A stretch of DNA of 64,000 nt from an uncultured Prevotella sp. (GCA_947302435.1 CAMYVQ010000002.1:34555-98554); one strand, 5' to 3'; positions 1 to 64,000 are shown, numbered from the stretch's first letter. Notes: a model not told the origin generated them from the sequence alone. Made by a program: numbers and translations.

Positions 1-1441
1 GGAAGTCGGTCATCATCTGCTTGATCTCGTCGGCACCGCTCTTGCCGGGCTTCACCACGTTGATTGTAGCTTCCTTAGAGAAACCGTATTCGGCGTAGAT
101 GTTCATGAGCAGGTCGTAGAGGGTCATGCCGTTGTCCTTTGCCCAGGCTGCAATCTCGCAGATAAGGCAGATGGATGCGGGTGAATCCTTGTCGCGTACT
201 TTGTCGAACGGCAGGAATCCGAAGCTTTCCTCACCGCCGCCGATGTACTTCTGCTTGCCTTCGCTGATGCGAATCTCGTTGGCAATCCACTTGAAGCCTG
301 TGTAGCAGTCGCGCAGTTCCACACCGTTCTTCTTGGCAATCTCGGCAATGACCTCGGTGGTGACGATGGTCTTCACGAGGAACTCGTTGCCCTTCAGCTG
401 GCCGAGCTTCTTCTTGTTGGCGATGATGTACCAGCAGAACATCATGCAGGTCTGGTTGCCGTTGAGAATTTCCCACTCGCCTTTTGCGTTGCGGCAGACG
501 ATGGCGAGACGGTCGGCATCGGGGTCGCTGGCAATAACGAGGTCGGCATTCAGACGGGTGCCCAACTTCATGCCTAAGGTCATGGCCTCGGCATTTTCGG
601 GGTTAGGAGATACAACGGTGGGGAAGTTGCCGTCGATGACCATCTGCTCGGGCACTACGTGGATGTTCTGGAATCCCCATGAGCGCAGAGCCTCGGGAAT
701 GATGACGCGGCCTGTGCCGTGCATGGGCGAGTAGACAATGTTCAGGTCCTTGTGACGGAGAATCACGTCCTGGTCAACCATGGCCTCTTTCACTGCCTGC
801 AGGTAGTCCCAGTCCATTTCGCCACCGATGATGTCGATAAGCTCTTTGTTGCCCTCGAACTTCACGTCGTCGATTTGCACTTTGTTCACCTCGTCGATGA
901 TACCCTTGTCGTGAGGAGCCAGCACCTGTGCGCCGTCGTCCCAGTAGGCTTTGTAGCCATTGTACTCGCGGGGGTTGTGTGAGGCTGTGACGTTCACGCC
1001 TGCCTGTGCGCCGAGCTGACGGATGGCAAACGAGATCTCAGGGGTGGGGCGAAGGCTCTCGAAGAGATAAACCTTGATGCCGTTGGCCGAGAAAATGTCG
1101 GCAACAGTCTCGGCAAACATGCGGCCATTGTTGCGGCAGTCGTGTCCGACGACCACTGCGGGCTGGATGTTGGGGAATGCTTTATTGATATAGTTGGCAA
1201 AGCCTTGGGTGGCCATGCCTACGATGTACTTGTTCATGCGGTTGGTGCCGGCACCCATGATGCCGCGCAGGCCGCCTGTTCCAAATTCGAGATTCTGGTA
1301 GAAAGCGTCAATCAGTGCTGTCTTGTCCTCGTTGTCGAGCATTGCCTGAACTTCCTTGCGTGTCTCCTCGTCAAAGGCTGGAGTGAGCCACTGCTTTGCC
1401 TGTGCCTCGCACTGTGCAATAAGCTGAGCGTTATTTTCCAT
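1..1441 (-). CDS. Phospho-sugar mutase (phosphoglucomutase/phosphomannomutase), 3' end cut by window
   Basis: About 480 codons are visible from the ATG at 1439-1441; the C-terminus lies beyond position 1. Translating the minus strand shows the hallmarks of the alpha-D-phosphohexomutase family: the phosphoserine loop TASHNP, the metal-binding loop DPDADR and, further on, the sugar-binding motif GGEESFGF. The N-terminal NLEFGTGGLRG is typical of the roughly 580-residue PgcA-like phosphoglucomutases, which interconvert glucose-1-P and glucose-6-P. Substrate choice between glucose and mannose cannot be settled here. A Bacteroidales -7 element (TAACTTTG on the minus strand, 1500-1507) lies about 60 bp upstream, so it probably has its own promoter. 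Confidence 0.93.
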   Translation of the reverse strand, partial: MENNAQLIAQCEAQAKQWLTPAFDEETRKEVQAMLDNEDKTALIDAFYQNLEFGTGGLRGIMGAGTNRMNKYIVGMATQGFANYINKAFPNIQPAVVVGHDCRNNGRMFAETVADIFSANGIKVYLFESLRPTPEISFAIRQLGAQAGVNVTASHNPREYNGYKAYWDDGAQVLAPHDKGIIDEVNKVQIDDVKFEGNKELIDIIGGEMDWDYLQAVKEAMVDQDVILRHKDLNIVYSPMHGTGRVIIPEALRSWGFQNIHVVPEQMVIDGNFPTVVSPNPENAEAMTLGMKLGTRLNADLVIASDPDADRLAIVCRNAKGEWEILNGNQTCMMFCWYIIANKKKLGQLKGNEFLVKTIVTTEVIAEIAKKNGVELRDCYTGFKWIANEIRISEGKQKYIGGGEESFGFLPFDKVRDKDSPASICLICEIAAWAKDNGMTLYDLLMNIYAEYGFSKEATINVVKPGKSGADEIKQMMTDF

Positions 1442-1631
1442 AATTGTAATAGAATTAGTGAGTGATTTGTTTGAAATGTTTCTTTTAAATACTGATTGAC
1501 AAAGTTACAAATAAATATAAAAACGAAAGAATGAAAGACAGAAAAAATGGGAGGCTATGCCGCGAAAGTGGTCTTTTTTCAACTTTTTTAGCAATAGTCT
1601 CCCGTTTTTGTTGGTGATTTGTTCGTGTTTC

Positions 1632-2828
1632 CTACTTCTTCAGGAGTCGGTCTATTTCATCGAATTGTTTGCCCATGTTCAGGTTGAGGTAGATGCGATA
1701 GAGTGCCGGCCCCCATTTTTCCTTTTCGTTCGGCATCAGTTGGCGGTAGTGTTCCATGTAGGGACGGGCTTTCTGATACAGTTGTTGCAACTGTTTCTTG
1801 TCCTTTCGCTCGTCGAGTTGCAGGGCAAGGTTGATGTAGCAGGTGCCTGCGTTGAAATAGGCCTCGGCATACTGGCTATTGAACTTTATGATGCAGTCGC
1901 TGACATCGATGCATTCGGTGTAGCGTTCCATGCGGAGCAGGGTGGTGGATTTGGCGAAGTAGTAGATGGTACAGGTGTCGCAGGCGGCTATGGCCGCATC
2001 CGTGGTGGCCAATGCTTTTTCGAGTTCGCCCTGCTGGGTGTAGGCATCCATGAGCCGGGGGAAGAAATAGCCAAAGGTGGGATAGCGGCGGAAGCCTTCT
2101 TCGAGTGTCTTGATGTATAGCTCCTTGTCCTTGAGCCATTGGCGGGCTTCAGCCATGTATTGCAAGGTGAAGTTCGCTTTCGTCGAGTCGCGCAGGGCCA
2201 GTTTGCGGTGGCGTAGGGTCAGCACGGCATCGTTCATCTTGAAGGCACTGAAGGTTGCCCAATAGCCTGCTTCGGGCATCCGTTTGTCGGTTTCCGCATA
2301 GTTGCGGCCCGTAAAGAGGGGCTGGCGGTCGCAATCGATATAGAGCTCGAAATAGTTGAACGCCTCCTTATAGTTCTCCTTGCGCAGATGATAGGTTCCG
2401 GCATTGAAGAGGTTGGGCCGGTAGGTGTTGAGCAGTTCGGCATGCTTCTGCCGGTACTCTGGGGCTACACGGCCTTTCTTGTCGGGGCGCATGTCGATGG
2501 AGTCGAGTGCCTCGAGGATGGTGAACATGCGGCGGTTCAGGTTGAAAAATTCGGCTGTGTCCTGTTTCTGTTTCAGGTAGAGCCGTTCGTTGGCGGCAGC
2601 ATAGAGGCCTCGCACGGCATCGAACCACGTGAGGTAAATCTTCTTGTTATCCTTGTTTACAGACTCTTTCAGCAGACCAGTCATGAGCTGTTCGGCTTTT
2701 TCCAAGTCTTTGTCTTTGCCGCTCTTAATGAAAGACCGCGCCTGACTGAGCTCCTTCTTCTGAGCTCTGGTCAGACACGGTGTTATCATTAGTAAGAGGA
2801 GCAAAGCAGTTGTGAAGTGCTTTGTCAT
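1632..2828 (-). CDS. Exported TPR-repeat protein, 398 aa
   Basis: It begins with a clear signal peptide (MTKHFTTALLLLLMITPCLTRAQ, cleavage expected near RAQ) followed by helical repeats with tetratricopeptide spacing, for example around residues 270-350 (EKALATTDAAIAAC, YAEAYFNAGTCYINLA). It lies 23 bp downstream of a second TPR protein that shares its size and layout, so the two look like ancient duplicates. No catalytic motif is visible; a periplasmic scaffold role is inference. It is probably the last gene of the gyrA-TPR-TPR transcript. Confidence 0.8.
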   Translation of the reverse strand: MTKHFTTALLLLLMITPCLTRAQKKELSQARSFIKSGKDKDLEKAEQLMTGLLKESVNKDNKKIYLTWFDAVRGLYAAANERLYLKQKQDTAEFFNLNRRMFTILEALDSIDMRPDKKGRVAPEYRQKHAELLNTYRPNLFNAGTYHLRKENYKEAFNYFELYIDCDRQPLFTGRNYAETDKRMPEAGYWATFSAFKMNDAVLTLRHRKLALRDSTKANFTLQYMAEARQWLKDKELYIKTLEEGFRRYPTFGYFFPRLMDAYTQQGELEKALATTDAAIAACDTCTIYYFAKSTTLLRMERYTECIDVSDCIIKFNSQYAEAYFNAGTCYINLALQLDERKDKKQLQQLYQKARPYMEHYRQLMPNEKEKWGPALYRIYLNLNMGKQFDEIDRLLKK

Positions 2829-2851
2829 TTAAGATTCTTAAAGGGTTGGTT

Positions 2852-4093
2852 TTATTGGTTGAGGAGTTTCTCCATCTCGTCGGCCTTCTCCTTATTCTCG
2901 AGGGCGTAGTAGATCTGATAGAGAGGATAAGCCCACTTCACTTTCTCGCTGTCGGGGTCAAGCTCGCGGGCACGCTCCAAGAAGGTCAGGGCATCAGCCA
3001 GAATGGCTTTCACCTTGTCGGCATCTTCTTTCTTCAGGCCACCAGTGTTCTTGTCGGCCAGCTGATCCTTCAGACCAATAGCCTTTGAGTTAAGGCAAAC
3101 ACCGGCGTTGAAGACGCACTGCACAAACTCAGGATCGATTTCGATAGCCTTCTTGTAGGACTCAACGGCAGCATCCCATTCGCTCTGGTTCATCTGTACC
3201 TCGCCTTTCACGGCCCATGCCATCTTGTTCTGGGGGTCGAGGGCAACCTCTTCATCAGCCCAAGCTTTCATTGCGGAAACGTTGTTGGCGTGTGAGTAGT
3301 AATCCATGAGCAGGTTGAAGTAGCGGGCCTCTGAGGGGTCTTCCTTGTGCAAGTCCTTCAGCATCTTCACGTATGCGACAGAGTCTTCCTGGGTCTTCAT
3401 GCTCTCTTTCTTCGAGAACAGCATGATCTCCATGGCCTCGCCTGCCTTGCTGGGATCTTCAGCGGTGAGGGTTGCAAACTTCTCGGCTTCGGGATAGTTG
3501 TGCATCTGGTAAGCCAGAATGGATGCATAGTAGGCAATGTCATAGTAGAAGGGATCTTTGGGGAAGTCCTTCACCTCGGCGAAGATGGGGGTGTTCTTCA
3601 TGTCAAGATAGTACTTCCATGCCTTAATGGCATTCTCATTGTCCTTCTTGTCCTGATAAAAATACTGTCCGGCCTGAACGAGGGCGATACCGAAGGTCTT
3701 GTACTTCGTCTGGGCGGCGGCACGGTACTTCAGCTTCACCTTTCCTTTCTCGTCGGGCTGCTGGTCGAGTTCATCGCATTTCAGAACGGCTTCCCAAGTG
3801 GCGATAGCTGCGGTGTGCAGGCCCAATGTGTCATAAGGGTTTTTGCTGACATTGCTCTCAATTTGCTTTGTCTGTATGGCGGAGAACTTTCCGTGCATGA
3901 TTTCACTCTGCAAATTCCAAGCACCTTTTTTGTCGAGAGTCTCGCTTGAGGTTAGTGCAGGAGCCAGTGTCTGGGCTGCTTGGTCAAACTCACCCTTGCC
4001 CATCAGCTTTTTAGCTTCTTTTACAAGGGCGTCCTGAGCGAAGGCCGTTGTGGCAGCTGCTGCCATGAGGGCCATCATCATCATTTTTTTCAT
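2852..4093 (-). CDS. Exported TPR-repeat protein, 413 aa
   Basis: It starts with a methionine-rich signal peptide (MKKMMMMALMAAAATTAFAQ). TPR units are recognisable in the C-terminal half, such as AWAVKGEVQMNQSEWDAAVE and AIEIDPEFVQCVFNAGVCLN. It sits 30 bp downstream of gyrA on the same strand and 23 bp upstream of a similar TPR gene. Co-transcription with gyrA is likely, since there is no terminator between them. The repeats suggest protein-protein contacts in the periplasm; no specific partner can be read from sequence. Confidence 0.82.
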   Translation of the reverse strand: MKKMMMMALMAAAATTAFAQDALVKEAKKLMGKGEFDQAAQTLAPALTSSETLDKKGAWNLQSEIMHGKFSAIQTKQIESNVSKNPYDTLGLHTAAIATWEAVLKCDELDQQPDEKGKVKLKYRAAAQTKYKTFGIALVQAGQYFYQDKKDNENAIKAWKYYLDMKNTPIFAEVKDFPKDPFYYDIAYYASILAYQMHNYPEAEKFATLTAEDPSKAGEAMEIMLFSKKESMKTQEDSVAYVKMLKDLHKEDPSEARYFNLLMDYYSHANNVSAMKAWADEEVALDPQNKMAWAVKGEVQMNQSEWDAAVESYKKAIEIDPEFVQCVFNAGVCLNSKAIGLKDQLADKNTGGLKKEDADKVKAILADALTFLERARELDPDSEKVKWAYPLYQIYYALENKEKADEMEKLLNQ

Positions 4094-4123
4094 GTTCTTA
4101 CTTATTTTTGGTTAAACTGTTAG

Positions 4124-6733
4124 TTATTGATTGTTGTCGTCGTCAAAGTCGGTGGTTACGTCGGCCTCGAAATCATCGGTGGGCGTGGCATCGGTCGTCT
4201 CAAGCTCGGTGACATTCTCCTCGTCTGAAATTTCTTCGACAATATCCTCTTCTTCGACAGAGCTGATCACCTTGCAGACGGAAGCGATGGTGTCGTTCTT
4301 CTTCGTCAGGTTGATAAGGCGTACACCTTGTGTGGCACGGCCCATCACACGGACATCGGCCACTTTCAGACGGATGAGAATACCGCTCTTGTTGATGATC
4401 ATGAGGTCGTTCTCGTCGGTCACAACCTTGATGGTTACCAGTCGGCCCGTCTTTTCGGTCACAGCCAGAGTCTTCACGCCCTTGGTGCCGCGTGCCGTCT
4501 TGCGATAGTCCTCAATGTCGGTGCGCTTGCCGTAGCCATTCTCTGAGACGACCATAATGGTCTCAGTGGCGGGATCGTTGACGCATACCATGCCGACCAC
4601 CTCGTCGTCGCCACCGTCGAGACGCATGCCGATGACACCCGTGGACACACGACCCATGGCACGCACCTGATCCTCGTTGAAGCGAACGGCTCGGCCATTG
4701 CGGTTGGCCATGATAATCTCGTTGTTGCCGTTGGTGAGTCGCACGCTGACCACTTCGTCGCCCTCATTGATGTTGATGGCAATGACACCATTGGTGCGCG
4801 GACGGCTATAGGCTTCCAGACAGGTCTTCTTCACGATGCCCTGCTTGGTGGCAAACATCACGTAGTGGCTGTTCAGGAATTCCTCGTCGTCGAATTTCTT
4901 GATGCGGAGAACGGCATTGATGGCATCGTCAGGCTCGATGTTGAGCATGTTCTGGATGGCGCGGCCCTTCGAGTTCTTGTCGCCTTCGGGTATCTCGTAG
5001 CACTTCTGCCAGTAGCAGCGTCCCTTCTGGGTGAAGAAGAGCAGCGTGTTGTGCATCGTGGCAGGATAGATGTATTCGGTGAAGTCGTTGTCGCGATGGC
5101 GGGCGGCCTTGGCACCTACGCCGCCGCGAGCCTGCTCATGGAACTCGGAAAGCGGCGTGCGCTTGATATAGCCCATGTGCGAAATGGTGATGACAACAGA
5201 GTCGTCGGGATAGAAGTCCTCTGCGTTGAACTCATGGTCGAAGGGGATGATTTCGGTCTTGCGGTCGTCTCCATACTTCTCCTTCACCTCGTTCAGGTCG
5301 TCTTTCATCACCTGCTTGCAACGCTCGGGGTTGTTCAGAATCTCTTCCAAGTCGGCAATGAGCTTCATCAGGTCGTCGTACTCCTGATGGAGCTGGTCGA
5401 CACGCAGGCCCGTCAACTGGCTCAGACGCATGTCGACAATCGCCTTCGACTGAAGCTCGTCGAGATCGAAGCGCTTTTCCAGGTTGCGCTGGGCATCGGT
5501 GGGCGTGGCCGACTGACGGATGATGTGGACCACCTCGTCGATATTGTTCACGGCAATGATTAAGCCCTCCAAGATGTGGGCGCGTTCCTTTGCCTTCTTC
5601 AGGTCGTACTGGGTACGGCGGATGGTCACGTCGTGACGGTGCTCAATGAAGTAGCGGATGCACTCACGGAGCGAAAGGAGTTTCGGACGCAAGCGCACAC
5701 CGTCGCCTGTCTTGATGGGTACCAAGGCGATGTTGTTCACCGAGAATGAGCTTTGCAGGGCGGTCATCTTGAAAAGTTTGTTCAAAATGACATTGGCGTT
5801 GGCGTCGCGCTTCACGTCGACCACGATACGCATGCCCTGACGGCCTGACTCGTCGTTGACGTTGGAGATGCCTTCAATCTTGTGCTGGGTTGCCAGATCG
5901 GCAATGTAAGCCACAAGGTCAGCCTTGTTGACACCGTATGGGATTTCGGTGACCACAATCTTGTCGTGGGTCTCACCGCTCTCAATCTCTGCCTTGGCAC
6001 GCATGACGATGCGTCCGCGTCCTGTTTCATAGGCATCGCGAACACCCTGCAAACCATAGATATAGGCACCAGTGGGGAAGTCGGGGCCGGGGATGTATTG
6101 CATCAGCCCTTCGGTGTCAATCTCAGGATTGTCGATGAAGGCGCAGCATCCGTCGATGACTTCGCGCAGGTTGTGGGTTGGCATGTTGGTGGCCATACCC
6201 ACAGCAATGCCATTGCCGCCATTCACGAGCAGATTGGGCACTTTGGTAGGCATGACACTCGGCTCAACGAGCGTGTTGTCGAAGTTGGGGTCCATGTCGA
6301 CCGTGTCTTTGTCAAGGTCGTCCATGATGTGTTCGCCCATCTTGGAAAGGCGGCACTCAGTGTAACGCATGGCAGCGGGAGAGTCGCCGTCGACGGAACC
6401 AAAGTTACCCTGACCGTCAACCAACATGTAGCGCATGTTCCATTCCTGTCCCATGCGGACAAGTGCTCCGTAAACAGAAGAGTCGCCGTGGGGGTGATAC
6501 TTACCCAGCACCTCACCGACGACACGGGCGCACTTCTTATGTGGTTTGTCGCTTGTATTGCCAATGCCCATCATACCGTAGAGAATACGGCGGTGTACGG
6601 GCTTAAATCCATCACGAACATCGGGGAGGGCGCGAGCCACGATGACCGACATAGAATAGTCGATGTAGGATGACTTCATTTCCTCCTCAATGTTAATCTT
6701 TAGAATTCTGTCGTTGTCGAACGTTTGATCCAT
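4124..6733 (-). CDS. gyrA: DNA gyrase subunit A
   Basis: This is the 869-residue breakage-reunion subunit of gyrase, which introduces negative supercoils with GyrB. Visible features are the N-terminal SYIDYSMSVIVARALPDVRD, the winged-helix region with YHPHGDSSVYGALVRM, the catalytic tyrosine in MRYTE (Tyr124), and a C-terminal beta-pinwheel. The GyrA box is represented by QARGGVGAKA near residue 541. The tail is acidic (EEEDIVEEISDEEN onward). At the quinolone pocket the residue equivalent to E. coli Ser83 is Ser85, and the Asp87 equivalent is Gly89. A -7 element (TACTTTTG, minus strand, 6827-6834) lies upstream. Confidence 0.97.
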   Translation of the reverse strand: MDQTFDNDRILKINIEEEMKSSYIDYSMSVIVARALPDVRDGFKPVHRRILYGMMGIGNTSDKPHKKCARVVGEVLGKYHPHGDSSVYGALVRMGQEWNMRYMLVDGQGNFGSVDGDSPAAMRYTECRLSKMGEHIMDDLDKDTVDMDPNFDNTLVEPSVMPTKVPNLLVNGGNGIAVGMATNMPTHNLREVIDGCCAFIDNPEIDTEGLMQYIPGPDFPTGAYIYGLQGVRDAYETGRGRIVMRAKAEIESGETHDKIVVTEIPYGVNKADLVAYIADLATQHKIEGISNVNDESGRQGMRIVVDVKRDANANVILNKLFKMTALQSSFSVNNIALVPIKTGDGVRLRPKLLSLRECIRYFIEHRHDVTIRRTQYDLKKAKERAHILEGLIIAVNNIDEVVHIIRQSATPTDAQRNLEKRFDLDELQSKAIVDMRLSQLTGLRVDQLHQEYDDLMKLIADLEEILNNPERCKQVMKDDLNEVKEKYGDDRKTEIIPFDHEFNAEDFYPDDSVVITISHMGYIKRTPLSEFHEQARGGVGAKAARHRDNDFTEYIYPATMHNTLLFFTQKGRCYWQKCYEIPEGDKNSKGRAIQNMLNIEPDDAINAVLRIKKFDDEEFLNSHYVMFATKQGIVKKTCLEAYSRPRTNGVIAININEGDEVVSVRLTNGNNEIIMANRNGRAVRFNEDQVRAMGRVSTGVIGMRLDGGDDEVVGMVCVNDPATETIMVVSENGYGKRTDIEDYRKTARGTKGVKTLAVTEKTGRLVTIKVVTDENDLMIINKSGILIRLKVADVRVMGRATQGVRLINLTKKNDTIASVCKVISSVEEEDIVEEISDEENVTELETTDATPTDDFEADVTTDFDDDNNQ

Positions 6734-6982
6734 TATTGTCCTTTATGTTTGTAAATTTGGGCAAAAATTGCGTTTAAGGCCATTTTAAGCCACGCTGACG
6801 CATTTTGCCCTTTTCATTTCAGCCTACAAAAGTACTATATTTTTAGGAGAAACGAAAGGATTTAAGCAATTTTAAACGTATGTTGCCTATAAGTCCGGGA
6901 GTGTCTGGCTTTACCATCGGGAGTGTCTGGCTTTGCCATTAGGAGCGTCTGGCTTTACTACCGGGAGTATTTGGCATTCCTA
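6734..6982. other. Intergenic region with gyrA promoter and a tandem repeat
   Basis: No gene is visible. The gyrA-proximal part carries the minus-strand promoter element CAAAAGTA (6827-6834, reading TACTTTTG). The distal part holds four degenerate 22-bp units, described separately, that run into the stop codon of the next gene. Confidence 0.6.
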
Positions 6983-6984
6983 CT
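6897..6984. repeat. Tandem repeat, four copies of a 22-bp unit
   Basis: Units start at 6897, 6919, 6941 and 6963 and share the core GAGTGTCTGGCTTT. Copies 1 and 2 are nearly identical, copy 3 has a few changes and copy 4 is most diverged. Copy 4 overlaps the TAG stop codon (complement of 6983-6985) of the DUF1232 gene. There are no spacers, so this is not a CRISPR array. Confidence 0.85.
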
Positions 6985-7366
6985 ATTCGAACAAGTGTTC
7001 GGTCTCCTCAATCTCTTCACAGTCGAACCATTCGGTCAGCTTGGCCTTTGCCTGTTCCTGAATGGTGGGGTCTATGTCAGTCCACACCATTTTCAGCACA
7101 TAGATGAGAACGGCCAAGTCGTCGGTAAGTCCTGCGATGGGGATGGCATCGGGCACGACATCGAGCGGGCTAATCAGGTAGCCCAAGGCACCGATGATAA
7201 GGGCTTTGTTCTTGACACTGATCTTATCGCTCTTCAGCGAGTAGTACAGGATGAGTGCTGCATAGACAAGTTTACTACCGGCACGTTTGGCAACGCGCGA
7301 AATCTTCTCGATGAAGTCCTTCTGCGTGAACTTGTTGGAGTAACTCATGAAATCGGGTAATTCCAT
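6983..7366 (-). CDS. YkvA/DUF1232 family small membrane protein, 127 aa
   Basis: The family signature is clear: GYLISPLDVVPDAIPIAGLT around residues 82-101, followed by a second hydrophobic stretch (DDLAVLIYVLKMVW). DUF1232 proteins are small membrane-associated proteins of unknown biochemical role. It is the last gene of a chain that runs from the Gfo/Idh oxidoreductase through DUF4421 and DUF1460 genes, only 6 bp after DUF1460. Its 3' end merges with a 22-bp tandem repeat. Confidence 0.85.
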   Translation of the reverse strand: MELPDFMSYSNKFTQKDFIEKISRVAKRAGSKLVYAALILYYSLKSDKISVKNKALIIGALGYLISPLDVVPDAIPIAGLTDDLAVLIYVLKMVWTDIDPTIQEQAKAKLTEWFDCEEIEETEHLFE

Positions 7367-7372
7367 ATATAG

Positions 7373-8245
7373 CTATTTTTTATTGTTAATTCGAATGATA
7401 CGTATTCCCGTGTGTGACGGGTGTTTCGAGAGGTATTCATGGAGGGTCATGGGTTCGAGCACCACTTTTTTATGGAGCTGCGATGCATTGAGCAGATGAA
7501 GCTCACCCTGTTTCCAGACGGCAAAGCCCAAATGGGCAATGTCGAGGCCCGGTTTGGAGCAGGTGATGGCAATGATGTCGCCGCTTTTCACACTGTTCCT
7601 GAGCGCAGCTGAGTTTTTGACCTCCGATTTGGGGATATAACGATATTGCCTGCCTGTCAGTGCGCGTTCCTGATCTGCGATTTTCTGTAGGAACTCAGGA
7701 TGTTTCTTCAAGGCAGAGTATGCATTGGGATGCTGGCTCATATAATTGATCTTGAGCCGTTGGACAGCAGTGAAGGGGGCCGTTTTCTTTTGTACTTCCG
7801 TGACAAGCCCCATCTGGCTTTTATCCTCAATCCAGTCGCTGAAATAGTGGAGCCGGCTGGTGTATCCGTCCAGCTTGCCTTTCCTGTAGCGAAGCTGGCG
7901 CAACATGTCGCAATAGTCGTTGAATGTCTTCTTGCCATTTTGGGTACAGAGAACCAGGGCGGTGACGGTCTCAATGAGTGTCGTGCAATCCAGTTCCCGT
8001 GTATTGACGACAAGCTGCTCATCGTCGTTGACTTCAAGCGTGTGGGCGACGTAGGGCCGTCCGATGAACCTGTTGGCAAAATAGAGCGTTGAGGCCTGCC
8101 CGTCCTTCAGAAGCGAGACAATCTCGGCACTGTCGGAAGGGGTATAGGTGACCTCTGTTGAAAGGTGGACAGTCGTCTGCCCCTCGGCATTCGTCAGCCA
8201 CCATCCACCTGACAATATCATCAATAAGAATAGTAGTCGTCTCAT
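7373..8245 (-). CDS. DUF1460 family exported N-acetylmuramoyl-L-alanine amidase-like protein, 290 aa
   Basis: An N-terminal hydrophobic segment (MRRLLFLLMILSGGWWLTNA) suggests export. The mature part contains the Cys-centred motif VNTRELDCTTLIETV, a late histidine segment (DIAHLGFAVW), and the Asn-rich HLLNASQL. This Cys/His arrangement matches the NlpC/P60-related DUF1460 family, whose characterised members act on peptidoglycan or muropeptides. Its start overlaps the upstream DUF4421 gene by 4 bp (ATGA), so translation is probably coupled. Enzymatic activity is inferred from the family. Confidence 0.85.
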   Translation of the reverse strand: MRRLLFLLMILSGGWWLTNAEGQTTVHLSTEVTYTPSDSAEIVSLLKDGQASTLYFANRFIGRPYVAHTLEVNDDEQLVVNTRELDCTTLIETVTALVLCTQNGKKTFNDYCDMLRQLRYRKGKLDGYTSRLHYFSDWIEDKSQMGLVTEVQKKTAPFTAVQRLKINYMSQHPNAYSALKKHPEFLQKIADQERALTGRQYRYIPKSEVKNSAALRNSVKSGDIIAITCSKPGLDIAHLGFAVWKQGELHLLNASQLHKKVVLEPMTLHEYLSKHPSHTGIRIIRINNKK

Positions 8246-9315
8246 TTCTTTTTACGGTATTTCTTTTTCAGGCCGAAGTTGTAACCGACGTATATATTCA
8301 TGCTTCCGAAAGTGTTATTTGTCGAGAAGCGCGATTCCAGATAGAAGTTGGAGCGTATGATGGCACTGAAGCCCGCATACCATCTCATGTTGTTGTAGAC
8401 AAGACCGAAACGCCCGATGAGGTTGGGATTGAACTTCGTGAGCGAAAAGTGCCGCTTGTCGGGGTCACCTCCCGTTTCGCCTGTACTCTGTTTGTAGGCC
8501 AAGGCCAACTGACCACTGGCGCAGAACAACCATCTGGGGGCAAAAACCCAGTTGTAAGCATAGCCTCCCGATATGCTGGCATCGTAGTGGTTTGCCGATT
8601 TGAACATAAGTCCCGAGTCAAGTTTCACTTCTTCGTTGGGCAGATGCTCGTCTATCAGCTCCTGTAGTCTCTCGTAGTCGAAGTCGAGCGAGTTTTGGGT
8701 GAAGCCGATTCCCGCCAGCCATGAGCCGCAGCTGATTTTCTGGCAGGTGCTTTGCGCAAAAGCGGCTGGATAGGAGAAGCGCCCGTGGTTGAAAATATAG
8801 TAGATGTTGAATCCCGTAATGCCGGCCTTGATGCCGTCGAAGGGAACGTTTTCCACCATCCGCTCCTTCAGCAAGCTGCCAATTGAGACATTGCGCAGTT
8901 TGTAGTCGCTGCCCGTATGTCGATAGAACAGGTCGATGCCTATTTGTGAACTGTAGATGCTCAGGTCTATCTCTGTCTTGATGCTGTTGAAATTGTTGTG
9001 GCCTAATTTAAAGGTGTAGCCTCCGAAGAACCATTTCCATCCGAAATAGGGGCCCAACTTGAAACTTCCGTCAGGTGCAAAGCTGATGGACTGTTTGTTG
9101 TCGGCACTGCGGAGGGTGTAGAAATCGTAGGTGTATGTGGCTTGGAGCATCACGGTAAACAGGTAGTGCTGTGGCTCGATATAGGCAGTGTCTAAACGGT
9201 CGAACCCTCTGATGATACGGCGCACCTCGCTAATCTCTTGCTCCTCAGACCATGAGGTCAGGGGGAACAAGGTTAACCATAACAGTGTTGCCAGTATCGT
9301 TGATACAACCTTCAT
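8242..9315 (-). CDS. DUF4421 family outer-membrane beta-barrel protein, 357 aa
   Basis: The start ATG at 9313-9315 was chosen because it gives a proper signal peptide (MKVVSTILATLLWLTLFPLT) and lies just after the upstream stop; an in-frame ATG at 9333 would add six residues. The rest alternates amphipathic strands (GPYFGWKWFFGGYTFKLG, GLVYNNMRWYAGFSAIIRSN, MNIYVGYNFGL) as expected for a barrel, and matches the Bacteroidetes-specific DUF4421 family. Function is unknown. The tight link to the amidase-like gene suggests a cell-envelope role. Confidence 0.82.
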   Translation of the reverse strand: MKVVSTILATLLWLTLFPLTSWSEEQEISEVRRIIRGFDRLDTAYIEPQHYLFTVMLQATYTYDFYTLRSADNKQSISFAPDGSFKLGPYFGWKWFFGGYTFKLGHNNFNSIKTEIDLSIYSSQIGIDLFYRHTGSDYKLRNVSIGSLLKERMVENVPFDGIKAGITGFNIYYIFNHGRFSYPAAFAQSTCQKISCGSWLAGIGFTQNSLDFDYERLQELIDEHLPNEEVKLDSGLMFKSANHYDASISGGYAYNWVFAPRWLFCASGQLALAYKQSTGETGGDPDKRHFSLTKFNPNLIGRFGLVYNNMRWYAGFSAIIRSNFYLESRFSTNNTFGSMNIYVGYNFGLKKKYRKKK

Positions 9316-9319
9316 TCTT

Positions 9320-10303
9320 TCAGAATTTGCCAAGTATGCGGTCCATGGCCCAGTTGACAGGCGTTGCCGAAACGCTGGTACATTTGCACACGGCTAACCC
9401 CTGTAAATGCTCAATGACATTCTTGATAAGGGGATATTGCACGTAGGGAGGGTTCGGCACGCTGATGGTCTCTGTACCCTCGCTGGTATGCAGTTCTATA
9501 GGCGCATAGTCGAAAACCGAGAAACGCAGCGAACCGTGGTCGCCAATGAGCTGGATGCTGTCTTCGCGTGCGGAATCGTGGGCTACAAAGCACCATGACC
9601 CCGAACCGGGAAGCCCGTTCTCGAAGCGGAAGATGGCACTCACGGAGTCCTCGGCCTTATAGAGACCGCCACGGTTGGCACAGATGCCACGGGCTTCGAG
9701 GATGACACCGAACATCTCCTGAAGCAAGTCGAGCTGATGGGGGGCCAGATCGTAGAAATAGCCGCCACCGGCAATGTCGGGCTGCAGTCGCCAAGGGAGA
9801 TTCTCAGGATGGGCATAGTCGAGTTCGCGGGGCGGCACGGCAAAGCGCACCTGCACGTTGATAATTTTGCCGATAACACCTTGGCTGACAATATCCTTCA
9901 CACGTTGGAAATAGGGAAGATAGCGGCGATAGTAGGCCACGAAGCAAGGAACGCCCGTCTGCTCGCTGATACGGTTCACACGGGCACAGTCGTCGTAGCT
10001 GGCTGCAAGGGGCTTCTCTACATAGACAGGCTTGCCCGCTTTCATCGACATGATGGCAAAAGTGGCATGACTGGAGGGCGGCGTGGCTACATAGACGGCA
10101 TTCACCTCAGGATCGTCAATCAGTTTCTGGGCATCAGTGTACCACCGGGAAATGCCATGTCGCTCGGCGTAATGACGTGCTTTCTGCTCAGAACGGCTCA
10201 TCACAGCGACAATGCTCGAACCCTCCACTTCGTTAAAGGCGGGGCCGCTTTTCTTTTCGGTCACCTCGCCGCAGCCAATGAATCCCCATTTCAAGATTTT
10301 CAT
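9320..10303 (-). CDS. Gfo/Idh/MocA family NAD(P)-dependent oxidoreductase, 327 aa
   Basis: The start MKILKWGFIGCGEV at 10303 places the Rossmann motif GFIGCGEV right at the N-terminus. A longer reading from 10345 is unlikely because a promoter element (TACCTTTG, minus strand, 10348-10355) abuts it. The conserved EKP motif appears as VYVEKPLAAS, and the C-terminal domain contains YDLAPHQLDLL. Family members oxidise or reduce sugars, inositols or related alcohols; the substrate here cannot be told. It is the first gene of the run ending at DUF1232. Confidence 0.9.
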   Translation of the reverse strand: MKILKWGFIGCGEVTEKKSGPAFNEVEGSSIVAVMSRSEQKARHYAERHGISRWYTDAQKLIDDPEVNAVYVATPPSSHATFAIMSMKAGKPVYVEKPLAASYDDCARVNRISEQTGVPCFVAYYRRYLPYFQRVKDIVSQGVIGKIINVQVRFAVPPRELDYAHPENLPWRLQPDIAGGGYFYDLAPHQLDLLQEMFGVILEARGICANRGGLYKAEDSVSAIFRFENGLPGSGSWCFVAHDSAREDSIQLIGDHGSLRFSVFDYAPIELHTSEGTETISVPNPPYVQYPLIKNVIEHLQGLAVCKCTSVSATPVNWAMDRILGKF

Positions 10304-10360
10304 TCTTTGCCTTGTTTTTTGTGAAATGTCATATGCGAAAAACAATGCAAAGGTATAAAA

Positions 10361-10446
10361 GAGTTAGGAGTTAAGAGTTAGGAGTTAAAAGTTTTTCTTG
10401 ATGGTTAATTTTATTTAACTCCTAACTTCCAACTCCTGACTCCTGA
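10361..10446. repeat. AT-rich direct and inverted repeats of GGAGTTA
   Basis: Direct copies of GAGTTAGGAGTTAA occupy 10361-10390, and inverted copies (AACTCCTAACT and relatives) 10414-10446. A perfect 14-bp inverted pair lies at 10376-10389 and 10414-10427, separated by 24 bp, enough for a hairpin. It sits between the ligase stop and the oxidoreductase promoter. Similar low-complexity repeats occur at other places in this window. Confidence 0.75.
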
Positions 10447-10475
10447 TTTCCGGCTTCTATTTGTAGTGTTTGCTT

Positions 10476-12137
10476 TTATTTGTAGAGGTATCGCTTGATG
10501 CTCTTTTTGGGTGTTTTCTCAAATTCCTCCTCGTAGATTTCCATTTCGGAGATCTTCTCGTAGGCGGGAAGCATCTGGTTCATGGTGTTGCGATTCTGTT
10601 CCATGACATCCTCCAAGTCTTTCTTCGAGAAGTTCATGCTGCGTGCCTCGTCGAGGTCAGGATGCACAAGTGCCACGAGCTTGTTCTCGCGTTGCACCAC
10701 GATGCTCTCGACCACCATGGGCATGGAGTTGAGCTTGTCCTCGATTTCCTCAGGGTAGATGTTCTGGCCGTTGGCACCAAGCAGCATGTTCTTGCAACGC
10801 CCGTTGATGAACACGTTGCCGTCGCTGTCCATTGTGCCTAAGTCGCCCGTGTGGTACCAGCCGTCCTTGTCAATGGTGTGCTTGGTGGCTTCATCGTTCT
10901 TGTAGTAGCCCAGCATCACGTTCATACCACGGGCCAGAATCTCGCCGGGGGTGTTCTCGGGGTCGGTAGAGTCGATTCTCACCTCCATGTTCTTGGCTGC
11001 ACGTCCGCAGGAGCCTGGCACAAATTCACGCCAGTCGGCATAGCAGATGATGGGGGCGCACTCTGTAGCGCCATAGCCCACGGTATAGGGGAAGTTGATG
11101 CGGTGTAGGAACTGCTCCACTTCCTGGTTGACACCGGCACCGCCAATGATGACCTCGAAGAACTTGCCACCGAAGGCTTTCACCACCTCTTTGCAAATCA
11201 TCTCGCGTACTTTCTTCGAGATGACGGGCATGCCCAGCAACAGGCGCATACGGTTGTTCTGAATCTTGGGGAACACCTTCTTGCGGATAATCTTCTCGAT
11301 GACCAGAGGCACGGCAATGATGATGGCTGGCTTAATGTCGGCAAAGGCTTGGGCGATGATGGCCGGAGATGGGATGCGGTTCAGGTAGTAGACGTGGCAA
11401 CCTTTCAGGACCTCATAGATAAACTCGAAGGCCATGCCGTACATGTGGGCCATGGGCAGGATGCTGATGACATTCTCGCCCGGACCGACTTTGTTGCCCA
11501 TCACAGAGCATGCAAAATCGTAGTTGGACCACAGGGCGCGATAGGGAATCATGACACCTTTGGAGAAGCCCGTCGTACCGCTGGTGTAGTTGATGAGTGC
11601 CAGTTCGTCGGGGTTTTGCTCGTGATAGTAGCTGACGTGCTCCTTGCGGAAGTACTTGGGGAACTTCTTGCCGTAAAGCTCGTTCAGGTGTTCACGGGCG
11701 TATGTCAGCTTGTCGGTGCGGCTCACGATGAGCGAATAGTCGGTATTACTGATGACGCCCTCCAGATTGGGCATTTGCTGTGGGTCGATGATAGAGGCCA
11801 CATGGTCGCCCACGAAGAGGATGCGGGCATCGGAATGGTTCACGATGTTGTGAATCTGGTCGGCCATGAACTCATGCAGAATAGGCACTGCCACGCAACC
11901 GTATGTCAACGTGGCAAGGAAGGCAGCGGCCCATTGGCTGCTGTTGCGTCCGCAGAGTGCTATCTTGTCGCCCTTCTTTATACCGGAATTCTCAAAGAGA
12001 ATATGCAGCTTTTCTATTTTTCGGGCCACATCATGATATTGGAGCGTCTGGCCTTTATAGTCGGTCAGCGCGTCAGCATCCCAGTTCTTGATGATGCTTT
12101 TCTCGATGAGCTCGTTAAAGCTTGGTATTTTTTCCAT
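10476..12137 (-). CDS. AMP-binding long-chain fatty-acid-CoA ligase family protein, copy 2, 553 aa
   Basis: This is an ANL-superfamily adenylating enzyme: the P-loop-like A3 motif YTSGTTGFSKGVM (around residue 185), the acceptor motif VGYGATECAPI, and GWYHTGDLG with a following hinge. It most resembles bacterial FadD/FAA1-type ligases, which activate fatty acids with ATP and CoA. It lies 3 bp after a close paralogue and shares most motifs with it, so the pair arose by tandem duplication. The fatty-acid chain length it prefers is unknown. Confidence 0.9.
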   Translation of the reverse strand: MEKIPSFNELIEKSIIKNWDADALTDYKGQTLQYHDVARKIEKLHILFENSGIKKGDKIALCGRNSSQWAAAFLATLTYGCVAVPILHEFMADQIHNIVNHSDARILFVGDHVASIIDPQQMPNLEGVISNTDYSLIVSRTDKLTYAREHLNELYGKKFPKYFRKEHVSYYHEQNPDELALINYTSGTTGFSKGVMIPYRALWSNYDFACSVMGNKVGPGENVISILPMAHMYGMAFEFIYEVLKGCHVYYLNRIPSPAIIAQAFADIKPAIIIAVPLVIEKIIRKKVFPKIQNNRMRLLLGMPVISKKVREMICKEVVKAFGGKFFEVIIGGAGVNQEVEQFLHRINFPYTVGYGATECAPIICYADWREFVPGSCGRAAKNMEVRIDSTDPENTPGEILARGMNVMLGYYKNDEATKHTIDKDGWYHTGDLGTMDSDGNVFINGRCKNMLLGANGQNIYPEEIEDKLNSMPMVVESIVVQRENKLVALVHPDLDEARSMNFSKKDLEDVMEQNRNTMNQMLPAYEKISEMEIYEEEFEKTPKKSIKRYLYK

Positions 12138-12140
12138 AGT

Positions 12141-13796
12141 TTATGATTGGTAAAGGTATCTTTTGATGCTTTTCTTTGGTGTCTTGGCAAACTCTTCTTT
12201 GTGTAGTCTGATGGAGGTTAGCCGGCTGTAGGTGGGAAGCATCTGGTTGATGGCGTTGCGATTCTGTTCCATGATGCTCTCAAGCTCTTCTTGGCTGAAG
12301 TTCATCAGTTCGTCCTGATCGGGATAGACCAGTGCCACCAGTTTCTCGCCTTCCTGAATGACAACGCTCTCAGCGACCATCGGCATGGAGTTGAGTTTGT
12401 CCTCAATTTCCTCGGGGTAGATGTTCTGTCCGTTGGCACCGAGCAGCATGTTCTTGATTCGTCCGCGAATGAAGATGTTGCCGTCGGAATCCATTGTGCC
12501 CAAGTCGCCCGTGTGGTACCATCCTTCGTCGTCGAGGGCTTCGCGTGTGGCTTCCTCGTTTTTGTAGTAGCCCAGCATCACATTCGTGCCACGGGCCAGA
12601 ATCTCGCCCGGAATGTTGCGTGGGTCGCTGCTGGCAATACACACTTCCATGTTGTCGATGGCCTTGCCACACGATCCGCTCACGAACTCGTGCCAGTCGC
12701 GATAGCTGATCAGGGGAGAGCACTCGGTGGCTCCATAGCCCACAGTGATGGGGAAGCCGATGGACATGAGGAACTGCTCGACCTCCTTGGACAGGGGGGC
12801 GCCGCCAACAATCACCTCATAGGCTTTGCCACCGAAAGCGGCATAGACCTGTTCGCAAATTTTCTCCTTCACCTTGTTCGAGATGATGGGCATCGAGAGC
12901 AGCAGTTTCATGCGGTTGCTCTGAATGATGGGGAACACCTTCTTGCGGATGATCTTTTCGATGATGAGCGGCACGGAGATGACGATGGCCGGCTGTACGT
13001 CGGTGAAAGCCTTGGCAATGAGGGTAGGGGAGGGCAGACGGTTCAAGAAGAAAAGATGACTGCCGTTACAGAATCCGAAAAGGAATTCAATGGAAAGGCC
13101 ATACATGTGGGCCATGGGTAGGATGTCGAGTACAGGACTACCCGGCTTGACGACCTTGCCTAATCGGCGCAGGCAGAAATCCACATTGCCCCAAAGACCG
13201 CGATAAGGCAGCATGACACCCTTTGAAAATCCCGTGGTGCCACTGGTGTAGTTGATGAGTGCCATCTCGTGTGGGGTGTCCTCATGGAAGTTGATGTGCT
13301 CCTTGCGGAAAGCCCGGGGATACTTAATGCCGAACATATAATTAAGATGTTCGCGTGCGTAGGTGAGCTTTTCCGAGTATGAGACCATCAGCGAGAAGTC
13401 GGGGAGGTTGAAGATGCCTTCCAAATGGGGCATCGCTGTGGGGTCAATCTCCTTGGCAACATAGTCGCCGACGAAAAGAAGACGCGACTCCGAATGGTTC
13501 ACGATGTTGTGAATCTGTTCGGCGTTGAACTCATGGAGAATGGGTACTGCTACGGCACCGTAGGTCAGCGTGGCCAGAAAGGTGACGGCCCAGTGGGCTG
13601 AGTTGCGTCCACAGATGGCAATCTTGTCGCCTTTCTGAATACCGCAGTTTTCAAACATGATGTGCAGCTTCTCAATCTTGCGTGCCACATCGTGGTATTG
13701 AAGTGTCTGTCCTTGATAGTCGGTGAGCGCATCGGCATCCCAATTTTTAAGGATGGCAGTTTTTATGTATTGGTTGAAACTTGAACCGGTTTCCAT
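12141..13796 (-). CDS. AMP-binding long-chain fatty-acid-CoA ligase family protein, copy 1, 551 aa
   Basis: Same family and length as its downstream neighbour, with the A3 motif YTSGTTGFSKGVM, VGYGATECSPL and GWYHTGDLG. The start METGSSFNQYIK at 13796 was chosen because it aligns with the paralogue and because a good promoter (TTTG-N20-TACCTTTG, minus strand, 13820-13851) lies just upstream; a start at 13850 would be inside that promoter. Both copies are probably made from this one promoter. Confidence 0.9.
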   Translation of the reverse strand: METGSSFNQYIKTAILKNWDADALTDYQGQTLQYHDVARKIEKLHIMFENCGIQKGDKIAICGRNSAHWAVTFLATLTYGAVAVPILHEFNAEQIHNIVNHSESRLLFVGDYVAKEIDPTAMPHLEGIFNLPDFSLMVSYSEKLTYAREHLNYMFGIKYPRAFRKEHINFHEDTPHEMALINYTSGTTGFSKGVMLPYRGLWGNVDFCLRRLGKVVKPGSPVLDILPMAHMYGLSIEFLFGFCNGSHLFFLNRLPSPTLIAKAFTDVQPAIVISVPLIIEKIIRKKVFPIIQSNRMKLLLSMPIISNKVKEKICEQVYAAFGGKAYEVIVGGAPLSKEVEQFLMSIGFPITVGYGATECSPLISYRDWHEFVSGSCGKAIDNMEVCIASSDPRNIPGEILARGTNVMLGYYKNEEATREALDDEGWYHTGDLGTMDSDGNIFIRGRIKNMLLGANGQNIYPEEIEDKLNSMPMVAESVVIQEGEKLVALVYPDQDELMNFSQEELESIMEQNRNAINQMLPTYSRLTSIRLHKEEFAKTPKKSIKRYLYQS

Positions 13797-13819
13797 TGCA
13801 CAGAATACAAAAATTTGTG

Positions 13820-13851
13820 CAAAGGTAATTTGTTTTCTGCACATCCGCAAA
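13820..13851 (-). promoter_or_regulatory. Bacteroidales-type promoter for the acyl-CoA ligase pair
   Basis: On the minus strand TTTG (13848-13851) is followed after 20 nt by TACCTTTG (13820-13827), a full match to the -33/-7 consensus of the primary sigma factor in Bacteroidetes. Confidence 0.75.
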
Positions 13852-13937
13852 TTTTTTGTGCAGATTTTTTCGAGAAAAATAATATTCGTGTAAATTATGC
13901 CTATTTTGCGGTGTAACCGAACATAAAAAAGGATTTA

Positions 13938-13969
13938 TTTGTGAGAACAGAAAAAAAAACGTACTTTTG
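13938..13969 (+). promoter_or_regulatory. Bacteroidales-type promoter for the UDP-glucuronate decarboxylase gene
   Basis: TTTG at 13938-13941 and TACTTTTG at 13962-13969 are separated by 20 nt, 26 bp upstream of the ATG. A run of nine A residues lies between the two boxes. Confidence 0.75.
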
Positions 13970-13995
13970 CAGAACCAAAAATACATATTATTGAC

Positions 13996-14937
13996 ATGAA
14001 ACGTGTACTTGTTACCGGTGGAGCTGGGTTTATTGGCTCCCATCTTTGTGAGAGACTTGTGGCTGATGGAAACGATGTGATCTGTCTTGACAATTTTTAT
14101 AGCGGCTCGAAAGAGAATGTGTGGCACCTGATAGGAAAGCCCAATTTTGAGCTGGTGCGCCACGATGTCGTCAACCCTTATTGGGCGGAGGTCGATGAAA
14201 TCTATAACCTGGCTTGCCCGGCATCGCCTATTTATTATCAGCACGATCCGATACAGACCACGAAGACCTCAGTCTTCGGCGCATTCCACATGTTAGGTTT
14301 GGCCCGTCGTACGCATTGCAAGATCCTGCAGTCGTCGACCAGTGAGGTCTATGGCGACCCTAACGTGCATCCGCAGCCAGAGTCTTATTGGGGCAATGTG
14401 AACCCCATCGGCGAACGTTCTTGCTACGACGAGGGCAAGCGTTGCGCCGAGACCCTCTTCTTTGACTACCATCGTCTGCATGGTGTCCGCATCAAGGTCA
14501 TCCGTATCTTCAACACCTACGGTCCGCGTATGGCGGTGAGCGACGGCCGCGTGGTCTCGAACTTTGTGGTGCAGGCCCTGCGTGGTGAGGATATTACGAT
14601 TTATGGCGACGGACAGCAGACCCGTTCATTCCAATATGTCACCGACCTGATTGAGGGCATGCTGCGTGTCATGTCTACCGGCGACACTTTCACGGGGCCT
14701 GTCAATCTGGGCAATCCCGGTGAGTTCACGATGCTGGAACTGGCCGAGCTGGTGCTGAAAAAGATTGGTGGAAAGAGCAAGCTGGTGTTCAAGCCGCTGC
14801 CGAATGACGACCCGAAGATGCGCCGTCCCGACATTACGAAGGCAAAGACCGAACTGGGATGGGAGCCTAAAGTGAAACTTGACGAAGGTCTCGACCATAT
14901 CATCGAGTATTTCCGCGACAAGCTCGATATTCATTAA
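13996..14937 (+). CDS. uxs: UDP-glucuronate decarboxylase (UDP-xylose synthase), 313 aa
   Basis: This extended short-chain dehydrogenase converts UDP-glucuronate to UDP-xylose. It has the N-terminal NAD-binding motif [10 protein letters not shown], the family signature [12 protein letters not shown], and the catalytic YDEGK (Tyr-x3-Lys) preceded by NPIGERSC. Length matches bacterial UXS proteins, and the active-site block [14 protein letters not shown] is typical of UXS rather than of epimerases. UDP-xylose would feed surface polysaccharide synthesis. It is monocistronic, converging on hemW with 34 bp between stops and no strong terminator. Confidence 0.92.
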
Positions 14938-14971
14938 TTCGGTCGTCCTTGGTGCCGGTTTGGCATTTCGC

Positions 14972-16096
14972 TTATACTTTCATGAGTTCACTCATAATCA
15001 TATTGCTGACGAACAGGCCTTGACGGGTGAGTCGGAGTCGGTTTCCTGTAAGTTGTAACCGGTTGTCGGCTATGAACCGTTGGGCTTGTTGCAGGCAATA
15101 GGCCGCCTGCCCGTCGCTGAGTTGTGCCATGTTGAGCCCTTCGCAAGTGCGAAGAGCCGTCATGACGATGTCGTTATAGCGCGTGTCTTCATCAAGGATC
15201 TCCTGTTCAAAGGTGGGGATGTCCCTTTCTATTCCTTCAATATATTGGTTGATGTCGTCGACGTTCCAACGGCGGCAATCCTTGCCGTTATAGCTATGGG
15301 CGGCGGCTCCTAACCCGATGTAGGGAGTCTGGTTCCAGTAGCTGCTGTTATGGCGCGAGCGGAAGCCGGGCTTAGCGAAGTTGCTGATCTCATAGTGCTC
15401 ATAGCCGGATGAAGTCAGGCGGTCGATGAGGCTACTGTACATTTGCAGGCTCAGTTCTTCGTCAATCTCGCTCACGGTTCCGTCTTCCAGCCGTTGGTAG
15501 AGTGGGGTGCCCTCTTCGTACATGAGGGCGTAGGCAGACAGGTGTTCCGCGTTGAGATGCAGTGCCCGGTCTATATCCTCCTTCCATTCTTGAAAGGTCT
15601 CGTTTGGAAATCCGTACATCAGGTCGATGCTGATGTTCTGAATGCCAGCCTGGCGCAGCCGTTCCATGGCTAAAGGTACCTGCTCTGCCGTGTGCCGGCG
15701 GTGCAGAAAGCGCAGCCGCTCGTTGCTGAAAGTCTGTACACCCATGGAAACCCTGTTTACGGGGAGCTGCGACAGAGTCTCAGCAAACGGAACTGTAACG
15801 TCGTCGGGGTTGCATTCCATCGTCACCTCCTTGGCATGCTCCAGACCATATACCTTATTTATATATATGAATAGCTGTCGCAGTTGTCCCCCCGTGAGTT
15901 GGCTCGGCGTACCGCCACCTATGTAGACCGTTTCTATTCTCTCTCCTCTCTTCTCTCTCCTCTCTCCTCTAAACATCATCTCGTGACATACGGCATCGAC
16001 GTACCGTTGCCGCAACGCAAGTCCCGTTGTCGAGTAGAACCCGCAATAGATGCAACGGCTCTTGCAAAAAGGTATGTGAATATAAAGGCCTGCCAT
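14972..16096 (-). CDS. hemW: Radical SAM haem chaperone HemW
   Basis: The 374-residue protein opens with MAGLYIHIPFCKSRCIYC, giving the 4Fe-4S radical-SAM motif CxxxCxxC (Cys11, Cys15, Cys18). The HemW-specific HNxxYW motif is present as HNSSYW, which separates it from oxygen-independent coproporphyrinogen oxidase HemN. HemW binds haem and delivers it to respiratory enzymes. Residues 43-54 (RGERREKRGERI) are encoded by a purine-rich low-complexity stretch (about 15936-15971) that looks like an in-frame expansion beside the conserved YIGGGTPS. Confidence 0.92.
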   Translation of the reverse strand: MAGLYIHIPFCKSRCIYCGFYSTTGLALRQRYVDAVCHEMMFRGERREKRGERIETVYIGGGTPSQLTGGQLRQLFIYINKVYGLEHAKEVTMECNPDDVTVPFAETLSQLPVNRVSMGVQTFSNERLRFLHRRHTAEQVPLAMERLRQAGIQNISIDLMYGFPNETFQEWKEDIDRALHLNAEHLSAYALMYEEGTPLYQRLEDGTVSEIDEELSLQMYSSLIDRLTSSGYEHYEISNFAKPGFRSRHNSSYWNQTPYIGLGAAAHSYNGKDCRRWNVDDINQYIEGIERDIPTFEQEILDEDTRYNDIVMTALRTCEGLNMAQLSDGQAAYCLQQAQRFIADNRLQLTGNRLRLTRQGLFVSNMIMSELMKV

Positions 16097-16140
16097 TTCA
16101 GGTACAAAAATACAAAAAACTCATGAAATTGTCACTATGC

Positions 16141-16215
16141 CCTCTAAATTCCTAATTTTTTTTAATATTTGCAAGTAATCTTTGGCTGTTTGCTCAAAAA
16201 TGTCTAATTTAGAGG
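16141..16215. promoter_or_regulatory. 10-bp inverted repeat flanking the EF-G2 promoter region
   Basis: CCTCTAAATT at 16141-16150 is matched by its exact complement AATTTAGAGG at 16206-16215, 55 bp apart. Promoter-like TTTG/TAATCTTTG sequences lie between the arms. The arrangement could be a pair of operator half-sites; the regulator is unknown. Confidence 0.4.
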
Positions 16216-16275
16216 CCGCAAAATAAAAAAGCAAGTAATTAACCAATATTTTATAACTAAAACCTGTAAACTATT

Positions 16276-18435
16276 ATGAAAGTTTATCAGACAAACGAGA
16301 TTAAGAACATTGCGCTGCTTGGCAGTGCGGGTAGCGGCAAGACGACTCTTGCCGAAGCAATGGTCTACGAGGCTGGCATCATCAAGCGCCGCGGTACCGT
16401 AGAGGGTAAGAACACCATGAGCGACTACTTCCCTGTGGAACAGGAGTATGGCTATTCGGTGTTCTCAACTGTTTTTCATGTAGAGTGGAACAATAAGAAG
16501 CTGAACATCATCGACTGCCCGGGTAGCGACGACTTCGTGGGAGGTGCCATCACCGCCCTGAACGTCACCGATCAGGCTGTTATCCTTGTGAACGGACAGT
16601 ACGGCCCCGAAGTGGGTACGATGAATGCTTTCCGCAACACGGAGAAACTGAAGAAGCCCGTTATCTTCCTCGTTAACCAACTGGACCGTGACAACTGTGA
16701 CTTCGACCAGATTCTGTCCCAGTTGCGTGAGGTCTATGGCCCCAACTGCGTTCCTGTGCAGTATCCTGTGGCTACGGGTGCCGGCTTCAACAGCGTTATC
16801 GACGTGCTGCTGATGAAGAAGTACTCTTGGAAGCCCGAGGGTGGCGCTCCCATCATCGAGGATATTCCTGCCGACCAGATGGACAAGGCAATGGAGATGA
16901 AGGCCGCTCTGGTGGAGGCTGCTGCCGCCGGCGACGATTCGCTGATGGAGAAGTTCTTCGAGAGCGAGGATCTGTCAGAGGACGAGATGCGTGAGGGCAT
17001 CCGCAAGGGTCTTGTCACTCGTAGCATCTTCCCTGTGTTCTGCGTATGCTCTGGTAAGGATATGGGCGTTCGTCGTCTGATGGAGTTCTTGGGCAACGTG
17101 GTGCCTTTCGTCAGCGAGATGCCTGTGGTCAAGAATGCTGCCGGCAACGATGTTCCCGTCGATTCGTCGGCTCCCACATCGCTCTACTTCTTCAAGACGG
17201 GTGTGGAACCCCACATCGGTGAAGTGTCATACTTCAAGGTGATGAGCGGAACGGTGAAGAGCGGCGACGACCTCACCAATGCCGACCGTGGCTCGAAGGA
17301 GCGCATCGGTACTTTGTATGCCTGTGCAGGCGCCAACCGTATTCAGGTCGATCAGCTGATGGCCGGCGACATCGGTTGCACCGTGAAACTGAAGGATGTG
17401 AAGACGGGCAACACGCTCAATGGCAAGGATGTGGACTGGAAGTTTGACTTCATCAAATATCCTAACTCCAAGTTCTCACGTGCCATCAAGGCTGTCAATG
17501 AGTCCGACACCGAGAAGATGATGGCTGCCTTGCAGAAGATGCGTCAGGAAGACCCCACATGGGTGGTCGAGCAGTCGAAGGAGCTTCGCCAGATCATCGT
17601 TCATGGTCAGGGTGAGTTCCACCTGCGCACACTGAAATGGCGTATGGAGAACAACGAGAAGATTCAGGTTGAGTACCTGGAGCCGAAGATTCCTTATCGT
17701 GAAACCATCTCCAAGATGGCCCGTGCCGACTATCGTCACAAGAAACAGTCGGGTGGTAGTGGACAGTTCGGTGAGGTACACCTCATCATTGAGCCATACG
17801 TTGACGGCATGGAAGACCCCGTGAGCTTCACTATCAACGGCCAGGAGTTCAAGATGAATATCAAGGGCAAGGAAGAAGTCGATCTGGAGTGGGGCGGCAA
17901 GCTTGTCTTCATCAACAGCGTTGTTGGTGGTGCCATCGATCTGCGCTTCATGCCTGCTATCCTGAAGGGTATCATGCAGCGTATGGAACAGGGTCCGCTC
18001 ACCGGTTCGTATGCCCGCGACGTGCGTGTCATCGTCTACGATGGCAAGATGCACCCCGTTGACTCGAACGAACTTTCGTTCATGCTCGCTGCCCGCAACG
18101 CCTTCTCGGCTGCCTTTCGCGAGGCCGGTCCAAAGGTGCTCGAACCTATCTACGATCTCGAAGTGCTGGTTCCCGCCGACTACATGGGCGATGTGATGAG
18201 TGACCTGCAGGGTCGTCGTGCCATCATCATGGGCATGGACTCTGAGGCAGGCTATCAGAAGCTTTCTGCCAAGATTCCTCTCAAGGAGCTGTCGAGCTAC
18301 TCAATCGCACTGAGCTCTATCACTGGCGGTCGTGCTTCGTTCTCCACGAAGTTCGCTTCCTACGAGCTCGTTCCGAACGACATCCAGCAGCAGCTCATCA
18401 AGGAGCACGAGGCCGAGATGAAGGAAGAAGATTAA
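16276..18435 (+). CDS. fusA2: Elongation factor G paralogue (EF-G2 type) with altered GTPase motifs
   Basis: The 719-residue protein has full EF-G architecture, with the domain IV/V region at the C-terminus, but its GTPase motifs depart from canonical EF-G. The P-loop is GSAGSGKTT rather than AHIDAGKTT, switch I reads EQEYGYSV where EF-G has ERGITI, and G3 is DCPGSDDF, so the catalytic His of DTPGH is Ser. G4 is NQLD instead of NKMD. In Bacteroides thetaiotaomicron a paralogue of this kind (EF-G2) supports slow translation without GTP hydrolysis and is needed in the gut under carbon limitation; the same role here is inference. It is monocistronic, with a strong terminator. Confidence 0.88.
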   Translation: MKVYQTNEIKNIALLGSAGSGKTTLAEAMVYEAGIIKRRGTVEGKNTMSDYFPVEQEYGYSVFSTVFHVEWNNKKLNIIDCPGSDDFVGGAITALNVTDQAVILVNGQYGPEVGTMNAFRNTEKLKKPVIFLVNQLDRDNCDFDQILSQLREVYGPNCVPVQYPVATGAGFNSVIDVLLMKKYSWKPEGGAPIIEDIPADQMDKAMEMKAALVEAAAAGDDSLMEKFFESEDLSEDEMREGIRKGLVTRSIFPVFCVCSGKDMGVRRLMEFLGNVVPFVSEMPVVKNAAGNDVPVDSSAPTSLYFFKTGVEPHIGEVSYFKVMSGTVKSGDDLTNADRGSKERIGTLYACAGANRIQVDQLMAGDIGCTVKLKDVKTGNTLNGKDVDWKFDFIKYPNSKFSRAIKAVNESDTEKMMAALQKMRQEDPTWVVEQSKELRQIIVHGQGEFHLRTLKWRMENNEKIQVEYLEPKIPYRETISKMARADYRHKKQSGGSGQFGEVHLIIEPYVDGMEDPVSFTINGQEFKMNIKGKEEVDLEWGGKLVFINSVVGGAIDLRFMPAILKGIMQRMEQGPLTGSYARDVRVIVYDGKMHPVDSNELSFMLAARNAFSAAFREAGPKVLEPIYDLEVLVPADYMGDVMSDLQGRRAIIMGMDSEAGYQKLSAKIPLKELSSYSIALSSITGGRASFSTKFASYELVPNDIQQQLIKEHEAEMKEED

Positions 18436-18460
18436 TCTCCTTTATAAATTTCAATCAAAA

Positions 18461-18494
18461 AGCGGTTTGCATTCATCTTGCAAACCGCTTTTTT
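18461..18494 (+). terminator. Intrinsic terminator after EF-G2
   Basis: AGCGGTTTGC (18461-18470) pairs perfectly with GCAAACCGCT (18480-18489) across a 9-nt loop, followed by a T run. Confidence 0.9.
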
Positions 18495-18606
18495 ATGTGA
18501 TACTGTCAAAAACAAATATTTTGCTTTCCAAATAATTGGAAATTGATAAATAAAATGTAATTTTGCAGTCTGATACAAAAACCAAACGTGACAATCTATC
18601 TGTTTT

Positions 18607-20508
18607 ATGATGAAAAAAAGACTTTTTTCCGTACTTGTGGCATCGGCTGCAAGTAGTCTCCTGTTTGGAGAAGTAAACGACTCCCTGTCCCTGCAGGAAG
18701 TCGTAGTGACTGGAACACGCACCGCCACGGACATTCGCCATCTGCCCATGACGGTGACAGTCATCGGAAGGGAGAAACTGACGGAACAACACCAGACAAA
18801 CGTACTGCCGACGGTGATGCAGCAGGTGCCCGGATTCTTCGTGACCTCACGTTCCATGATGGGTTACGGTGTGTCAACGGGTGCCGCTGGCGGTATCAAC
18901 CTGCGCGGCTTGTCTGGCGGATGGGGACAAATGCTGGTGCTCATCGACGGACATCCGCAATACCAGGGCGTGTACGGCCATCCTATTTCGGACAGCTATC
19001 AGACACTGATGGCAGAGTGGGTGGAGGTGCTGCGCGGCCCGGCTTCGGTGCTCTATGGAAGCAATGCCGTGGGGGGTGTGATGAACATCGTGACACGTTC
19101 GGCCAAACAGGATGGTGTGTCAACAAACATCAATGTGGGGGCTGGAAGCTACGGAACGATACAGGCCGAGGCCAGCAACCAGATCAGAAGCGGTAAATTC
19201 GCCTCGACCGTGGCCGCGCAGTACGGACGTACAGACAACCACCGTCCTAACATGGGCTTTGAACAATATGGCGGCTATTTGAAGCTGGCCTACGACTTCA
19301 CGCCAAACTGGAATGCATACGTCGATGCCAACATCACCCACTTCAATTCCAGCAATCCAGGCAAAGAGGTGCAGTTGAAAATAGAAAACGACCAGTATAT
19401 CACACGTGGTGTGGTCTCGGCTGCTCTGGAAAACCACTACGACAAGACGAGCGGCGCGCTGAGTGTCTACAGCAATTTCGGACGGCACAAAATCAACGAC
19501 GGCTATAATGCCGTTGGAGGAAAGCCCCAGACAGACCTCTTCCGCTCGAAAGATGCGGTGACGGGTGTCTCGCTCTACCAGAGCACGCAGTTCTTTGAGG
19601 GCAACCGTGTGACCGTGGGATTCGACTATCATCGCATTTACGGCCATGCGTATTATACCAATCGCGAGACTGGAGAAGTGGTCACGACGCCACAGCGAAT
19701 GATGCAGAGTGCCGACGAAAAGGAGAATGAGATTGCCGGCTATGTAGACTTCCGTCAGGATTTGGCTGCATGGCTGACCATCGATGCAGGCTTGCGCTAT
19801 GACCATCATTCGACTGCCGGTTCAGAGTGGGTTCCACAGGCAGGCATTGTGGTGCGCCCCCTCAGCAAGGGCGAACTGAAGGCAATGGTGAGCAAGGGCT
19901 TCCGCAACCCGACCATGAAAGAGATGTACCTGTACGGAATGGCCAACCACGACTCGCTGCATGCAGAGCGTATCTGGAACTACGAACTGTCATGGAGGCA
20001 CAGGATGGGCGCGCTCAACTATGGCGTGAACCTCTTCTATATAGAGGGCGACCATGTGATTCTGCCGACTCCTGTGGGTAGCGGAAAGAAAAACCTGAAT
20101 TCGGGAAAGGTCAAGAACTATGGAGCTGAGTTTGAGGCTTCTTATCAGATTGACAACCGCTGGAGCCTGAACACGAACCACTCCCTGCTGAAAATGAAAG
20201 AGCGCGACGTGGCTGCCGCCCCTAAGTATAAAGGGTTTCTCGGTGCCAACTATCGTAAAGACAAGTGGAGCATCATGGCCGGTATGCAGTATCTCAGCGG
20301 TGTAGGACTCGACACCGACGATGACGGTTTTGCCGACCAGACCCACAAGGACATCTGCCTTGTGAACGCCAGTATCAGCTATCACCTCACAAAAGGCCTC
20401 TCCCTCTGGGTACGTGGCGAAAACCTGCTGGCCCAAAGCTATGAAATCAACTACGGCTTCCCCATGCCACGGGCAACATTTATGGGCGGTGTGAACCTGA
20501 ACTTTTAG
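18607..20508 (+). CDS. TonB-dependent outer-membrane receptor, 633 aa
   Basis: A short signal peptide precedes a TonB-box region (LSLQEVVVTGTR), a plug domain (NLRGLSGGWGQMLVLIDGHP, EVLRGPASVLYGSNAVGGVM) and a 22-strand-type barrel ending in phenylalanine (GVNLNF). It lacks the N-terminal carboxypeptidase-like domain of SusC proteins, so it belongs with FepA/CirA/BtuB-type siderophore, haem or cofactor receptors. The ligand cannot be assigned. Promoter boxes TTG (18536-18538) and TAATTTTG (18558-18565) lie upstream. No riboswitch-like element was seen. A 10-bp hairpin follows. Confidence 0.9.
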   Translation: MMKKRLFSVLVASAASSLLFGEVNDSLSLQEVVVTGTRTATDIRHLPMTVTVIGREKLTEQHQTNVLPTVMQQVPGFFVTSRSMMGYGVSTGAAGGINLRGLSGGWGQMLVLIDGHPQYQGVYGHPISDSYQTLMAEWVEVLRGPASVLYGSNAVGGVMNIVTRSAKQDGVSTNINVGAGSYGTIQAEASNQIRSGKFASTVAAQYGRTDNHRPNMGFEQYGGYLKLAYDFTPNWNAYVDANITHFNSSNPGKEVQLKIENDQYITRGVVSAALENHYDKTSGALSVYSNFGRHKINDGYNAVGGKPQTDLFRSKDAVTGVSLYQSTQFFEGNRVTVGFDYHRIYGHAYYTNRETGEVVTTPQRMMQSADEKENEIAGYVDFRQDLAAWLTIDAGLRYDHHSTAGSEWVPQAGIVVRPLSKGELKAMVSKGFRNPTMKEMYLYGMANHDSLHAERIWNYELSWRHRMGALNYGVNLFYIEGDHVILPTPVGSGKKNLNSGKVKNYGAEFEASYQIDNRWSLNTNHSLLKMKERDVAAAPKYKGFLGANYRKDKWSIMAGMQYLSGVGLDTDDDGFADQTHKDICLVNASISYHLTKGLSLWVRGENLLAQSYEINYGFPMPRATFMGGVNLNF

Positions 20509-20548
20509 AAAGACTTTTAGATACACATAGAGGACTGTGTCGTTATAG

Positions 20549-20586
20549 ACTGCTCCGTATTATCGCCTATGAAACGACGGAGCAGT
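20549..20586 (+). terminator. Hairpin downstream of the TonB receptor
   Basis: ACTGCTCCGT (20549-20558) and ACGGAGCAGT (20577-20586) form a perfect 10-bp stem with an 18-nt loop, about 40 bp after the receptor stop. There is no T run, so termination is plausible but not certain. Confidence 0.45.
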
Positions 20587-20671
20587 TACCCTCAATAACT
20601 AAAGCCCACAATTAGTCAATTTTTAGTCATTTATGGGCTGTAGTAGTCATTGTTATATCTCGTTCTTAAAA

Positions 20672-20863
20672 CTATTTTCGGTCGGATTGATTGGTTGATA
20701 CCATTAAAACGGTCGGATTTCGGTCGGATGATGTCAAAACGGTCGGATTCTCGGCCTCAGAGTTTTGCAGGAACTGTATAACCATTTGCTTCAATTTGTC
20801 CTTTTCAAGTCCTTTCAGTTTTGTATACTCTGGAACTTGCTTGGTTTGCCTTGCAATGGACAT
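20672..20863 (-). CDS. Doubtful small hypothetical protein, about 63 aa
   Basis: A minus-strand frame from an internal ATG (MSIARQTKQ) encodes a charged N-terminal helix and then the repeat NPTVLTSSDRNPTVLM, which simply reflects the underlying GGTCGGA repeats. No family is recognised and no clear ribosome-binding site is seen. It may be spurious or a remnant. Confidence 0.2.
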   Translation of the reverse strand: MSIARQTKQVPEYTKLKGLEKDKLKQMVIQFLQNSEAENPTVLTSSDRNPTVLMVSTNQSDRK

Positions 20864-21127
20864 TTTCAGGCTATATATAAGGATTCCGACCACTTTTTTA
20901 CGAAAAATCCTCCATTTTAATTGTTTTTACATCTTCGGTGTACCTACATTGCATATTTTTCACTATTTTTGCGGTCGCATTCCGCAAAGAGTGCAAGGAC
21001 ATATTGCTCAATAGCTTCACAATCACCACCGCGAACGAACCGAGCAAAACTTCCTTATTGGGACTGCTCCCTCACAGGGCGCAGCTTTCCCATATTAGGA
21101 AGTGGTTTGTGGTGAACCGTGAAGCGT

Positions 21128-23875
21128 ATGGCGAAAGTCTGCGCCCCTTTGATTATTGAAAAATTACGAGCTACTTATATGGCAACAGGAACAATAAGAA
21201 CAGAGAGGCTGGAGGAGATGAAGAAGTCACCTCTTTTCTTCCTTCGTAGGTATGTCCACGAATATCGTGACAATAAGGGTAATCTGCAAGAAGAAATCAG
21301 TTGGGAATCTACTGATAAAGACATCAATGCCTCAATCAAAGATAATAATTGGGATGATAACAGATTGGAGTTTTCACTTGCCATTATTGATAGATTCGAT
21401 GAACCTGAAAAAGAATCGGACGAGAATGTTCCACAACCTGAAAAAATATCATTTAGCTTTCATGCGATGCAGAGTAATAGTGCAGAGGATTGGCTATGGA
21501 TAATTCAAAACACTATTAACAGAAAAGCAAATCCGATAGACAAATTTTGGATGCGCGAATTGATTTGGGCTTTGAACTGGCGATACATTGACAGGAATGC
21601 TCTTTACAACGCTTTGCAGCGATATGAAAAGACTGTTGCATTACAATTCTTGGGATGGGTTGCAAAACTCTCTAAGTGCTTGTCGCATAACAAGCAGTCG
21701 TTTCTATCTACATTTTTGAGTGGATATGGCATCAGCTATAGTATCAGTTTACCCACTTTGCTGAAAGAAGCTTGTGATTTCACGGGGGCTGCATCCAATC
21801 CTATCATTATCACTCAAACTAAAGAAGAATATCGGAATATTTTTGATTGGGTTGATTTGATTAGCGCTACCTTAAACTATTATCCGATACGGAATATAGG
21901 AAGCTATAATAATATCTGGTTAGATTTTCTACACTGGATGAATACTGATGATGTGTTTAGCGATTATTCAAGGCTAAAACAAATTATTGCGATGGTTGCA
22001 GAGCCTGTAAGGATGGAAATAATGAAGCGTTATTTCCATGACATAAGGATTGGCAACACGACTTATGATTCAAACGTCATTGAACAATTTCGCAACAATG
22101 AATATGTTCAATACATTCGATATAGAGCATGTATTCAGCAGCCAGGAAACCCAATTGACTTGTCTGTTCCAGTATTGGCCGACAATGTTTTGACCTTCGT
22201 AAAAACGGAAGGAAAGGCATTCCAGACATTTGACGGTTTACTCGATTTCATAATGCAGAATAGCGACGTAACGAATCCGAGTATATCGTTTCGTCTTGAG
22301 AGATTCATGCCTGTATGTCATGGTGGTGCAATCTACAACAAGGCAAACTTTACTGGTTTTATTGATTACTCCATCATTTGTAAGGTAGATGAGAGTAAGT
22401 TTACTGAAGACAATCTAAGAATAACCATTGAAGAGCTGCTGAATCGAAGTCGGGCTCGAAAAAAGTATGTCTGCCAATCTGATAACATGTATGTATATGA
22501 GGAAAACGCATTTAGATGTATCGATATTAAGTGTGAACAGATTCAGAAATACGAACACACATGGTGGATAACGAGTGATTATTCCTATTATGTGAATCTG
22601 TTTTTAGCAGACAAACTATATCAAACACAAGACAACAACGTTTGTCCTGTTGAATTTACAGATTCTCAAATATCAACGGAGATTTTATCCCAGTCTATAA
22701 GGGACATTATCAGCAAATATTCTCAGTTAAGTGATGGGAGGTTCATTATTCCTTCGACTATGACAAACACCTTTGAGACGAGACTGATTTCTCAATATTC
22801 AAAGCCTGAGTCCATGCGAATTATACCATTGAAAACAGCATTAATCGGATTAGCATTTGATGTATTTGGAATATGGAGCAAACTAAGAGAGCAACTAACT
22901 CCCGATGAATTAAGTAGAGGGGCAGAAAGCAGTCATTACAATCAATTACGAGACGAATATAAGATAAAGGAATCTGCAGAGGTATTTAAACGCGTCGTTA
23001 ACTCGTTGACCAATGAATTAGGGGTTGACATCATTGATTATAGCTATTTTGAAATTCCATATAGCCGTACAAAATGGCAAGAATTGAAAAACAGATATTA
23101 TTATCGTTCCTCCTATCAAAATGAAGAACATCCGAATGAATTTCTTTGTAAACAGTATATTAAGCAATATCCTCCGTTCTGTGCACCTCAATTAGCAGCT
23201 AATCGTAATGATATTATTGACTTCCCATATTTCTGGTGCAGAGGTATTGAATGTTTCCATAACAATTTGTCAGAGCAAACATTAGAGACCTGTTCCGATT
23301 GGAGGAAATATTCATTATATCACATGATAGAAATTCTGGGCTACCCCAAATTGAGAAAGACGGAGGCTGGATATGAACCGGATAATTGTATAAGAGAGTT
23401 TATAGGAATCGCTAATAAGGCTATTCAGAAGTTTAAACGATTGAAATGTCACGACTGCGGTCATCTGATTTTTACAGACAGGAACTACAGCTATAATCGT
23501 TACAATTATTTCTCATGCCAAAATCCATCTTGCAAGCAATACTTGAAATTGGTTTATCTGAACTTCTGCCATCAATGTAAGAAGGGACTTATAGATTCAA
23601 GGGATTCTGTGCGATGTCCCAATGGGTGGTATATTTGTCCAACTTGTTTGTCGTGTTGCAATGACCAGCAGTATGAACGCCAAGCTCAACGTTATGTGAT
23701 AGAACGTCGTCCTATTCCTCCACGTATCCAATCAATGTTAGGTAAGGGGCATAATGACAAAGGAGAGTTTTACTGTTATAAATGTGGTGTACTTTTGGAA
23801 GAAGTCTTAGTAGAAAAAGTAAAGAGGATTGTTTGCCCAAGTTGTAATAGAGACTATACGGAGGCTTTAAGGTAA
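21128..23875 (+). CDS. Large protein of unknown function with C-terminal zinc-ribbon array, about 915 aa
   Basis: I do not recognise the family. The N-terminal three quarters is AT-rich in codons, mainly helical-looking and without ATPase, nuclease or membrane motifs that I can see. From about residue 776 there are paired cysteines: CHDC...CQNPSC, CHQC...CPNGWYICPTCLSCC and CYKC...CPSC, that is, three probable zinc-ribbon or knuckle modules in the last 140 residues. Start is uncertain: GTG 21119, ATG 21128 or ATG 21179 (MATGTIRT). It stands alone between TonB receptor and NYN remnant, with base composition unlike its neighbours, which suggests horizontal transfer; a defence role is only a guess. 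Confidence 0.75.
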   Translation: MAKVCAPLIIEKLRATYMATGTIRTERLEEMKKSPLFFLRRYVHEYRDNKGNLQEEISWESTDKDINASIKDNNWDDNRLEFSLAIIDRFDEPEKESDENVPQPEKISFSFHAMQSNSAEDWLWIIQNTINRKANPIDKFWMRELIWALNWRYIDRNALYNALQRYEKTVALQFLGWVAKLSKCLSHNKQSFLSTFLSGYGISYSISLPTLLKEACDFTGAASNPIIITQTKEEYRNIFDWVDLISATLNYYPIRNIGSYNNIWLDFLHWMNTDDVFSDYSRLKQIIAMVAEPVRMEIMKRYFHDIRIGNTTYDSNVIEQFRNNEYVQYIRYRACIQQPGNPIDLSVPVLADNVLTFVKTEGKAFQTFDGLLDFIMQNSDVTNPSISFRLERFMPVCHGGAIYNKANFTGFIDYSIICKVDESKFTEDNLRITIEELLNRSRARKKYVCQSDNMYVYEENAFRCIDIKCEQIQKYEHTWWITSDYSYYVNLFLADKLYQTQDNNVCPVEFTDSQISTEILSQSIRDIISKYSQLSDGRFIIPSTMTNTFETRLISQYSKPESMRIIPLKTALIGLAFDVFGIWSKLREQLTPDELSRGAESSHYNQLRDEYKIKESAEVFKRVVNSLTNELGVDIIDYSYFEIPYSRTKWQELKNRYYYRSSYQNEEHPNEFLCKQYIKQYPPFCAPQLAANRNDIIDFPYFWCRGIECFHNNLSEQTLETCSDWRKYSLYHMIEILGYPKLRKTEAGYEPDNCIREFIGIANKAIQKFKRLKCHDCGHLIFTDRNYSYNRYNYFSCQNPSCKQYLKLVYLNFCHQCKKGLIDSRDSVRCPNGWYICPTCLSCCNDQQYERQAQRYVIERRPIPPRIQSMLGKGHNDKGEFYCYKCGVLLEEVLVEKVKRIVCPSCNRDYTEALR

Positions 23876-23921
23876 TGTGGATATGGAATAGTTTTTGTTG
23901 ATTCCTTCTGAAAAATACGAC

Positions 23922-23963
23922 TTCGGGAGGCCTTCGCTGAATCACCAGCGTCGGCCTCCCGAA
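23922..23963. terminator. Bidirectional hairpin terminator
   Basis: TTCGGGAGGCC (23922-23932) pairs with GGCCTCCCGAA (23953-23963); an inner CGCTG/CAGCG pair extends the stem. It separates the convergent large unknown gene and the NYN remnant, and T runs lie mainly on the minus-strand side. Confidence 0.75.
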
Positions 23964-23968
23964 TCCCT

Positions 23969-24331
23969 TTACCTCACGATATTCGCTGGTTTCCACTTCT
24001 CTGGCACTTCGTAACGCTTGGTGCCGTCGGTCACGACATCGGGCATGATGGCATCGAGGAAGCGGCGTTCGTTCTTATACATGATGACGGGCTTGCTGCT
24101 GTGGTGCATGAGATTCTTGGACGAGCCAAGCGGCAGAGCCGAGCGGTCCTTCAGGTCACAACTGAAGTTCGAAGGTGGAAAGTAAACCTTGATGCGTTTC
24201 TCAGGGTATTGCTTCTGAATGAACTCCAGAGGTGGCACAAGGTCGCTGTCGGCACTGACGAGGACGATGGTGTCGGTGGCATTGAGCACACAGTTGGCTA
24301 TCATGCGGACGGAAATGTTCACGTCGGTCTT
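23969..24331 (-). pseudogene. NYN/PIN-like domain protein, 5'-truncated
   Basis: The visible frame reads KKTDVNISVRMIANCV, then TIVLVSADSDLVPPLEF and IKVYFPPSNFSCDLK, which is the C-terminal half of the LabA-like NYN ribonuclease family (Asp residues in TDVN and SADSD are active-site candidates). Intact relatives have another 80-100 residues before KKTDVN, including the first catalytic Asp in a VFIDG-like strand. Here the frame is closed by TAA immediately before KKTDVN (complement of 24335-24337), and no matching sequence lies upstream. A GTG at 24320-24322 could still start a 117-residue fragment. It is probably a deletion remnant. Confidence 0.75.
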
Positions 24332-24353
24332 CTTTTATATTTGTGATGTCGTT

Positions 24354-24413
24354 AAAAAAAGCCGTCCTCGGACGGCCATGTCCATTCAAGAAAGAATGGC
24401 GGAGCTTAATAAT
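24354..24413 (-). ncRNA. Putative small RNA or attenuator leader, about 60 nt
   Basis: On the minus strand a promoter (24420-24451) is followed by a hairpin (CCATTC/GAATGG, 24382-24399) and then by a strong intrinsic terminator: GCCGTCC, GA loop, GGACGGC (24361-24376) and seven U. Nothing between promoter and terminator codes for a credible protein. Either it is a free-standing small RNA or the leader/attenuator of the truncated NYN gene, whose frame begins about 20 bp later. Confidence 0.45.
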
Positions 24414-24419
24414 TTGTTG

Positions 24420-24451
24420 TAAAGATATTTATTTTCTGTGATACTTGCAAA
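24420..24451 (-). promoter_or_regulatory. Promoter of the putative small RNA
   Basis: Minus strand: TTTG (24448-24451), 20 nt, TATCTTTA (24420-24427), one mismatch from the TAnnTTTG consensus. Confidence 0.55.
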
Positions 24452-24481
24452 TAATTTGTACAAAAAGTTGCAGAAATATTG

Positions 24482-24526
24482 AAAAAGCAGAGCCTGCCCC
24501 TCCATCGCGGAGAAGGGCAGGCTCTG
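24482..24526 (-). terminator. Terminator of the flotillin-like gene
   Basis: The 12-bp stem CAGAGCCTGCCC/GGGCAGGCTCTG (24488-24499, 24515-24526) is followed on the minus strand by a T run. Confidence 0.9.
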
Positions 24527-24550
24527 GTTTTGTCATGATGAGAGACGGCC

Positions 24551-26056
24551 TTACTTGTCGTCCTTGCCGATCATGTTGTTCACGGCATCGGTGGCCTGGT
24601 CGTTCAGGTTCACGTTGCGTGTGGTCTTGGCCTCGATGGTTCCGGCACGCATGATGTCGGCCATATCGACACCTGTTGCCGACTTCAGCACGTCGAAAGC
24701 CTGCTTGATGGCCACGGGCACGCCGCCGCTCATCGATGCGACACCGGCACCGGTGTCCTGTCCGCCGCTGTACACGTGTACGTCCTTGATGCTGGCAATA
24801 GGCTTGGCCACATTCTCCACGACCTGCGGCAGCACCTCGATCATCATCTGCATCACGGCAGCGTTGTTATACTTCTTGTAGGCTTCGGCCTTCTTGTCCA
24901 TGGCCAAAGCCTCGGCCTCACCTTTCTTCTGGATGGCGTATGCCTCAGCCTCACCTTTGGCCTTGATACCGGCAGCCTCCTGCTCCAAACGGTAACGGGT
25001 GGCATCCGACTCGGCATTCTGGGCCAGGGCGTGCTGCTCGGCCTCGTACTTCTGGGCTTCGGCCACGCGCTTGCGCTGCTCCAGGTCGGCGGCAGCATCG
25101 CGCTCCACCTTGTACTTGTCGGCATCGGCCTTCTTCTCAATCTCGGCAGCCAGCTGGTTCTGCTTGATCTCAATCTGCTCGCGCGACAGGATCTGCTCGC
25201 GCTTCGTCTTCTCAATCTCGGCCTCCACGGTCTTGATGTTGATGGTCTTCTGCTGCTCCTGTTGCTGGATGGCGTAGGCGGCATCGGCATCGGCCTGTGC
25301 GGTGTCGGCCTGCTGTTTCAGGGCGGCGCGCTTCAAGGCCAGCTCGTTGTTCTTGATGGCAATGGCCGTATCAGCATCCACGCGGGCATCGTTCGACTCT
25401 TTGTCGGCCTTCGATACCTCAATCTTCACGTCGCGCTCAGCCACGGCGCGGTTGATGGCGGCATCCTTCTTGATCTTCGCTGTGTTGTCGGCACCGAGGT
25501 CTTTGATAAGGCCCTCACGGTCGGTGACGTTCTGGATGTTGCACGAGATGATGTCAATACCCAACTTGGCCATATCGGGCGAAGCCTTCGCCATCACCTG
25601 GTCAGAGAAACCATCGCGGTCGGTATTCAGCGAACGAAGGTCGAGCGTACCGATAATCTCACGCATGTTACCCTGCAGGGAGTCTTGCAGCTGCGCAGCA
25701 ATCTCGTCGGGTGTCATGTTCAGGAAGTTCTTGGCTGCCAGCCGCGTACCGTCGCTGTTGGGCGTGACACGAATCTTGGCCACGGCATCCACATCGACAT
25801 TGATGAAGTCGTTCGTAGGCACGCTCTCCTCCGTCTTGATGTCGACGGTAATCTGTCCCAAGTAGACACGGTCCAGACGCTCGAAGAACGGAATACGGAA
25901 GCCGCCCGATCCGATGAGCACACGAGGCTCCTTTGAAAGACCCGAAATGATGAAGGCAAACGAGGGGGGGGCTTTCACATAGGAGATGAAGAGAAACACG
26001 ATGAGCACGATGACGCCCACGGTAATCCAAAGGTACATTGGTTCTAATTCTGCCAT
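24551..26056 (-). CDS. Flotillin/SPFH family membrane protein (YqiK-like), 501 aa
   Basis: The start MAELEPMYLW at 26056 was preferred over an upstream frame extension because the membrane anchor (LWITVGVIVLIVFLFISYV) then sits at the N-terminus. An SPFH domain follows (GGFRIPFFERLDRVYLGQIT, VPTNDFINVDVDAVAKIRV), then a long Ala/Glu/Lys coiled coil (about residues 190-400) with EAEA-type repeats, and a Gly-rich tail. Flotillins form large oligomeric cages in ordered membrane domains. The specific role is unknown. It is monocistronic, bounded by its own terminator. Confidence 0.9.
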   Translation of the reverse strand: MAELEPMYLWITVGVIVLIVFLFISYVKAPPSFAFIISGLSKEPRVLIGSGGFRIPFFERLDRVYLGQITVDIKTEESVPTNDFINVDVDAVAKIRVTPNSDGTRLAAKNFLNMTPDEIAAQLQDSLQGNMREIIGTLDLRSLNTDRDGFSDQVMAKASPDMAKLGIDIISCNIQNVTDREGLIKDLGADNTAKIKKDAAINRAVAERDVKIEVSKADKESNDARVDADTAIAIKNNELALKRAALKQQADTAQADADAAYAIQQQEQQKTINIKTVEAEIEKTKREQILSREQIEIKQNQLAAEIEKKADADKYKVERDAAADLEQRKRVAEAQKYEAEQHALAQNAESDATRYRLEQEAAGIKAKGEAEAYAIQKKGEAEALAMDKKAEAYKKYNNAAVMQMMIEVLPQVVENVAKPIASIKDVHVYSGGQDTGAGVASMSGGVPVAIKQAFDVLKSATGVDMADIMRAGTIEAKTTRNVNLNDQATDAVNNMIGKDDK

Positions 26057-26195
26057 GGTTGTTAAGTTTATAGGGGTTAAAAAAATAGTAATGTCAATGC
26101 TTTCTGTCGTTTCTTGTCTTTTTACGATACAAATGTCGCAAAAATCCCCCAATTAGACAAGTAATTCATAAAGATTAACAATAAAAACAGGAGTT

Positions 26196-26348
26196 TCAAG
26201 TTGATGGTAGGGCACCAGCCAAAGGCCAGTTCAGCTTGTTGTCTTCGCCAATGAAGAGGATGCTCTTGTCTTCTGCTTCGAAGGATATCGGAGCGTATGT
26301 GCCCTCAAACTTAACCTTGTTGGCATCACCGACTGTAGCTTGGATCAT
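26196..26348 (-). pseudogene. Remnant of the C-terminus of a secreted surface protein
   Basis: Reading the minus strand to a TGA at 26196-26198 gives VKFEGTYAPISFEAEDKSIL followed by FIGEDNKLNWPLAGALPST. The pattern GTYAP...LYLG..NxLYxP is a recurrent C-terminal module of Prevotella/Bacteroides leucine-rich-repeat and other surface proteins. There is no start or upstream domain; the frame runs into the palindromic repeat. I treat it as a decayed fragment. Confidence 0.5.
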
Positions 26349-26380
26349 CGACGGGAAAAGTGGTGATATGGAATGAATTT

Positions 26381-26443
26381 ACAAAGTCGTCGACTTTGTG
26401 GGACAAACTCGTCGACTTTGTCTCACAAACTCGACGACTTTGT
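26381..26443. repeat. Palindromic repeat family, copy A (three 19-bp units, 22-bp period)
   Basis: Units at 26381, 26403 and 26425: ACAAAGTCGTCGACTTTGT, ACAAACTCGTCGACTTTGT and ACAAACTCGACGACTTTGT, separated by 3-bp spacers. The first unit is a perfect inverted repeat with 9-bp arms around one base. Flanks GATATGGAATGAATTT and AAACGGTTC are shared with other copies. Confidence 0.9.
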
Positions 26444-26561
26444 GAAACGGTTCTTCTTGGCCTGTTTTGCGAGTCGTTGTGAATGGCGTTGCGAACAATG
26501 GTTCGGAACGGTCTGATACGGCTTGGCATGGAAGGAAATCTGACGGATAATTGCAAATAAA

Positions 26562-26593
26562 TTTGCATTTTTGCTTGCTTATTAGTACCTTTG
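26562..26593 (+). promoter_or_regulatory. Promoter of the ExbB/ExbD operon
   Basis: TTTG (26562-26565), 20 nt, TACCTTTG (26586-26593): an exact match to the Bacteroidales consensus, about 65 bp upstream of the ATG. Confidence 0.75.
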
Positions 26594-26659
26594 CCCGACA
26601 ATTGCAGGTGGAAGCTGGCATGACGGTTTCCGCCCGTGTATATAATAAAAGGTGTAAAT

Positions 26660-27493
26660 ATGAAGAAACTGATATGGGCCTTGGCCATGATGGGGGCGTT
26701 GGCCTTTTGCCAGCCCGTCGGGGCGCAGGGCGACTCGGCGGTGGGCGGCCCTGTAGTGGAAATGGCTGACTCGACCCTCGTGGAGGGGGCTTCCATCGAA
26801 GAACTGATTGGCGAGGAGGACATGGCGGCCATTGAGGACATGGCGGCTGAGGGCAACGGGTTCCACACCCAACTGAAGACGAAGTTCGTGGAAGGCTCGG
26901 CAGGCTTCATGTCGCTGGTGGCCCTGACCCTTGTGTTAGGTCTGGCCCTCTGCATTGAGCGCATCATCTACCTGACCCTTTCGGAAATCAATGCCAAGCG
27001 GTTGCTCTCGGACATCGAGAAGAAGGTGGATACCGGTGATGTGGAAGGCGCGAAGGCCCTCTGTCGCGACACGCGCGGCCCTGTGGCCAGTATCTGCTAT
27101 CAGGGACTGATGCACATCAATGAGGAGATGGACGTGGTGGAGCGTTCCATTGTGAGCTACGGTTCGGTGCAGTCGGCCAAGCTGGAGAAAGGCTGTTCGT
27201 GGATCACGCTGTTCATTGCCATTGCCCCGTCGTTGGGTTTCTTAGGCACGGTGATTGGCATGGTGATGGCTTTCGACCAGATTCAGGAGGCCGGCGACAT
27301 CAGTCCCACCATCGTGGCCGCAGGCATGAAGGTGGCTCTTATCACCACCATCTTCGGCATCATCGTGGCCCTCATCCTGCAGGTGTTCTACAACTTTATT
27401 CTTTCCAAGATAGAACACCTGACCTCACAGATGGAGGAGTCGGCCGTCTCACTGCTCGACATTATCATGAAACATAAACTTCAGCGCGCATGA
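26660..27493 (+). CDS. exbB: MotA/TolQ/ExbB family proton-channel protein, 277 aa
   Basis: The ATG at 26660 gives a signal-peptide-like N-terminus (MKKLIWALAMMGALAFCQPV) and an acidic periplasmic segment. Three membrane helices follow: FMSLVALTLVLGLALCIERI, ITLFIAIAPSLGFLGTVIGM, and ALITTIFGIIVALILQVFYN, the last two carrying the ExbB/TolQ core signature (APSLGFLGTVIGM). ExbB forms the pentameric proton channel that powers TonB-dependent transport with ExbD. It begins a four-gene operon and overlaps the next start by 4 bp. Confidence 0.9.
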   Translation: MKKLIWALAMMGALAFCQPVGAQGDSAVGGPVVEMADSTLVEGASIEELIGEEDMAAIEDMAAEGNGFHTQLKTKFVEGSAGFMSLVALTLVLGLALCIERIIYLTLSEINAKRLLSDIEKKVDTGDVEGAKALCRDTRGPVASICYQGLMHINEEMDVVERSIVSYGSVQSAKLEKGCSWITLFIAIAPSLGFLGTVIGMVMAFDQIQEAGDISPTIVAAGMKVALITTIFGIIVALILQVFYNFILSKIEHLTSQMEESAVSLLDIIMKHKLQRA

Positions 27494-27855
27494 GCTTCTA
27501 TGAGTCACCCCTGTTTGTGGAGCTGCTGCTCGACGGCATCTATCTGCTGCTGATAGCAGTCGTAGGGCTGACGGCATGGTCGGCTCTGCGCACGGTGCGC
27601 CTTAGGAAAGGGCAGGACGGTGAAGAGCGCATACCGGCCCGGGGGATAGCCTGGGGCGTGGCCGCCCTGTTGGTGCTGACCCTTTCGGCCACCGCCTTAT
27701 TAGCCGATACCACCCCGCTGACCATCAACGGAAAAACGTTCTCGGATACGTTCTGGCTGCGTGTCAGCGACATGCTGATCAACACCTCCGGCGTGCTGAT
27801 GCTTGTGGCCATCGTCTGTGCCCTGTTTGGCATGAGACGATGGATTGTGAAATAA
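27490..27855 (+). CDS. Small membrane protein of unknown function within the ExbB/ExbD operon, 121 aa
   Basis: Three hydrophobic segments are visible (LLLDGIYLLLIAVVGLTAW, GIAWGVAALLVLTLSATALL, GVLMLVAIVCALFGM). The start overlaps the exbB stop by 4 bp, implying coupled translation. I recognise no domain. Position between exbB and exbD suggests an accessory subunit of the channel complex, which is inference only. Confidence 0.75.
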   Translation: MSFYESPLFVELLLDGIYLLLIAVVGLTAWSALRTVRLRKGQDGEERIPARGIAWGVAALLVLTLSATALLADTTPLTINGKTFSDTFWLRVSDMLINTSGVLMLVAIVCALFGMRRWIVK

Positions 27856-27882
27856 GTCTGTCGTCTAATCCTACTAATCGCC

Positions 27883-28458
27883 ATGTTTTCTCGTCCCAAA
27901 AGAAGAGTTCCCAGCCTCAACACCACGGCAACGGCAGACATCTCGTTCATGCTGCTCATCTTCTTTTTGGTGGCCTCGTCCATGGATTCCGACAAGGGAC
28001 TGCCTCGCCAGTTGCCTCCGCCTGAGAACGAGCAGGTGGAACAGGAACTCAAGGTGAAAGAGCGCAATGTGCTGAGAATAGCCCTGAGCGCCGACGACCA
28101 GCTGACATGCAACGAGGAACCCATCACAGCCGAGGCACTGACGAAGCGCGTGGCCGACTTTGTGGCCAATGTCGCTGACGACCCCTCGCTGCCTGAGAAG
28201 AGCACGCGCGAGCTGAACTATTTCGGTCGTTGTCAGGTCAGCGACCGTCATGTGCTTCTGCTGCAGGTGGACCGGCAGACTAACTACGATGCCTACTTCC
28301 AGATGCAGAACGCCATTGCACGGGCCTACAACCAGCTGCGTAACGACCTTGCCCTGCGGCAGTTCCACCGTCCCTACGCCAAGTGTACGTCCGAGCAGCG
28401 CAATGCCATTGCCTTGGTCTATCCGCAGCGCATCAGTGAGGACGTTTCAGGGGAATAG
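27883..28458 (+). CDS. exbD: ExbD/TolR family protein, 191 aa
   Basis: The N-terminal cytoplasmic stub MFSRPKRRVPSLNTTATADI is followed by a single membrane helix SFMLLIFFLVASS and a periplasmic domain. The ATADISFMLLIFFL segment carries the conserved helix Asp expected to relay protons. It has a family-typical membrane topology but a longer periplasmic part than E. coli ExbD. It is followed 22 bp later by a second ExbD-like gene, a two-ExbD arrangement common in Bacteroidetes. Confidence 0.87.
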   Translation: MFSRPKRRVPSLNTTATADISFMLLIFFLVASSMDSDKGLPRQLPPPENEQVEQELKVKERNVLRIALSADDQLTCNEEPITAEALTKRVADFVANVADDPSLPEKSTRELNYFGRCQVSDRHVLLLQVDRQTNYDAYFQMQNAIARAYNQLRNDLALRQFHRPYAKCTSEQRNAIALVYPQRISEDVSGE

Positions 28459-28480
28459 AGCCTAAATATTGGAAGAAACC

Positions 28481-28951
28481 ATGATGCGAAACCGCCGATT
28501 CATACATAGGAAAGAGCATAAGGTGCCGGGGCTGAACACTTCGTCGCTGCCTGACCTGATTTTCACCGTGCTGTTCTTCTTCATGATTGTCACCCACATG
28601 CGCGACGTTGACCTGAAGGTGCGCTATCAGGTGCCACAGGGCACTGAGTTGCAGAAGCTGGGCCATAAGTCGGCTGTCACCTATATCTATATTGGACGGA
28701 AGGCACAGTCGGGCAAGGCCGAGGGCGACGAGTTCTTCATCCAGCTGAACAACGAGCTGGCCACCATCGACGACATCAAGGCGTATATAGAGAAAGAGCG
28801 TGCCGGCATGGGCGACGAAGACCGCGCCCACATGACCGTGAGCATCAAGGCCGACCGCGATGTGCCTATGGGCATCATAGCCGACGTGAAGAAGATGCTC
28901 CAGCAATCGTTCGCCCTGAAAATCAATTATTCGGCTACCGAAAAAAAGTAG
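28481..28951 (+). CDS. Second ExbD/TolR family protein, about 156 aa
   Basis: The start was placed at the ATG ATG pair (28481/28484) rather than a TTG at 28469. It begins with basic residues and KVPGLNTSSLPDLIFTVLFF, the ExbD-type helix with its conserved Asp, then a periplasmic domain (VDLKVRYQVPQGTEL, TIDDIKAYIEKE, MTVSIKADRDVPMG). It completes the exbB-unknown-exbD-exbD operon. Confidence 0.87.
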   Translation: MMRNRRFIHRKEHKVPGLNTSSLPDLIFTVLFFFMIVTHMRDVDLKVRYQVPQGTELQKLGHKSAVTYIYIGRKAQSGKAEGDEFFIQLNNELATIDDIKAYIEKERAGMGDEDRAHMTVSIKADRDVPMGIIADVKKMLQQSFALKINYSATEKK

Positions 28952-28976
28952 AATCCTATCATAAAAATACGAGAAT

Positions 28977-29501
28977 ATGGCAAATCAACGACTTGATCAT
29001 TTGGATAAGCAGATCCTGAGGCTCATTGCCGCAGATGCGCGTATCCCTTTTCTTGAAGTGGCAAGGGCTTGCAATGTGAGTGGTGCCGCTATCCATCAGC
29101 GTATCCAGAAACTCACCAACATGGGCGTGCTGAAAGGCTCGCAGTTCATCATAGACCCTGAGAAGGTGGGCTATGAGACCTGTGCCTATATCGGACTGAA
29201 CCTGAAGAATCCCGAATCGTTCGACGAGGTGGTGGAACAGCTGAAGCTGATTCCTGAAGTGGTGGAGTGCCATTATACCACGGGCGACTACGACCTTTTC
29301 ATCAAAATCTATACCCTCAATAACCATCACCTGCTCAACATCATCCACGACAAGCTGCAACCGTTGGGACTGGCCCGTTCGGAGACCATCATCTCCTTCC
29401 ATTCGGCCATCGACCGGCAGTTGCCCATCTGCGATCTGGCTCTCGGTGAGGAGGAGGCCAAAAGTGAAGAAGGTATAGAGAAGACTGAAGCACCGGAGTG
29501 A
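28977..29501 (+). CDS. Lrp/AsnC family transcriptional regulator, 174 aa
   Basis: An N-terminal winged helix (LDHLDKQILRLIAADARIPF, VSGAAIHQRIQKLTNMGVLKG) is followed by the RAM ligand-binding domain (TCAYIGLNLKNPESFDEVVE, VVECHYTTGDYDLFIKIYT). These feast/famine regulators form octamers whose DNA binding responds to amino acids; the effector is unknown. It sits 25 bp after exbD and 3 bp before tex, so it may be part of either transcript. Confidence 0.92.
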   Translation: MANQRLDHLDKQILRLIAADARIPFLEVARACNVSGAAIHQRIQKLTNMGVLKGSQFIIDPEKVGYETCAYIGLNLKNPESFDEVVEQLKLIPEVVECHYTTGDYDLFIKIYTLNNHHLLNIIHDKLQPLGLARSETIISFHSAIDRQLPICDLALGEEEAKSEEGIEKTEAPE

Positions 29502-29504
29502 GTT

Positions 29505-31664
29505 ATGAATCATCAGACATTTGCCTCAATCATAGCGAAGAGCCTTGGCTTGCAGGGCGATGCGGTGGGCAATACGCTGGCACTGATCGACGAGGGCTGC
29601 ACCATCCCCTTCATTGCGCGCTATCGCAAGGAGCGGACGGGCGGACTGAACGAGGTGCAGATTGCGGCCATCAGCGAGCAATACGAGAAGCTGAAGGAAA
29701 TCGAGAAGCGCAAGGAAACGGTGGTGAAGACCATCACGGACTTGCAGAAGATGACCCCCGAATTGGAGAAGCGCATTGCCGACTGCTGGAACGCTACTGA
29801 ACTGGAAGACATCTACCTGCCTTTCAAGCCCAAGCGGCGCACACGTGCCCAAGTGGCTCGTGAACAAGGGCTGGAGCCGTTGGCCACCATCCTCATGATG
29901 CAGCGCGAGCGCGATCCTGAACAGGCTGCCCAGAAGTTTGTGAAGGGCGACGTGAAAGATGCCGAACAGGCACTGAAGGGCGCACAGGACATCATTGCCG
30001 AGATGGTGAGCGAGGACGAGCGGAGCCGTCAGCAGGTGCGCTCGGCATTCCGTCGCGAGGCTGTCATCACGTCGAAGGTGGTGAAGTCGAAAGCCGACAC
30101 CGACGAGGCAGCCAAATACAGCGACTACTTCGACTGGCAGGAACCGCTGAAACGCTGTTCCCCCCACCGTCTGTTGGCCATGCGTCGAGGTGAGGCCGAG
30201 GGCATTCTGCGCGTGTCGATTTCCGTCGATGACGAGGACTGCACCGAGCGGCTGAAACGTCACTATGTCTATGGGAACACTCCTTGCGGGAAGTTGGTTG
30301 CCGAAGCTGTCGAGGATGGCTACAAGCGGTTGCTGGAACCTTCGATAGAGACGGAGTTCGCTAACGAGAGCAAGGAAAAGGCCGACGACGAGTGTATCCG
30401 CGTGTTTGCCGAGAATCTGCGTCAGTTGCTGTTGGGCGCTCCCTTGGGACAGAAGCGCGTGATGGGCATCGATCCAGGCTTCCGCACGGGCTGCAAGGTG
30501 GTGTGTCTCGATGCGCAGGGCAATCTGCTGCACCATGAGGCCATCTTCCCCCATCCCCCAGTGAACCGCCGCATGCAGGCCATTGTCCATGTGGAGCAGA
30601 TGCTGAAGGACTATCAGATAGAGGCAGTTGCCATCGGCAACGGAACGGCCAGCCGTGAGACGCGTGCCTTCGTCGAGGATTGTCTTTCTGGATATTCTGT
30701 AGGCTTCGGACAGTCAGGTAAGCCAAGTGTCTTCGTCGTCAGTGAGGACGGTGCTTCGGTCTATTCGGCCTCGAAGGTGGCACGCGACGAGTTCCCCGAT
30801 GAGGATGTCACCGTTCGTGGGGCCGTTTCGATAGGCCGCAGGTTGATGGATCCGTTAGCCGAATTGGTGAAGATTGACCCGAAGAGCATTGGCGTGGGGC
30901 AGTATCAGCACGACGTGGATCAGACGAAGCTGAAGAAGCAGTTGGACCAGACGGTGGAGAGCTGCGTCAACTCAGTAGGCGTGAACCTGAACACGGCCTC
31001 CAGCCATCTGTTGCAATATGTCAGCGGACTGGGGCCTGCCTTGGCTAAGAACATTGTGGACTATCGGAAGGAGAACGGCGCCTTCACCTCGCGTACACAA
31101 TTGAAGAAAGTGCCCCGTCTGGGGGCTTCCGCTTTCCAGCAGTGTGCCGGTTTTCTGCGCATTCCCGAAGCCAAGAATCCGCTCGACAACAGTGCCGTTC
31201 ATCCCGAAAGCTACAAGGTGGTGGAACAGATGGCAAAGGATCAGCAGTGCAGCGTGGCCGACCTGATGAAAGACAAAGACCTTCGTGCGCGTATAGATAT
31301 AAAGCGGTATGTCACCGAGGAGGTGGGACTGCCCACGCTGACCGACATCATGAAGGAATTAGAGAAGCCGGGACGCGACCCGCGTGAGCAGATAGAGGAA
31401 TTTGAGTTTGCCAAGGGCATTGAGAGTGTCGACGACCTCGTGGAGGGCATGGAGCTGCCCGGCATCGTGACCAATATCACGGCCTTTGGCGCCTTTGTCG
31501 ATATTGGCGTGCATCAGGACGGGTTGGTGCATATCTCGCAACTGGCCGACAAATATGTGAAAGACCCGAACCAAGTGGTGAAACTGCATCAGCACGTCAG
31601 AGTGCGCGTGCTGGAGATCGACCGTCGGCGCAACCGCATCTCGCTCTCCATGAGAGGGCTATAG
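29505..31664 (+). CDS. tex: Tex-family RNA-binding transcription accessory protein
   Basis: The 719-residue protein has the Tex layout: N-terminal helical domain, an RNase-H-like YqgF domain (RVMGIDPGFRTGCKVVCLDA, around residue 320), helix-hairpin-helix repeats (LLQYVSGLGPALAKNIVDYR) and a C-terminal S1 domain (GIVTNITAFGAFVDIGVHQD). Tex is a conserved nucleic-acid-binding protein linked to transcription and RNA handling. It starts 3 bp after the Lrp-type regulator and ends in a clear terminator. Confidence 0.95.
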   Translation: MNHQTFASIIAKSLGLQGDAVGNTLALIDEGCTIPFIARYRKERTGGLNEVQIAAISEQYEKLKEIEKRKETVVKTITDLQKMTPELEKRIADCWNATELEDIYLPFKPKRRTRAQVAREQGLEPLATILMMQRERDPEQAAQKFVKGDVKDAEQALKGAQDIIAEMVSEDERSRQQVRSAFRREAVITSKVVKSKADTDEAAKYSDYFDWQEPLKRCSPHRLLAMRRGEAEGILRVSISVDDEDCTERLKRHYVYGNTPCGKLVAEAVEDGYKRLLEPSIETEFANESKEKADDECIRVFAENLRQLLLGAPLGQKRVMGIDPGFRTGCKVVCLDAQGNLLHHEAIFPHPPVNRRMQAIVHVEQMLKDYQIEAVAIGNGTASRETRAFVEDCLSGYSVGFGQSGKPSVFVVSEDGASVYSASKVARDEFPDEDVTVRGAVSIGRRLMDPLAELVKIDPKSIGVGQYQHDVDQTKLKKQLDQTVESCVNSVGVNLNTASSHLLQYVSGLGPALAKNIVDYRKENGAFTSRTQLKKVPRLGASAFQQCAGFLRIPEAKNPLDNSAVHPESYKVVEQMAKDQQCSVADLMKDKDLRARIDIKRYVTEEVGLPTLTDIMKELEKPGRDPREQIEEFEFAKGIESVDDLVEGMELPGIVTNITAFGAFVDIGVHQDGLVHISQLADKYVKDPNQVVKLHQHVRVRVLEIDRRRNRISLSMRGL

Positions 31665-31670
31665 ATAGTC

Positions 31671-31699
31671 AAAAAAAGGAGGTTCAAAGCCTCCTTTTT
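31671..31699 (+). terminator. Intrinsic terminator after tex
   Basis: AAGGAGG and CCTCCTT form the stem around a 7-nt loop, with a T run to 31699. Confidence 0.85.
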
Positions 31700-31788
31700 G
31701 CATTCTTACCGGACTCTTTCCAGCAGGTTGATTGATATAAGTGGTTGGGTCGAAACCGAAAGCCATGTTTTGAAGTCGCCCACTTGTG

Positions 31789-33135
31789 TCAGTCGTTTAT
31801 CTGCACGTTTTTCACCACACAATTCTCAATCAAGGTGGGGTCGAAAGCCTTCTTCTGGTCTTTCACTTCGATGTTCTCGAAAGTGAAATCTGTCAGTCGG
31901 TATTTGTCGCTCTTGCCTACGTCGAAGAAGTTCTTGCTATCCATTTTGATGTTGCGGATGGTGATGTTGTTGCATTGTGACAGCGGCATGTCGTCGCGCT
32001 GTTCGGGCTTGAAGAACTGCGTCCAGGGACGACATACAAGGAACATGTCACAATGGCCTGTCATGTCTTCGATGGTCACATATTCGTAATGCTGGGGGGT
32101 GTCGGGGCGCATCTTCAGCCAAAGCACGCGCTGGGCACTGCCCACCTTGCACCGGCGCAGAATGACGTTACGGTCGTGCAGGCTCTCTGAGCCTAACGTC
32201 AGGCAACCATGCACCTGGCCGTAGGTGCAGTCCTGTATCAGGATGTTCTCGCAAGGGCCGTTGTCTGGATTCTGGTCTGCCCATGTACCTTTGCCGCCTT
32301 TCAGCACCACGGCATCGTCGTTGACGTTCATATAGCAGCCGCTGACCAGCACGTTCTTACAGACATCAAGGTCGATGGCATCGCTTGAGGGCGCACCCCG
32401 TTTAGGGTCGACAGGAGTCACATTGCTGGTGGGGGCGAAAATGTAGCAGCCTAAGTAGCGCACGTTTTCGCATCGGTAGAGATGGTTGGTCCAGAAGGGG
32501 GAGTTGATGATGCGCACGTCCTGCACCGTGACGTTCTTGCTGTTCGAGATATACACATTGCGGGGGCGAAGTGCCTCAAGGTTGGTACAATCCTTATTGA
32601 ACTGACGGCGAATCCAGAACTCTTCCCAATAGGGCTGTCCGTTGCCGTTGATGGTTCCCGGGCCAGTGATGGTGAAACCGTCCACGCCGTCGGCATTGAC
32701 CAAGGCTGCAAAATAGTTGAGTGTCTGCCCCTCCATGCGGGTCTTGACCAACTTGAAGTCGCGGATGCGCTCACTGCCGCGCAGTTCCCCATTCTCTGCT
32801 ATATGCAGGTGTGTGCCAGGTTTGAAGAACAGCGAACCGCTCACCACATGTCCCCGTGGAATGACGATGACCCCACCGCCTTCCTGGGCGGCCCGGTCGA
32901 TGACGGCCTGAATCTTCTCGGTCTGCACCTCGTTCGAGTAGTTCTTCACTCCGTAGAGGGTGACATCATACTGTTTCCCCAATGTCGACAGGTCAATGCG
33001 TGTGGTGTCGCTGAACCATGCCGGGATAGGGCTGCCGTCGGGCCAAAGTTCCTGTTGCGTGACTGTTTTTTTCTTTCCCATAGACATTGTGCAGAGCATC
33101 AGCAGCACCATGCCGAAAAATAAACGTTTTTTCAT
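31789..33135 (-). CDS. Secreted glycoside hydrolase family 28 (polygalacturonase-type), 448 aa
   Basis: A signal peptide (MKKRLFFGMVLLMLCTMSMG) leads into a right-handed beta-helix. The GH28 motifs are present in order: SSDAIDLD (the NTD-type motif, around 252), NVNDDAVVLK (the DD motif, around 270), VHGCLTLGSE (GHG-type, around 308) and RVLWLKMR (RIK-type, around 338). The three catalytic aspartates are kept. The family hydrolyses galacturonan or rhamnogalacturonan; the variant motifs fit the exo- or unsaturated-product subgroups of Bacteroidetes. A -7 element (TAACTTTG, minus strand, 33165-33172) lies upstream. Confidence 0.9.
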   Translation of the reverse strand: MKKRLFFGMVLLMLCTMSMGKKKTVTQQELWPDGSPIPAWFSDTTRIDLSTLGKQYDVTLYGVKNYSNEVQTEKIQAVIDRAAQEGGGVIVIPRGHVVSGSLFFKPGTHLHIAENGELRGSERIRDFKLVKTRMEGQTLNYFAALVNADGVDGFTITGPGTINGNGQPYWEEFWIRRQFNKDCTNLEALRPRNVYISNSKNVTVQDVRIINSPFWTNHLYRCENVRYLGCYIFAPTSNVTPVDPKRGAPSSDAIDLDVCKNVLVSGCYMNVNDDAVVLKGGKGTWADQNPDNGPCENILIQDCTYGQVHGCLTLGSESLHDRNVILRRCKVGSAQRVLWLKMRPDTPQHYEYVTIEDMTGHCDMFLVCRPWTQFFKPEQRDDMPLSQCNNITIRNIKMDSKNFFDVGKSDKYRLTDFTFENIEVKDQKKAFDPTLIENCVVKNVQIND

Positions 33136-33488
33136 CTTCTTGCTTTTAGATTAGTTTTCAAGGGCAAAGTTACGGAAAAACGAGAGAAATGAAAAGAAAA
33201 ACGAGCTTTTTCTTAATTTATAATCACGAATTATTTCATCATTGATTTTAGGGCGTTTTACAAAGTCGTCGACTTTGTAAATTCATTTCATATCAATGCC
33301 GAAACGATGTGACTGCAGTGGTCAGACGAACTTCATTCTACGGAACTTAATTGCGGCAGTGCAGTTAATAAGTGAGGGCTTAAATGTTGTTAAATACGTG
33401 TGCGATGGGATGATAAAATACTCAAATTATTGATTTTGTTTCCAAAAATCATTATATTTGCAGAGTTTTAGAAACAAAACGTGTAAGA
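33136..33488. other. 350-bp divergent intergenic region
   Basis: It carries the GH28 promoter element (33165-33172, minus), the contracted palindromic repeat copy B (33260-33278), and a promoter for the AbiE pair with TATATTTG at 33453-33460. No gene is seen. Confidence 0.6.
33260..33278. repeat. Palindromic repeat family, copy B (single contracted unit)
   Basis: One 19-bp unit ACAAAGTCGTCGACTTTGT. On the minus strand its upstream flank GATATGAAATGAATTT matches that of copy A with one change, and AAAACG follows. It therefore looks like copy A in the opposite direction with two internal units deleted. Confidence 0.85.
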
Positions 33489-34106
33489 ATGGACTTTCTG
33501 ACATTCAAGGAACGGTTGTACCCGATGGGGTGTTTCAACATCAATCAGGTGCTGTTATGGGAGAAGAATTTCGACCGTAACAACCTGACGCGATGGTGCC
33601 GTAGAGGGTTGCTGGTGAAGTTGAGGAACCAGTATTATGCCTTTCCAGAGTATCGGCAGGTGCCAGACTTCTCACGTTATGTAGCCAATCGCATCTATGC
33701 CCCTTCGTATATCAGTCTGCATAGTGCCTTGTCGTTCTATGGCATGATACCAGAAGAGGTGGTTCAACTGACGAGTGTGACAACGCTGAAGACCGCCCGT
33801 TTTGAGAACGTCTTTGGAACGTTCCATTATCAGAATGTGAAGACACCGCTCTATTTCGGCTATGAAATCAAGACGATGCAAAGCGGACGAGGTCTGTTGT
33901 TTGCCACCCCAGAGAAGGCGTTACTCGATTTGCTCTACCTGAATCCCTATTATAAGACAGAGCAGGATATGGAGGAATTGCGCCTGGATGAGGATTTTAT
34001 GCAGAACGAACTGAACATAGAACGTTTGAACGACTACCTCTCGAAAATAGAGAGCAAGACGCTGGAACAGAAAGTAAAACGCTTAATGAAGGTTTATGAA
34101 CTATGA
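33489..34106 (+). CDS. Type IV toxin-antitoxin AbiEi-like antitoxin, 205 aa
   Basis: An N-terminal winged helix (FNINQVLLWEKNFDRNNLTR WCRRGLLVKLRNQYY) precedes the AbiEi C-terminal region (IYAPSYISLHSALSFYGMIP; LFATPEKALLDLLYLNPYY). This domain order matches AbiEi-type transcriptional repressors that neutralise AbiEii toxins. Its stop overlaps the next start by 4 bp. Codon use and AT content mark it as the beginning of an accessory island. Binding to its own promoter would be expected. Confidence 0.85.
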   Translation: MDFLTFKERLYPMGCFNINQVLLWEKNFDRNNLTRWCRRGLLVKLRNQYYAFPEYRQVPDFSRYVANRIYAPSYISLHSALSFYGMIPEEVVQLTSVTTLKTARFENVFGTFHYQNVKTPLYFGYEIKTMQSGRGLLFATPEKALLDLLYLNPYYKTEQDMEELRLDEDFMQNELNIERLNDYLSKIESKTLEQKVKRLMKVYEL

Positions 34107-34885
34107 TAGATATTGAATACATACGCAGTTTCTTTCCACCCGCAATAGCCTGCGAAAGCCGCTTCGACCGCTATATGCTGAAGGAGTATCTGCAACTGCT
34201 GATACTCGACCATCTGGCTACGACACCATATATTAATAAGGTGTCATTCATTGGTGGTACGAACCTTCGACTGATTCAGGGAATTGACCGATTCTCTGAG
34301 GATCTGGACTTCGACTGCAAGGATTTGAGTGAATCGGAGTTTATGGCGATGACGGATAGTGTTGTAACCTACTTGCGGCAGAATAATATCAATGTGGAAA
34401 CTCGCGACAAGCCCAATCCGAAACTGACGGCCTTTAGGCGTAATCTCTATTTCCCGGAAATGCTGTTCGACTTGGGACTGACGGGCCATAAGGAAGAACG
34501 TCTTTTGCTAAAAGTTGAAGCACAGGATCAGGGCGTTCCATACCAGCCTGTCGTTGCGAACATCAACAGAATGGGATTCTTCTTTGGTGTTCAGGTGCCG
34601 CCGATAGACGTGCTTTGTGCGATGAAGTTTGCTGCCATCTTGGCCCGTCAGAAAGGGCGTGACTTCTATGATGCCATCTTTCTGTTGTCGAAGACCAAAC
34701 CGAATCTGGATTTCCTGTCTGCCAGAGCAGGCATATCTTCCATTGATGAACTCAAAACATCCATTGCCGAGCGGCTGAAGGATATTGATTTGAACCATAA
34801 GAAGCGTGACTTCTCCCATCTGGTTTTCAATGAACAGAACGCTGAAAGAATCCTACAGTTCCCTGATGTCATAGCAGCACTATGA
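34103..34885 (+). CDS. Type IV toxin-antitoxin AbiEii-like nucleotidyltransferase toxin, 260 aa
   Basis: The nucleotidyltransferase signature FIGGTNLRLIQGIDRFSEDL followed by DFD lies at about residues 50-70, with the Lys-containing LLKVEAQDQG and a helical C-terminal part (CAMKFAAILARQKGRDFYDA). AbiEii toxins use such a fold to inactivate tRNA or another target by nucleotidyl transfer, causing abortive infection. It is translationally coupled to the AbiEi gene. The pair appears intact. Confidence 0.87.
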   Translation: MIDIEYIRSFFPPAIACESRFDRYMLKEYLQLLILDHLATTPYINKVSFIGGTNLRLIQGIDRFSEDLDFDCKDLSESEFMAMTDSVVTYLRQNNINVETRDKPNPKLTAFRRNLYFPEMLFDLGLTGHKEERLLLKVEAQDQGVPYQPVVANINRMGFFFGVQVPPIDVLCAMKFAAILARQKGRDFYDAIFLLSKTKPNLDFLSARAGISSIDELKTSIAERLKDIDLNHKKRDFSHLVFNEQNAERILQFPDVIAAL

Positions 34886-34968
34886 CCAGCCGCAAAGGCA
34901 GTTGGATATTCACTTGGAACAAGGAGGGAAAGAAAATCAGTGTAAAAAGTGCCCCTGACATACAATAA
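34882..34968 (+). CDS. Possible 28-residue mini-protein coupled to the toxin gene
   Basis: An ATG overlaps the toxin stop (ATGA) and opens a short frame, MTSRKGSWIFTWNKEGKK followed by ISVKSAPDIQ. No family is known and it could be chance or the leftover of a larger gene. Confidence 0.2.
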   Translation: MTSRKGSWIFTWNKEGKKISVKSAPDIQ

Positions 34969-35067
34969 ATAAATGAATAGGAGACTTAGGAGAAATACAG
35001 ATATTCATTGATGAGCAGAAAACGCTAAGATAATCAAAACCGTTTACAACATTTGGAATTAGGGACT

Positions 35068-36255
35068 ATGAATATAATGAGAATTGAAAGTCTTCTATCA
35101 GAAATAACCAATCTCTACAAGTTGGCAGAAAAGGATAAACAAGAAAAAATAAAACAAGGAGATTTCTTTAACGTGTTCAATACTATTGAACTACGTACAG
35201 AAGAAGTCAGGTTACATTCTGCTTTCATAGCAGAGTTGTTGAATCCTCATGGTTCTCACGGATTATTCAACCTTTTTCTTCAAGCCTTTCTTAAAAGAAT
35301 GGAATTGCCTTGCGATTATATTACAGAAGCAAAAGGGATTATAAAAGAAAGATATATCGGACGAAAGACAAAAACGGATGGAGGACGTATTGATATTATC
35401 ATTGAAGACGGGAATCATGCTGTCATTATAGAAAACAAGATATATGCAGAGGATCAAGAAAACCAACTTCTACGTTATTACAATTATGGTAGGAAACAAT
35501 TCCCCAAAGGTTTCGAACTTGTCTATTTAACGTTAGAAGGAGTTGAACCTGATGAGAAATCATTAGGAAAAAAGAATCTTCCTTTCAACCGAATGTCATA
35601 TAAGGATAATATTGTAGAATGGCTTGAGGAATGTGTTGTAATTGCCCAAAAGAACCCCTTAGCGCAAGCCGTTATCATGCAATATAGAGAACTTGTTAAA
35701 CAGATAACAAACACTGATATGGACACAAACTATAAAGAGCAACTTCTGGAGACAATGGCAAAGCCTGAAAATGCCATTGCAATGGGTGAAATGTTGGCTG
35801 TTGAAGAAGACTGGTTTTCACGAATTATGGACATCTATATATGGGAACCTCTCAAAGATTATGCAATTTCAAAGAATCTGAAAATAGGAATAGAGATGGA
35901 CTCTGGCGATGAGACTGGTGCTTGGATTTATAAAAAGGAATGGAAACATTATGGTATATTCGTATGGACTGACAGTAAACGTTTTTGGAATGATATGTAC
36001 ATCTGTATCAGTTATTATAACAAACCGAATCGGAGCAATTTAATAACAAAGAAAGAATATCAAAAGTTAGATTGTCTTGTGGAAGAAGCAGAAACAGGAT
36101 GTCCCTATGGATGGGAATACCTACCTGACACTATCCGTAATTGGGGATATTCAATAACGAAGGAGATTGTAACCAAGGAGGTTGTAAACTGTATTATAGA
36201 AAAATTCGATATGATTCTTAATGAGATAGAAGAGAAGAAAATAAAGATGCCATAG
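35068..36255 (+). CDS. PD-(D/E)XK nuclease-like family protein, 395 aa
   Basis: The start ATG at 35068 has a purine-rich upstream stretch; a TTG at 35053 is less likely. The N-terminal part shows a PD-(D/E)XK-like core: LRTEEVRLHSAFIAELLNPH, then TDGGRIDIIIEDGNHAVIIE and NKIYAEDQENQLLRYYNY, in which Asp, Glu and Lys fit the catalytic D-ExK pattern (about residues 107-125). The C-terminal half is unassigned (YICISYYNKP). The family is widespread as isolated genes in bacterial accessory regions. It stands alone between the AbiE pair and a hairpin-led gene cluster. Confidence 0.75.
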   Translation: MNIMRIESLLSEITNLYKLAEKDKQEKIKQGDFFNVFNTIELRTEEVRLHSAFIAELLNPHGSHGLFNLFLQAFLKRMELPCDYITEAKGIIKERYIGRKTKTDGGRIDIIIEDGNHAVIIENKIYAEDQENQLLRYYNYGRKQFPKGFELVYLTLEGVEPDEKSLGKKNLPFNRMSYKDNIVEWLEECVVIAQKNPLAQAVIMQYRELVKQITNTDMDTNYKEQLLETMAKPENAIAMGEMLAVEEDWFSRIMDIYIWEPLKDYAISKNLKIGIEMDSGDETGAWIYKKEWKHYGIFVWTDSKRFWNDMYICISYYNKPNRSNLITKKEYQKLDCLVEEAETGCPYGWEYLPDTIRNWGYSITKEIVTKEVVNCIIEKFDMILNEIEEKKIKMP

Positions 36256-36324
36256 TGATAAAATTGAATATCAATGCCGTTATTCAAAACAACTGTTAAT
36301 CTAGAAAGGTTTTTAGAAGAATTC

Positions 36325-36356
36325 TTTGGTGATTTGATTATTTTTTTGTAATTTTG
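36325..36356 (+). promoter_or_regulatory. Promoter of the small-gene cluster
   Basis: TTTG (36325-36328), 20 nt, TAATTTTG (36349-36356): an exact consensus match. The transcript would begin near 36363, just before the leader hairpin. Confidence 0.7.
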
Positions 36357-36373
36357 CGTAAGACAAAAAGTAT

Positions 36374-36407
36374 ATACGAGGGTACACCTGCGGGGGCACC
36401 CTCGTAT
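36374..36407 (+). promoter_or_regulatory. Leader hairpin with G-rich loop
   Basis: ATACGAGGGT (36374-36383) and ACCCTCGTAT (36398-36407) form a perfect 10-bp stem with a 14-nt loop ACACCTGCGGGGGC. It lies 20 bp before the first ATG and close to the predicted transcript start. No T run follows, so it is not a standard terminator; a structured leader is possible. Confidence 0.5.
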
Positions 36408-36427
36408 TATTGGAATATACCTAAATA

Positions 36428-36715
36428 ATGAAAGATATGAAATTGAAACTATTATTACAGAGAACAAATGCCTATTATGAGGCAAAAGGCATTACTGAAA
36501 CGAAGAACGGTGCTCGATTCAATGCCTTAGACAAGGTTGCGAATTTCATTCGTTCTCTTGCTGGAGAAGGTGATCCTGACATTGACGAGCTAATGGCGGT
36601 TGAAAAGGCCCTTGTCAGGAACGGTTATGAGAAAAAGAAAGGAAAAACGTTAAGTGGAGCTGAAAAGCAAGTGTTTAACGATATATATAAGGTTTATTGT
36701 CAAATAAAGGATTAA
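36428..36715 (+). CDS. Hypothetical protein, 95 aa
   Basis: A small basic, helical protein (LKLLLQRTNAYYEAKGITET; DIDELMAVEKALVRNGYEKK) without recognised domain. It opens the cluster of small genes that follows the hairpin leader, and it ends 4 bp before the next gene. Function unknown. Confidence 0.65.
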   Translation: MKDMKLKLLLQRTNAYYEAKGITETKNGARFNALDKVANFIRSLAGEGDPDIDELMAVEKALVRNGYEKKKGKTLSGAEKQVFNDIYKVYCQIKD

Positions 36716-36719
36716 TAGT

Positions 36720-37061
36720 ATGACGATTGGACATCAAATCTACAATTATCTGTATGACTATACAGACTCAGGAACCATTACTCACTCAGATGGGATAGTA
36801 CTTTCTGATTCTGATTACTGCATTATGGGGGCTTATATAAACTTCGATGAGAAACAAGTTTATGTGGTTTTGGAAGACCATAATCATAATGTGGTTAACA
36901 TAACAATCCACCAGTTTATCTGTCAGATGGGAGGGTCAAACTTAAATAGTTATAAGCCTTTGTACAAACTTAGAGATGCATTTAAGATTTATGCTAAACA
37001 ACAAAGAAAGAAGTACAAGCAATTACGTAAACAGTTTAATACTAAAGAACATGAAGGGTAA
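36720..37061 (+). CDS. Hypothetical protein, 113 aa
   Basis: No family is recognised. The middle is beta-rich (YCIMGAYINFDEKQVYVVLE) and the C-terminus is strongly basic (QQRKKYKQLRKQF), which could contact nucleic acid. Its 3' end overlaps the start of the glycosylase-fold gene by 11 bp, indicating co-translation. Confidence 0.62.
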   Translation: MTIGHQIYNYLYDYTDSGTITHSDGIVLSDSDYCIMGAYINFDEKQVYVVLEDHNHNVVNITIHQFICQMGGSNLNSYKPLYKLRDAFKIYAKQQRKKYKQLRKQFNTKEHEG

Positions 37062-37827
37062 AAATGTATTTAGCAAGAAAGAGATTGAGTTGATAGAATC
37101 ACTTATCATCAAAAGGTGTAAAGAAGAAAAAGCCCAGCAAAAGACTATTCGCAGTAAAATGCGTGATTTGGGGTTTTATGGTAGCGACTTTGGAATTTCA
37201 GATATGACAATTGATAAATTCCATAGGTTGATAGATAATGGTGAGATACAAATCTCTGATGGCAAACGTTTGGTCAATCAGAGCGCTGTTGTTGTCGAAA
37301 AAATGGCGCTACCTTTGGGTCGTAAACAGATGAGAACTGGATTACAAGCGTGGTTTGGAGAGAATCCCAAAGTACTCATACTTGGGACGTTCCCTGGTGA
37401 AAAGTCATTAGCTGCACAAGCGTATTATCAGAACAAGTCACACAATTCTTTCTTTAAGATAATGGAAAACTTGTTTGAAAGGCCTATGGGTATGTCGGAC
37501 AAAGAGTTCATTACAAGTAATCGGATTGCGCTTTGGGACTGCATGAAAGAGGCAGACAGGGAAGGGAGTCTTGATACAAATATCCAGGGATATGCGCCCA
37601 ACGATATTGATGGCTTTTTGGTGGCTCATCCGTCGATATCTGCAATCATTTTGAACGGAACTGGTGAGACAACAAAAGTATTTGAACAAAACTTTTCTGC
37701 AGACAGTTTGAAATGGAATTGCAAGATTATATCGCTTCCTTCAACATCAAATTCGCTGGGTAAACCTTTTGAAGAGAAACTGCAATTGTGGAAAGTTGTT
37801 AAAGAAATTGTAGAAAGTAAATTCTAA
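37051..37827 (+). CDS. HTH-fused DNA-deoxyinosine glycosylase (uracil-DNA-glycosylase superfamily), 258 aa
   Basis: The C-terminal domain carries the hypoxanthine-DNA glycosylase pattern: ILGTFPGEKSLAAQAYYQNK with HNSFFKIM (about 110-140), ALWDCMKEADREGSLDTNIQ, and AIILNGTGETTKVFEQNF. This family excises deaminated adenine (hypoxanthine) from DNA. The first 75 residues (FSKKEIELIESLIIKRCKEE, QKTIRSKMRDLGFYGSDFGI) form a separate helical module seen in front of restriction or repair domains. The start at ATG 37051 overlaps the upstream gene. The fusion and location suggest a DNA-modification or defence role, which is inference. Confidence 0.78.
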   Translation: MKGKNVFSKKEIELIESLIIKRCKEEKAQQKTIRSKMRDLGFYGSDFGISDMTIDKFHRLIDNGEIQISDGKRLVNQSAVVVEKMALPLGRKQMRTGLQAWFGENPKVLILGTFPGEKSLAAQAYYQNKSHNSFFKIMENLFERPMGMSDKEFITSNRIALWDCMKEADREGSLDTNIQGYAPNDIDGFLVAHPSISAIILNGTGETTKVFEQNFSADSLKWNCKIISLPSTSNSLGKPFEEKLQLWKVVKEIVESKF

Positions 37828-37841
37828 AAAGTAAAAAGAAT

Positions 37842-38108
37842 ATGAAAGAAGCTAAAATTAAAAAGATAAACCAAGTATTAGCCGATTACTTTGAGAAGAA
37901 CAAACACGTCAAGCGTATTCGTGCATTGGATATGATGGAATATTTCATAGATGCAGGGATTTTTAATAAGGACTATAAGAGGTCAGGATTGCCCATACGC
38001 AATGTGCTAAGAGAACTTGACGATAAGAATCAACTCGACTTGATTCCGTATGTCGTAGTTGAAAGAAAGGACAAGAACAGAAATTGGTTCTTTGAGCCAT
38101 TGAAATAG
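37842..38108 (+). CDS. Hypothetical small protein, 88 aa
   Basis: It is helical, basic and winged-helix-like (ALDMMEYFIDAGIFNKDYKR, GLPIRNVLRELDDKNQLDLI, then VVERKDKNRNWFF). A small DNA-binding protein is possible. It is 14 bp after the glycosylase-fold gene and 6 bp before the next gene. Confidence 0.62.
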   Translation: MKEAKIKKINQVLADYFEKNKHVKRIRALDMMEYFIDAGIFNKDYKRSGLPIRNVLRELDDKNQLDLIPYVVVERKDKNRNWFFEPLK

Positions 38109-38114
38109 AAAGTA

Positions 38115-38675
38115 ATGCAAAGTTTTTCCAAGAAAGAAGTCGCTATCATTGTCCTCTTCTTTGTCCTCTATATGATTGGCTACGCTTGGCTGATTGAACC
38201 TAAACAAGAGACAGTAAAAAAGATAGAGAAGAATGCAATGATTCAAAAACCGGAAAGGCGGCAGACGGAGAAACGGCAAATCAAATCCCTGTCTGCTGAC
38301 TGGCCATTGGACTTAGGCAAGTACTTCTATACCATTGACATTGCTCCTGGTTATGAAATGGAAGATGAAGAATATGAGGTGATAGGAGAATCTGGAGGAA
38401 ATCTGATTGTGAGGAAGCACAACGACTGGCCTGACATCAGCGGACACTTTGAATGGTACTGTAATGAGAAACTGACAACGACTCAACAGATGTTTGACTA
38501 TGTGGTGGCTCACCAAAAAGCTATCGTTAAGCAAATGCAAGAAGTAAGAAAGCACGGCATCAGTCGTCAATTTGACGAAGCCTCATATTATCAAGACCAT
38601 TATGATGAATATCAGGATGATCCAGAAGATGAAATCCGTTTCCCACCAGAGATATTCGATGCCAATGATGATTAA
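38115..38675 (+). CDS. Hypothetical single-pass membrane protein, 186 aa
   Basis: An N-terminal helix (EVAIIVLFFVLYMIGYAWLI) probably anchors it in the membrane, with the rest outside or in the periplasm. The C-terminal tail is very acidic (YDEYQDDPEDEIRFPPE). No domain is recognised. It closes the run of small genes. Confidence 0.65.
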   Translation: MQSFSKKEVAIIVLFFVLYMIGYAWLIEPKQETVKKIEKNAMIQKPERRQTEKRQIKSLSADWPLDLGKYFYTIDIAPGYEMEDEEYEVIGESGGNLIVRKHNDWPDISGHFEWYCNEKLTTTQQMFDYVVAHQKAIVKQMQEVRKHGISRQFDEASYYQDHYDEYQDDPEDEIRFPPEIFDANDD

Positions 38676-38753
38676 TGATAAAAAGCAAAAAATGATAGAA
38701 ACTAACGTTATACAGAACAAAATCATTAACTTTGCAAACTAAAGATTTGAGAT

Positions 38754-40181
38754 ATGAGCAAGATCAAACCAAAAGAGTGCCAGAATGTTGAGTTTAAGAG
38801 CAGCTGGCAAGATGAATATCTAAAGTGGATTTGCGGGTTCGCGAATGCACAAGGTGCTGTGATGTATTTTGGCGTGAATGATGACTACGAGGTGGTAGGA
38901 TTAAAAAATACGAAGAAATTGCTGGAGGACATACCCAACAAGATTGTGAACTTCATGGGGCTGGTTGTGGATGTGAACCTCTACGAACAAGAGGGTCTGG
39001 AATATATAGAGGTGGTGATTGAGCCGAGCAATGTGCCTATCAGCTTCAAAGGGAAGTATTATTACCGTTCTGGCAGTACCATGCAGGAGCTGAACGGTGT
39101 CGCATTACAAAAATTCGTTTTGAAGAAGATGGGGCGTACATGGGATGACATTCCTAATGACTTTGCCACCGTAAAAGACTTGGATCGTCAGGCTATCAAG
39201 TTCTTCCTTGACAACGGCATAGAGGCAGGACGTATTGATAAGAGTGAGGCAAGGGCTTCTACGCAGAGAGTCATCGAGAACTTAGGACTTTTCACAGAAG
39301 ATGGCAAGTTGAAGAATGCTGCATTGTTGCTGTTTGCTAAGAATCCACGAAAATACTTTACTTGCGTGGAGTTCAAAATCGGTCGTTTCAGGCACGATGA
39401 GTCTGACTTGATAATCCAAGACGTGATAGAGGGTAACATCATCCAGATGACGGATCGTGTGGTGAAAGTACTGAAAGCAAAATATCTGACATCTCCTATT
39501 CATTATGAGGAAATGAAACGAAAAGAGCCATTGGAAGTGCCTGAGGATGCATTGCGTGAGATACTCTATAATTCGATAGCTCATAAGGATTATAGTGGTG
39601 CTCCTATCCAGATGCGAGTATGGGATGACTACGTGGAAATCTGGAACGAGGGCGAATTGCCAATGGGACTGACCCCTGAGGCCTTATTGAAGAAGCATTC
39701 TTCTCATCCTCGCAATAAGAACATCGCCAATGCATTCTTCAAGGCAGGCTTTATTGAGTCTTGGGGACGAGGTTACGAAAAGATTCGCAACGGTTTTGAA
39801 AGCGTTGGCCTGCCCATGCCGATAATTGAGGTTGTAGAAGGTGGCGTAAGGGTGACGTTTCAGAGAAAAAATGTAGGCAACTCTGTATCATTCTTTGCTA
39901 AGGGACAAACTGATTCTGAGAATACACAAGTCGATACTACCCAGAAAACTACCCAGAAAACTACCCAGAAAACTACCCAGAAAACTACCCAGGCGATTAT
40001 AGAGTTAATTCGTCAAAACCCTCATATAACAAGAAAAGAGTTGGCTGAAAAATGTAGAATAACGGTTGATGGTGTTAAGTGGCAACTACAAAAGATGCAG
40101 GAAAGGAATCTAATTCGTCGTGTAGGTGCTGATAATGGTGGATACTGGGAAATTATTATTAATGAAACGAAATTCTCGTAA
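38754..40181 (+). CDS. AlbA_2/RecG-like ATP-binding regulator with C-terminal winged helix, 475 aa
   Basis: It has the N-terminal Schlafen AlbA_2 domain (QNVEFKSSWQDEYLKWICGF ANAQGAVMYFGV), the HATPase_c_4 region (ALREILYNSIAHKDYSGAPI; FIESWGRGYEKI) and a C-terminal wHTH (PHITRKELAEKCRITVDGVK). Between them lies a Thr-Gln-Lys linker from a 12-bp tandem repeat. These proteins are common in accessory DNA and are usually annotated as putative DNA-binding or RecG-like; their biology is poorly known. It has its own -7 element (TAACTTTG, 38727-38734). Confidence 0.85.
   Translation: MSKIKPKECQNVEFKSSWQDEYLKWICGFANAQGAVMYFGVNDDYEVVGLKNTKKLLEDIPNKIVNFMGLVVDVNLYEQEGLEYIEVVIEPSNVPISFKGKYYYRSGSTMQELNGVALQKFVLKKMGRTWDDIPNDFATVKDLDRQAIKFFLDNGIEAGRIDKSEARASTQRVIENLGLFTEDGKLKNAALLLFAKNPRKYFTCVEFKIGRFRHDESDLIIQDVIEGNIIQMTDRVVKVLKAKYLTSPIHYEEMKRKEPLEVPEDALREILYNSIAHKDYSGAPIQMRVWDDYVEIWNEGELPMGLTPEALLKKHSSHPRNKNIANAFFKAGFIESWGRGYEKIRNGFESVGLPMPIIEVVEGGVRVTFQRKNVGNSVSFFAKGQTDSENTQVDTTQKTTQKTTQKTTQKTTQAIIELIRQNPHITRKELAEKCRITVDGVKWQLQKMQERNLIRRVGADNGGYWEIIINETKFS
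39936..39992 (+). repeat. 12-bp in-frame tandem repeat (TTQK)n
   Basis: ACTACCCAGAAA is repeated four times at 39936, 39948, 39960 and 39972 and then partially. It encodes repeated Thr-Thr-Gln-Lys and, being a multiple of three, can change length without shifting the frame. Confidence 0.95.
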
Positions 40182-40295
40182 AGTTACGGAAAAAATGGCC
40201 TTGACACACTAAAAATCAAATAAAAAGTGATTAATTGATTGTTTTATTATATTTTTCGTTAACTTTGCACCAAGAATCAATAATTTGCAGTAAAG

Positions 40296-42083
40296 ATGAA
40301 AGAATTTCTGAAATTTACATTGGCCACGATGTGTGGTATGGTACTGCTTTCCGTGGTAGTGGGCATTTTATTCCTGATTTCAGTTGTTGGCATGATTGCC
40401 AGCGAGTCGGCTTCTACAAAAGTGCAGGAGAATTCCGTGTTTGTCCTGAAAATGGACGGCATAGTCGAGGAACGTGCTGAGGAAGGAGGGCCGTTGACGG
40501 AGTTGTTGGGACAGGCCGATATGGCCCAGATGGGACTCGACGATATCATCTCCTCTATCCGAAAGGCAAAGGAGAACGACGATATTAAGGGCATCTATCT
40601 TGAGGGTGGTGTCATGAGTTTCGACTCACCTGCCACAGCACAGCAGATTCGTGATGCGTTGGTTGACTTCAAGAAGAGTGGCAAGTGGATTTATGCATAC
40701 GCTGACCAGTACCTGCAGACCAGCTATTATGTGGCTTCGGTAGCTGACAGCATTTTCATGAACAAGACTGGTCTCATTGATTTCAAGGGCTTGGGCGGCA
40801 AGCACGAATACCTTACCGGCCTGTATGAGAAAATCGGCGTGAAATATCAGTGTACCCGTGTGGGCAAGTACAAGAGCGCAGTGGAAAGCGTGACCCGTAA
40901 AGATATGAGCGAGTACGACCGCGAACAGCGGACGGCTCTTTTTCAGGGCATTTGGAAGCACATGCTGAAGGAAATGGCGGAAAGCCGCCACACGACGGCA
41001 GAGCAATTGGACCAGTTGGCCAACGACAGCATTATGGCTTTTGCCTCTTCCGAAGACTATGTGAAAGCCCATCTGATTGACAGGGTGATGTATCCTGAAG
41101 AGATGAAGAAGGTCGTCAAGGGCAAGTTGGACATTGACGACGATGACGACATCCATCAGCTCATGCTCTCCGACATGATGGGTGTGAAGAGCCAGAAGAA
41201 GGAAGAGGGCGAGAAGATTGCTGTCTATTATGCCTACGGCGAGATTGTCGATTCGCCTTTGAGAGGTTTTTCCTCAGGCAATGTCATCGTGGGCAACGAG
41301 ACCGTGAAAGACTTGAACAAACTGGCTGAGGACGAAGACGTGAAGGCTGTAGTGCTCCGTGTCAACTCGCCTGGTGGCAGTGCCATTGCTTCCGAGCAGA
41401 TCTGGCATGCTGTTCAGTTGCTGAAAGAGAAAAAGCCTGTTGTCGTGTCGATGGGCGGCATGGCTGCATCAGGCGGCTACATGATCAGTGCCGGTGCCAA
41501 CTACATCTTTGCCGAGCCTACCACGATTACGGGCTCCATCGGCATCTTCGGTCTCATTCCCAATGTGAGCGGACTGGTGAGCGACAAGTTGGGTGTGACC
41601 TTCGACGGTGTGACCACTAACCGCTATGGCGACTATGAGCACAATCTGGTGTTGGGTAAGGACAACGATACCGAAATCAAGTTTATGCAGAGCTACGTGG
41701 ATCGTGGCTATGAGACATTCCTGAACATTGTGGCTCAGGGACGTGCCATGAAGCGCGACGATGTGCATGAGATTGCCCAAGGCCGTGTGTGGCTTGCCGT
41801 CGATGCATTGCCCATCCGCCTTGTTGACACGATTGGCTCGCTCGACGATGCCGTGAAGAAGGCTGCCGAGCTGGCAAAGGTTGACGAATACCATACGGCC
41901 ACCTATCCTGACAAGACAGACTGGATGGAAAGCCTCTTTGGCGACGAGGACAAGAGTAGTTATCTCGACAGCGAACTGCGCACCGTGATGGGCGACTTCT
42001 ATGAGCCTTTCGTCCAAATGCGCCTCGACCAGCAGCGCAACCGCCTGCAGGCACGTTTGCCGTTTTTTGTCAATGTGAAATAA
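40296..42083 (+). CDS. sppA: Signal peptide peptidase SppA, 67K type
   Basis: The 595-residue protein has an N-terminal membrane anchor (LATMCGMVLLSVVVGILFLI) and two tandem SppA domains. The catalytic lysine lies in the N-terminal domain (RVGKYKSAVES, about residue 191), and the nucleophilic serine in GGMAASGGYMISAG (about 392). SppA degrades cleaved signal peptides in the membrane. It is followed 9 bp later by lpxK and has a promoter element TAACTTTG at 40260-40267. Confidence 0.95.
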   Translation: MKEFLKFTLATMCGMVLLSVVVGILFLISVVGMIASESASTKVQENSVFVLKMDGIVEERAEEGGPLTELLGQADMAQMGLDDIISSIRKAKENDDIKGIYLEGGVMSFDSPATAQQIRDALVDFKKSGKWIYAYADQYLQTSYYVASVADSIFMNKTGLIDFKGLGGKHEYLTGLYEKIGVKYQCTRVGKYKSAVESVTRKDMSEYDREQRTALFQGIWKHMLKEMAESRHTTAEQLDQLANDSIMAFASSEDYVKAHLIDRVMYPEEMKKVVKGKLDIDDDDDIHQLMLSDMMGVKSQKKEEGEKIAVYYAYGEIVDSPLRGFSSGNVIVGNETVKDLNKLAEDEDVKAVVLRVNSPGGSAIASEQIWHAVQLLKEKKPVVVSMGGMAASGGYMISAGANYIFAEPTTITGSIGIFGLIPNVSGLVSDKLGVTFDGVTTNRYGDYEHNLVLGKDNDTEIKFMQSYVDRGYETFLNIVAQGRAMKRDDVHEIAQGRVWLAVDALPIRLVDTIGSLDDAVKKAAELAKVDEYHTATYPDKTDWMESLFGDEDKSSYLDSELRTVMGDFYEPFVQMRLDQQRNRLQARLPFFVNVK

Positions 42084-42092
42084 CTCTTTGTA

Positions 42093-43286
42093 ATGGAAGG
42101 CGACTTCATCAAGGTCAACGACTGGCTATTGCCCTTCAGCTGGATTTACGGTTGGGGTGTAAGGCTGCGCAATTTCCTCTTCGATGTGGGAATCTTGAAA
42201 AGTCGCTCCTTTGCCATTCCTGTGATTTCGGTGGGCAACATCACCGTTGGCGGTACAGGTAAGACACCCCATGTGGAGTATCTGATCCGCTTGCTCAAGG
42301 ACAAGACCCATGTAGCTGTGCTCAGCCGGGGGTATAAACGTAAGAGCAAAGGCTTTGTGCTGGCCAGCGATATGACTTCTGCCCGTGACATTGGCGACGA
42401 GCCTTATCAGATGAAGCAGAAGTTCCCTAATGTTGTCGTTGCTGTCGACCGGAATCGGGTGCATGGCATTGAGACCATCACCCAAACGGAGCGCGATGTC
42501 GATGTGGTGCTGCTCGACGATGCTTTCCAGCACCGTTATGTGAAGCCCGGTGTCAATATTCTGCTTGTCGACTATCACCGGTTGATCATCTACGACAAAC
42601 TGCTGCCAGCCGGTCGTCTGAGGGAACCGCTCAACGGCAAGAACCGGGCTGATGTCGTTATTGTAACGAAGTGCCCGAGGGAACTGAAACCCATGGACTT
42701 CCGTGTTATTACCAAGGCCATGAACCTCTATCCCTACCAGCATCTCTATTTCACTACTTTGCGCTACGACAAGCTGCGTCCCGTATTCGGTTCCTCTCCC
42801 AAACAAGTGAGACAGCATACGGAGACTCTTGAAGAGCTCGACGACCTGAAAGGCTATCATGTCCTTTTGCTTACTGGCATCGCATCGCCCCGCCAGATGG
42901 CGGAGGACCTGTCACCTTTGGCTTCTGATCTTGTGTCGCTTGCATTTGCTGATCATCACAATTTCACTCTGAAGGATATTCAGCGCATCAACGACACCTT
43001 CGCCTCGCTGCCAGAGCCTCGTTGCATCATCACCACCGAGAAAGACACTGCCCGTCTGACGGATATCGAAGGGCTGAGTCCCGATGTGCGTGCCCGGCTC
43101 TATGTCTTGCCTGTCAGAATAGAGTTCATGCTTGATCAAGAAGATAATTTTAACCAAAACATTATTGGCTATGTACGAAAAAATTCAAGAAACAGCATCC
43201 TGGTTAAAGCAAAGGATGACCACAAGCCCAAAGACAGCCATCGTGCTGGGGACCGGCCTCGGACAATTAGCTTCCGAGATAACTGA
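42093..43286 (+). CDS. lpxK: Tetraacyldisaccharide 4'-kinase (lipid A biosynthesis)
   Basis: LpxK phosphorylates the lipid A disaccharide at the 4' position at the inner membrane. The P-loop GNITVGGTGKTPHVEYLIRL (about residues 46-65) and the segment DVVLLDDAFQHRYVKPGVN are diagnostic. It is 397 residues; the last 39 codons overlap the purine nucleoside phosphorylase gene in another frame (43171-43286), ending GDRPRTISFRDN. This tail may itself be conserved in the order. It is the second gene of the sppA-lpxK-PNP-thiL operon. Confidence 0.93.
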   Translation: MEGDFIKVNDWLLPFSWIYGWGVRLRNFLFDVGILKSRSFAIPVISVGNITVGGTGKTPHVEYLIRLLKDKTHVAVLSRGYKRKSKGFVLASDMTSARDIGDEPYQMKQKFPNVVVAVDRNRVHGIETITQTERDVDVVLLDDAFQHRYVKPGVNILLVDYHRLIIYDKLLPAGRLREPLNGKNRADVVIVTKCPRELKPMDFRVITKAMNLYPYQHLYFTTLRYDKLRPVFGSSPKQVRQHTETLEELDDLKGYHVLLLTGIASPRQMAEDLSPLASDLVSLAFADHHNFTLKDIQRINDTFASLPEPRCIITTEKDTARLTDIEGLSPDVRARLYVLPVRIEFMLDQEDNFNQNIIGYVRKNSRNSILVKAKDDHKPKDSHRAGDRPRTISFRDN

Positions 43287-44046
43287 TACGTTAGAGATAC
43301 CCTACGCTGATATTCCCAATTTCCCCGTTTCTACTGTCGAAGGCCATAGCGGCAAGCTCATCTTCGGGAAGTTGGGCGGTGTCGACATCATGGCCATGCA
43401 GGGGCGTTTCCATTACTATGAGGGCTACTCTATGAAGGAGGTGACGTTCCCCGTCCGTGTCATGTATGAGTTGGGCATCAAGACACTCTTCGTCAGCAAT
43501 GCTGCCGGCGGTATGAATCCCGGTTTCAAGATTGGTGACTTGATGGTGATTACCGATCATATCAATTTCTTCCCCGAACATCCCTTGCGTGGAAAGAACT
43601 TCCCTACGGGACCCCGCTTCCCCGACATGCATGAGACCTACGACACGGCTCTCATCCGTCTGGCCAGTCAGATTGCCCGCGAGAAGAAAATCCGTCTGCA
43701 ATACGGTGTCTATATGGGTGTGCAGGGACCGACATTCGAGACACCAGCCGAGTATCGCATGTATCGCACATTAGGTGGTGATACGGTAGGCATGTCCACC
43801 GTTCCCGAAGTCATCGTAGCCCATCATTGCGGCATTCGTGTCTTCGGTGTCAGTATTGTCACTGATCTGGGCGGTTTCGATCAGCCCGTCGAAGTGAGCC
43901 ACGAGGAAGTGCAGGAGGCCGCCAACCGTGCGCAGCCCATCATGACCGAACTGATGCGTGAGATGATTGTGCGCTCGGAAGTGATAGAGAGCAAACGCGA
44001 GGTCAAGCATAATGAAGACCACCCAACAGAACACTGGAAGAAGTAA
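43171..44046 (+). CDS. punA: Purine nucleoside phosphorylase I, 291 aa
   Basis: The start MYEKIQETASWLKQRM at 43171 aligns with the family N-terminus, although it lies inside lpxK. Diagnostic segments are VLGTGLGQLASEI, VEGHSGKLIFGKLGG, MQGRFHYYEGYSM, FVSNAAGGMNPGF and GVSIVTDLGGFDQPV, which place it in the trimeric PNP family that splits inosine, guanosine and related nucleosides by phosphorolysis. It overlaps lpxK by 116 bp and abuts thiL with no gap. Confidence 0.93.
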   Translation: MYEKIQETASWLKQRMTTSPKTAIVLGTGLGQLASEITDTLEIPYADIPNFPVSTVEGHSGKLIFGKLGGVDIMAMQGRFHYYEGYSMKEVTFPVRVMYELGIKTLFVSNAAGGMNPGFKIGDLMVITDHINFFPEHPLRGKNFPTGPRFPDMHETYDTALIRLASQIAREKKIRLQYGVYMGVQGPTFETPAEYRMYRTLGGDTVGMSTVPEVIVAHHCGIRVFGVSIVTDLGGFDQPVEVSHEEVQEAANRAQPIMTELMREMIVRSEVIESKREVKHNEDHPTEHWKK

Positions 44047-45144
44047 ATGGACATTTCAAAAATCGGAGAGTTTGGTCTGATAGACCGTCTGACCAAGGAT
44101 CTCGAAAATAAAAACCAATCAACAAAGTACGGCGTGGGTGACGACTGCGCCGTACTCAGTTATCCTGACAGCGAAGTGCTTGTCACCACCGACATGCTGA
44201 TGGAGGGAGTACACTTCGACCTCACCTATATCGACCTGAAGCACCTGGGCTACAAGTCGGCTATGGTCAATATCAGTGACATCTTTGCCATGAACGGCAC
44301 GCCGCGCCAGCTTACCGTTTCGCTCGCCCTCTCAAAACGTTTCACCGTCGAAGACGTGGAGACGTTTTATGAAGGCTTGCGGTTGGCTTGCGAGAAATGG
44401 AATGTCGACATCGTAGGCGGCGATACCACAAGCAGTTATACGGGGTTGGCCATTTCTGTCACTTGTATCGGTGAGGCTCGCAAAGAGGACATCGTCTATC
44501 GGAATGGTGCCAAGGACACCGACCTTGTTTGTGTTTCGGGTGATCTCGGTGCTGCCTATATGGGTCTGCAACTCTTGGAACGTGAAAAGAATGTCTACTA
44601 TAGTCAGGTCGATGATTTGCAGAAGAAAATAGCCGAGGCCCGGAAAATGGGCGATGCGGCAAAAGTATCGGCCCTCAGTACCCAACTTTCAACGCTCTCC
44701 ATGCCCGATTTCTCGGGTAAGGAATACTTGCTGCAACGCCAACTGCAGACCGAGGCCCGTGGCGACATCGTCCGAAAACTGCGCGAGGCCGGCATTCATC
44801 CCACGGCGATGATGGACATCAGCGACGGTCTTTCTTCGGAACTTATGCACATCTGCAAGCAGAGTGGGGTGGGGTGCCGCATCTTCGAGAAGGAATTACC
44901 CATCGACTATCAGACGGCGGTGATGGCAGAGGAGATGAACATGAATGTGACGACCTGTGCCTTGAACGGTGGAGAAGACTATGAGTTGTTGTTCACTGTG
45001 CCTATTGGCGACCTCGACAAAGTGAAAGAACTGGAAGACGTTCGTCTCATCGGACACATCACCGACCAGAAGTTTGGCCAAATCCTCGTCACCCGTGACA
45101 ATCAGGAGTTTGAACTGAAAGCGCAAGGTTGGACTTTTTGTTGA
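44047..45144 (+). CDS. thiL: Thiamine-monophosphate kinase
   Basis: The 365-residue protein has the PurM/ThiL signatures GVGDDCAVLSYP and LVTTDMLMEGVHFDL (Mg-binding Asp cluster), WNVDIVGGDTTSS, and MMDISDGLSSELMHI. ThiL makes thiamine diphosphate from thiamine monophosphate. A charged insertion (DDLQKKIAEARKMGDAAKVS, about 195-215) is slightly longer than usual. The ATG follows immediately after the PNP stop. Confidence 0.93.
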   Translation: MDISKIGEFGLIDRLTKDLENKNQSTKYGVGDDCAVLSYPDSEVLVTTDMLMEGVHFDLTYIDLKHLGYKSAMVNISDIFAMNGTPRQLTVSLALSKRFTVEDVETFYEGLRLACEKWNVDIVGGDTTSSYTGLAISVTCIGEARKEDIVYRNGAKDTDLVCVSGDLGAAYMGLQLLEREKNVYYSQVDDLQKKIAEARKMGDAAKVSALSTQLSTLSMPDFSGKEYLLQRQLQTEARGDIVRKLREAGIHPTAMMDISDGLSSELMHICKQSGVGCRIFEKELPIDYQTAVMAEEMNMNVTTCALNGGEDYELLFTVPIGDLDKVKELEDVRLIGHITDQKFGQILVTRDNQEFELKAQGWTFC

Positions 45145-45185
45145 CTATATTTTTCTTGTGTTCTAAAAATTAATCGGTCAAAAAT

Positions 45186-45217
45186 TTGGCCGATTGCTTT
45201 TTTATTTGTACCTTTGC
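45186..45217 (+). promoter_or_regulatory. Promoter of tRNA-Phe
   Basis: TTTG (45186-45189), 20 nt, TACCTTTG (45210-45217): full consensus match, about 67 bp before the tRNA. Confidence 0.7.
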
Positions 45218-45284
45218 ACCCACAAAATGAGAGGTGATGCTTAGAGAGGCTGCTTCGTATGCGAAGAAACCACATTTTGAACAT

Positions 45285-45357
45285 GGTGCCTTAGCTCAGT
45301 TGGTAGAGCATCGGACTGAAAATCCGTGTGTCCCCGGTTCGATTCCTGGAGGTACCA
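45285..45357 (+). tRNA. tRNA-Phe (anticodon GAA)
   Basis: A complete cloverleaf is visible: acceptor arms GGTGCCT/AGGTACC (one G-T pair), D stem GCTC/GAGC, anticodon loop CTGAAAA with GAA at 45318-45320, and T arm CCGG TTCGATT CCTGG. The 3' CCA is not encoded. The outermost anticodon-stem pair is a T-T mismatch. A hairpin terminator follows. Confidence 0.96.
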
Positions 45358-45374
45358 CTCCTCCTTTCATTATG

Positions 45375-45414
45375 AATCCCGCGAAAGTCGAAAGACTGTA
45401 GCGGGATTTTTTTT
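45375..45414 (+). terminator. Terminator after tRNA-Phe
   Basis: AATCCCGC (45375-45382) pairs with GCGGGATT (45401-45408), with an inner AGTC/GACT stem and a T run. Confidence 0.85.
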
Positions 45415-45496
45415 GACTGGAAAAATGGAAGTTTATGCTCGATATGCAAAATAAAAATAGTATATTTGCATCGAACTTCTAAAAAGCTAATCCAAC

Positions 45497-47431
45497 ATGA
45501 AACAAATTTTTCTACTCATGCAGGCTTTGTTGTTTGGTGCGGTGGCATACGGACAGGCACGGTATGAGGTTAACCGAATGGCAACTGAAAGACTTAACCG
45601 AGGCGTAGTGGCTGTGCGTCAGGCTGACGGCAAGGTGGCCGTCAGTTGGCGAGTGCTGCGCGACGACCATAAACAAGAATCCTTTGATGTTTTCCGTAAT
45701 GGTGTGCGGCTGAATCCGCAACCGCTGAAAGAAGGGGGGACTTTTTTCGTAGACGAGCAGCCTCTTCAGGGTGAGGATGCCGTTTATGAAGTGAAAGGCG
45801 GTGTGGCTGACGGACAGTTCACGCTCTGTGTCGATGCTCCTGTGGGTTATCTTCCCGTGAAGATTGAACGGCCCGAAGGCGGAAAAGTGCCAGTGGCAAA
45901 TGGCAGAGCGCAGCGCGACCGCAGAGGGCGTGTTTGGCGTGATACAGGCGAATACACCTATTCGGCCAACGATGCCAGCGTGGGCGATGTGGACGGCGAC
46001 GGACAATATGAAATCATTCTGAAGTGGGAGCCATCGAATGCCCTCGACAATTCGCACGAAGGCTATACGGGGCCTACCTTCATTGATTGCTACCGCTTGT
46101 CGGGCGAACGGCTCTGGCGCATCAACTTGGGGCGCAATATCCGTTCGGGTGCCCACTATGTTCCTTTTATTGTATATGATTTTGATGGTGACGGACGGGC
46201 TGAACTGATGGTGAAAACGGCAGACGGCACTATCGACGGCATCGGTAGTGTGCAGGGAGATTCCACGAAAGACTGGCGAAACGAGCGTGGCCGTATACTT
46301 GATGGGCCGGAGTATATCACGGTGTTCGACGGTCTTACAGGACGTGCCCTTGCCAGTAAAGCCTATATTCCCGAACGAGGCAATGTGGGCGAATGGGGAG
46401 ACAAATATGGCAACCGTTCGGAACGTTACTTGGCCGCTTTGGGCTATTTGGGGAATGAGAGGAGAGTGAAGAGTGGAGAGAGGAGAGAGGTTGCTTCTGC
46501 TATTTTCTGTCGCGGCTATTATACGCGCACGGTCATTGCAGCCTGGGACTGGGACGGAAAGGAACTGACGAACCGCTGGACTTTTGACTCCAACGAAAAG
46601 AAGTGGGTTTCGTATGCCGGACAGGGCAACCACAACCTGCGTGTCTGCGATGTCGACGGCGATGGTCTGGACGAGATTACCTACGGCTCGATGGCTGTTG
46701 ACCACGACGGACATGGCCTCTACAACACGGGCTTTGGCCATGGTGATGCCATTCATCTGGTAGCCGACCCGAAGGATAACCACTTATATATATGGGACTG
46801 CCATGAGAACAAACGCGACGGCAGCGAGCTGCGCGATGCCATGACGGGCAAAGTGGTGTTCCAGATTAAGAGCCGTACCGACGTGGGGCGTGCCATGGCC
46901 GCTGATATTGACCCCACGAATCCTGGTGTAGAGATGTGGTCTACGGATAGTCATGGCATCCGTAATATGAAAGGGAACGTTGTGTCAACGGCCAAGGATG
47001 CTGATGACCCGCAGCATGACAACACCCTGGTCATTGGCGGAAAGCATCTCTCCATCAATTTCGGCATCTGGTGGGACGGCGACCTGCTCCGTGAACTGCT
47101 TGACCATGAGACGGTGACAAAATACAACTGGAAAGAAAAAGCCATTGATACCATTGAGCATTTCGACGGTGTATTCAACAACGGCAGCAAGTCTAATCCC
47201 TGTCTGTCGGCTGACATTTTGGGCGACTGGCGCGAAGAGGTCATCGTGCGCAACCGCGAAAGTACCGAACTGCGCATCTACGTCACAACCATTCCCACTG
47301 ACTACCGCATCGATTGTCTGATGCAGGACATTCCCTATCGGCTGTCGGTGGCTACTCAGAATGTGGGCTACAATCAGCCTTCGGAGGCTGGTTTCTACAT
47401 CGGTCCGGATCGGACTGACTATCTGAAATAA
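45497..47431 (+). CDS. Secreted rhamnogalacturonan lyase, polysaccharide lyase family 11, 644 aa
   Basis: A signal peptide (MKQIFLLMQALLFGAVAYGQ) precedes a beta-sandwich region and an eight-bladed propeller with calcium-binding repeats such as DVDGDGQYEIILKWEPSNAL, YDFDGDGRAELMVKTADG and DVDGDGLDEITYGSMAVD. This is the pattern of YesW/YesX lyases that cleave the rhamnogalacturonan I backbone. Residues about 319-331 (NERRVKSGERREV) come from a purine-rich repeat. It is 18 bp upstream of a GH97 gene, suggesting joint action on pectic side chains. Confidence 0.92.
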   Translation: MKQIFLLMQALLFGAVAYGQARYEVNRMATERLNRGVVAVRQADGKVAVSWRVLRDDHKQESFDVFRNGVRLNPQPLKEGGTFFVDEQPLQGEDAVYEVKGGVADGQFTLCVDAPVGYLPVKIERPEGGKVPVANGRAQRDRRGRVWRDTGEYTYSANDASVGDVDGDGQYEIILKWEPSNALDNSHEGYTGPTFIDCYRLSGERLWRINLGRNIRSGAHYVPFIVYDFDGDGRAELMVKTADGTIDGIGSVQGDSTKDWRNERGRILDGPEYITVFDGLTGRALASKAYIPERGNVGEWGDKYGNRSERYLAALGYLGNERRVKSGERREVASAIFCRGYYTRTVIAAWDWDGKELTNRWTFDSNEKKWVSYAGQGNHNLRVCDVDGDGLDEITYGSMAVDHDGHGLYNTGFGHGDAIHLVADPKDNHLYIWDCHENKRDGSELRDAMTGKVVFQIKSRTDVGRAMAADIDPTNPGVEMWSTDSHGIRNMKGNVVSTAKDADDPQHDNTLVIGGKHLSINFGIWWDGDLLRELLDHETVTKYNWKEKAIDTIEHFDGVFNNGSKSNPCLSADILGDWREEVIVRNRESTELRIYVTTIPTDYRIDCLMQDIPYRLSVATQNVGYNQPSEAGFYIGPDRTDYLK

Positions 47432-47449
47432 CAATAATATAATATACCT

Positions 47450-49417
47450 ATGAATATGAAGAACATGAGACAAATGGCATCGTTGCTGGTGTTGCTGCCC
47501 CTAATGGGGTTTGCCAATGAGACAAAAGTGGTTTCGCCCGAAGGCAAACTTGTCGTAACTGTGAATGACGATGGCGGACACGCCACTTACGCCGTGACCT
47601 ACGATGGTGTGTGTGTGATGACTCCCTCGCAACTCGGCTTTAAAGCTGACTTCGGTGACTTCACGCAAGGGCTGACCCTGAAACGTACCAAAGTCGAAAG
47701 CATCGACAAGCGTTACACGATGCGGAAGGTGAAGCAGTCGCAGATGCACTATGTGGCCAATCAGCAAAACATTGATTTCGAGAACAGCAAAGGGCAGAAA
47801 ATGACGGTACAGATGAATGTGTCGGATCATGACATTGTATTCCGTTACCTCATCCCCCGTCAGGAAAATGACAATCCGAAGTGTGCCGTCATCACCGAAG
47901 AAGCCACAAGTTTCCGCATGCCCGACGGCACCACCACATTCCTCTGTCCACAAATAGACCCCATGACGGGCTGGGAACGAACGAAGCCCAGCTATGAAGA
48001 GGAATACAAAGCCAATGCCCCGATGACCGAAAAGTCGAAGTTCGGACAGGGATATACGTTCCCCTGCCTGTTTAACCTCCCTGTGGGGGAGAGTCTTTGG
48101 GTGCTCATCTCCGAGACAGGCGTAGACAGCCACTACTGCGGTTCACACCTGAGTGACTATGATGCAACCAATGGTTATACCATTGCCTATCCGCAACAGG
48201 GCGAGAACAACGGCTTCGGCTCTGCTTCGGCACAGATAGCACTGCCTGGCAAGACACCTTGGCGCACCATCACCGTGGGACAGTCGCTCAAGCCTATCGT
48301 AGAGACCACCATTGCCTACGACGTGGTGGAACCGCTCTATGAGCCATCACAGGAATATAAGGGTGGCCGCTACACTTGGAGCTGGCTTATCTGGCAGGAC
48401 AACAGCATTAACTACGACGACCAGGTGAAGTTCATAGATCTGGCTGCCGCCATGGGCTATGAATACTGCTTGGTGGACAACTGGTGGGACAATAATATCG
48501 GTCGTGAGCGCATTGTTGAACTGTCACGCTATGCACAGTCGAAAGGCGTTTCGCTCATGCTTTGGTACAACTCCAACGGAGCTTGGAACGATGCACCGCA
48601 AACACCTCGCAACTGTCTGTGTACCAGCATTGCACGCGACCGTGAGATGGCATGGCTGAAGAGCATTGGCGTGAAAGGCATCAAGGTGGACTTCTTTGCC
48701 GGCGACAAGCAAGCAACGATGAAACTCTATGAGGACATTCTCTACGATGCCAACCGTTATGGCATACAGGTAATCTTCCACGGCTGCACGCTGCCGCGCG
48801 GTTGGGAGCGCATGTTCCCCAATTTCGTTGCCTCAGAGGCTGTGCTCGCCAGCGAAAACGTGTATTTCTCAGAGCATCATGCCGAGCAGGAACCTTTCCA
48901 GTTAACGATGCATCCCTTCTGCCGAAATGCCGTGGCCACGATGGACTGGGGCGGCGTAATCATGAACAAATATTTGTCGAAAGACAATAAGAGCCGCCAT
49001 GCCCGTCAGACTACCGATGTCTTTGAGATTGCCACTGCCTTCACCAATCAGACTGCCATTCAGTGTGTGGCCATGCAGCCCAACAACTTGGAAGAGCTCC
49101 CTCAGACAGAACTTGACTTCTTGAAGGTTTTGCCTACTACGTGGGATGAGACCCGTTTCCTTGACGGCTATCCTGGCAAGTATGTCGTGCTGGCGCGTCG
49201 CCATGGCGACCAGTGGTATGTGGCAGGGTTGAATGCATTGAAGGAACCGCTTACTTTGACACTCGACTTGTCGGACTTCCATCTGAGTACCTTGCTCACT
49301 GATGCTGTCAATAAGAAAACGAAAGAGGTCAGCTTTTCAAAAGCACCTTTGAAAACCGACAAACGCGGACAGACAAAAATCACGATACAGCCCAATGGTG
49401 GCATCGTGATGTATTAA
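47450..49417 (+). CDS. Glycoside hydrolase family 97, retaining-type (alpha-galactosidase-like), 655 aa
   Basis: After a signal peptide (MASLLVLLPLMGFANE part) comes the GH97 N-terminal beta domain, then the TIM barrel with YTWSWLIWQDNSINYDDQVK, YEYCLVDNWWDNNIG and GIKVDFFAGDKQATMKLYED. The Asp in KVDF (about residue 413) fits the nucleophile of retaining GH97 enzymes such as BtGH97b alpha-galactosidase; inverting SusB-type members use Glu there. It follows the PL11 gene in the same transcript. The start could be ATG 47450 or 47456. Confidence 0.9.
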   Translation: MNMKNMRQMASLLVLLPLMGFANETKVVSPEGKLVVTVNDDGGHATYAVTYDGVCVMTPSQLGFKADFGDFTQGLTLKRTKVESIDKRYTMRKVKQSQMHYVANQQNIDFENSKGQKMTVQMNVSDHDIVFRYLIPRQENDNPKCAVITEEATSFRMPDGTTTFLCPQIDPMTGWERTKPSYEEEYKANAPMTEKSKFGQGYTFPCLFNLPVGESLWVLISETGVDSHYCGSHLSDYDATNGYTIAYPQQGENNGFGSASAQIALPGKTPWRTITVGQSLKPIVETTIAYDVVEPLYEPSQEYKGGRYTWSWLIWQDNSINYDDQVKFIDLAAAMGYEYCLVDNWWDNNIGRERIVELSRYAQSKGVSLMLWYNSNGAWNDAPQTPRNCLCTSIARDREMAWLKSIGVKGIKVDFFAGDKQATMKLYEDILYDANRYGIQVIFHGCTLPRGWERMFPNFVASEAVLASENVYFSEHHAEQEPFQLTMHPFCRNAVATMDWGGVIMNKYLSKDNKSRHARQTTDVFEIATAFTNQTAIQCVAMQPNNLEELPQTELDFLKVLPTTWDETRFLDGYPGKYVVLARRHGDQWYVAGLNALKEPLTLTLDLSDFHLSTLLTDAVNKKTKEVSFSKAPLKTDKRGQTKITIQPNGGIVMY

Positions 49418-49421
49418 GAAA

Positions 49422-49457
49422 AACTCAGGCGCGACACAATTTGCGCCTGAGTTTTTT
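49422..49457. terminator. Bidirectional terminator between GH97 and hutH
   Basis: AACTCAGGCGC (49422-49432) pairs with GCGCCTGAGTT (49443-49453) and is followed by T6 on the plus strand. It lies between convergent genes. Confidence 0.9.
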
Positions 49458-49466
49458 AATATGCCC

Positions 49467-50945
49467 TTATCGGCGTAGGAACTGGATGGCCTGTTCGATA
49501 TGGGGGTACATCAGTTCGTCGTTCAGGATGAAAGGCACCACCTTTCTGAACTCTTCATGAATCTTGCAGATGGCCGGACTCGATTTCAACGGCAGGCGGA
49601 AGTCGAGGGCCTGTGCGGCATTGAACAGCTCAATGGCTAATACGCGCTCGGTGTTGTAGATAACCTGGTATAGTTTGATGGCCGCATTGCCACCCATGGA
49701 AACAAGGTCTTCCTGATCCTGGCACGAAGGGATGCTGTCTACCGACGACGGCATGGCCAGCGACTTGTTCAGCGACACGCACGAAGCGGCGGTGTACTGC
49801 GTAATCATGAAGCCGCTGTTCACGCCCGGATTGGCCACGAGGAACGAGGGAAGTCCGCGCGTTCCCGACACAAGCCGGTAGATGCGGCGCTCACTGATGT
49901 CGGCCAGTTCGCTGAGTGCTATGGCGAGGAAGTCAATAGGCAGGGCAATCGGTTCGCCATGGAAGTTGCCGGCAGAGATGATCAGGTCTTCTTCGGGGCA
50001 GACCGTCGGGTTGTCGGTGGCTGAGTTGATTTCAATGTCAATAACCGACTTCACGTAGCGGATGGTGTCTTTCACAGCACCATGCACCTGCGGCACACAG
50101 CGGAACGAGTAGGGATCCTGCACATGGGCCTTGATGTTATTGATAATCTGGCTGCCCTCCAATAGCTCGCGCATGCGTTTGGCCGTCTCAATCTGTCCGA
50201 GGTGCGGGCGCACGGCATGGACGGCATGGGTGAAGGGCTCTATGCGACCGTCGAAAGCGTCGAGACTCATGGCGGCAATCTTGTCGGCCCATTCGGAGAG
50301 CCGCTGCGCTTCGAGCAGTGCCCAAACGGCAAAGGCACTCATGTTCTGTGTGCCATTCAGCAGGGCCAAGCCCTCCTTTGAAGCCAGTTCGATGGGTTTC
50401 CAGCGCTTCTTGCGGCAGAGTTCCTCACCCGAAATGACCTTGCCCTGATACTCCACTTCGCCCAATCCGATAAGTGGCAGGCAGAGATGGGCCAATGGCA
50501 CTAAGTCGCCCGATGCTCCCAAGGAGCCTTGACGATAGACCACGGGGTAGACATCGTTGTTGAAGAACTGTACGAGTCGCTGCACGGTGTCGAGCTTGCA
50601 GCCCGAATAGCCGTAGCTCAGCGACTGGATCTTCAGCAGCATCATGATTTTCACAATGTCCTTGGGGACACGCTCACCTACGCCGCAGGCATGGCTCTTG
50701 ATAAGGTTGATTTGCAACTGTGACAGCTGGTCCTTGCCGATGGAGACGTTACAGAGCGAACCGAAGCCCGTGGTCACGCCGTAGACGGGGGCACCGTTGG
50801 AGGCTATTTTCTTGTCAAGATACTGACGACATTTGCGGATGCGCTGCTTGGCATCTTCCGACAGTTCCAGTTTCTCACCGTTTCTGATGATTTCGCCGAT
50901 GCGCTCAATAGTGAGGTGATCGGTTGAGATAAGATGTGTTGCCAT
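49467..50945 (-). CDS. hutH: Histidine ammonia-lyase, 492 aa
   Basis: The MIO prosthetic-group triad Ala-Ser-Gly is in GSLGASGDLVPLAHL (about residue 142-144). The selectivity site reads LIKSHACGVG (about 85), with the Ser-His pair of histidine ammonia-lyases rather than the His-Leu or Phe-Leu of tyrosine/phenylalanine lyases, so deamination of histidine to urocanate is the best call. No other hut gene is nearby, so the gene is solitary here. It has a consensus promoter. Confidence 0.9.
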   Translation of the reverse strand: MATHLISTDHLTIERIGEIIRNGEKLELSEDAKQRIRKCRQYLDKKIASNGAPVYGVTTGFGSLCNVSIGKDQLSQLQINLIKSHACGVGERVPKDIVKIMMLLKIQSLSYGYSGCKLDTVQRLVQFFNNDVYPVVYRQGSLGASGDLVPLAHLCLPLIGLGEVEYQGKVISGEELCRKKRWKPIELASKEGLALLNGTQNMSAFAVWALLEAQRLSEWADKIAAMSLDAFDGRIEPFTHAVHAVRPHLGQIETAKRMRELLEGSQIINNIKAHVQDPYSFRCVPQVHGAVKDTIRYVKSVIDIEINSATDNPTVCPEEDLIISAGNFHGEPIALPIDFLAIALSELADISERRIYRLVSGTRGLPSFLVANPGVNSGFMITQYTAASCVSLNKSLAMPSSVDSIPSCQDQEDLVSMGGNAAIKLYQVIYNTERVLAIELFNAAQALDFRLPLKSSPAICKIHEEFRKVVPFILNDELMYPHIEQAIQFLRR

Positions 50946-50967
50946 AGTGTGATTTGGATATTTTCTG

Positions 50968-50998
50968 CAAAGGTATAGAATTTAGTGGAAAAATCAAA
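50968..50998 (-). promoter_or_regulatory. Promoter of hutH
   Basis: Minus strand: TTTG (50995-50998), 19 nt, TACCTTTG (50968-50975). Confidence 0.75.
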
Positions 50999-51068
50999 GA
51001 AAAGATGAAGAGTTTCGTATGTTTTTATTAATTTTGCAGAATCTTTGAACCATAATAAAAGAAATGAC

Positions 51069-51683
51069 ATGAAGAAGATTTTTTCGATAGCAATTGTATT
51101 GCTCATAGTGTTGGGTGCTAAGGCACAGCGTGAGGAAGGCTCGGTGACGGTTCAGCCCCGTGCCGGTGTCAACATGTCGAAGTTGGACGACTACAACAAA
51201 ATGAAGTTCGGTTATAATTTCGGAATCGAAATGGAATACCAGATGACCGAACAGCTGAGTCTTTCAGCAGCGTTGATGTATTCCGACCAGGGAGGAAAGG
51301 ATGATGAGGACGGGATGAAGGTGACACTCGACATCGACTACGTCAATGTCCCCATCATGCTCAATTACTATGTGGCTCCTGAGGTGTTGCCCGGATTAGC
51401 CGTTAAGGCAGGTGTTCAACCGGCATTCCGTACCAAGACCACCGTCAAGGCCGATGGCATCAAGATGGATGTTGACGAGTTGTTCAATTTAATGGGACTT
51501 CCAAATTCAACAATGAGCAAGTTCATGTTTTCTGTTCCTGTAGGCCTTTCCTATGAGTTCAGGAATGTTGTGCTGGATGCCCGTTATAATATTGGTATTA
51601 GCGATATGTTCAAAGGAGAAGGAAAGATGCGTAACAATGTCATTCAGGTGACATTGGGCTATAAGTTCGACGCAGAGTTCTAA
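51069..51683 (+). CDS. Outer-membrane beta-barrel protein (porin-like), 204 aa
   Basis: The ATG at 51069 opens a signal peptide (MKKIFSIAIVLLIVLGAKAQ). The rest is an eight-strand-type barrel (GFNFGIEMEYQMTEQLSLSA-like strands, ending NNVIQVTLGYKFDAEF), as in the Bacteroidetes OMP_b-brl_2/PorT-like families. A -7 element TAATTTTG is at 51029-51036. Function unknown. Confidence 0.85.
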   Translation: MKKIFSIAIVLLIVLGAKAQREEGSVTVQPRAGVNMSKLDDYNKMKFGYNFGIEMEYQMTEQLSLSAALMYSDQGGKDDEDGMKVTLDIDYVNVPIMLNYYVAPEVLPGLAVKAGVQPAFRTKTTVKADGIKMDVDELFNLMGLPNSTMSKFMFSVPVGLSYEFRNVVLDARYNIGISDMFKGEGKMRNNVIQVTLGYKFDAEF

Positions 51684-51717
51684 ACGATTCCCTTTTCTTT
51701 ATTCGTTACAAAATTTT

Positions 51718-51754
51718 GATGCCTGTTCAGCTTCGTCGTAGCTGGACAGGCATC
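51718..51754. terminator. Bidirectional terminator between the barrel gene and pheS
   Basis: GATGCCTGTTCAGC (51718-51731) pairs with GCTGGACAGGCATC (51741-51754) with one mismatch, around a 9-nt loop. Confidence 0.75.
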
Positions 51755-51806
51755 ATTCTGAAATATTCCTCCGACTGTTTTCCGAAGAACAGTGGATTCT
51801 GGATCG

Positions 51807-52865
51807 TTAGTCGGCTGCCTCAAATTCGCGCAGGAACTGGGTATCGTTCTCCGAGAACATACGCAGGTCGCTGACACGGTATTTCAGGTTGGTGATACGC
51901 TCCACACCCATGCCGAAGGCGTAGCCGCTATAGATACTGCTGTCGATGCCGCACTGTTCGAGCACGTTCGGGTCGACCATGCCGCATCCCAGGATTTCCA
52001 CCCAACCGGTGTGCTTGCAGAAGCCGCAACCTTCGCCACCGCAGATGAAGCACGAGATGTCCATCTCTGCCGAAGGCTCCGTGAAGGGGAAGTAAGAGGG
52101 GCGCAAGCGAATCTTTGTGTCGGCACCGAACATCTCCTTGGCAAATGAGAGCAGCACCTGTTTCAGGTCGGTGAACGAGACGTTCTTGTCGATATACAGT
52201 CCTTCCACCTGATGGAAGAAGCAGTGGGCGCGGGCGGTAATGGCCTCATTGCGATAGACACGGCCTGGGCAGATCACGCGGATGGGGGCGGTCAGCTTGC
52301 CGTCTTCGGTATGCATGTGTTCCATGACACGGGCCTGAACGCTTGATGTGTGGGAACGAAGGAGGATATTTTTCGTCACATCGTTCGGATGCTGGCTGAC
52401 GAAGAACGTGTCCTGCATGTCGCGGGCGGGATGGTCGGCGGCAAAGTTCATCTTGGTGAAGATGTGCAGGTCGTCCTCCACCTCGGGACCGTCGGCCAGC
52501 ACGAAGCCCATACGCGAGAAAATGTCGATGATTTCGTTGGTGACGATGGTGAGCGGATGGCGCGTACCCAACTGGATGGGGTAAGGTGTCCGGCTGAGGT
52601 CGATGCTCTCGTCGCCGCTTTCCTGTGTCTGGCACTCTTCGCGCAGTTGGTTGATGCGCTCTGTGGCGAGGGTCTTCAGCTCGTTGATCTTCATGCCGAC
52701 GGTCTTCTTCTCGTCAGCAGCCACGTTGCGGAAGTCGTTCATCAGTGCCGTGATTTCACCCTTCTTGCTAAGGTATTTCAGACGAAGCTGTTCCACTTCG
52801 TCTGCATTCTTTGCACTCAGCGTCTGTACTTCTTTCAGAAGCTCGTCTATCTTGTCAAGTATCAT
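51807..52865 (-). CDS. pheS: Phenylalanyl-tRNA synthetase alpha subunit
   Basis: The 352-residue class II synthetase subunit charges tRNA-Phe together with PheT. Diagnostic segments are the N-terminal coiled coil, RHPLTIVTNEIIDIFSRMGF, LLRSHTSSVQAR, the Cys-rich CFICGGEGCGFCKHTGWVEI, and GYAFGMGVERITNLKY (motif 3). pheT is not adjacent. A -7 element (TAACTTTG, minus strand, 52895-52902) lies upstream. Confidence 0.96.
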   Translation of the reverse strand: MILDKIDELLKEVQTLSAKNADEVEQLRLKYLSKKGEITALMNDFRNVAADEKKTVGMKINELKTLATERINQLREECQTQESGDESIDLSRTPYPIQLGTRHPLTIVTNEIIDIFSRMGFVLADGPEVEDDLHIFTKMNFAADHPARDMQDTFFVSQHPNDVTKNILLRSHTSSVQARVMEHMHTEDGKLTAPIRVICPGRVYRNEAITARAHCFFHQVEGLYIDKNVSFTDLKQVLLSFAKEMFGADTKIRLRPSYFPFTEPSAEMDISCFICGGEGCGFCKHTGWVEILGCGMVDPNVLEQCGIDSSIYSGYAFGMGVERITNLKYRVSDLRMFSENDTQFLREFEAAD

Positions 52866-52903
52866 AATTTATATATAAATTGCAATTTGGGGTGCAAAGT
52901 TAA

Positions 52904-52943
52904 TTAAAAAAAAGAAAACAGCGAAAGATTTGCGCTGTTTTCG
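52904..52943 (-). terminator. Terminator of the AAA-CYTH gene
   Basis: AAAACAGCG (52915-52923) and CGCTGTTTT (52933-52941) form the stem; on the minus strand a long T run follows. Confidence 0.85.
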
Positions 52944-52948
52944 TGTTT

Positions 52949-54049
52949 TTAACGCTTCTTTGCCAGGTTATAATTGTAGTACTGTGTGCTGCACGTAATG
53001 TCTTCGATCACGCGGATGAAGGGTGGGAATTTCACGCTCTTGTGCTCGGTGATGCCCTTCGTCTCAAGAATGACGAGTCCGTCTAACCAGTCCTTGTAGA
53101 AGTCCAGCTCGAAGTATTGACCCTTCCAGATGAAGCTCTTGCGCAGTTTGTGGATGGTCTGTCGTTCGGGGTCGGCCAAGGCGAGCATCATCTCGTAAAG
53201 ACTGTTGTTGATCTGTCGCTCGGTGACAATCTCCTCCTTTGGCGAGATGCGTTTGCGCGTGGTGTGGACGTTGACCACCTTTCCCTGCCATGCGCGGCGG
53301 CGCAAGCGCACCTCGCATCCCGGCTCGCCCAGCAGGTAGCACTGTGTGATTTCGCTTTCGATGCAGTCGTCAGGCACATCGCCCACCACTTCAACCTTGT
53401 ACTTACGCTCGTCGACGATGGGCTGTGGCAGGCTGAGCACATCGCTGATTTCCTTTACCACGCGGTTCATCTTCTTGTCGAAGTCCTCGTCGTTGTTGAT
53501 GACGCGCAGATGGGGGTGTCCCGTCCATGCCTTGATGACCTTCTTGTCTAACGAACGGGCGATGCGGAGGCCCTCGGCATCGTTGCTCTCATTGCGCGAG
53601 GCATTGTTGGCCGTGGTGTAGAACTGTTCGGCACCGTCGGCAGCCGACACGAGGTGGAGCACGGCATTGTAGCGCTGGCGTAGTTCGGGCGTTGAAGTAC
53701 CCACGGCGCGGGTAATCTGTTCCCATGTCTCGGGTGTCATATAGGCGGAGATGTCCATGGTGCCGCGGTCGCAGACGATGATGCAGTCCTCCTCGCATTC
53801 CTGTGCCATGCGCGTGAACTTGTCTTCGAGCATCATCTGTATCTCAAGCGTGGCTTTCTCGCCCTCGTAGAAAAAGCCTTTGTTCCGGGTGAGATAGTCC
53901 ATGCCGGCCTGTGTGAACAGGGTGGGGACTTCGGGGATGGTGAACACCTTGAAACCAAGGCTGGAAAAGTGCTCAATGACGCGCACCAGTGCCGATGTCT
54001 TTCCGGCGCAGGGGCCGCCTGTCAGTACAATTTTAGTGATATTGCCCAT
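52949..54049 (-). CDS. AAA-domain NTPase fused to a CYTH-like domain (Ttd14-type), 366 aa
   Basis: The N-terminal half is a P-loop kinase-like AAA_28 domain with Walker A GGPCAGKTSALV and CIIVCDRGTMDISAY (Walker B region). The C-terminal half carries basic CYTH-like strands (KYKVEVVGDVPDDCIESEIT, EVRLRRRAWQGKVVNVHTTR, FELDFYKDWLDGLVILETKG). The same domain order occurs in the TTD14 family known from animals, where the protein binds GTP and phosphatidic acid. The bacterial substrate is unknown. A -7 element TACTTTTG (54069-54076) precedes it. Confidence 0.85.
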   Translation of the reverse strand: MGNITKIVLTGGPCAGKTSALVRVIEHFSSLGFKVFTIPEVPTLFTQAGMDYLTRNKGFFYEGEKATLEIQMMLEDKFTRMAQECEEDCIIVCDRGTMDISAYMTPETWEQITRAVGTSTPELRQRYNAVLHLVSAADGAEQFYTTANNASRNESNDAEGLRIARSLDKKVIKAWTGHPHLRVINNDEDFDKKMNRVVKEISDVLSLPQPIVDERKYKVEVVGDVPDDCIESEITQCYLLGEPGCEVRLRRRAWQGKVVNVHTTRKRISPKEEIVTERQINNSLYEMMLALADPERQTIHKLRKSFIWKGQYFELDFYKDWLDGLVILETKGITEHKSVKFPPFIRVIEDITCSTQYYNYNLAKKR

Positions 54050-54185
54050 AATGAATGTTTTCTGGTTGCAAAAGTACTAAATATTTTTGAATGCAAAGAA
54101 AAATAAATTGTATTTAATCATTCTTTATTCGTAATTATTTCCTACCTTTGCACACCGAAAAAGCAACAATAGCGTGTTCGTAAAG

Positions 54186-55013
54186 ATGAAAAAGGGTTTG
54201 GTGGCTTCCGTACTTGCAGGAGCGGTACTGGTGGCTTGCACCGAAGGGCATCGGGGAATCAGTTCGCTGACTTCTCTTTCTGCCGATAGTGACGAGTTGG
54301 ACGACTCGGCAGCGATAGAGGAAGAAGTGGAAATGGTGCCACGGGAAGCCGACGAGCTGTTCGATGATTTCTTCTTCAACTACGCCTCGAACCGCCGTTG
54401 GCAGCAGGAACGCACGATGTTCCCCTTGTCGGTGGTTGATGGGGCAAAGACGACGAAGATAGCGCAGCGGCAGTGGAAGCAGGAGCCGTTTTTCATGAAT
54501 CAGGATTACTACACGCTGATCTTCGATTCCCAGCTCCAGATGGAATTGGTGCTCGACACGGCAGTCATCGATGCTACGGTGGAGCGTATAAACCTTGACG
54601 AGGGCCGTGTACAGCAGTTCCTCTTCAGTCGGCGCAGCGGTCGTTGGATGCTCCATGAAATCAGATGGCAGCCGTTGCCCCATAACCCGAACGCGCAATT
54701 CCTGAGCTTCTATCAGCGTTTCGTCGCTGACTCGCTTTTCCAACATGAGAGCCTGGCCGATCAGATAGAGTTCTCCGGCCCTGATCCTGACGACGATTTC
54801 TCTGTGCTTGAGGGGGTGATTACGCCTGACTTTTGGGATGCCTTCAAGCCTGAGCTGCCCGAACACCTATTATATAATATAGTGTATGGCCATCAGAACC
54901 CGGCAGCGACGCAGAAGATTTTCTTGCTTCGTGGCATTGCCAACGGTTTGGAGATGGAAATCACCTTCCAACTGAAACGCGGACACTGGAAACTGACGCA
55001 ACTGATGATGTGA
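54186..55013 (+). CDS. DUF4348 family lipoprotein, 275 aa
   Basis: A lipoprotein signal peptide ends in the lipobox LVAC (MKKGLVASVLAGAVLVAC). A Ser/Asp/Glu-rich linker and the compact domain EADELFDDFFFNYASNRRWQ to the C-terminus follow, matching DUF4348. The ATG at 54186 is preferred to a GTG at 54174. It is followed 4 bp later by murB, so it belongs to the DUF4348-murB-metallohydrolase operon. Function unknown. The promoter has TACCTTTG at 54143-54150. Confidence 0.87.
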   Translation: MKKGLVASVLAGAVLVACTEGHRGISSLTSLSADSDELDDSAAIEEEVEMVPREADELFDDFFFNYASNRRWQQERTMFPLSVVDGAKTTKIAQRQWKQEPFFMNQDYYTLIFDSQLQMELVLDTAVIDATVERINLDEGRVQQFLFSRRSGRWMLHEIRWQPLPHNPNAQFLSFYQRFVADSLFQHESLADQIEFSGPDPDDDFSVLEGVITPDFWDAFKPELPEHLLYNIVYGHQNPAATQKIFLLRGIANGLEMEITFQLKRGHWKLTQLMM

Positions 55014-55017
55014 CGAT

Positions 55018-56025
55018 ATGAAAGATTTATGCGATTATAGTTTGCGGAAGCACAATACGTTCGGTATTGAGGCCAAGTGTCGTCGCTACGTGGAATTTTC
55101 CTCTATTGAAGAGGCCGCTCTTGTGGCCCGGCAACTCAACGAACCTTTCTTGATAATCGGTGGGGGCAGTAATCTGCTGCTGACACGCGACTATGAGGGA
55201 GTCGTGGTGCGTTCGGACATCCATGGCTGTGAGGTGGTGGCTGCAGACGACGGGGAAGTGCTCGTCAGAGTCGGTAGTGGTGAGGAGTGGGATGCCATGG
55301 TGGCCCGTTTCGTGGAAAACGGCTGGCACGGTGCCGAAAACTTGTCGCTTATTCCGGGTGATGTAGGCGCATCGGCCGTTCAGAATATCGGAGCCTATGG
55401 CATGGAGGTCTGCCAACTGATTGAAAAGGTGGAAGCCGTCCGTATGGGTACGGGTGAGCCGGTTGTCTTCACTGCCCATGAGTGCCAGTATGGTTATCGT
55501 CAGAGCCGGTTCAAGAATGAGTGGCACAACAAGTTTTTGATTACACATGTCACTTATCGCCTCTCCCGACAGTTTGAACCCCATCTTGACTATGGTAATG
55601 TGAAGCAGGAGTTGCAGCTTCGCGGCATTCTCCAGCCTACTGCTGCCCAGCTTCGCGAAGTGATTGTGACCATTCGTCGTGAGAAACTGCCCGATCCGAA
55701 AGTGGAGGGCAATGCCGGCAGCTTCTTCATGAACCCCGTGGTGAGTCGCGAGAAGTTTGAGACGTTGCTGAAAGAATACCCTGGCATGCCACATTATTAT
55801 ATAAATGACTGTCACGAAAAGATTCCCGCAGGCTGGATGATTGACCAGTGCGGCTGGAAAGGCCGCACCTTGGGTCGTGCCGGCGTGCATGCCAAGCAGG
55901 CGTTGGTGCTCGTGAACCGTGGCGGTGCTACGGGACAGGAGGTCGTCGACCTGTGCAATGCCATCCGCCACGATGTACGCGACCGCTTCGGCATAGACCT
56001 TCATCCGGAAGTGAACATCGTATAA
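55018..56025 (+). CDS. murB: UDP-N-acetylenolpyruvoylglucosamine reductase
   Basis: MurB completes UDP-MurNAc synthesis for peptidoglycan. The 335-residue sequence has the FAD-binding LIIGGGSNLLLTRDYEGVVV, GDVGASAVQNIGAYGMEVCQ, YRQSRFKNEW and GNAGSFFMNPVV, which contains the catalytic Ser. It is a type I enzyme (extra C-terminal tail with CGWKGRTLGRAGVHAKQALV). It is co-transcribed with the upstream lipoprotein and the downstream metallohydrolase. Confidence 0.96.
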   Translation: MKDLCDYSLRKHNTFGIEAKCRRYVEFSSIEEAALVARQLNEPFLIIGGGSNLLLTRDYEGVVVRSDIHGCEVVAADDGEVLVRVGSGEEWDAMVARFVENGWHGAENLSLIPGDVGASAVQNIGAYGMEVCQLIEKVEAVRMGTGEPVVFTAHECQYGYRQSRFKNEWHNKFLITHVTYRLSRQFEPHLDYGNVKQELQLRGILQPTAAQLREVIVTIRREKLPDPKVEGNAGSFFMNPVVSREKFETLLKEYPGMPHYYINDCHEKIPAGWMIDQCGWKGRTLGRAGVHAKQALVLVNRGGATGQEVVDLCNAIRHDVRDRFGIDLHPEVNIV

Positions 56026-56075
56026 CCTAAGGTCATGTATGCCGCGACTCTGTCGCGGCTCCAATATAGAAGCAA

Positions 56076-56843
56076 ATGAAGATCACCTTTCTCGGAACCG
56101 GAACATCGTGCGGAGTGCCTGTGATTGGGTGCCAGTGTGAGGTGTGTAGAAGTACCGACCCGAAGGACAAGCGGTTGCGCTGTTCCATTCTTGTAGAGAC
56201 CGAAACAACCCGTATTCTCGTAGATATAGGGCCTGACTTCCGCTTGCAGGTACTGCCTGTGCCTTTCCGCCGTATCGACGCCATCCTGATTACCCATTCC
56301 CATTACGACCATGTGGGTGGCATGGACGATATCCGCCCTTACTGTCAGTTTGGCGAGATCAATGTCTATGCCGATCCCATTGCCCGGAAGTCCATGCTCC
56401 AGATGCTGCCCTATTGCTTTGCCGAGCATCGCTATCCTGGGGTGCCGGCCATTGGCCTTCATGAAATCCATGCTGGCAGCCAGATGCGTTTTGGCGATAT
56501 CGATGTCCTTCCGTTCCAGGTGATGCACGGCAAGCTGCCCATCTTAGGCTATCGTTTTGGCCGCTTTGCCTATATCACCGACATGAAGACGATGGCAGAC
56601 GATCAGGTTGCCCTGCTCGACGGGGTGGAGACGATGGTTGTGAACGCGCTTCGCTTCGACAAGCCCCATCACTCCCATCAACTTGTCGACGATGCTGTGG
56701 CTTTTGCCCGTAGGGTAGGGGTACAGCGCACCCTGCTCACCCATGTCTGTCACGATGTCGGCCTTCATGAGGAAGTGAACCGCAAGCTGCCCGCAGGCTT
56801 TGAATTGGCCTATGACGGTCAGGTGATAGAAATTGCGGATTGA
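56076..56843 (+). CDS. MBL-fold metallohydrolase (PhnP-like), 255 aa
   Basis: The metallo-beta-lactamase motif HSHYDHVGG lies at about residue 75-83, with later ligands in FQVMHGKLPILGYRFG, ITDMK and HSHQLVD. The N-terminal FLGTGTSCGVPVIGCQCEVC adds a cysteine-rich loop typical of PhnP-like phosphodiesterases acting on cyclic phosphates. The substrate here is unknown. It is the last gene of the lipoprotein-murB operon. Confidence 0.87.
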   Translation: MKITFLGTGTSCGVPVIGCQCEVCRSTDPKDKRLRCSILVETETTRILVDIGPDFRLQVLPVPFRRIDAILITHSHYDHVGGMDDIRPYCQFGEINVYADPIARKSMLQMLPYCFAEHRYPGVPAIGLHEIHAGSQMRFGDIDVLPFQVMHGKLPILGYRFGRFAYITDMKTMADDQVALLDGVETMVVNALRFDKPHHSHQLVDDAVAFARRVGVQRTLLTHVCHDVGLHEEVNRKLPAGFELAYDGQVIEIAD

Positions 56844-56858
56844 TGGTATGAATAAAAA

Positions 56859-56901
56859 ACTGATGAAGAAAATCCATATAGATGTGATTGTCTTCATCAG
56901 T
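56859..56901. terminator. Bidirectional hairpin terminator
   Basis: ACTGATGAAGA (56859-56869) and TCTTCATCAGT (56891-56901) form an 11-bp stem between convergent genes. Confidence 0.75.
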
Positions 56902-56915
56902 CTGAAAAAGTCCTC

Positions 56916-57197
56916 TTAGCGTCTCTTTTTCTTTTTCGAGTCATCCTTTCTGAAAAAGTCGAGCACTCCGCTATAGTTTTTTATCAGCTTGCGCACCAAT
57001 AGGAATGCGTCGATAGCCGTAATACTGTTGGCCACAAGGGTGGCAATGTACTCGCCTCGCGTTGAGTTTTCCTGTTTCTTGAAAATACCGTTCCACAGGG
57101 TGACAATCTTTTCGCCTTCGCGATTGATGTCCTCACTCAGTTGGTCGCGGCGCAGCTGGATTTCCTCCAGTGTGTTATAGGCTTTCACAGTTTCCAT
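56916..57197 (-). CDS. Small hypothetical envelope-associated protein, 93 aa
   Basis: It is helical and has a basic C-terminus (FFRKDDSKKKKRR). It is the third gene of a YtxH-holin-like-unknown run. No domain is recognised; a hydrophobic patch (ITAIDAFLLVRKLI) may associate with membranes. Confidence 0.72.
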   Translation of the reverse strand: METVKAYNTLEEIQLRRDQLSEDINREGEKIVTLWNGIFKKQENSTRGEYIATLVANSITAIDAFLLVRKLIKNYSGVLDFFRKDDSKKKKRR

Positions 57198-57201
57198 AGC
57201 T

Positions 57202-57549
57202 TTAACTCATCAGAAGGTTGGCAAGGAAGTGTACGAGCGGCCGCTCAATCCACGACTTGCGGAAATAGTAGAACGCAAAGAGCAATAGCAGATGGGCGGC
57301 TGACACAATCATGAAAGCACCCGTCAGTCCGGTGTACCGGGACAGCCAGAAGGAGATGCCAAGCCAGAAGAACAGCAGCACGGCCACGATGATGATGATG
57401 AACAGAACGGCCAAGGCCAGTGCCGTGAACAGGCGCACCACCTTGTCGATGACCGTGAGCTTCGTGTATTCCGTCTGAAGGCTCAGGTATCTTTTCAGCA
57501 CCTCAATGAGCTGTGCTATGGTCTCAACATTCTTGTCGCTCGACAGCAT
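57202..57549 (-). CDS. Phage-holin-superfamily (DUF1469-like) membrane protein, 115 aa
   Basis: Two membrane helices, LALAVLFIIIIVAVLLFFWL and AFMIVSAAHLLLLFAFYYF, follow a cytoplasmic N-terminal helix. The arrangement matches the Phage_holin_3_6/DUF1469 family found beside YtxH genes in many bacteria. No phage context is present, so a role in membrane stress is likelier than lysis. Confidence 0.78.
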   Translation of the reverse strand: MLSSDKNVETIAQLIEVLKRYLSLQTEYTKLTVIDKVVRLFTALALAVLFIIIIVAVLLFFWLGISFWLSRYTGLTGAFMIVSAAHLLLLFAFYYFRKSWIERPLVHFLANLLMS

Positions 57550-57552
57550 TGC

Positions 57553-57762
57553 TTACTCCTCTGTAACGTCTTGGATATCGTCAACAAGATCGCCAACCTC
57601 CTTACGGTTCAGCTTGATGTTGTGCTTCTTGAGGAAGTCCTCAACAGCATCAGTGATTTTTACACGGGTGTCGCTGCCCTTTTCGGGAGCCATCAGAATA
57701 CCAAGTGCTGCGCCGGCGATTGCACCGCCAAGGAATGCGCCAATGTAACCTAAACTTTTCAT
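57553..57762 (-). CDS. YtxH domain-containing protein, 69 aa
   Basis: The start MKSLGYIGAFLGG at 57762 gives the classic YtxH glycine-rich helix (GAFLGGAIAGAALGILMAPE) followed by a charged helical tail (SDTRVKITDAVEDFLKKHNI). A longer frame to 57855 would include the promoter element (TATTTTTG, minus, 57811-57818). YtxH proteins are small stress-linked membrane proteins. It heads a three-gene minus-strand operon. Confidence 0.85.
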   Translation of the reverse strand: MKSLGYIGAFLGGAIAGAALGILMAPEKGSDTRVKITDAVEDFLKKHNIKLNRKEVGDLVDDIQDVTEE

Positions 57763-58005
57763 AATAGTTAGTCTTTTAAAGTGAAACTTATAAATAGTCG
57801 TTTTCGTTAGCAAAAATACAAAGATTTCTTGAAAATAAGCCGAAAATGCTGCCATTTTTTGTTAAAATCGATATAATTTGCCAAAATTACAAATTTTATC
57901 TGTCATTTTTATTCGTTTTTTCCCCGATATTTCGTATCTTCGCAGCGAATTAATATTGATTGAGAAAGTTAAGTATAAGAAATAAACGCATTTAAATTTT
58001 TTATT

Positions 58006-58509
58006 ATGAAAAAGGTAATGATAGTTTGCACAGGCCTTTGTCTCGCCTTGGCTTTCACTGGATGTAAGTCGAAGGAGAGTGCCTACAGACAGGCATACGA
58101 AAAGGCAAAAGCAGCAGAATCTGCTCAGAATGTGATCGAGACACCTGCTGTCGTCGCTGTCGAAACGCCCGTTGTTGCTCCTGTCCAGACACGTCCTGTG
58201 ACTCAGACAAGAGTGGTTGACAATGTTGACAATGTGTCGGTTCGCGAGGAGCGCGTTTCAGTTGTTAGCGGTATCGGGCTGGGTAGTTACAGTGTTGTCG
58301 TTGGCTCTTTCTCTGTGATAGCCAATGCAGAGGGTTTGCAGCAGCGCCTGAGAAATGCAGGCTATGCAGCCCAGATTGTAAGGAATGTTGACCGTAACAT
58401 GTATCGTGTGGTAGCTACCACTTTCAACGACAAGAGGTCGGCAGTCGAGAGCCGCGACGACCTGCGTGTCAGCTATCCCGACGCATGGTTGCTCTATAAC
58501 GTAAAATAG
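58006..58509 (+). CDS. SPOR-domain lipoprotein, 167 aa
   Basis: The lipobox (LAFTGC) follows MKKVMIVCTGLCLALAFTGC. After a Val/Thr/Pro-rich linker, the C-terminal SPOR domain is recognisable (SYSVVVGSFSVIANAEGLQQ RLRNAGYAAQIV), a fold that binds denuded peptidoglycan at the septum. It lies 8 bp upstream of ruvX on the same strand. A near-consensus -7 element TATCTTCG is at 57935-57942. Confidence 0.9.
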   Translation: MKKVMIVCTGLCLALAFTGCKSKESAYRQAYEKAKAAESAQNVIETPAVVAVETPVVAPVQTRPVTQTRVVDNVDNVSVREERVSVVSGIGLGSYSVVVGSFSVIANAEGLQQRLRNAGYAAQIVRNVDRNMYRVVATTFNDKRSAVESRDDLRVSYPDAWLLYNVK

Positions 58510-58517
58510 TCAATCGT

Positions 58518-58943
58518 TTGGCTCGCATCCTATCCATCGATTACGGTCGTAAGAGAACAGGACTGGCAGTCACCGACCCGCAGCAGATTATTGCAGGCGG
58601 GTTGGCGACTGTCTCTACTTCTGAACTCTTCGATTGGCTGAAGGGATATATTGAAAAGGAGCCAGTGGAGCGTATCGTTATCGGTGAACCACGTCAGATG
58701 GACGGCTCGCCGAGTGAGAACCTGGCACGTGTGCAGCAGTTTGTCAATCGTTGGCGAAAAGCTGTCCCCACCATTCCCATTGAGTTCTACGACGAGCGTT
58801 TCACTTCCGTCCTTGCCCATCGGGCCATGATTGACGGCGGCTTGCGTAAGAAAGACCGTCAAAACAAGGCATTGGTCGACGAAATCAGTGCTACCATTAT
58901 TCTGGAGGACTATATGCGGTCGCTTCTTCGCCCCCTAAGTTAG
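58518..58943 (+). CDS. ruvX: Putative pre-16S rRNA nuclease / Holliday-junction resolvase YqgF-family
   Basis: The RNase-H-like core is shown by ILSIDYGRKRTGLAVTD, RIVIGEPRQMDGSPSE, IEFYDERFTS and DEISATIILEDYM. The only suitable start is TTG at 58518, right after the SPOR gene. The last codons (RPLS and the TAG stop) lie inside the MITE-like element that begins at 58930, so that element supplies the C-terminus. The family processes 16S rRNA ends in some bacteria. Confidence 0.92.
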   Translation: MARILSIDYGRKRTGLAVTDPQQIIAGGLATVSTSELFDWLKGYIEKEPVERIVIGEPRQMDGSPSENLARVQQFVNRWRKAVPTIPIEFYDERFTSVLAHRAMIDGGLRKKDRQNKALVDEISATIILEDYMRSLLRPLS

Positions 58944-59039
58944 GGGGGGGGTCTGAACAGGCGCAGATCCCTATGATCATAAGAAATAATGGTCTGATGT
59001 TTCGCTTGTTCAGACCCCCAATCCCCTAACTTAGGGGGC
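58930..59039. mobile_element. MITE-like element, copy 1 (110 bp)
   Basis: Terminal GCCCCCTAAGTTAGGGGG and CCCCTAACTTAGGGGGC are inverted; subterminal GTCTGAACAGGCG and CGCTTGTTCAGAC are also inverted. No reading frame is inside. It fills the whole gap between the ruvX codons and the def ATG. A second copy lies at 63421-63538. Confidence 0.85.
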
Positions 59040-59606
59040 ATGAATATGATACTACCAATTTATATTTATGGCCAGCCTGTGCTTCGTAAGGTGGCCGAAG
59101 ACATTTCTACCGACGATCCTGACTTGAAGCAGTTGATTGCTGACATGTATGAGACCCTTGATGCTTCAGAGGGCATCGGACTGGCAGCTCCCCAGATTGG
59201 CAAACCCATCCGTTTGTCGGTCATCGATCTCGATGTGCTGAGTGAAGACCTTCCCGAATACAAAGGCTTCCGCCATGCCTTTATCAATCCTCATATTATT
59301 GAATACGACGACACGAAGACCGACTCTTCGGAGGAGGGCTGCCTGTCGCTGCCGGCCATTCACGAGAAAGTGACGCGCCCCACCCGCATCCGCGTACAAT
59401 GGATTGACGAAGATTTCCAGCCCCACGACGAGTGGGTTGAAGGCTATCTGGCCCGTGTGATGCAGCATGAGTTCGACCATTTGGATGGTAAGATGTTCAT
59501 CGACCGCATATCGGCACTGCGCCGGCAGCTCATCAGCAGTAAGCTGAAAGCACTCATACAGGGCCGTTATCGTTGTAACTACAAGACAAAGCCGGTGAGG
59601 AGGTGA
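59040..59606 (+). CDS. def: Peptide deformylase
   Basis: The three metal-binding motifs are present: [22 protein letters not shown] (Cys ligand) and QHEFDHLDG (His ligands). It removes the formyl group from nascent N-terminal methionine. Length 188 is normal. The ATG is directly adjacent to the end of the MITE-like element, whose TTAGGGGGC may act as its ribosome-binding region. Co-transcription with ruvX is likely. Confidence 0.96.
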
Positions 59607-59778
59607 AAAAGTGAAGAGTGAAGAATGAAGAGTGAAGAATGAAGAGTGAAGAATTTGCTACCGCTGTCTGTAGGTGTCGCCCTTCATCGACATCTTCCCT
59701 TCGGCTAATCGTTTTAGTCGTCATGCTATTCAATGCGTTAGCAAATTCTTCACTCTTCACTCTTCACTCTTCACTCCT
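59607..59778. repeat. GAAGAGTGAAGAAT direct repeats with a 20-bp inverted repeat
   Basis: Direct copies of GAAGAGTGAAGAAT cover 59607-59654. The arm GAAGAGTGAAGAATTTGCTA (59641-59660) is perfectly inverted at 59739-59758, and CACTCTT units extend to about 59778. The right half lies in the signal-peptide region of the following gene. Confidence 0.85.
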
Positions 59779-61717
59779 TCACGCCCAGTACAACATCGAC
59801 CGCTTGCTGACCATTGGCCGTTCGGCCCTCTATTATGAGGACTATGTGCTGTCGATGCAGTATTTCAATCAGGCCATTTCCGCCAAGCCTTACCTTTATG
59901 AGCCGTGGTTTTTCCGGGCCGTGGCCAAATATAGTCTTGACGACTATGCCGGTGCCGAAGCCGATTGCACACAGGGCATCCAGCGCAACCCATACGTGGT
60001 GAGTCTTTACGAGTTGCGTGGAATAGCCCGTATTCAGCAAAAGAAATTTTCAGATGCCATCAAGGACTATGACATTGCCCTGAAGTACGACCCGGTGAAC
60101 CGAGGGTTGTGGCACAACCGTGTGCTTTGCCATATTCAGAACAAGGATTTCGACACCGCTCTTCTTGAGATCGACACCATGCTGACACGCTGGAGCCGCT
60201 ATTCGGCTGCCTATAACATGCAGGCCGATGTCTTCATGCAGAAGAAGGACACCACGTCGGCCATGGTCTCGTTGGACAAAAGTCTGGAGATTGACCCTTA
60301 CGACGGACAGACGTGGTCGGCCAAGAGCATGATCTGCCTGATGCGCGAGGAGTGGAAAGAGGGTGAGGAATGTCTCGACAAGTCCATCCACCTGTTGCCG
60401 AAGAATGCCAACAACTACATTAATCGCGCCCTGGCACGGTATAACCAGAACAACCTGCGTGGTGCCCTGTCTGACTATGACACGGCACTCGACCTCGAAC
60501 CCAACAACTTCTTGGGACATTACAACCGGGGATTGCTTCGCGCACAGGTTGGCGACGACAACCGTGCCATTACCGACTTTGACTTTGTGCTGCGTTTGGA
60601 GCCTGACAACCTCATGGCACTCTTCAACCGTGCCGTATTGCTCGACAAGACAGGCGACCTGCAAGGGGCTATCCGCGACTATTCAAAGGTAATCGACGAA
60701 TATCCCAACTTCTGGACAGGACTGGAGTTTCGTGCCAGTTGCTACCGTCGTATGGGCATGGTCAAGCAGGCCGAGCAAGACGAGTTCACCGTCTATAAAG
60801 CCCGTTTGGAGAAACATCTCTATGGCACCCAGCCCCGGTTGAACCCGAAGCAGATGCGCAAGCGCAGCGACGAGTCGCCCGAGAAATACAATCAGTTGGT
60901 GGTCGAAGACGAGCAGGAACTGGAACACGACTATCAGAACGACTATCGCGGACGGGTGCAGAACCGCAAGGTCGACGTAGACTATCAGCCGCTTTTCGCC
61001 CTCTCGTTTGTCGTCATGAAGAGCGACGTGCGCTCCTACGTGGCTTTCGACCGTCATGTCGATGCCCTCAACCAGCGTTTCGCCTCGCGCACATTATATA
61101 TTAATAATACACGTCCCACGTTTACCGAGAGGGAGTCGAAGGGCTATTTTGAATACATCGACTCCCTCACAACCTCCATTGGACGTTCGCGCAATACGGA
61201 GCAGACCCTTCGCAACCTCTTCCTTCGGGCGGTGGCTTACTCCACCATCCAAAACTATGAGAGTGCCATCGAGGATCTCTCAACCTATTTGCAGGAAGAC
61301 TCCACCTGCGTGCCGGCCCTGTGGCAGCGCGCCTATTGTCAGTCGCGCATCAATCAGTTTGTCACCGCCACTATCGGTGCCCCCCATGACCCTTCGGCCA
61401 CCGAAGGTACCGGGGTGGAACTGAAGAACGCTAACGTACTGGCCGACCTGAACCATGCCCTCTCGCTCGATGGCAAGAACGCCTTCCTCTTTTACAACCG
61501 TGCCTGTTTCTATGCACAGCGGCAGCAATATGCCCAGGCCATTGAAGACTTTACACGTGCCATCGCACTCGATGCCAATATGGCCGAGGCCTATTACAAC
61601 CGTGGCCTCTGTGCCATCTACCATAAGCAGACGGAGGCAGGCATCAGCGATCTGAGCAAGGCTGGAGAACTGGGACTTTACACAGCATACAGCATAATAA
61701 AAAAATACAGAAAGTGA
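59639..61717 (+). CDS. Exported TPR-repeat protein, about 690 aa
   Basis: Repeats of TPR form are dense: QYFNQAISAKPYLYEPWFFR, AIKDYDIALKYDPVNRGLWH, GALSDYDTALDLEPNNFLGH and QAIEDFTRAIALDANMAEAY. The N-terminus is uncertain: a start inside the repeat (59639), or ATG 59723 (MLFNALANSSLFTLHSSLLH), which would form a signal peptide largely encoded by a simple repeat. It ends 3 bp before the next gene. Function beyond scaffolding is unknown. Confidence 0.82.
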   Translation: MKSEEFATAVCRCRPSSTSSLRLIVLVVMLFNALANSSLFTLHSSLLHAQYNIDRLLTIGRSALYYEDYVLSMQYFNQAISAKPYLYEPWFFRAVAKYSLDDYAGAEADCTQGIQRNPYVVSLYELRGIARIQQKKFSDAIKDYDIALKYDPVNRGLWHNRVLCHIQNKDFDTALLEIDTMLTRWSRYSAAYNMQADVFMQKKDTTSAMVSLDKSLEIDPYDGQTWSAKSMICLMREEWKEGEECLDKSIHLLPKNANNYINRALARYNQNNLRGALSDYDTALDLEPNNFLGHYNRGLLRAQVGDDNRAITDFDFVLRLEPDNLMALFNRAVLLDKTGDLQGAIRDYSKVIDEYPNFWTGLEFRASCYRRMGMVKQAEQDEFTVYKARLEKHLYGTQPRLNPKQMRKRSDESPEKYNQLVVEDEQELEHDYQNDYRGRVQNRKVDVDYQPLFALSFVVMKSDVRSYVAFDRHVDALNQRFASRTLYINNTRPTFTERESKGYFEYIDSLTTSIGRSRNTEQTLRNLFLRAVAYSTIQNYESAIEDLSTYLQEDSTCVPALWQRAYCQSRINQFVTATIGAPHDPSATEGTGVELKNANVLADLNHALSLDGKNAFLFYNRACFYAQRQQYAQAIEDFTRAIALDANMAEAYYNRGLCAIYHKQTEAGISDLSKAGELGLYTAYSIIKKYRK

Positions 61718-61720
61718 TCT

Positions 61721-62896
61721 ATGGAAAAAGAGACTTTAGTTTGGAACAAGATTCTGGCAGCCGTATTGAAAATGCCAGGCGTAAAGGTAGACCGTGTGGC
61801 TTTCCTGCGTAAGGAACTGAAGGACTATTGCAGCGAACAAATGCTGGACATGCTTTCCAATGTGCGGCCGTACACCATTGTCGAGGACAAGGTCATCGAC
61901 AGCGTGGCCTCTTCATGCATCAATTTCCATACGGCCATGGCCACCACTGGCTCTGCCATTGCAGGACTGCCAGGCGGACTGGCGATGGCGGCCACCATAC
62001 CGGGCGACCTGACACAGTACTATTTCCATGTGGTGGTGCTTTCGCAAAAATTGGCCTATCTCTATGGCTTTCCCGATTTCTGCAAGGCCAATGGCGAACT
62101 GGGCGAGGAGGCCTGCGACTTGCTCACCGTCTTCATGGGTTCGATGATGGGTGTGAAAGTGGCCGATCAGGGCATTAACGAGCTGGCCAAAGGCATGGCG
62201 AAATCGGCTGTCGGACGACTGCCGCGATTGGCCATCACGAAGACGGCCATCTATCCCGTCGTGATGCAGGTGGCCAAATTGGCAGGTACGAAGATTTCCA
62301 AGAATGGTTTCGTAAACTCTGTGGGCAAGTTCATTCCCGTTGCCGGTGGCGTGTTCTCTGGCACAGTGACACTTTTCACCTTCAGACCTGGTGCCAAGAG
62401 GTTGCAGAAGCGATTGAAGGCACAGAAGACCTATTTCAAAAGTTCCGACGATGCGGCTCTTGAGAACTTCTGGAACGAGGAGGGGCAGAACGAGCGTTCG
62501 CGCATCCGTGCATCCTTTGCCAAGGCGGAACAGACACAGGATCATCCTTCTGCAAAGCAGTTGGCACTGATACAGGTCATGATCAACATGGCCAACATTT
62601 CCGATAACATCTCGCCTGATGTGCAGGATCTGATTGAAGACCGTGTCGCCCGTACCGAATTGACGGGTGACCAGCAGATTGCCTTGCTCGAGAACTTGGG
62701 CGTGGAGTACAGCTTTGAGGTCGACTACGACGTTCTGGCCTGCGATCCCGACTATGCCCGTGAGGCACTGAAAGCCATGGTTCAGGTCATGCACACCGCC
62801 GGCCGGAAGACCGTGGCCGAGAAGATGTACCTCTCCATGACAGCCAAGGCACTCGGTGTCAGCAAGGAGGAACTCGACGAAATGATGGAGTCTTAA
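61721..62896 (+). CDS. EcsC-like family protein, 391 aa
   Basis: The N-terminal part has the helical EcsC-like run (YTIVEDKVIDSVASSCINFH TAMATTG, AGLPGGLAMAATIPGDLTQYYF), with Gly-rich membrane-touching helices. The C-terminal third resembles small TerB-like helical units (LALIQVMINMANISDNISPD). EcsC-like proteins are poorly understood and often envelope-linked. It is 3 bp after the TPR gene, probably in the same transcript. Confidence 0.72.
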   Translation: MEKETLVWNKILAAVLKMPGVKVDRVAFLRKELKDYCSEQMLDMLSNVRPYTIVEDKVIDSVASSCINFHTAMATTGSAIAGLPGGLAMAATIPGDLTQYYFHVVVLSQKLAYLYGFPDFCKANGELGEEACDLLTVFMGSMMGVKVADQGINELAKGMAKSAVGRLPRLAITKTAIYPVVMQVAKLAGTKISKNGFVNSVGKFIPVAGGVFSGTVTLFTFRPGAKRLQKRLKAQKTYFKSSDDAALENFWNEEGQNERSRIRASFAKAEQTQDHPSAKQLALIQVMINMANISDNISPDVQDLIEDRVARTELTGDQQIALLENLGVEYSFEVDYDVLACDPDYAREALKAMVQVMHTAGRKTVAEKMYLSMTAKALGVSKEELDEMMES

Positions 62897-62942
62897 TTCG
62901 CCTTGATTTTTGTCCGTCTGACGGTTCAATTCAAATGAGTTT

Positions 62943-63005
62943 ACAAAGTCGTCGACTTTGTGTTACAAACTCGTCGACTTTGTGACACAAACTCGACGAC
63001 TTTGT
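62943..63005. repeat. Palindromic repeat family, copy C (three 19-bp units, 22-bp period)
   Basis: Units at 62943, 62965 and 62987 match those of copy A base for base; only the 3-bp spacers differ. The downstream flank AAAACGGTTC is shared with copy A. It lies upstream of the groES promoter. Confidence 0.9.
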
Positions 63006-63085
63006 AAAACGGTTCAAAATGAATGGTTTTATCAGTCCATAGAGACTGTCCTTTTTTGTGTGTCAGATTGTCAGTCAGGGCAGTT

Positions 63086-63101
63086 TGGCACACTTTTGGC
63101 A
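63086..63101 (+). promoter_or_regulatory. Sigma-54-like promoter of groES-groEL
   Basis: TGGCAC (63086-63091), 5 nt, TGGCA (63097-63101) gives the GG/GC pair of a -24/-12 promoter with correct 12-nt register. Transcription would begin near 63112, 40 bp before groES. Consensus TTGCA is TGGCA here. Confidence 0.55.
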
Positions 63102-63151
63102 TAAACGGGGTAGAAGATATTAAACATCATTATTTAAATATTGTAACAATT

Positions 63152-63420
63152 ATGACAATCAAACCATTAGCTGACCGCGTGCTGGTAGTGCCTGCACCGG
63201 CTGAAGAGAAAATCGGTGGAATCATTATTCCCGACACTGCAAAGGAGAAGCCCCTGCGCGGCATTATCAAGGCCGTTGGTAAGGGCACCAAGGACGAAGA
63301 GATGATTCTGAAAGAGGGCGACGAAGTGCTCTATGGCAAATATAGCGGCACCGAGATTGAGCTCGAAGGTGAGAAGTTCCTGATGATGCGTCAGAGCGAC
63401 GTGCTCGCAGTGATCTGTTA

Positions 63421-63421
<1 letters not shown>
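63152..63421 (+). CDS. groS: Co-chaperonin GroES, 89 aa
   Basis: The start [14 protein letters not shown] at 63152 is family-typical; the roof/loop segments [20 protein letters not shown] and [20 protein letters not shown] are clear. GroES caps GroEL. Its TAG stop shares its last base with the MITE-like element that follows. Confidence 0.97.

Positions 63422-64000
<579 letters not shown>

Follow-up and report, generated by a model that had tools for sequence, protein, structure and literature searches.

Our analysis of a 64,000-nt stretch of DNA from an uncultured Prevotella sp. (GCA_947302435.1 CAMYVQ010000002.1:34555-98554; hereafter the window) indicates that five small genes at 36325-38675 are parts of a combinatorial kit in Prevotella and not a fixed operon. 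As judged from sequence, the core that recurs among relatives is a DNA enzyme together with ORF5, a small protein with a predicted membrane segment and an acidic tail, and this core is accompanied by interchangeable modules. We favour, at about even weight for and against, the reading of a modular, membrane-associated Prevotella cassette that would attack foreign or marked DNA.

Gene layout, leader and genomic setting

The source genome comprises 2.6 Mb in 97 contigs, and the relatives compared here are Prevotellaceae. The sample comprised 200-378 genomes from the genus and 301 from the family, many of them incomplete and often with flanks of no more than 1.5 kb; each protein was searched in it separately, and the neighbouring genes were then read. 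A preceding sequence-only reading had described a promoter and a hairpin leading a compact unit of five close or overlapping genes. The spacings from ORF1 to ORF5 (4, -11, 14 and 6 nt) agree with this description, and such tight spacing and overlap make a single transcription unit likely. The ORF3 start used here (MKGKNVF) is the one common to the relatives; an alternative upstream start lies at 36976. In Pfam, ORF1, ORF2, ORF4 and ORF5 are without a match above the curated cut-off, and in PADLOC (2023 release) ORF1-5 match none of the families at E 0.1.

Table 1. Positions of features in the window (plain coordinates) and in related loci (coordinates preceded by a locus number)
Feature	Position	Strand	Remarks
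AbiEi/AbiEii toxin-antitoxin pair	33489-34885		upstream of cassette; Pfam/PADLOC
PDC-S26 nuclease (PDDEXK_4)	35053-36255		directly upstream of cassette; PADLOC candidate single-gene defence nuclease
Bacteroidetes-type promoter TTTG-N20-TAATTTTG	36325-36356	+	pattern scan
Leader hairpin	arms 36374-36388 / 36393-36407	+	15-nt arms, 87% complementary
ORF1	36428-36715	+	95 aa; no assigned domain
ORF2	36720-37061	+	113 aa; no assigned domain
ORF3	37051-37827	+	258 aa; N-module + family-6 DNA-deoxyinosine glycosylase
ORF4	37842-38108	+	88 aa; predicted winged helix
ORF5	38115-38675	+	186 aa; predicted one-pass membrane protein, acidic tail
AlbA_2 / HATPase_c_4 / HTH_24 gene	38754-40181		downstream of cassette
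'MGRNKFSQ...' protein	L063-L082, e.g. L063:1498-1866, L072:1498-1806
VSR-like nuclease	L046:1018-1452, L049:982-1398, L052:993-1421, L062:1009-1410, L035:1047-1511, L094:1066-1470
'KVLWMNNGDE...' gene	L088:35-895, L089:2564-3481, L094:210-1070, L035:55-999

The Bacteroidetes promoter consensus is TTTG / TAnnTTTG, and a matching promoter and the hairpin are indeed both present ahead of the genes. For the leader (36362-36430) the folding energy is -20.3 kcal/mol (z = -3.5), and none of 200 shuffles was equally good; the hairpin is strong but not extreme, since 15 of 400 random 50-mers from the window fold equally well or better. Its sequence is single-copy in the genome and has no match in Rfam. 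It was rejected as a defining element of the cassette because it recurs identically only in L019 (in a 95%-identical block), is absent from L020, whose leader differs, and is shared by none of 14 other cassette leaders. In L020, G-rich direct repeats (TGGGGACAnAnC, then AGGGACGTAAC) occupy the leader (L020:2324-2372) in place of the window hairpin.

The interval that holds the cassette is bounded by tex (end 31664) and sppA (from 40296); in the relative G305 (L106) the gap between these two genes is ~1.1 kb. Domain and PADLOC scans found no partner DNA methyltransferase among the genes at 33489-40181. The downstream AlbA_2 gene was set aside as a cassette member because similarity to both L019 and L020 ends just after ORF5; an AlbA_2-type gene immediately before ORF5 in L091 is a point in favour of its membership. 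The protein encoded at 38754-40181 also carries an in-frame TTQK repeat run at about residues 391-409. Defence genes lie near relatives as well: PDC-S02 nucleases in L020 and L035, PDC-S01 in L021, AbiL- and AbiD-like genes in L025, and an AAA + NsnA-type pair in L023.

The glycosylase and its modules

Residues ~100-250 of ORF3 score 105 bits against TIGR04274 (DNA-deoxyinosine glycosylase; curated cut-off 80) and just over the cut-off against PF03167 (UDG), which bears out the hypoxanthine-DNA-glycosylase-type domain noticed earlier; all nine related glycosylases taken from other loci likewise clear the TIGR04274 cut-off. Sequence comparison gave a single credible solved relative, 2l3f (E 4e-13). 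In an alignment that includes 2l3f and a canonical standalone member, N132 and 16 other columns are invariant, G112, P115, Y125, Y126, W162, D163, N202 and G203 among them; the Asn of 2l3f that pairs with N132 is presumably the catalytic Asn of the Methanosarcina barkeri enzyme. An inactive pocket had been named as grounds for giving up the sequence-only reading; in this alignment the conserved pocket residues, N132 included, are kept. The motif-1 Asp/Asn and motif-2 His missing in ORF3 do not signify inactivation, because UDG family 6 naturally lacks both of these residues of other UDG families (PMC5387724). The structure model of ORF3, built like that of ORF4 from a shallow alignment, is mediocre (pLDDT 70), and a fold search with it was uninformative, with UdgX and SMUG1 among the weak matches.

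The N-terminal part of ORF3 (about residues 1-75; N-module) had been read as a helical module fused to the glycosylase. The fusion is real, but the module is portable and is also found on nucleases: L013 joins it to GIY-YIG_2 (E 6e-36) and L062 joins it to a VSR-like nuclease, and as a small gene of its own it neighbours a glycosylase gene in L018 and a GIY-YIG-like gene in L060. It was detected in 60 of the 301 family genomes, mostly as a small 'MGRNKFSQ...' protein, and a PDB profile search with it returned no credible relative. The 'MGRNKFSQ...' protein is conserved, some 100-150 aa long and mostly single-copy in a genome, and is distantly related to the ORF3 N-module. The glycosylase was found in 15 of the 301 genomes, and the module-glycosylase genes of L005, L006 and L023 have no ORF5 alongside.

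These data bear on accessory DNA repair, in which a horizontally spread base-excision cassette would rid the host chromosome of hypoxanthine (deaminated adenine), and ORF4 and the N-module would assist DNA binding in a general way. In its favour, TIGR04274 takes its name from deoxyinosine repair, and some glycosylase copies stand alone. Against it speak the sporadic distribution of the glycosylase and the defence-gene neighbours, which would be unusual for repair, as would the exchange with GIY-YIG and VSR-like nucleases next to a constant membrane partner (see below). We regard repair as rather unlikely.

For ORF4, an AlphaFold2 model (H-H-H-E-E, pLDDT 88) agrees with the predicted small winged-helix-like protein. 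Foldseek gave no significant PDB match to this model; many of the weak matches are winged helices, and DpnI is absent among those listed, although the topology of ORF4 fits a winged helix. A PDB profile search with ORF4 likewise gave no credible relative. In the window, L019 and L020 ORF4 is a separate gene between the enzyme and ORF5. Elsewhere the module forms a fusion with a DNA enzyme. L046 and L049 join it to a VSR-like nuclease, and in L090 an ORF4-type domain (53% identical) is in frame with the glycosylase in a gene that overlaps ORF5. In L047 the module lies beside a GIY-YIG-like gene. ORF1 homologues adjoin genes for a glycosylase (L005), a VSR-like nuclease (L052) and GIY-YIG_2 (L053), so that the ORF3 N-module, ORF1 and ORF4 are each shared among the glycosylase, GIY-YIG and VSR-like enzyme types. 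ORF2 was seen solely ahead of module-glycosylase genes, in L019, L020 and L022, with a remnant in L021.

ORF5, its partner enzymes and the exchange of parts

ORF5 carries one N-terminal hydrophobic segment, in keeping with the membrane protein that had been placed in the unit, and a conserved acidic tail (net -12 over 37 residues). Fifteen ORF5 genes were read, each intact or nearly complete; every one is adjacent to a gene for a DNA-processing enzyme, separated from it by one gene, or fused with it. This partner is a family-6 glycosylase in seven loci (the window, L019, L020, L022, L088, L090 and L039, where the glycosylase is decayed), a GIY-YIG enzyme in five (L034, L036, L037, L038 and L089), a VSR/PvuRts1I-like nuclease in two (L035 and L094) and an AlbA_2-type gene in one (L091, where ORF5 has a stop codon). 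Judged from the rarity of the glycosylase alone among the family genomes, adjacency by chance is very unlikely. In L094, a VSR-like nuclease, a hydrophobic segment and an ORF5-type tail form one chain.

In Prevotella ruminicola KHT3 (L022:6779-7096) the middle of ORF5 has been lost in frame, and the membrane segment and acidic tail are kept. This retention suggests that the segment and the tail are the important parts of the protein.

A toxin-type or abortive-infection system would give the tail another role: a triggered enzyme would damage the host chromosome, and ORF5 (acidic, DNA-mimic-like) or another small protein would keep the enzyme inactive until then. The conservation of the tail, its retention in L022, the exchangeable catalytic domains and the AbiE toxin-antitoxin genes nearby are all compatible with such a system. 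A dedicated antitoxin, however, usually changes with its toxin; ORF5, by contrast, keeps 63-87% identity next to unrelated partner enzymes, and the single chain of L094, with nuclease and ORF5-type tail together, also argues against it. We consider this explanation unlikely.

The partner enzymes were assigned in different ways. GIY-YIG calls come from Pfam for L013 and L036 and from sequence similarity to L036 for L037 and L038; those for L034, L047 and L089 rest on sequence motifs, because their Pfam scores are below the cut-off. The GIY-YIG partners, like the ~300-aa gene upstream of several enzymes (below), had no PADLOC match at E 0.01. The PD-(D/E)XK/VSR-like nuclease family has no Pfam model of its own and is weakly similar to the PvuRts1I N-terminal domain; a PDB profile search with the VSR-like domain found no credible relative. 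A gene of ~300 aa ('KVLWMNNGDE...') or a relative of it precedes the enzyme in several ORF5 cassettes. Its protein is receiver-like in appearance, with the phospho-acceptor Asp apparently replaced, and has no match in Pfam or PADLOC. In other cassettes (L005, L038, L047, L052 and L053) a WYL-type regulator lies upstream (Pfam-tested for L053).

Five fixed genes as the unit were rejected, since all five stand together only in the window and in one relative (L019, genome G331; 86-99% protein identity). L020 (G306) carries ORF2-5, in L021 (G301) ORF3 is accompanied by remnants of ORF2 and ORF4, and L022 has ORF2, ORF3 and the shortened ORF5; the four cassettes lie in different genomic contexts. 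The expected co-occurrence thus survives in part: relatives have a neighbourhood in common, but the five genes are not a fixed set. Homologues scattered without any common neighbourhood, which would have counted against the earlier reading, are not what was found, as L019, L020 and L022 retain linked genes.

Could the genes simply have gathered by chance in a variable island? The restriction of the full set to two loci and the occurrence of ORF1, ORF4 and ORF5 each without the others would allow it. The fusions in L090 and L094, the 15 of 15 ORF5 genes near a DNA enzyme and the overlaps conserved at different genomic sites contradict it, the fusions doing so for ORF3, ORF4 and ORF5 only and not for ORF2; we hold a chance gathering to be highly improbable.

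The window and L019 are similar at the DNA level from a point within the upstream nuclease gene up to 5 nt beyond the ORF5 stop; with L020 the similarity begins shortly ahead of ORF2 and ends 4 nt beyond that stop. Shared DNA that ends just past ORF5 at different sites indicates that genomes exchange a block whose last gene is ORF5. Compared with L019, ORF3 is 99% identical and ORF4 and ORF5 are 86-87% identical, suggesting mosaic exchange within this block.

The combination of a GIY-YIG or VSR-like fold with small DNA-binding modules is characteristic of homing endonucleases. Self-spreading, homing-endonuclease-like genes as the source of the DNA-binding modules and the GIY-YIG and VSR-like domains would account for this make-up and for the mosaic exchange of blocks. 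A glycosylase is not known as a homing enzyme, and the different genomic sites, the defence neighbours and the conserved membrane partner do not fit either; we give a homing-like or selfish element very little credit.

Phage or plasmid origin was rejected, since no phage-borne counterpart was seen. Profiles of the N-module, ORF4 and ORF3 found no match in viral contigs, nor did ORF5 in phage and plasmid records. Four 'phage' matches to the glycosylase are unannotated faecal contigs; the one examined (L128) carries a canonical standalone glycosylase beside ordinary bacterial-type genes.

Proposed mode of action and known systems

In the favoured reading of a membrane-associated cassette, reader modules (the ORF3 N-module, winged-helix ORF4 and possibly ORF1) would recognise marked or foreign DNA and bring the catalytic domain to it. 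The family-6 glycosylase would then remove a non-canonical, probably purine-type, base, and the resulting abasic site would become a break via AP endonucleases or replication. ORF5 may either tether the enzyme at the inner membrane, the entry point of phage or conjugative DNA, or restrain it through its DNA-like acidic tail. Since relatives combine this membrane partner and these modules with GIY-YIG or PvuRts1I/VSR-like nucleases, the constant parts would serve targeting and control, with the enzyme exchangeable. Such an arrangement is reminiscent of restriction and effector systems that retain their recognition and control parts and vary the enzyme. AbiE and PDC-S26 in the window, and the defence genes often near relatives, support a defence role. 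Points against it are that the closest annotated activity of ORF3, hypoxanthine removal, is a repair function, that PADLOC matches none of ORF1-5, that ORF4 had no significant Foldseek match, that some module-glycosylase genes lack ORF5 and that phage-borne counterparts were not seen.

A more specific form, which we put forward tentatively as possible yet doubtful, is a new membrane-anchored DNA-attack system of Prevotellaceae with ORF5 and readers constant and the enzyme a glycosylase, a GIY-YIG, a PvuRts1I/VSR-like or possibly an AlbA_2 protein. In its glycosylase version the winged helix would direct the family-6 enzyme to a modified purine (e.g. N6-methyladenine) in incoming DNA.

Base excision as a weapon against phage DNA has been established only recently (Brig1, Brig3), and in the present kit, which two nuclease families share, a glycosylase from a repair family appears to be one of the exchangeable parts. 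If true, the range of known restriction glycosylases would widen and a winged-helix reader may direct base excision; ORF5, absent from the defence catalogue searched (PADLOC), could serve as a query for finding an overlooked system in a genus prominent in gut and rumen. The sequence-only reading knew of no described system of this make-up, and neither PADLOC 2023 nor the openly licensed literature yielded a match or an earlier description of such a cassette.

Several known systems resemble single parts of it. PabI (PMC10273834) shares base excision as a means of restriction, but has a HALFPIPE fold and a partner methyltransferase, whereas ORF3 is of the UDG superfamily and has no methyltransferase among the genes at 33489-40181. 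The PvuRts1I family has an N-terminal nuclease domain weakly similar to the VSR-like enzyme found in relatives in place of the glycosylase; the match is below the Pfam cut-off (E 0.004-0.08), and no SRA-like reader was seen. The family-6 hypoxanthine-DNA glycosylase of M. barkeri belongs to the same curated family and has the same conserved pocket residues, but the canonical enzyme of this type is a standalone protein of ~160 aa, whereas ORF3 is fused and part of a multigene cassette. Brig1 and Brig3 are UDG-superfamily glycosylases that excise modified bases and protect against T-even phages (PMC11078745, PMC13160076). By analogy drawn from superfamily and setting, ORF3 is a comparable glycosylase among defence genes and would probably act via abasic sites; it differs in belonging to family 6 (TIGR04274), in its extra N-module, in its winged-helix and membrane partners and in a catalytic slot shared with nucleases. 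Winged helices fused to PD-(D/E)XK, GIY-YIG and other nucleases form N6-methyladenine-dependent type IV restriction enzymes (PMC11037411), and their combinatorial pairing (PD-(D/E)XK-wH, e.g. DpnI, and wH-GIY-YIG) is like that in the cassette relatives. The text of that description contains no membrane protein and no Prevotella case, and in contrast to those enzymes the cassette also pairs the winged helix with a glycosylase and adds the ORF3 N-module and ORF5.
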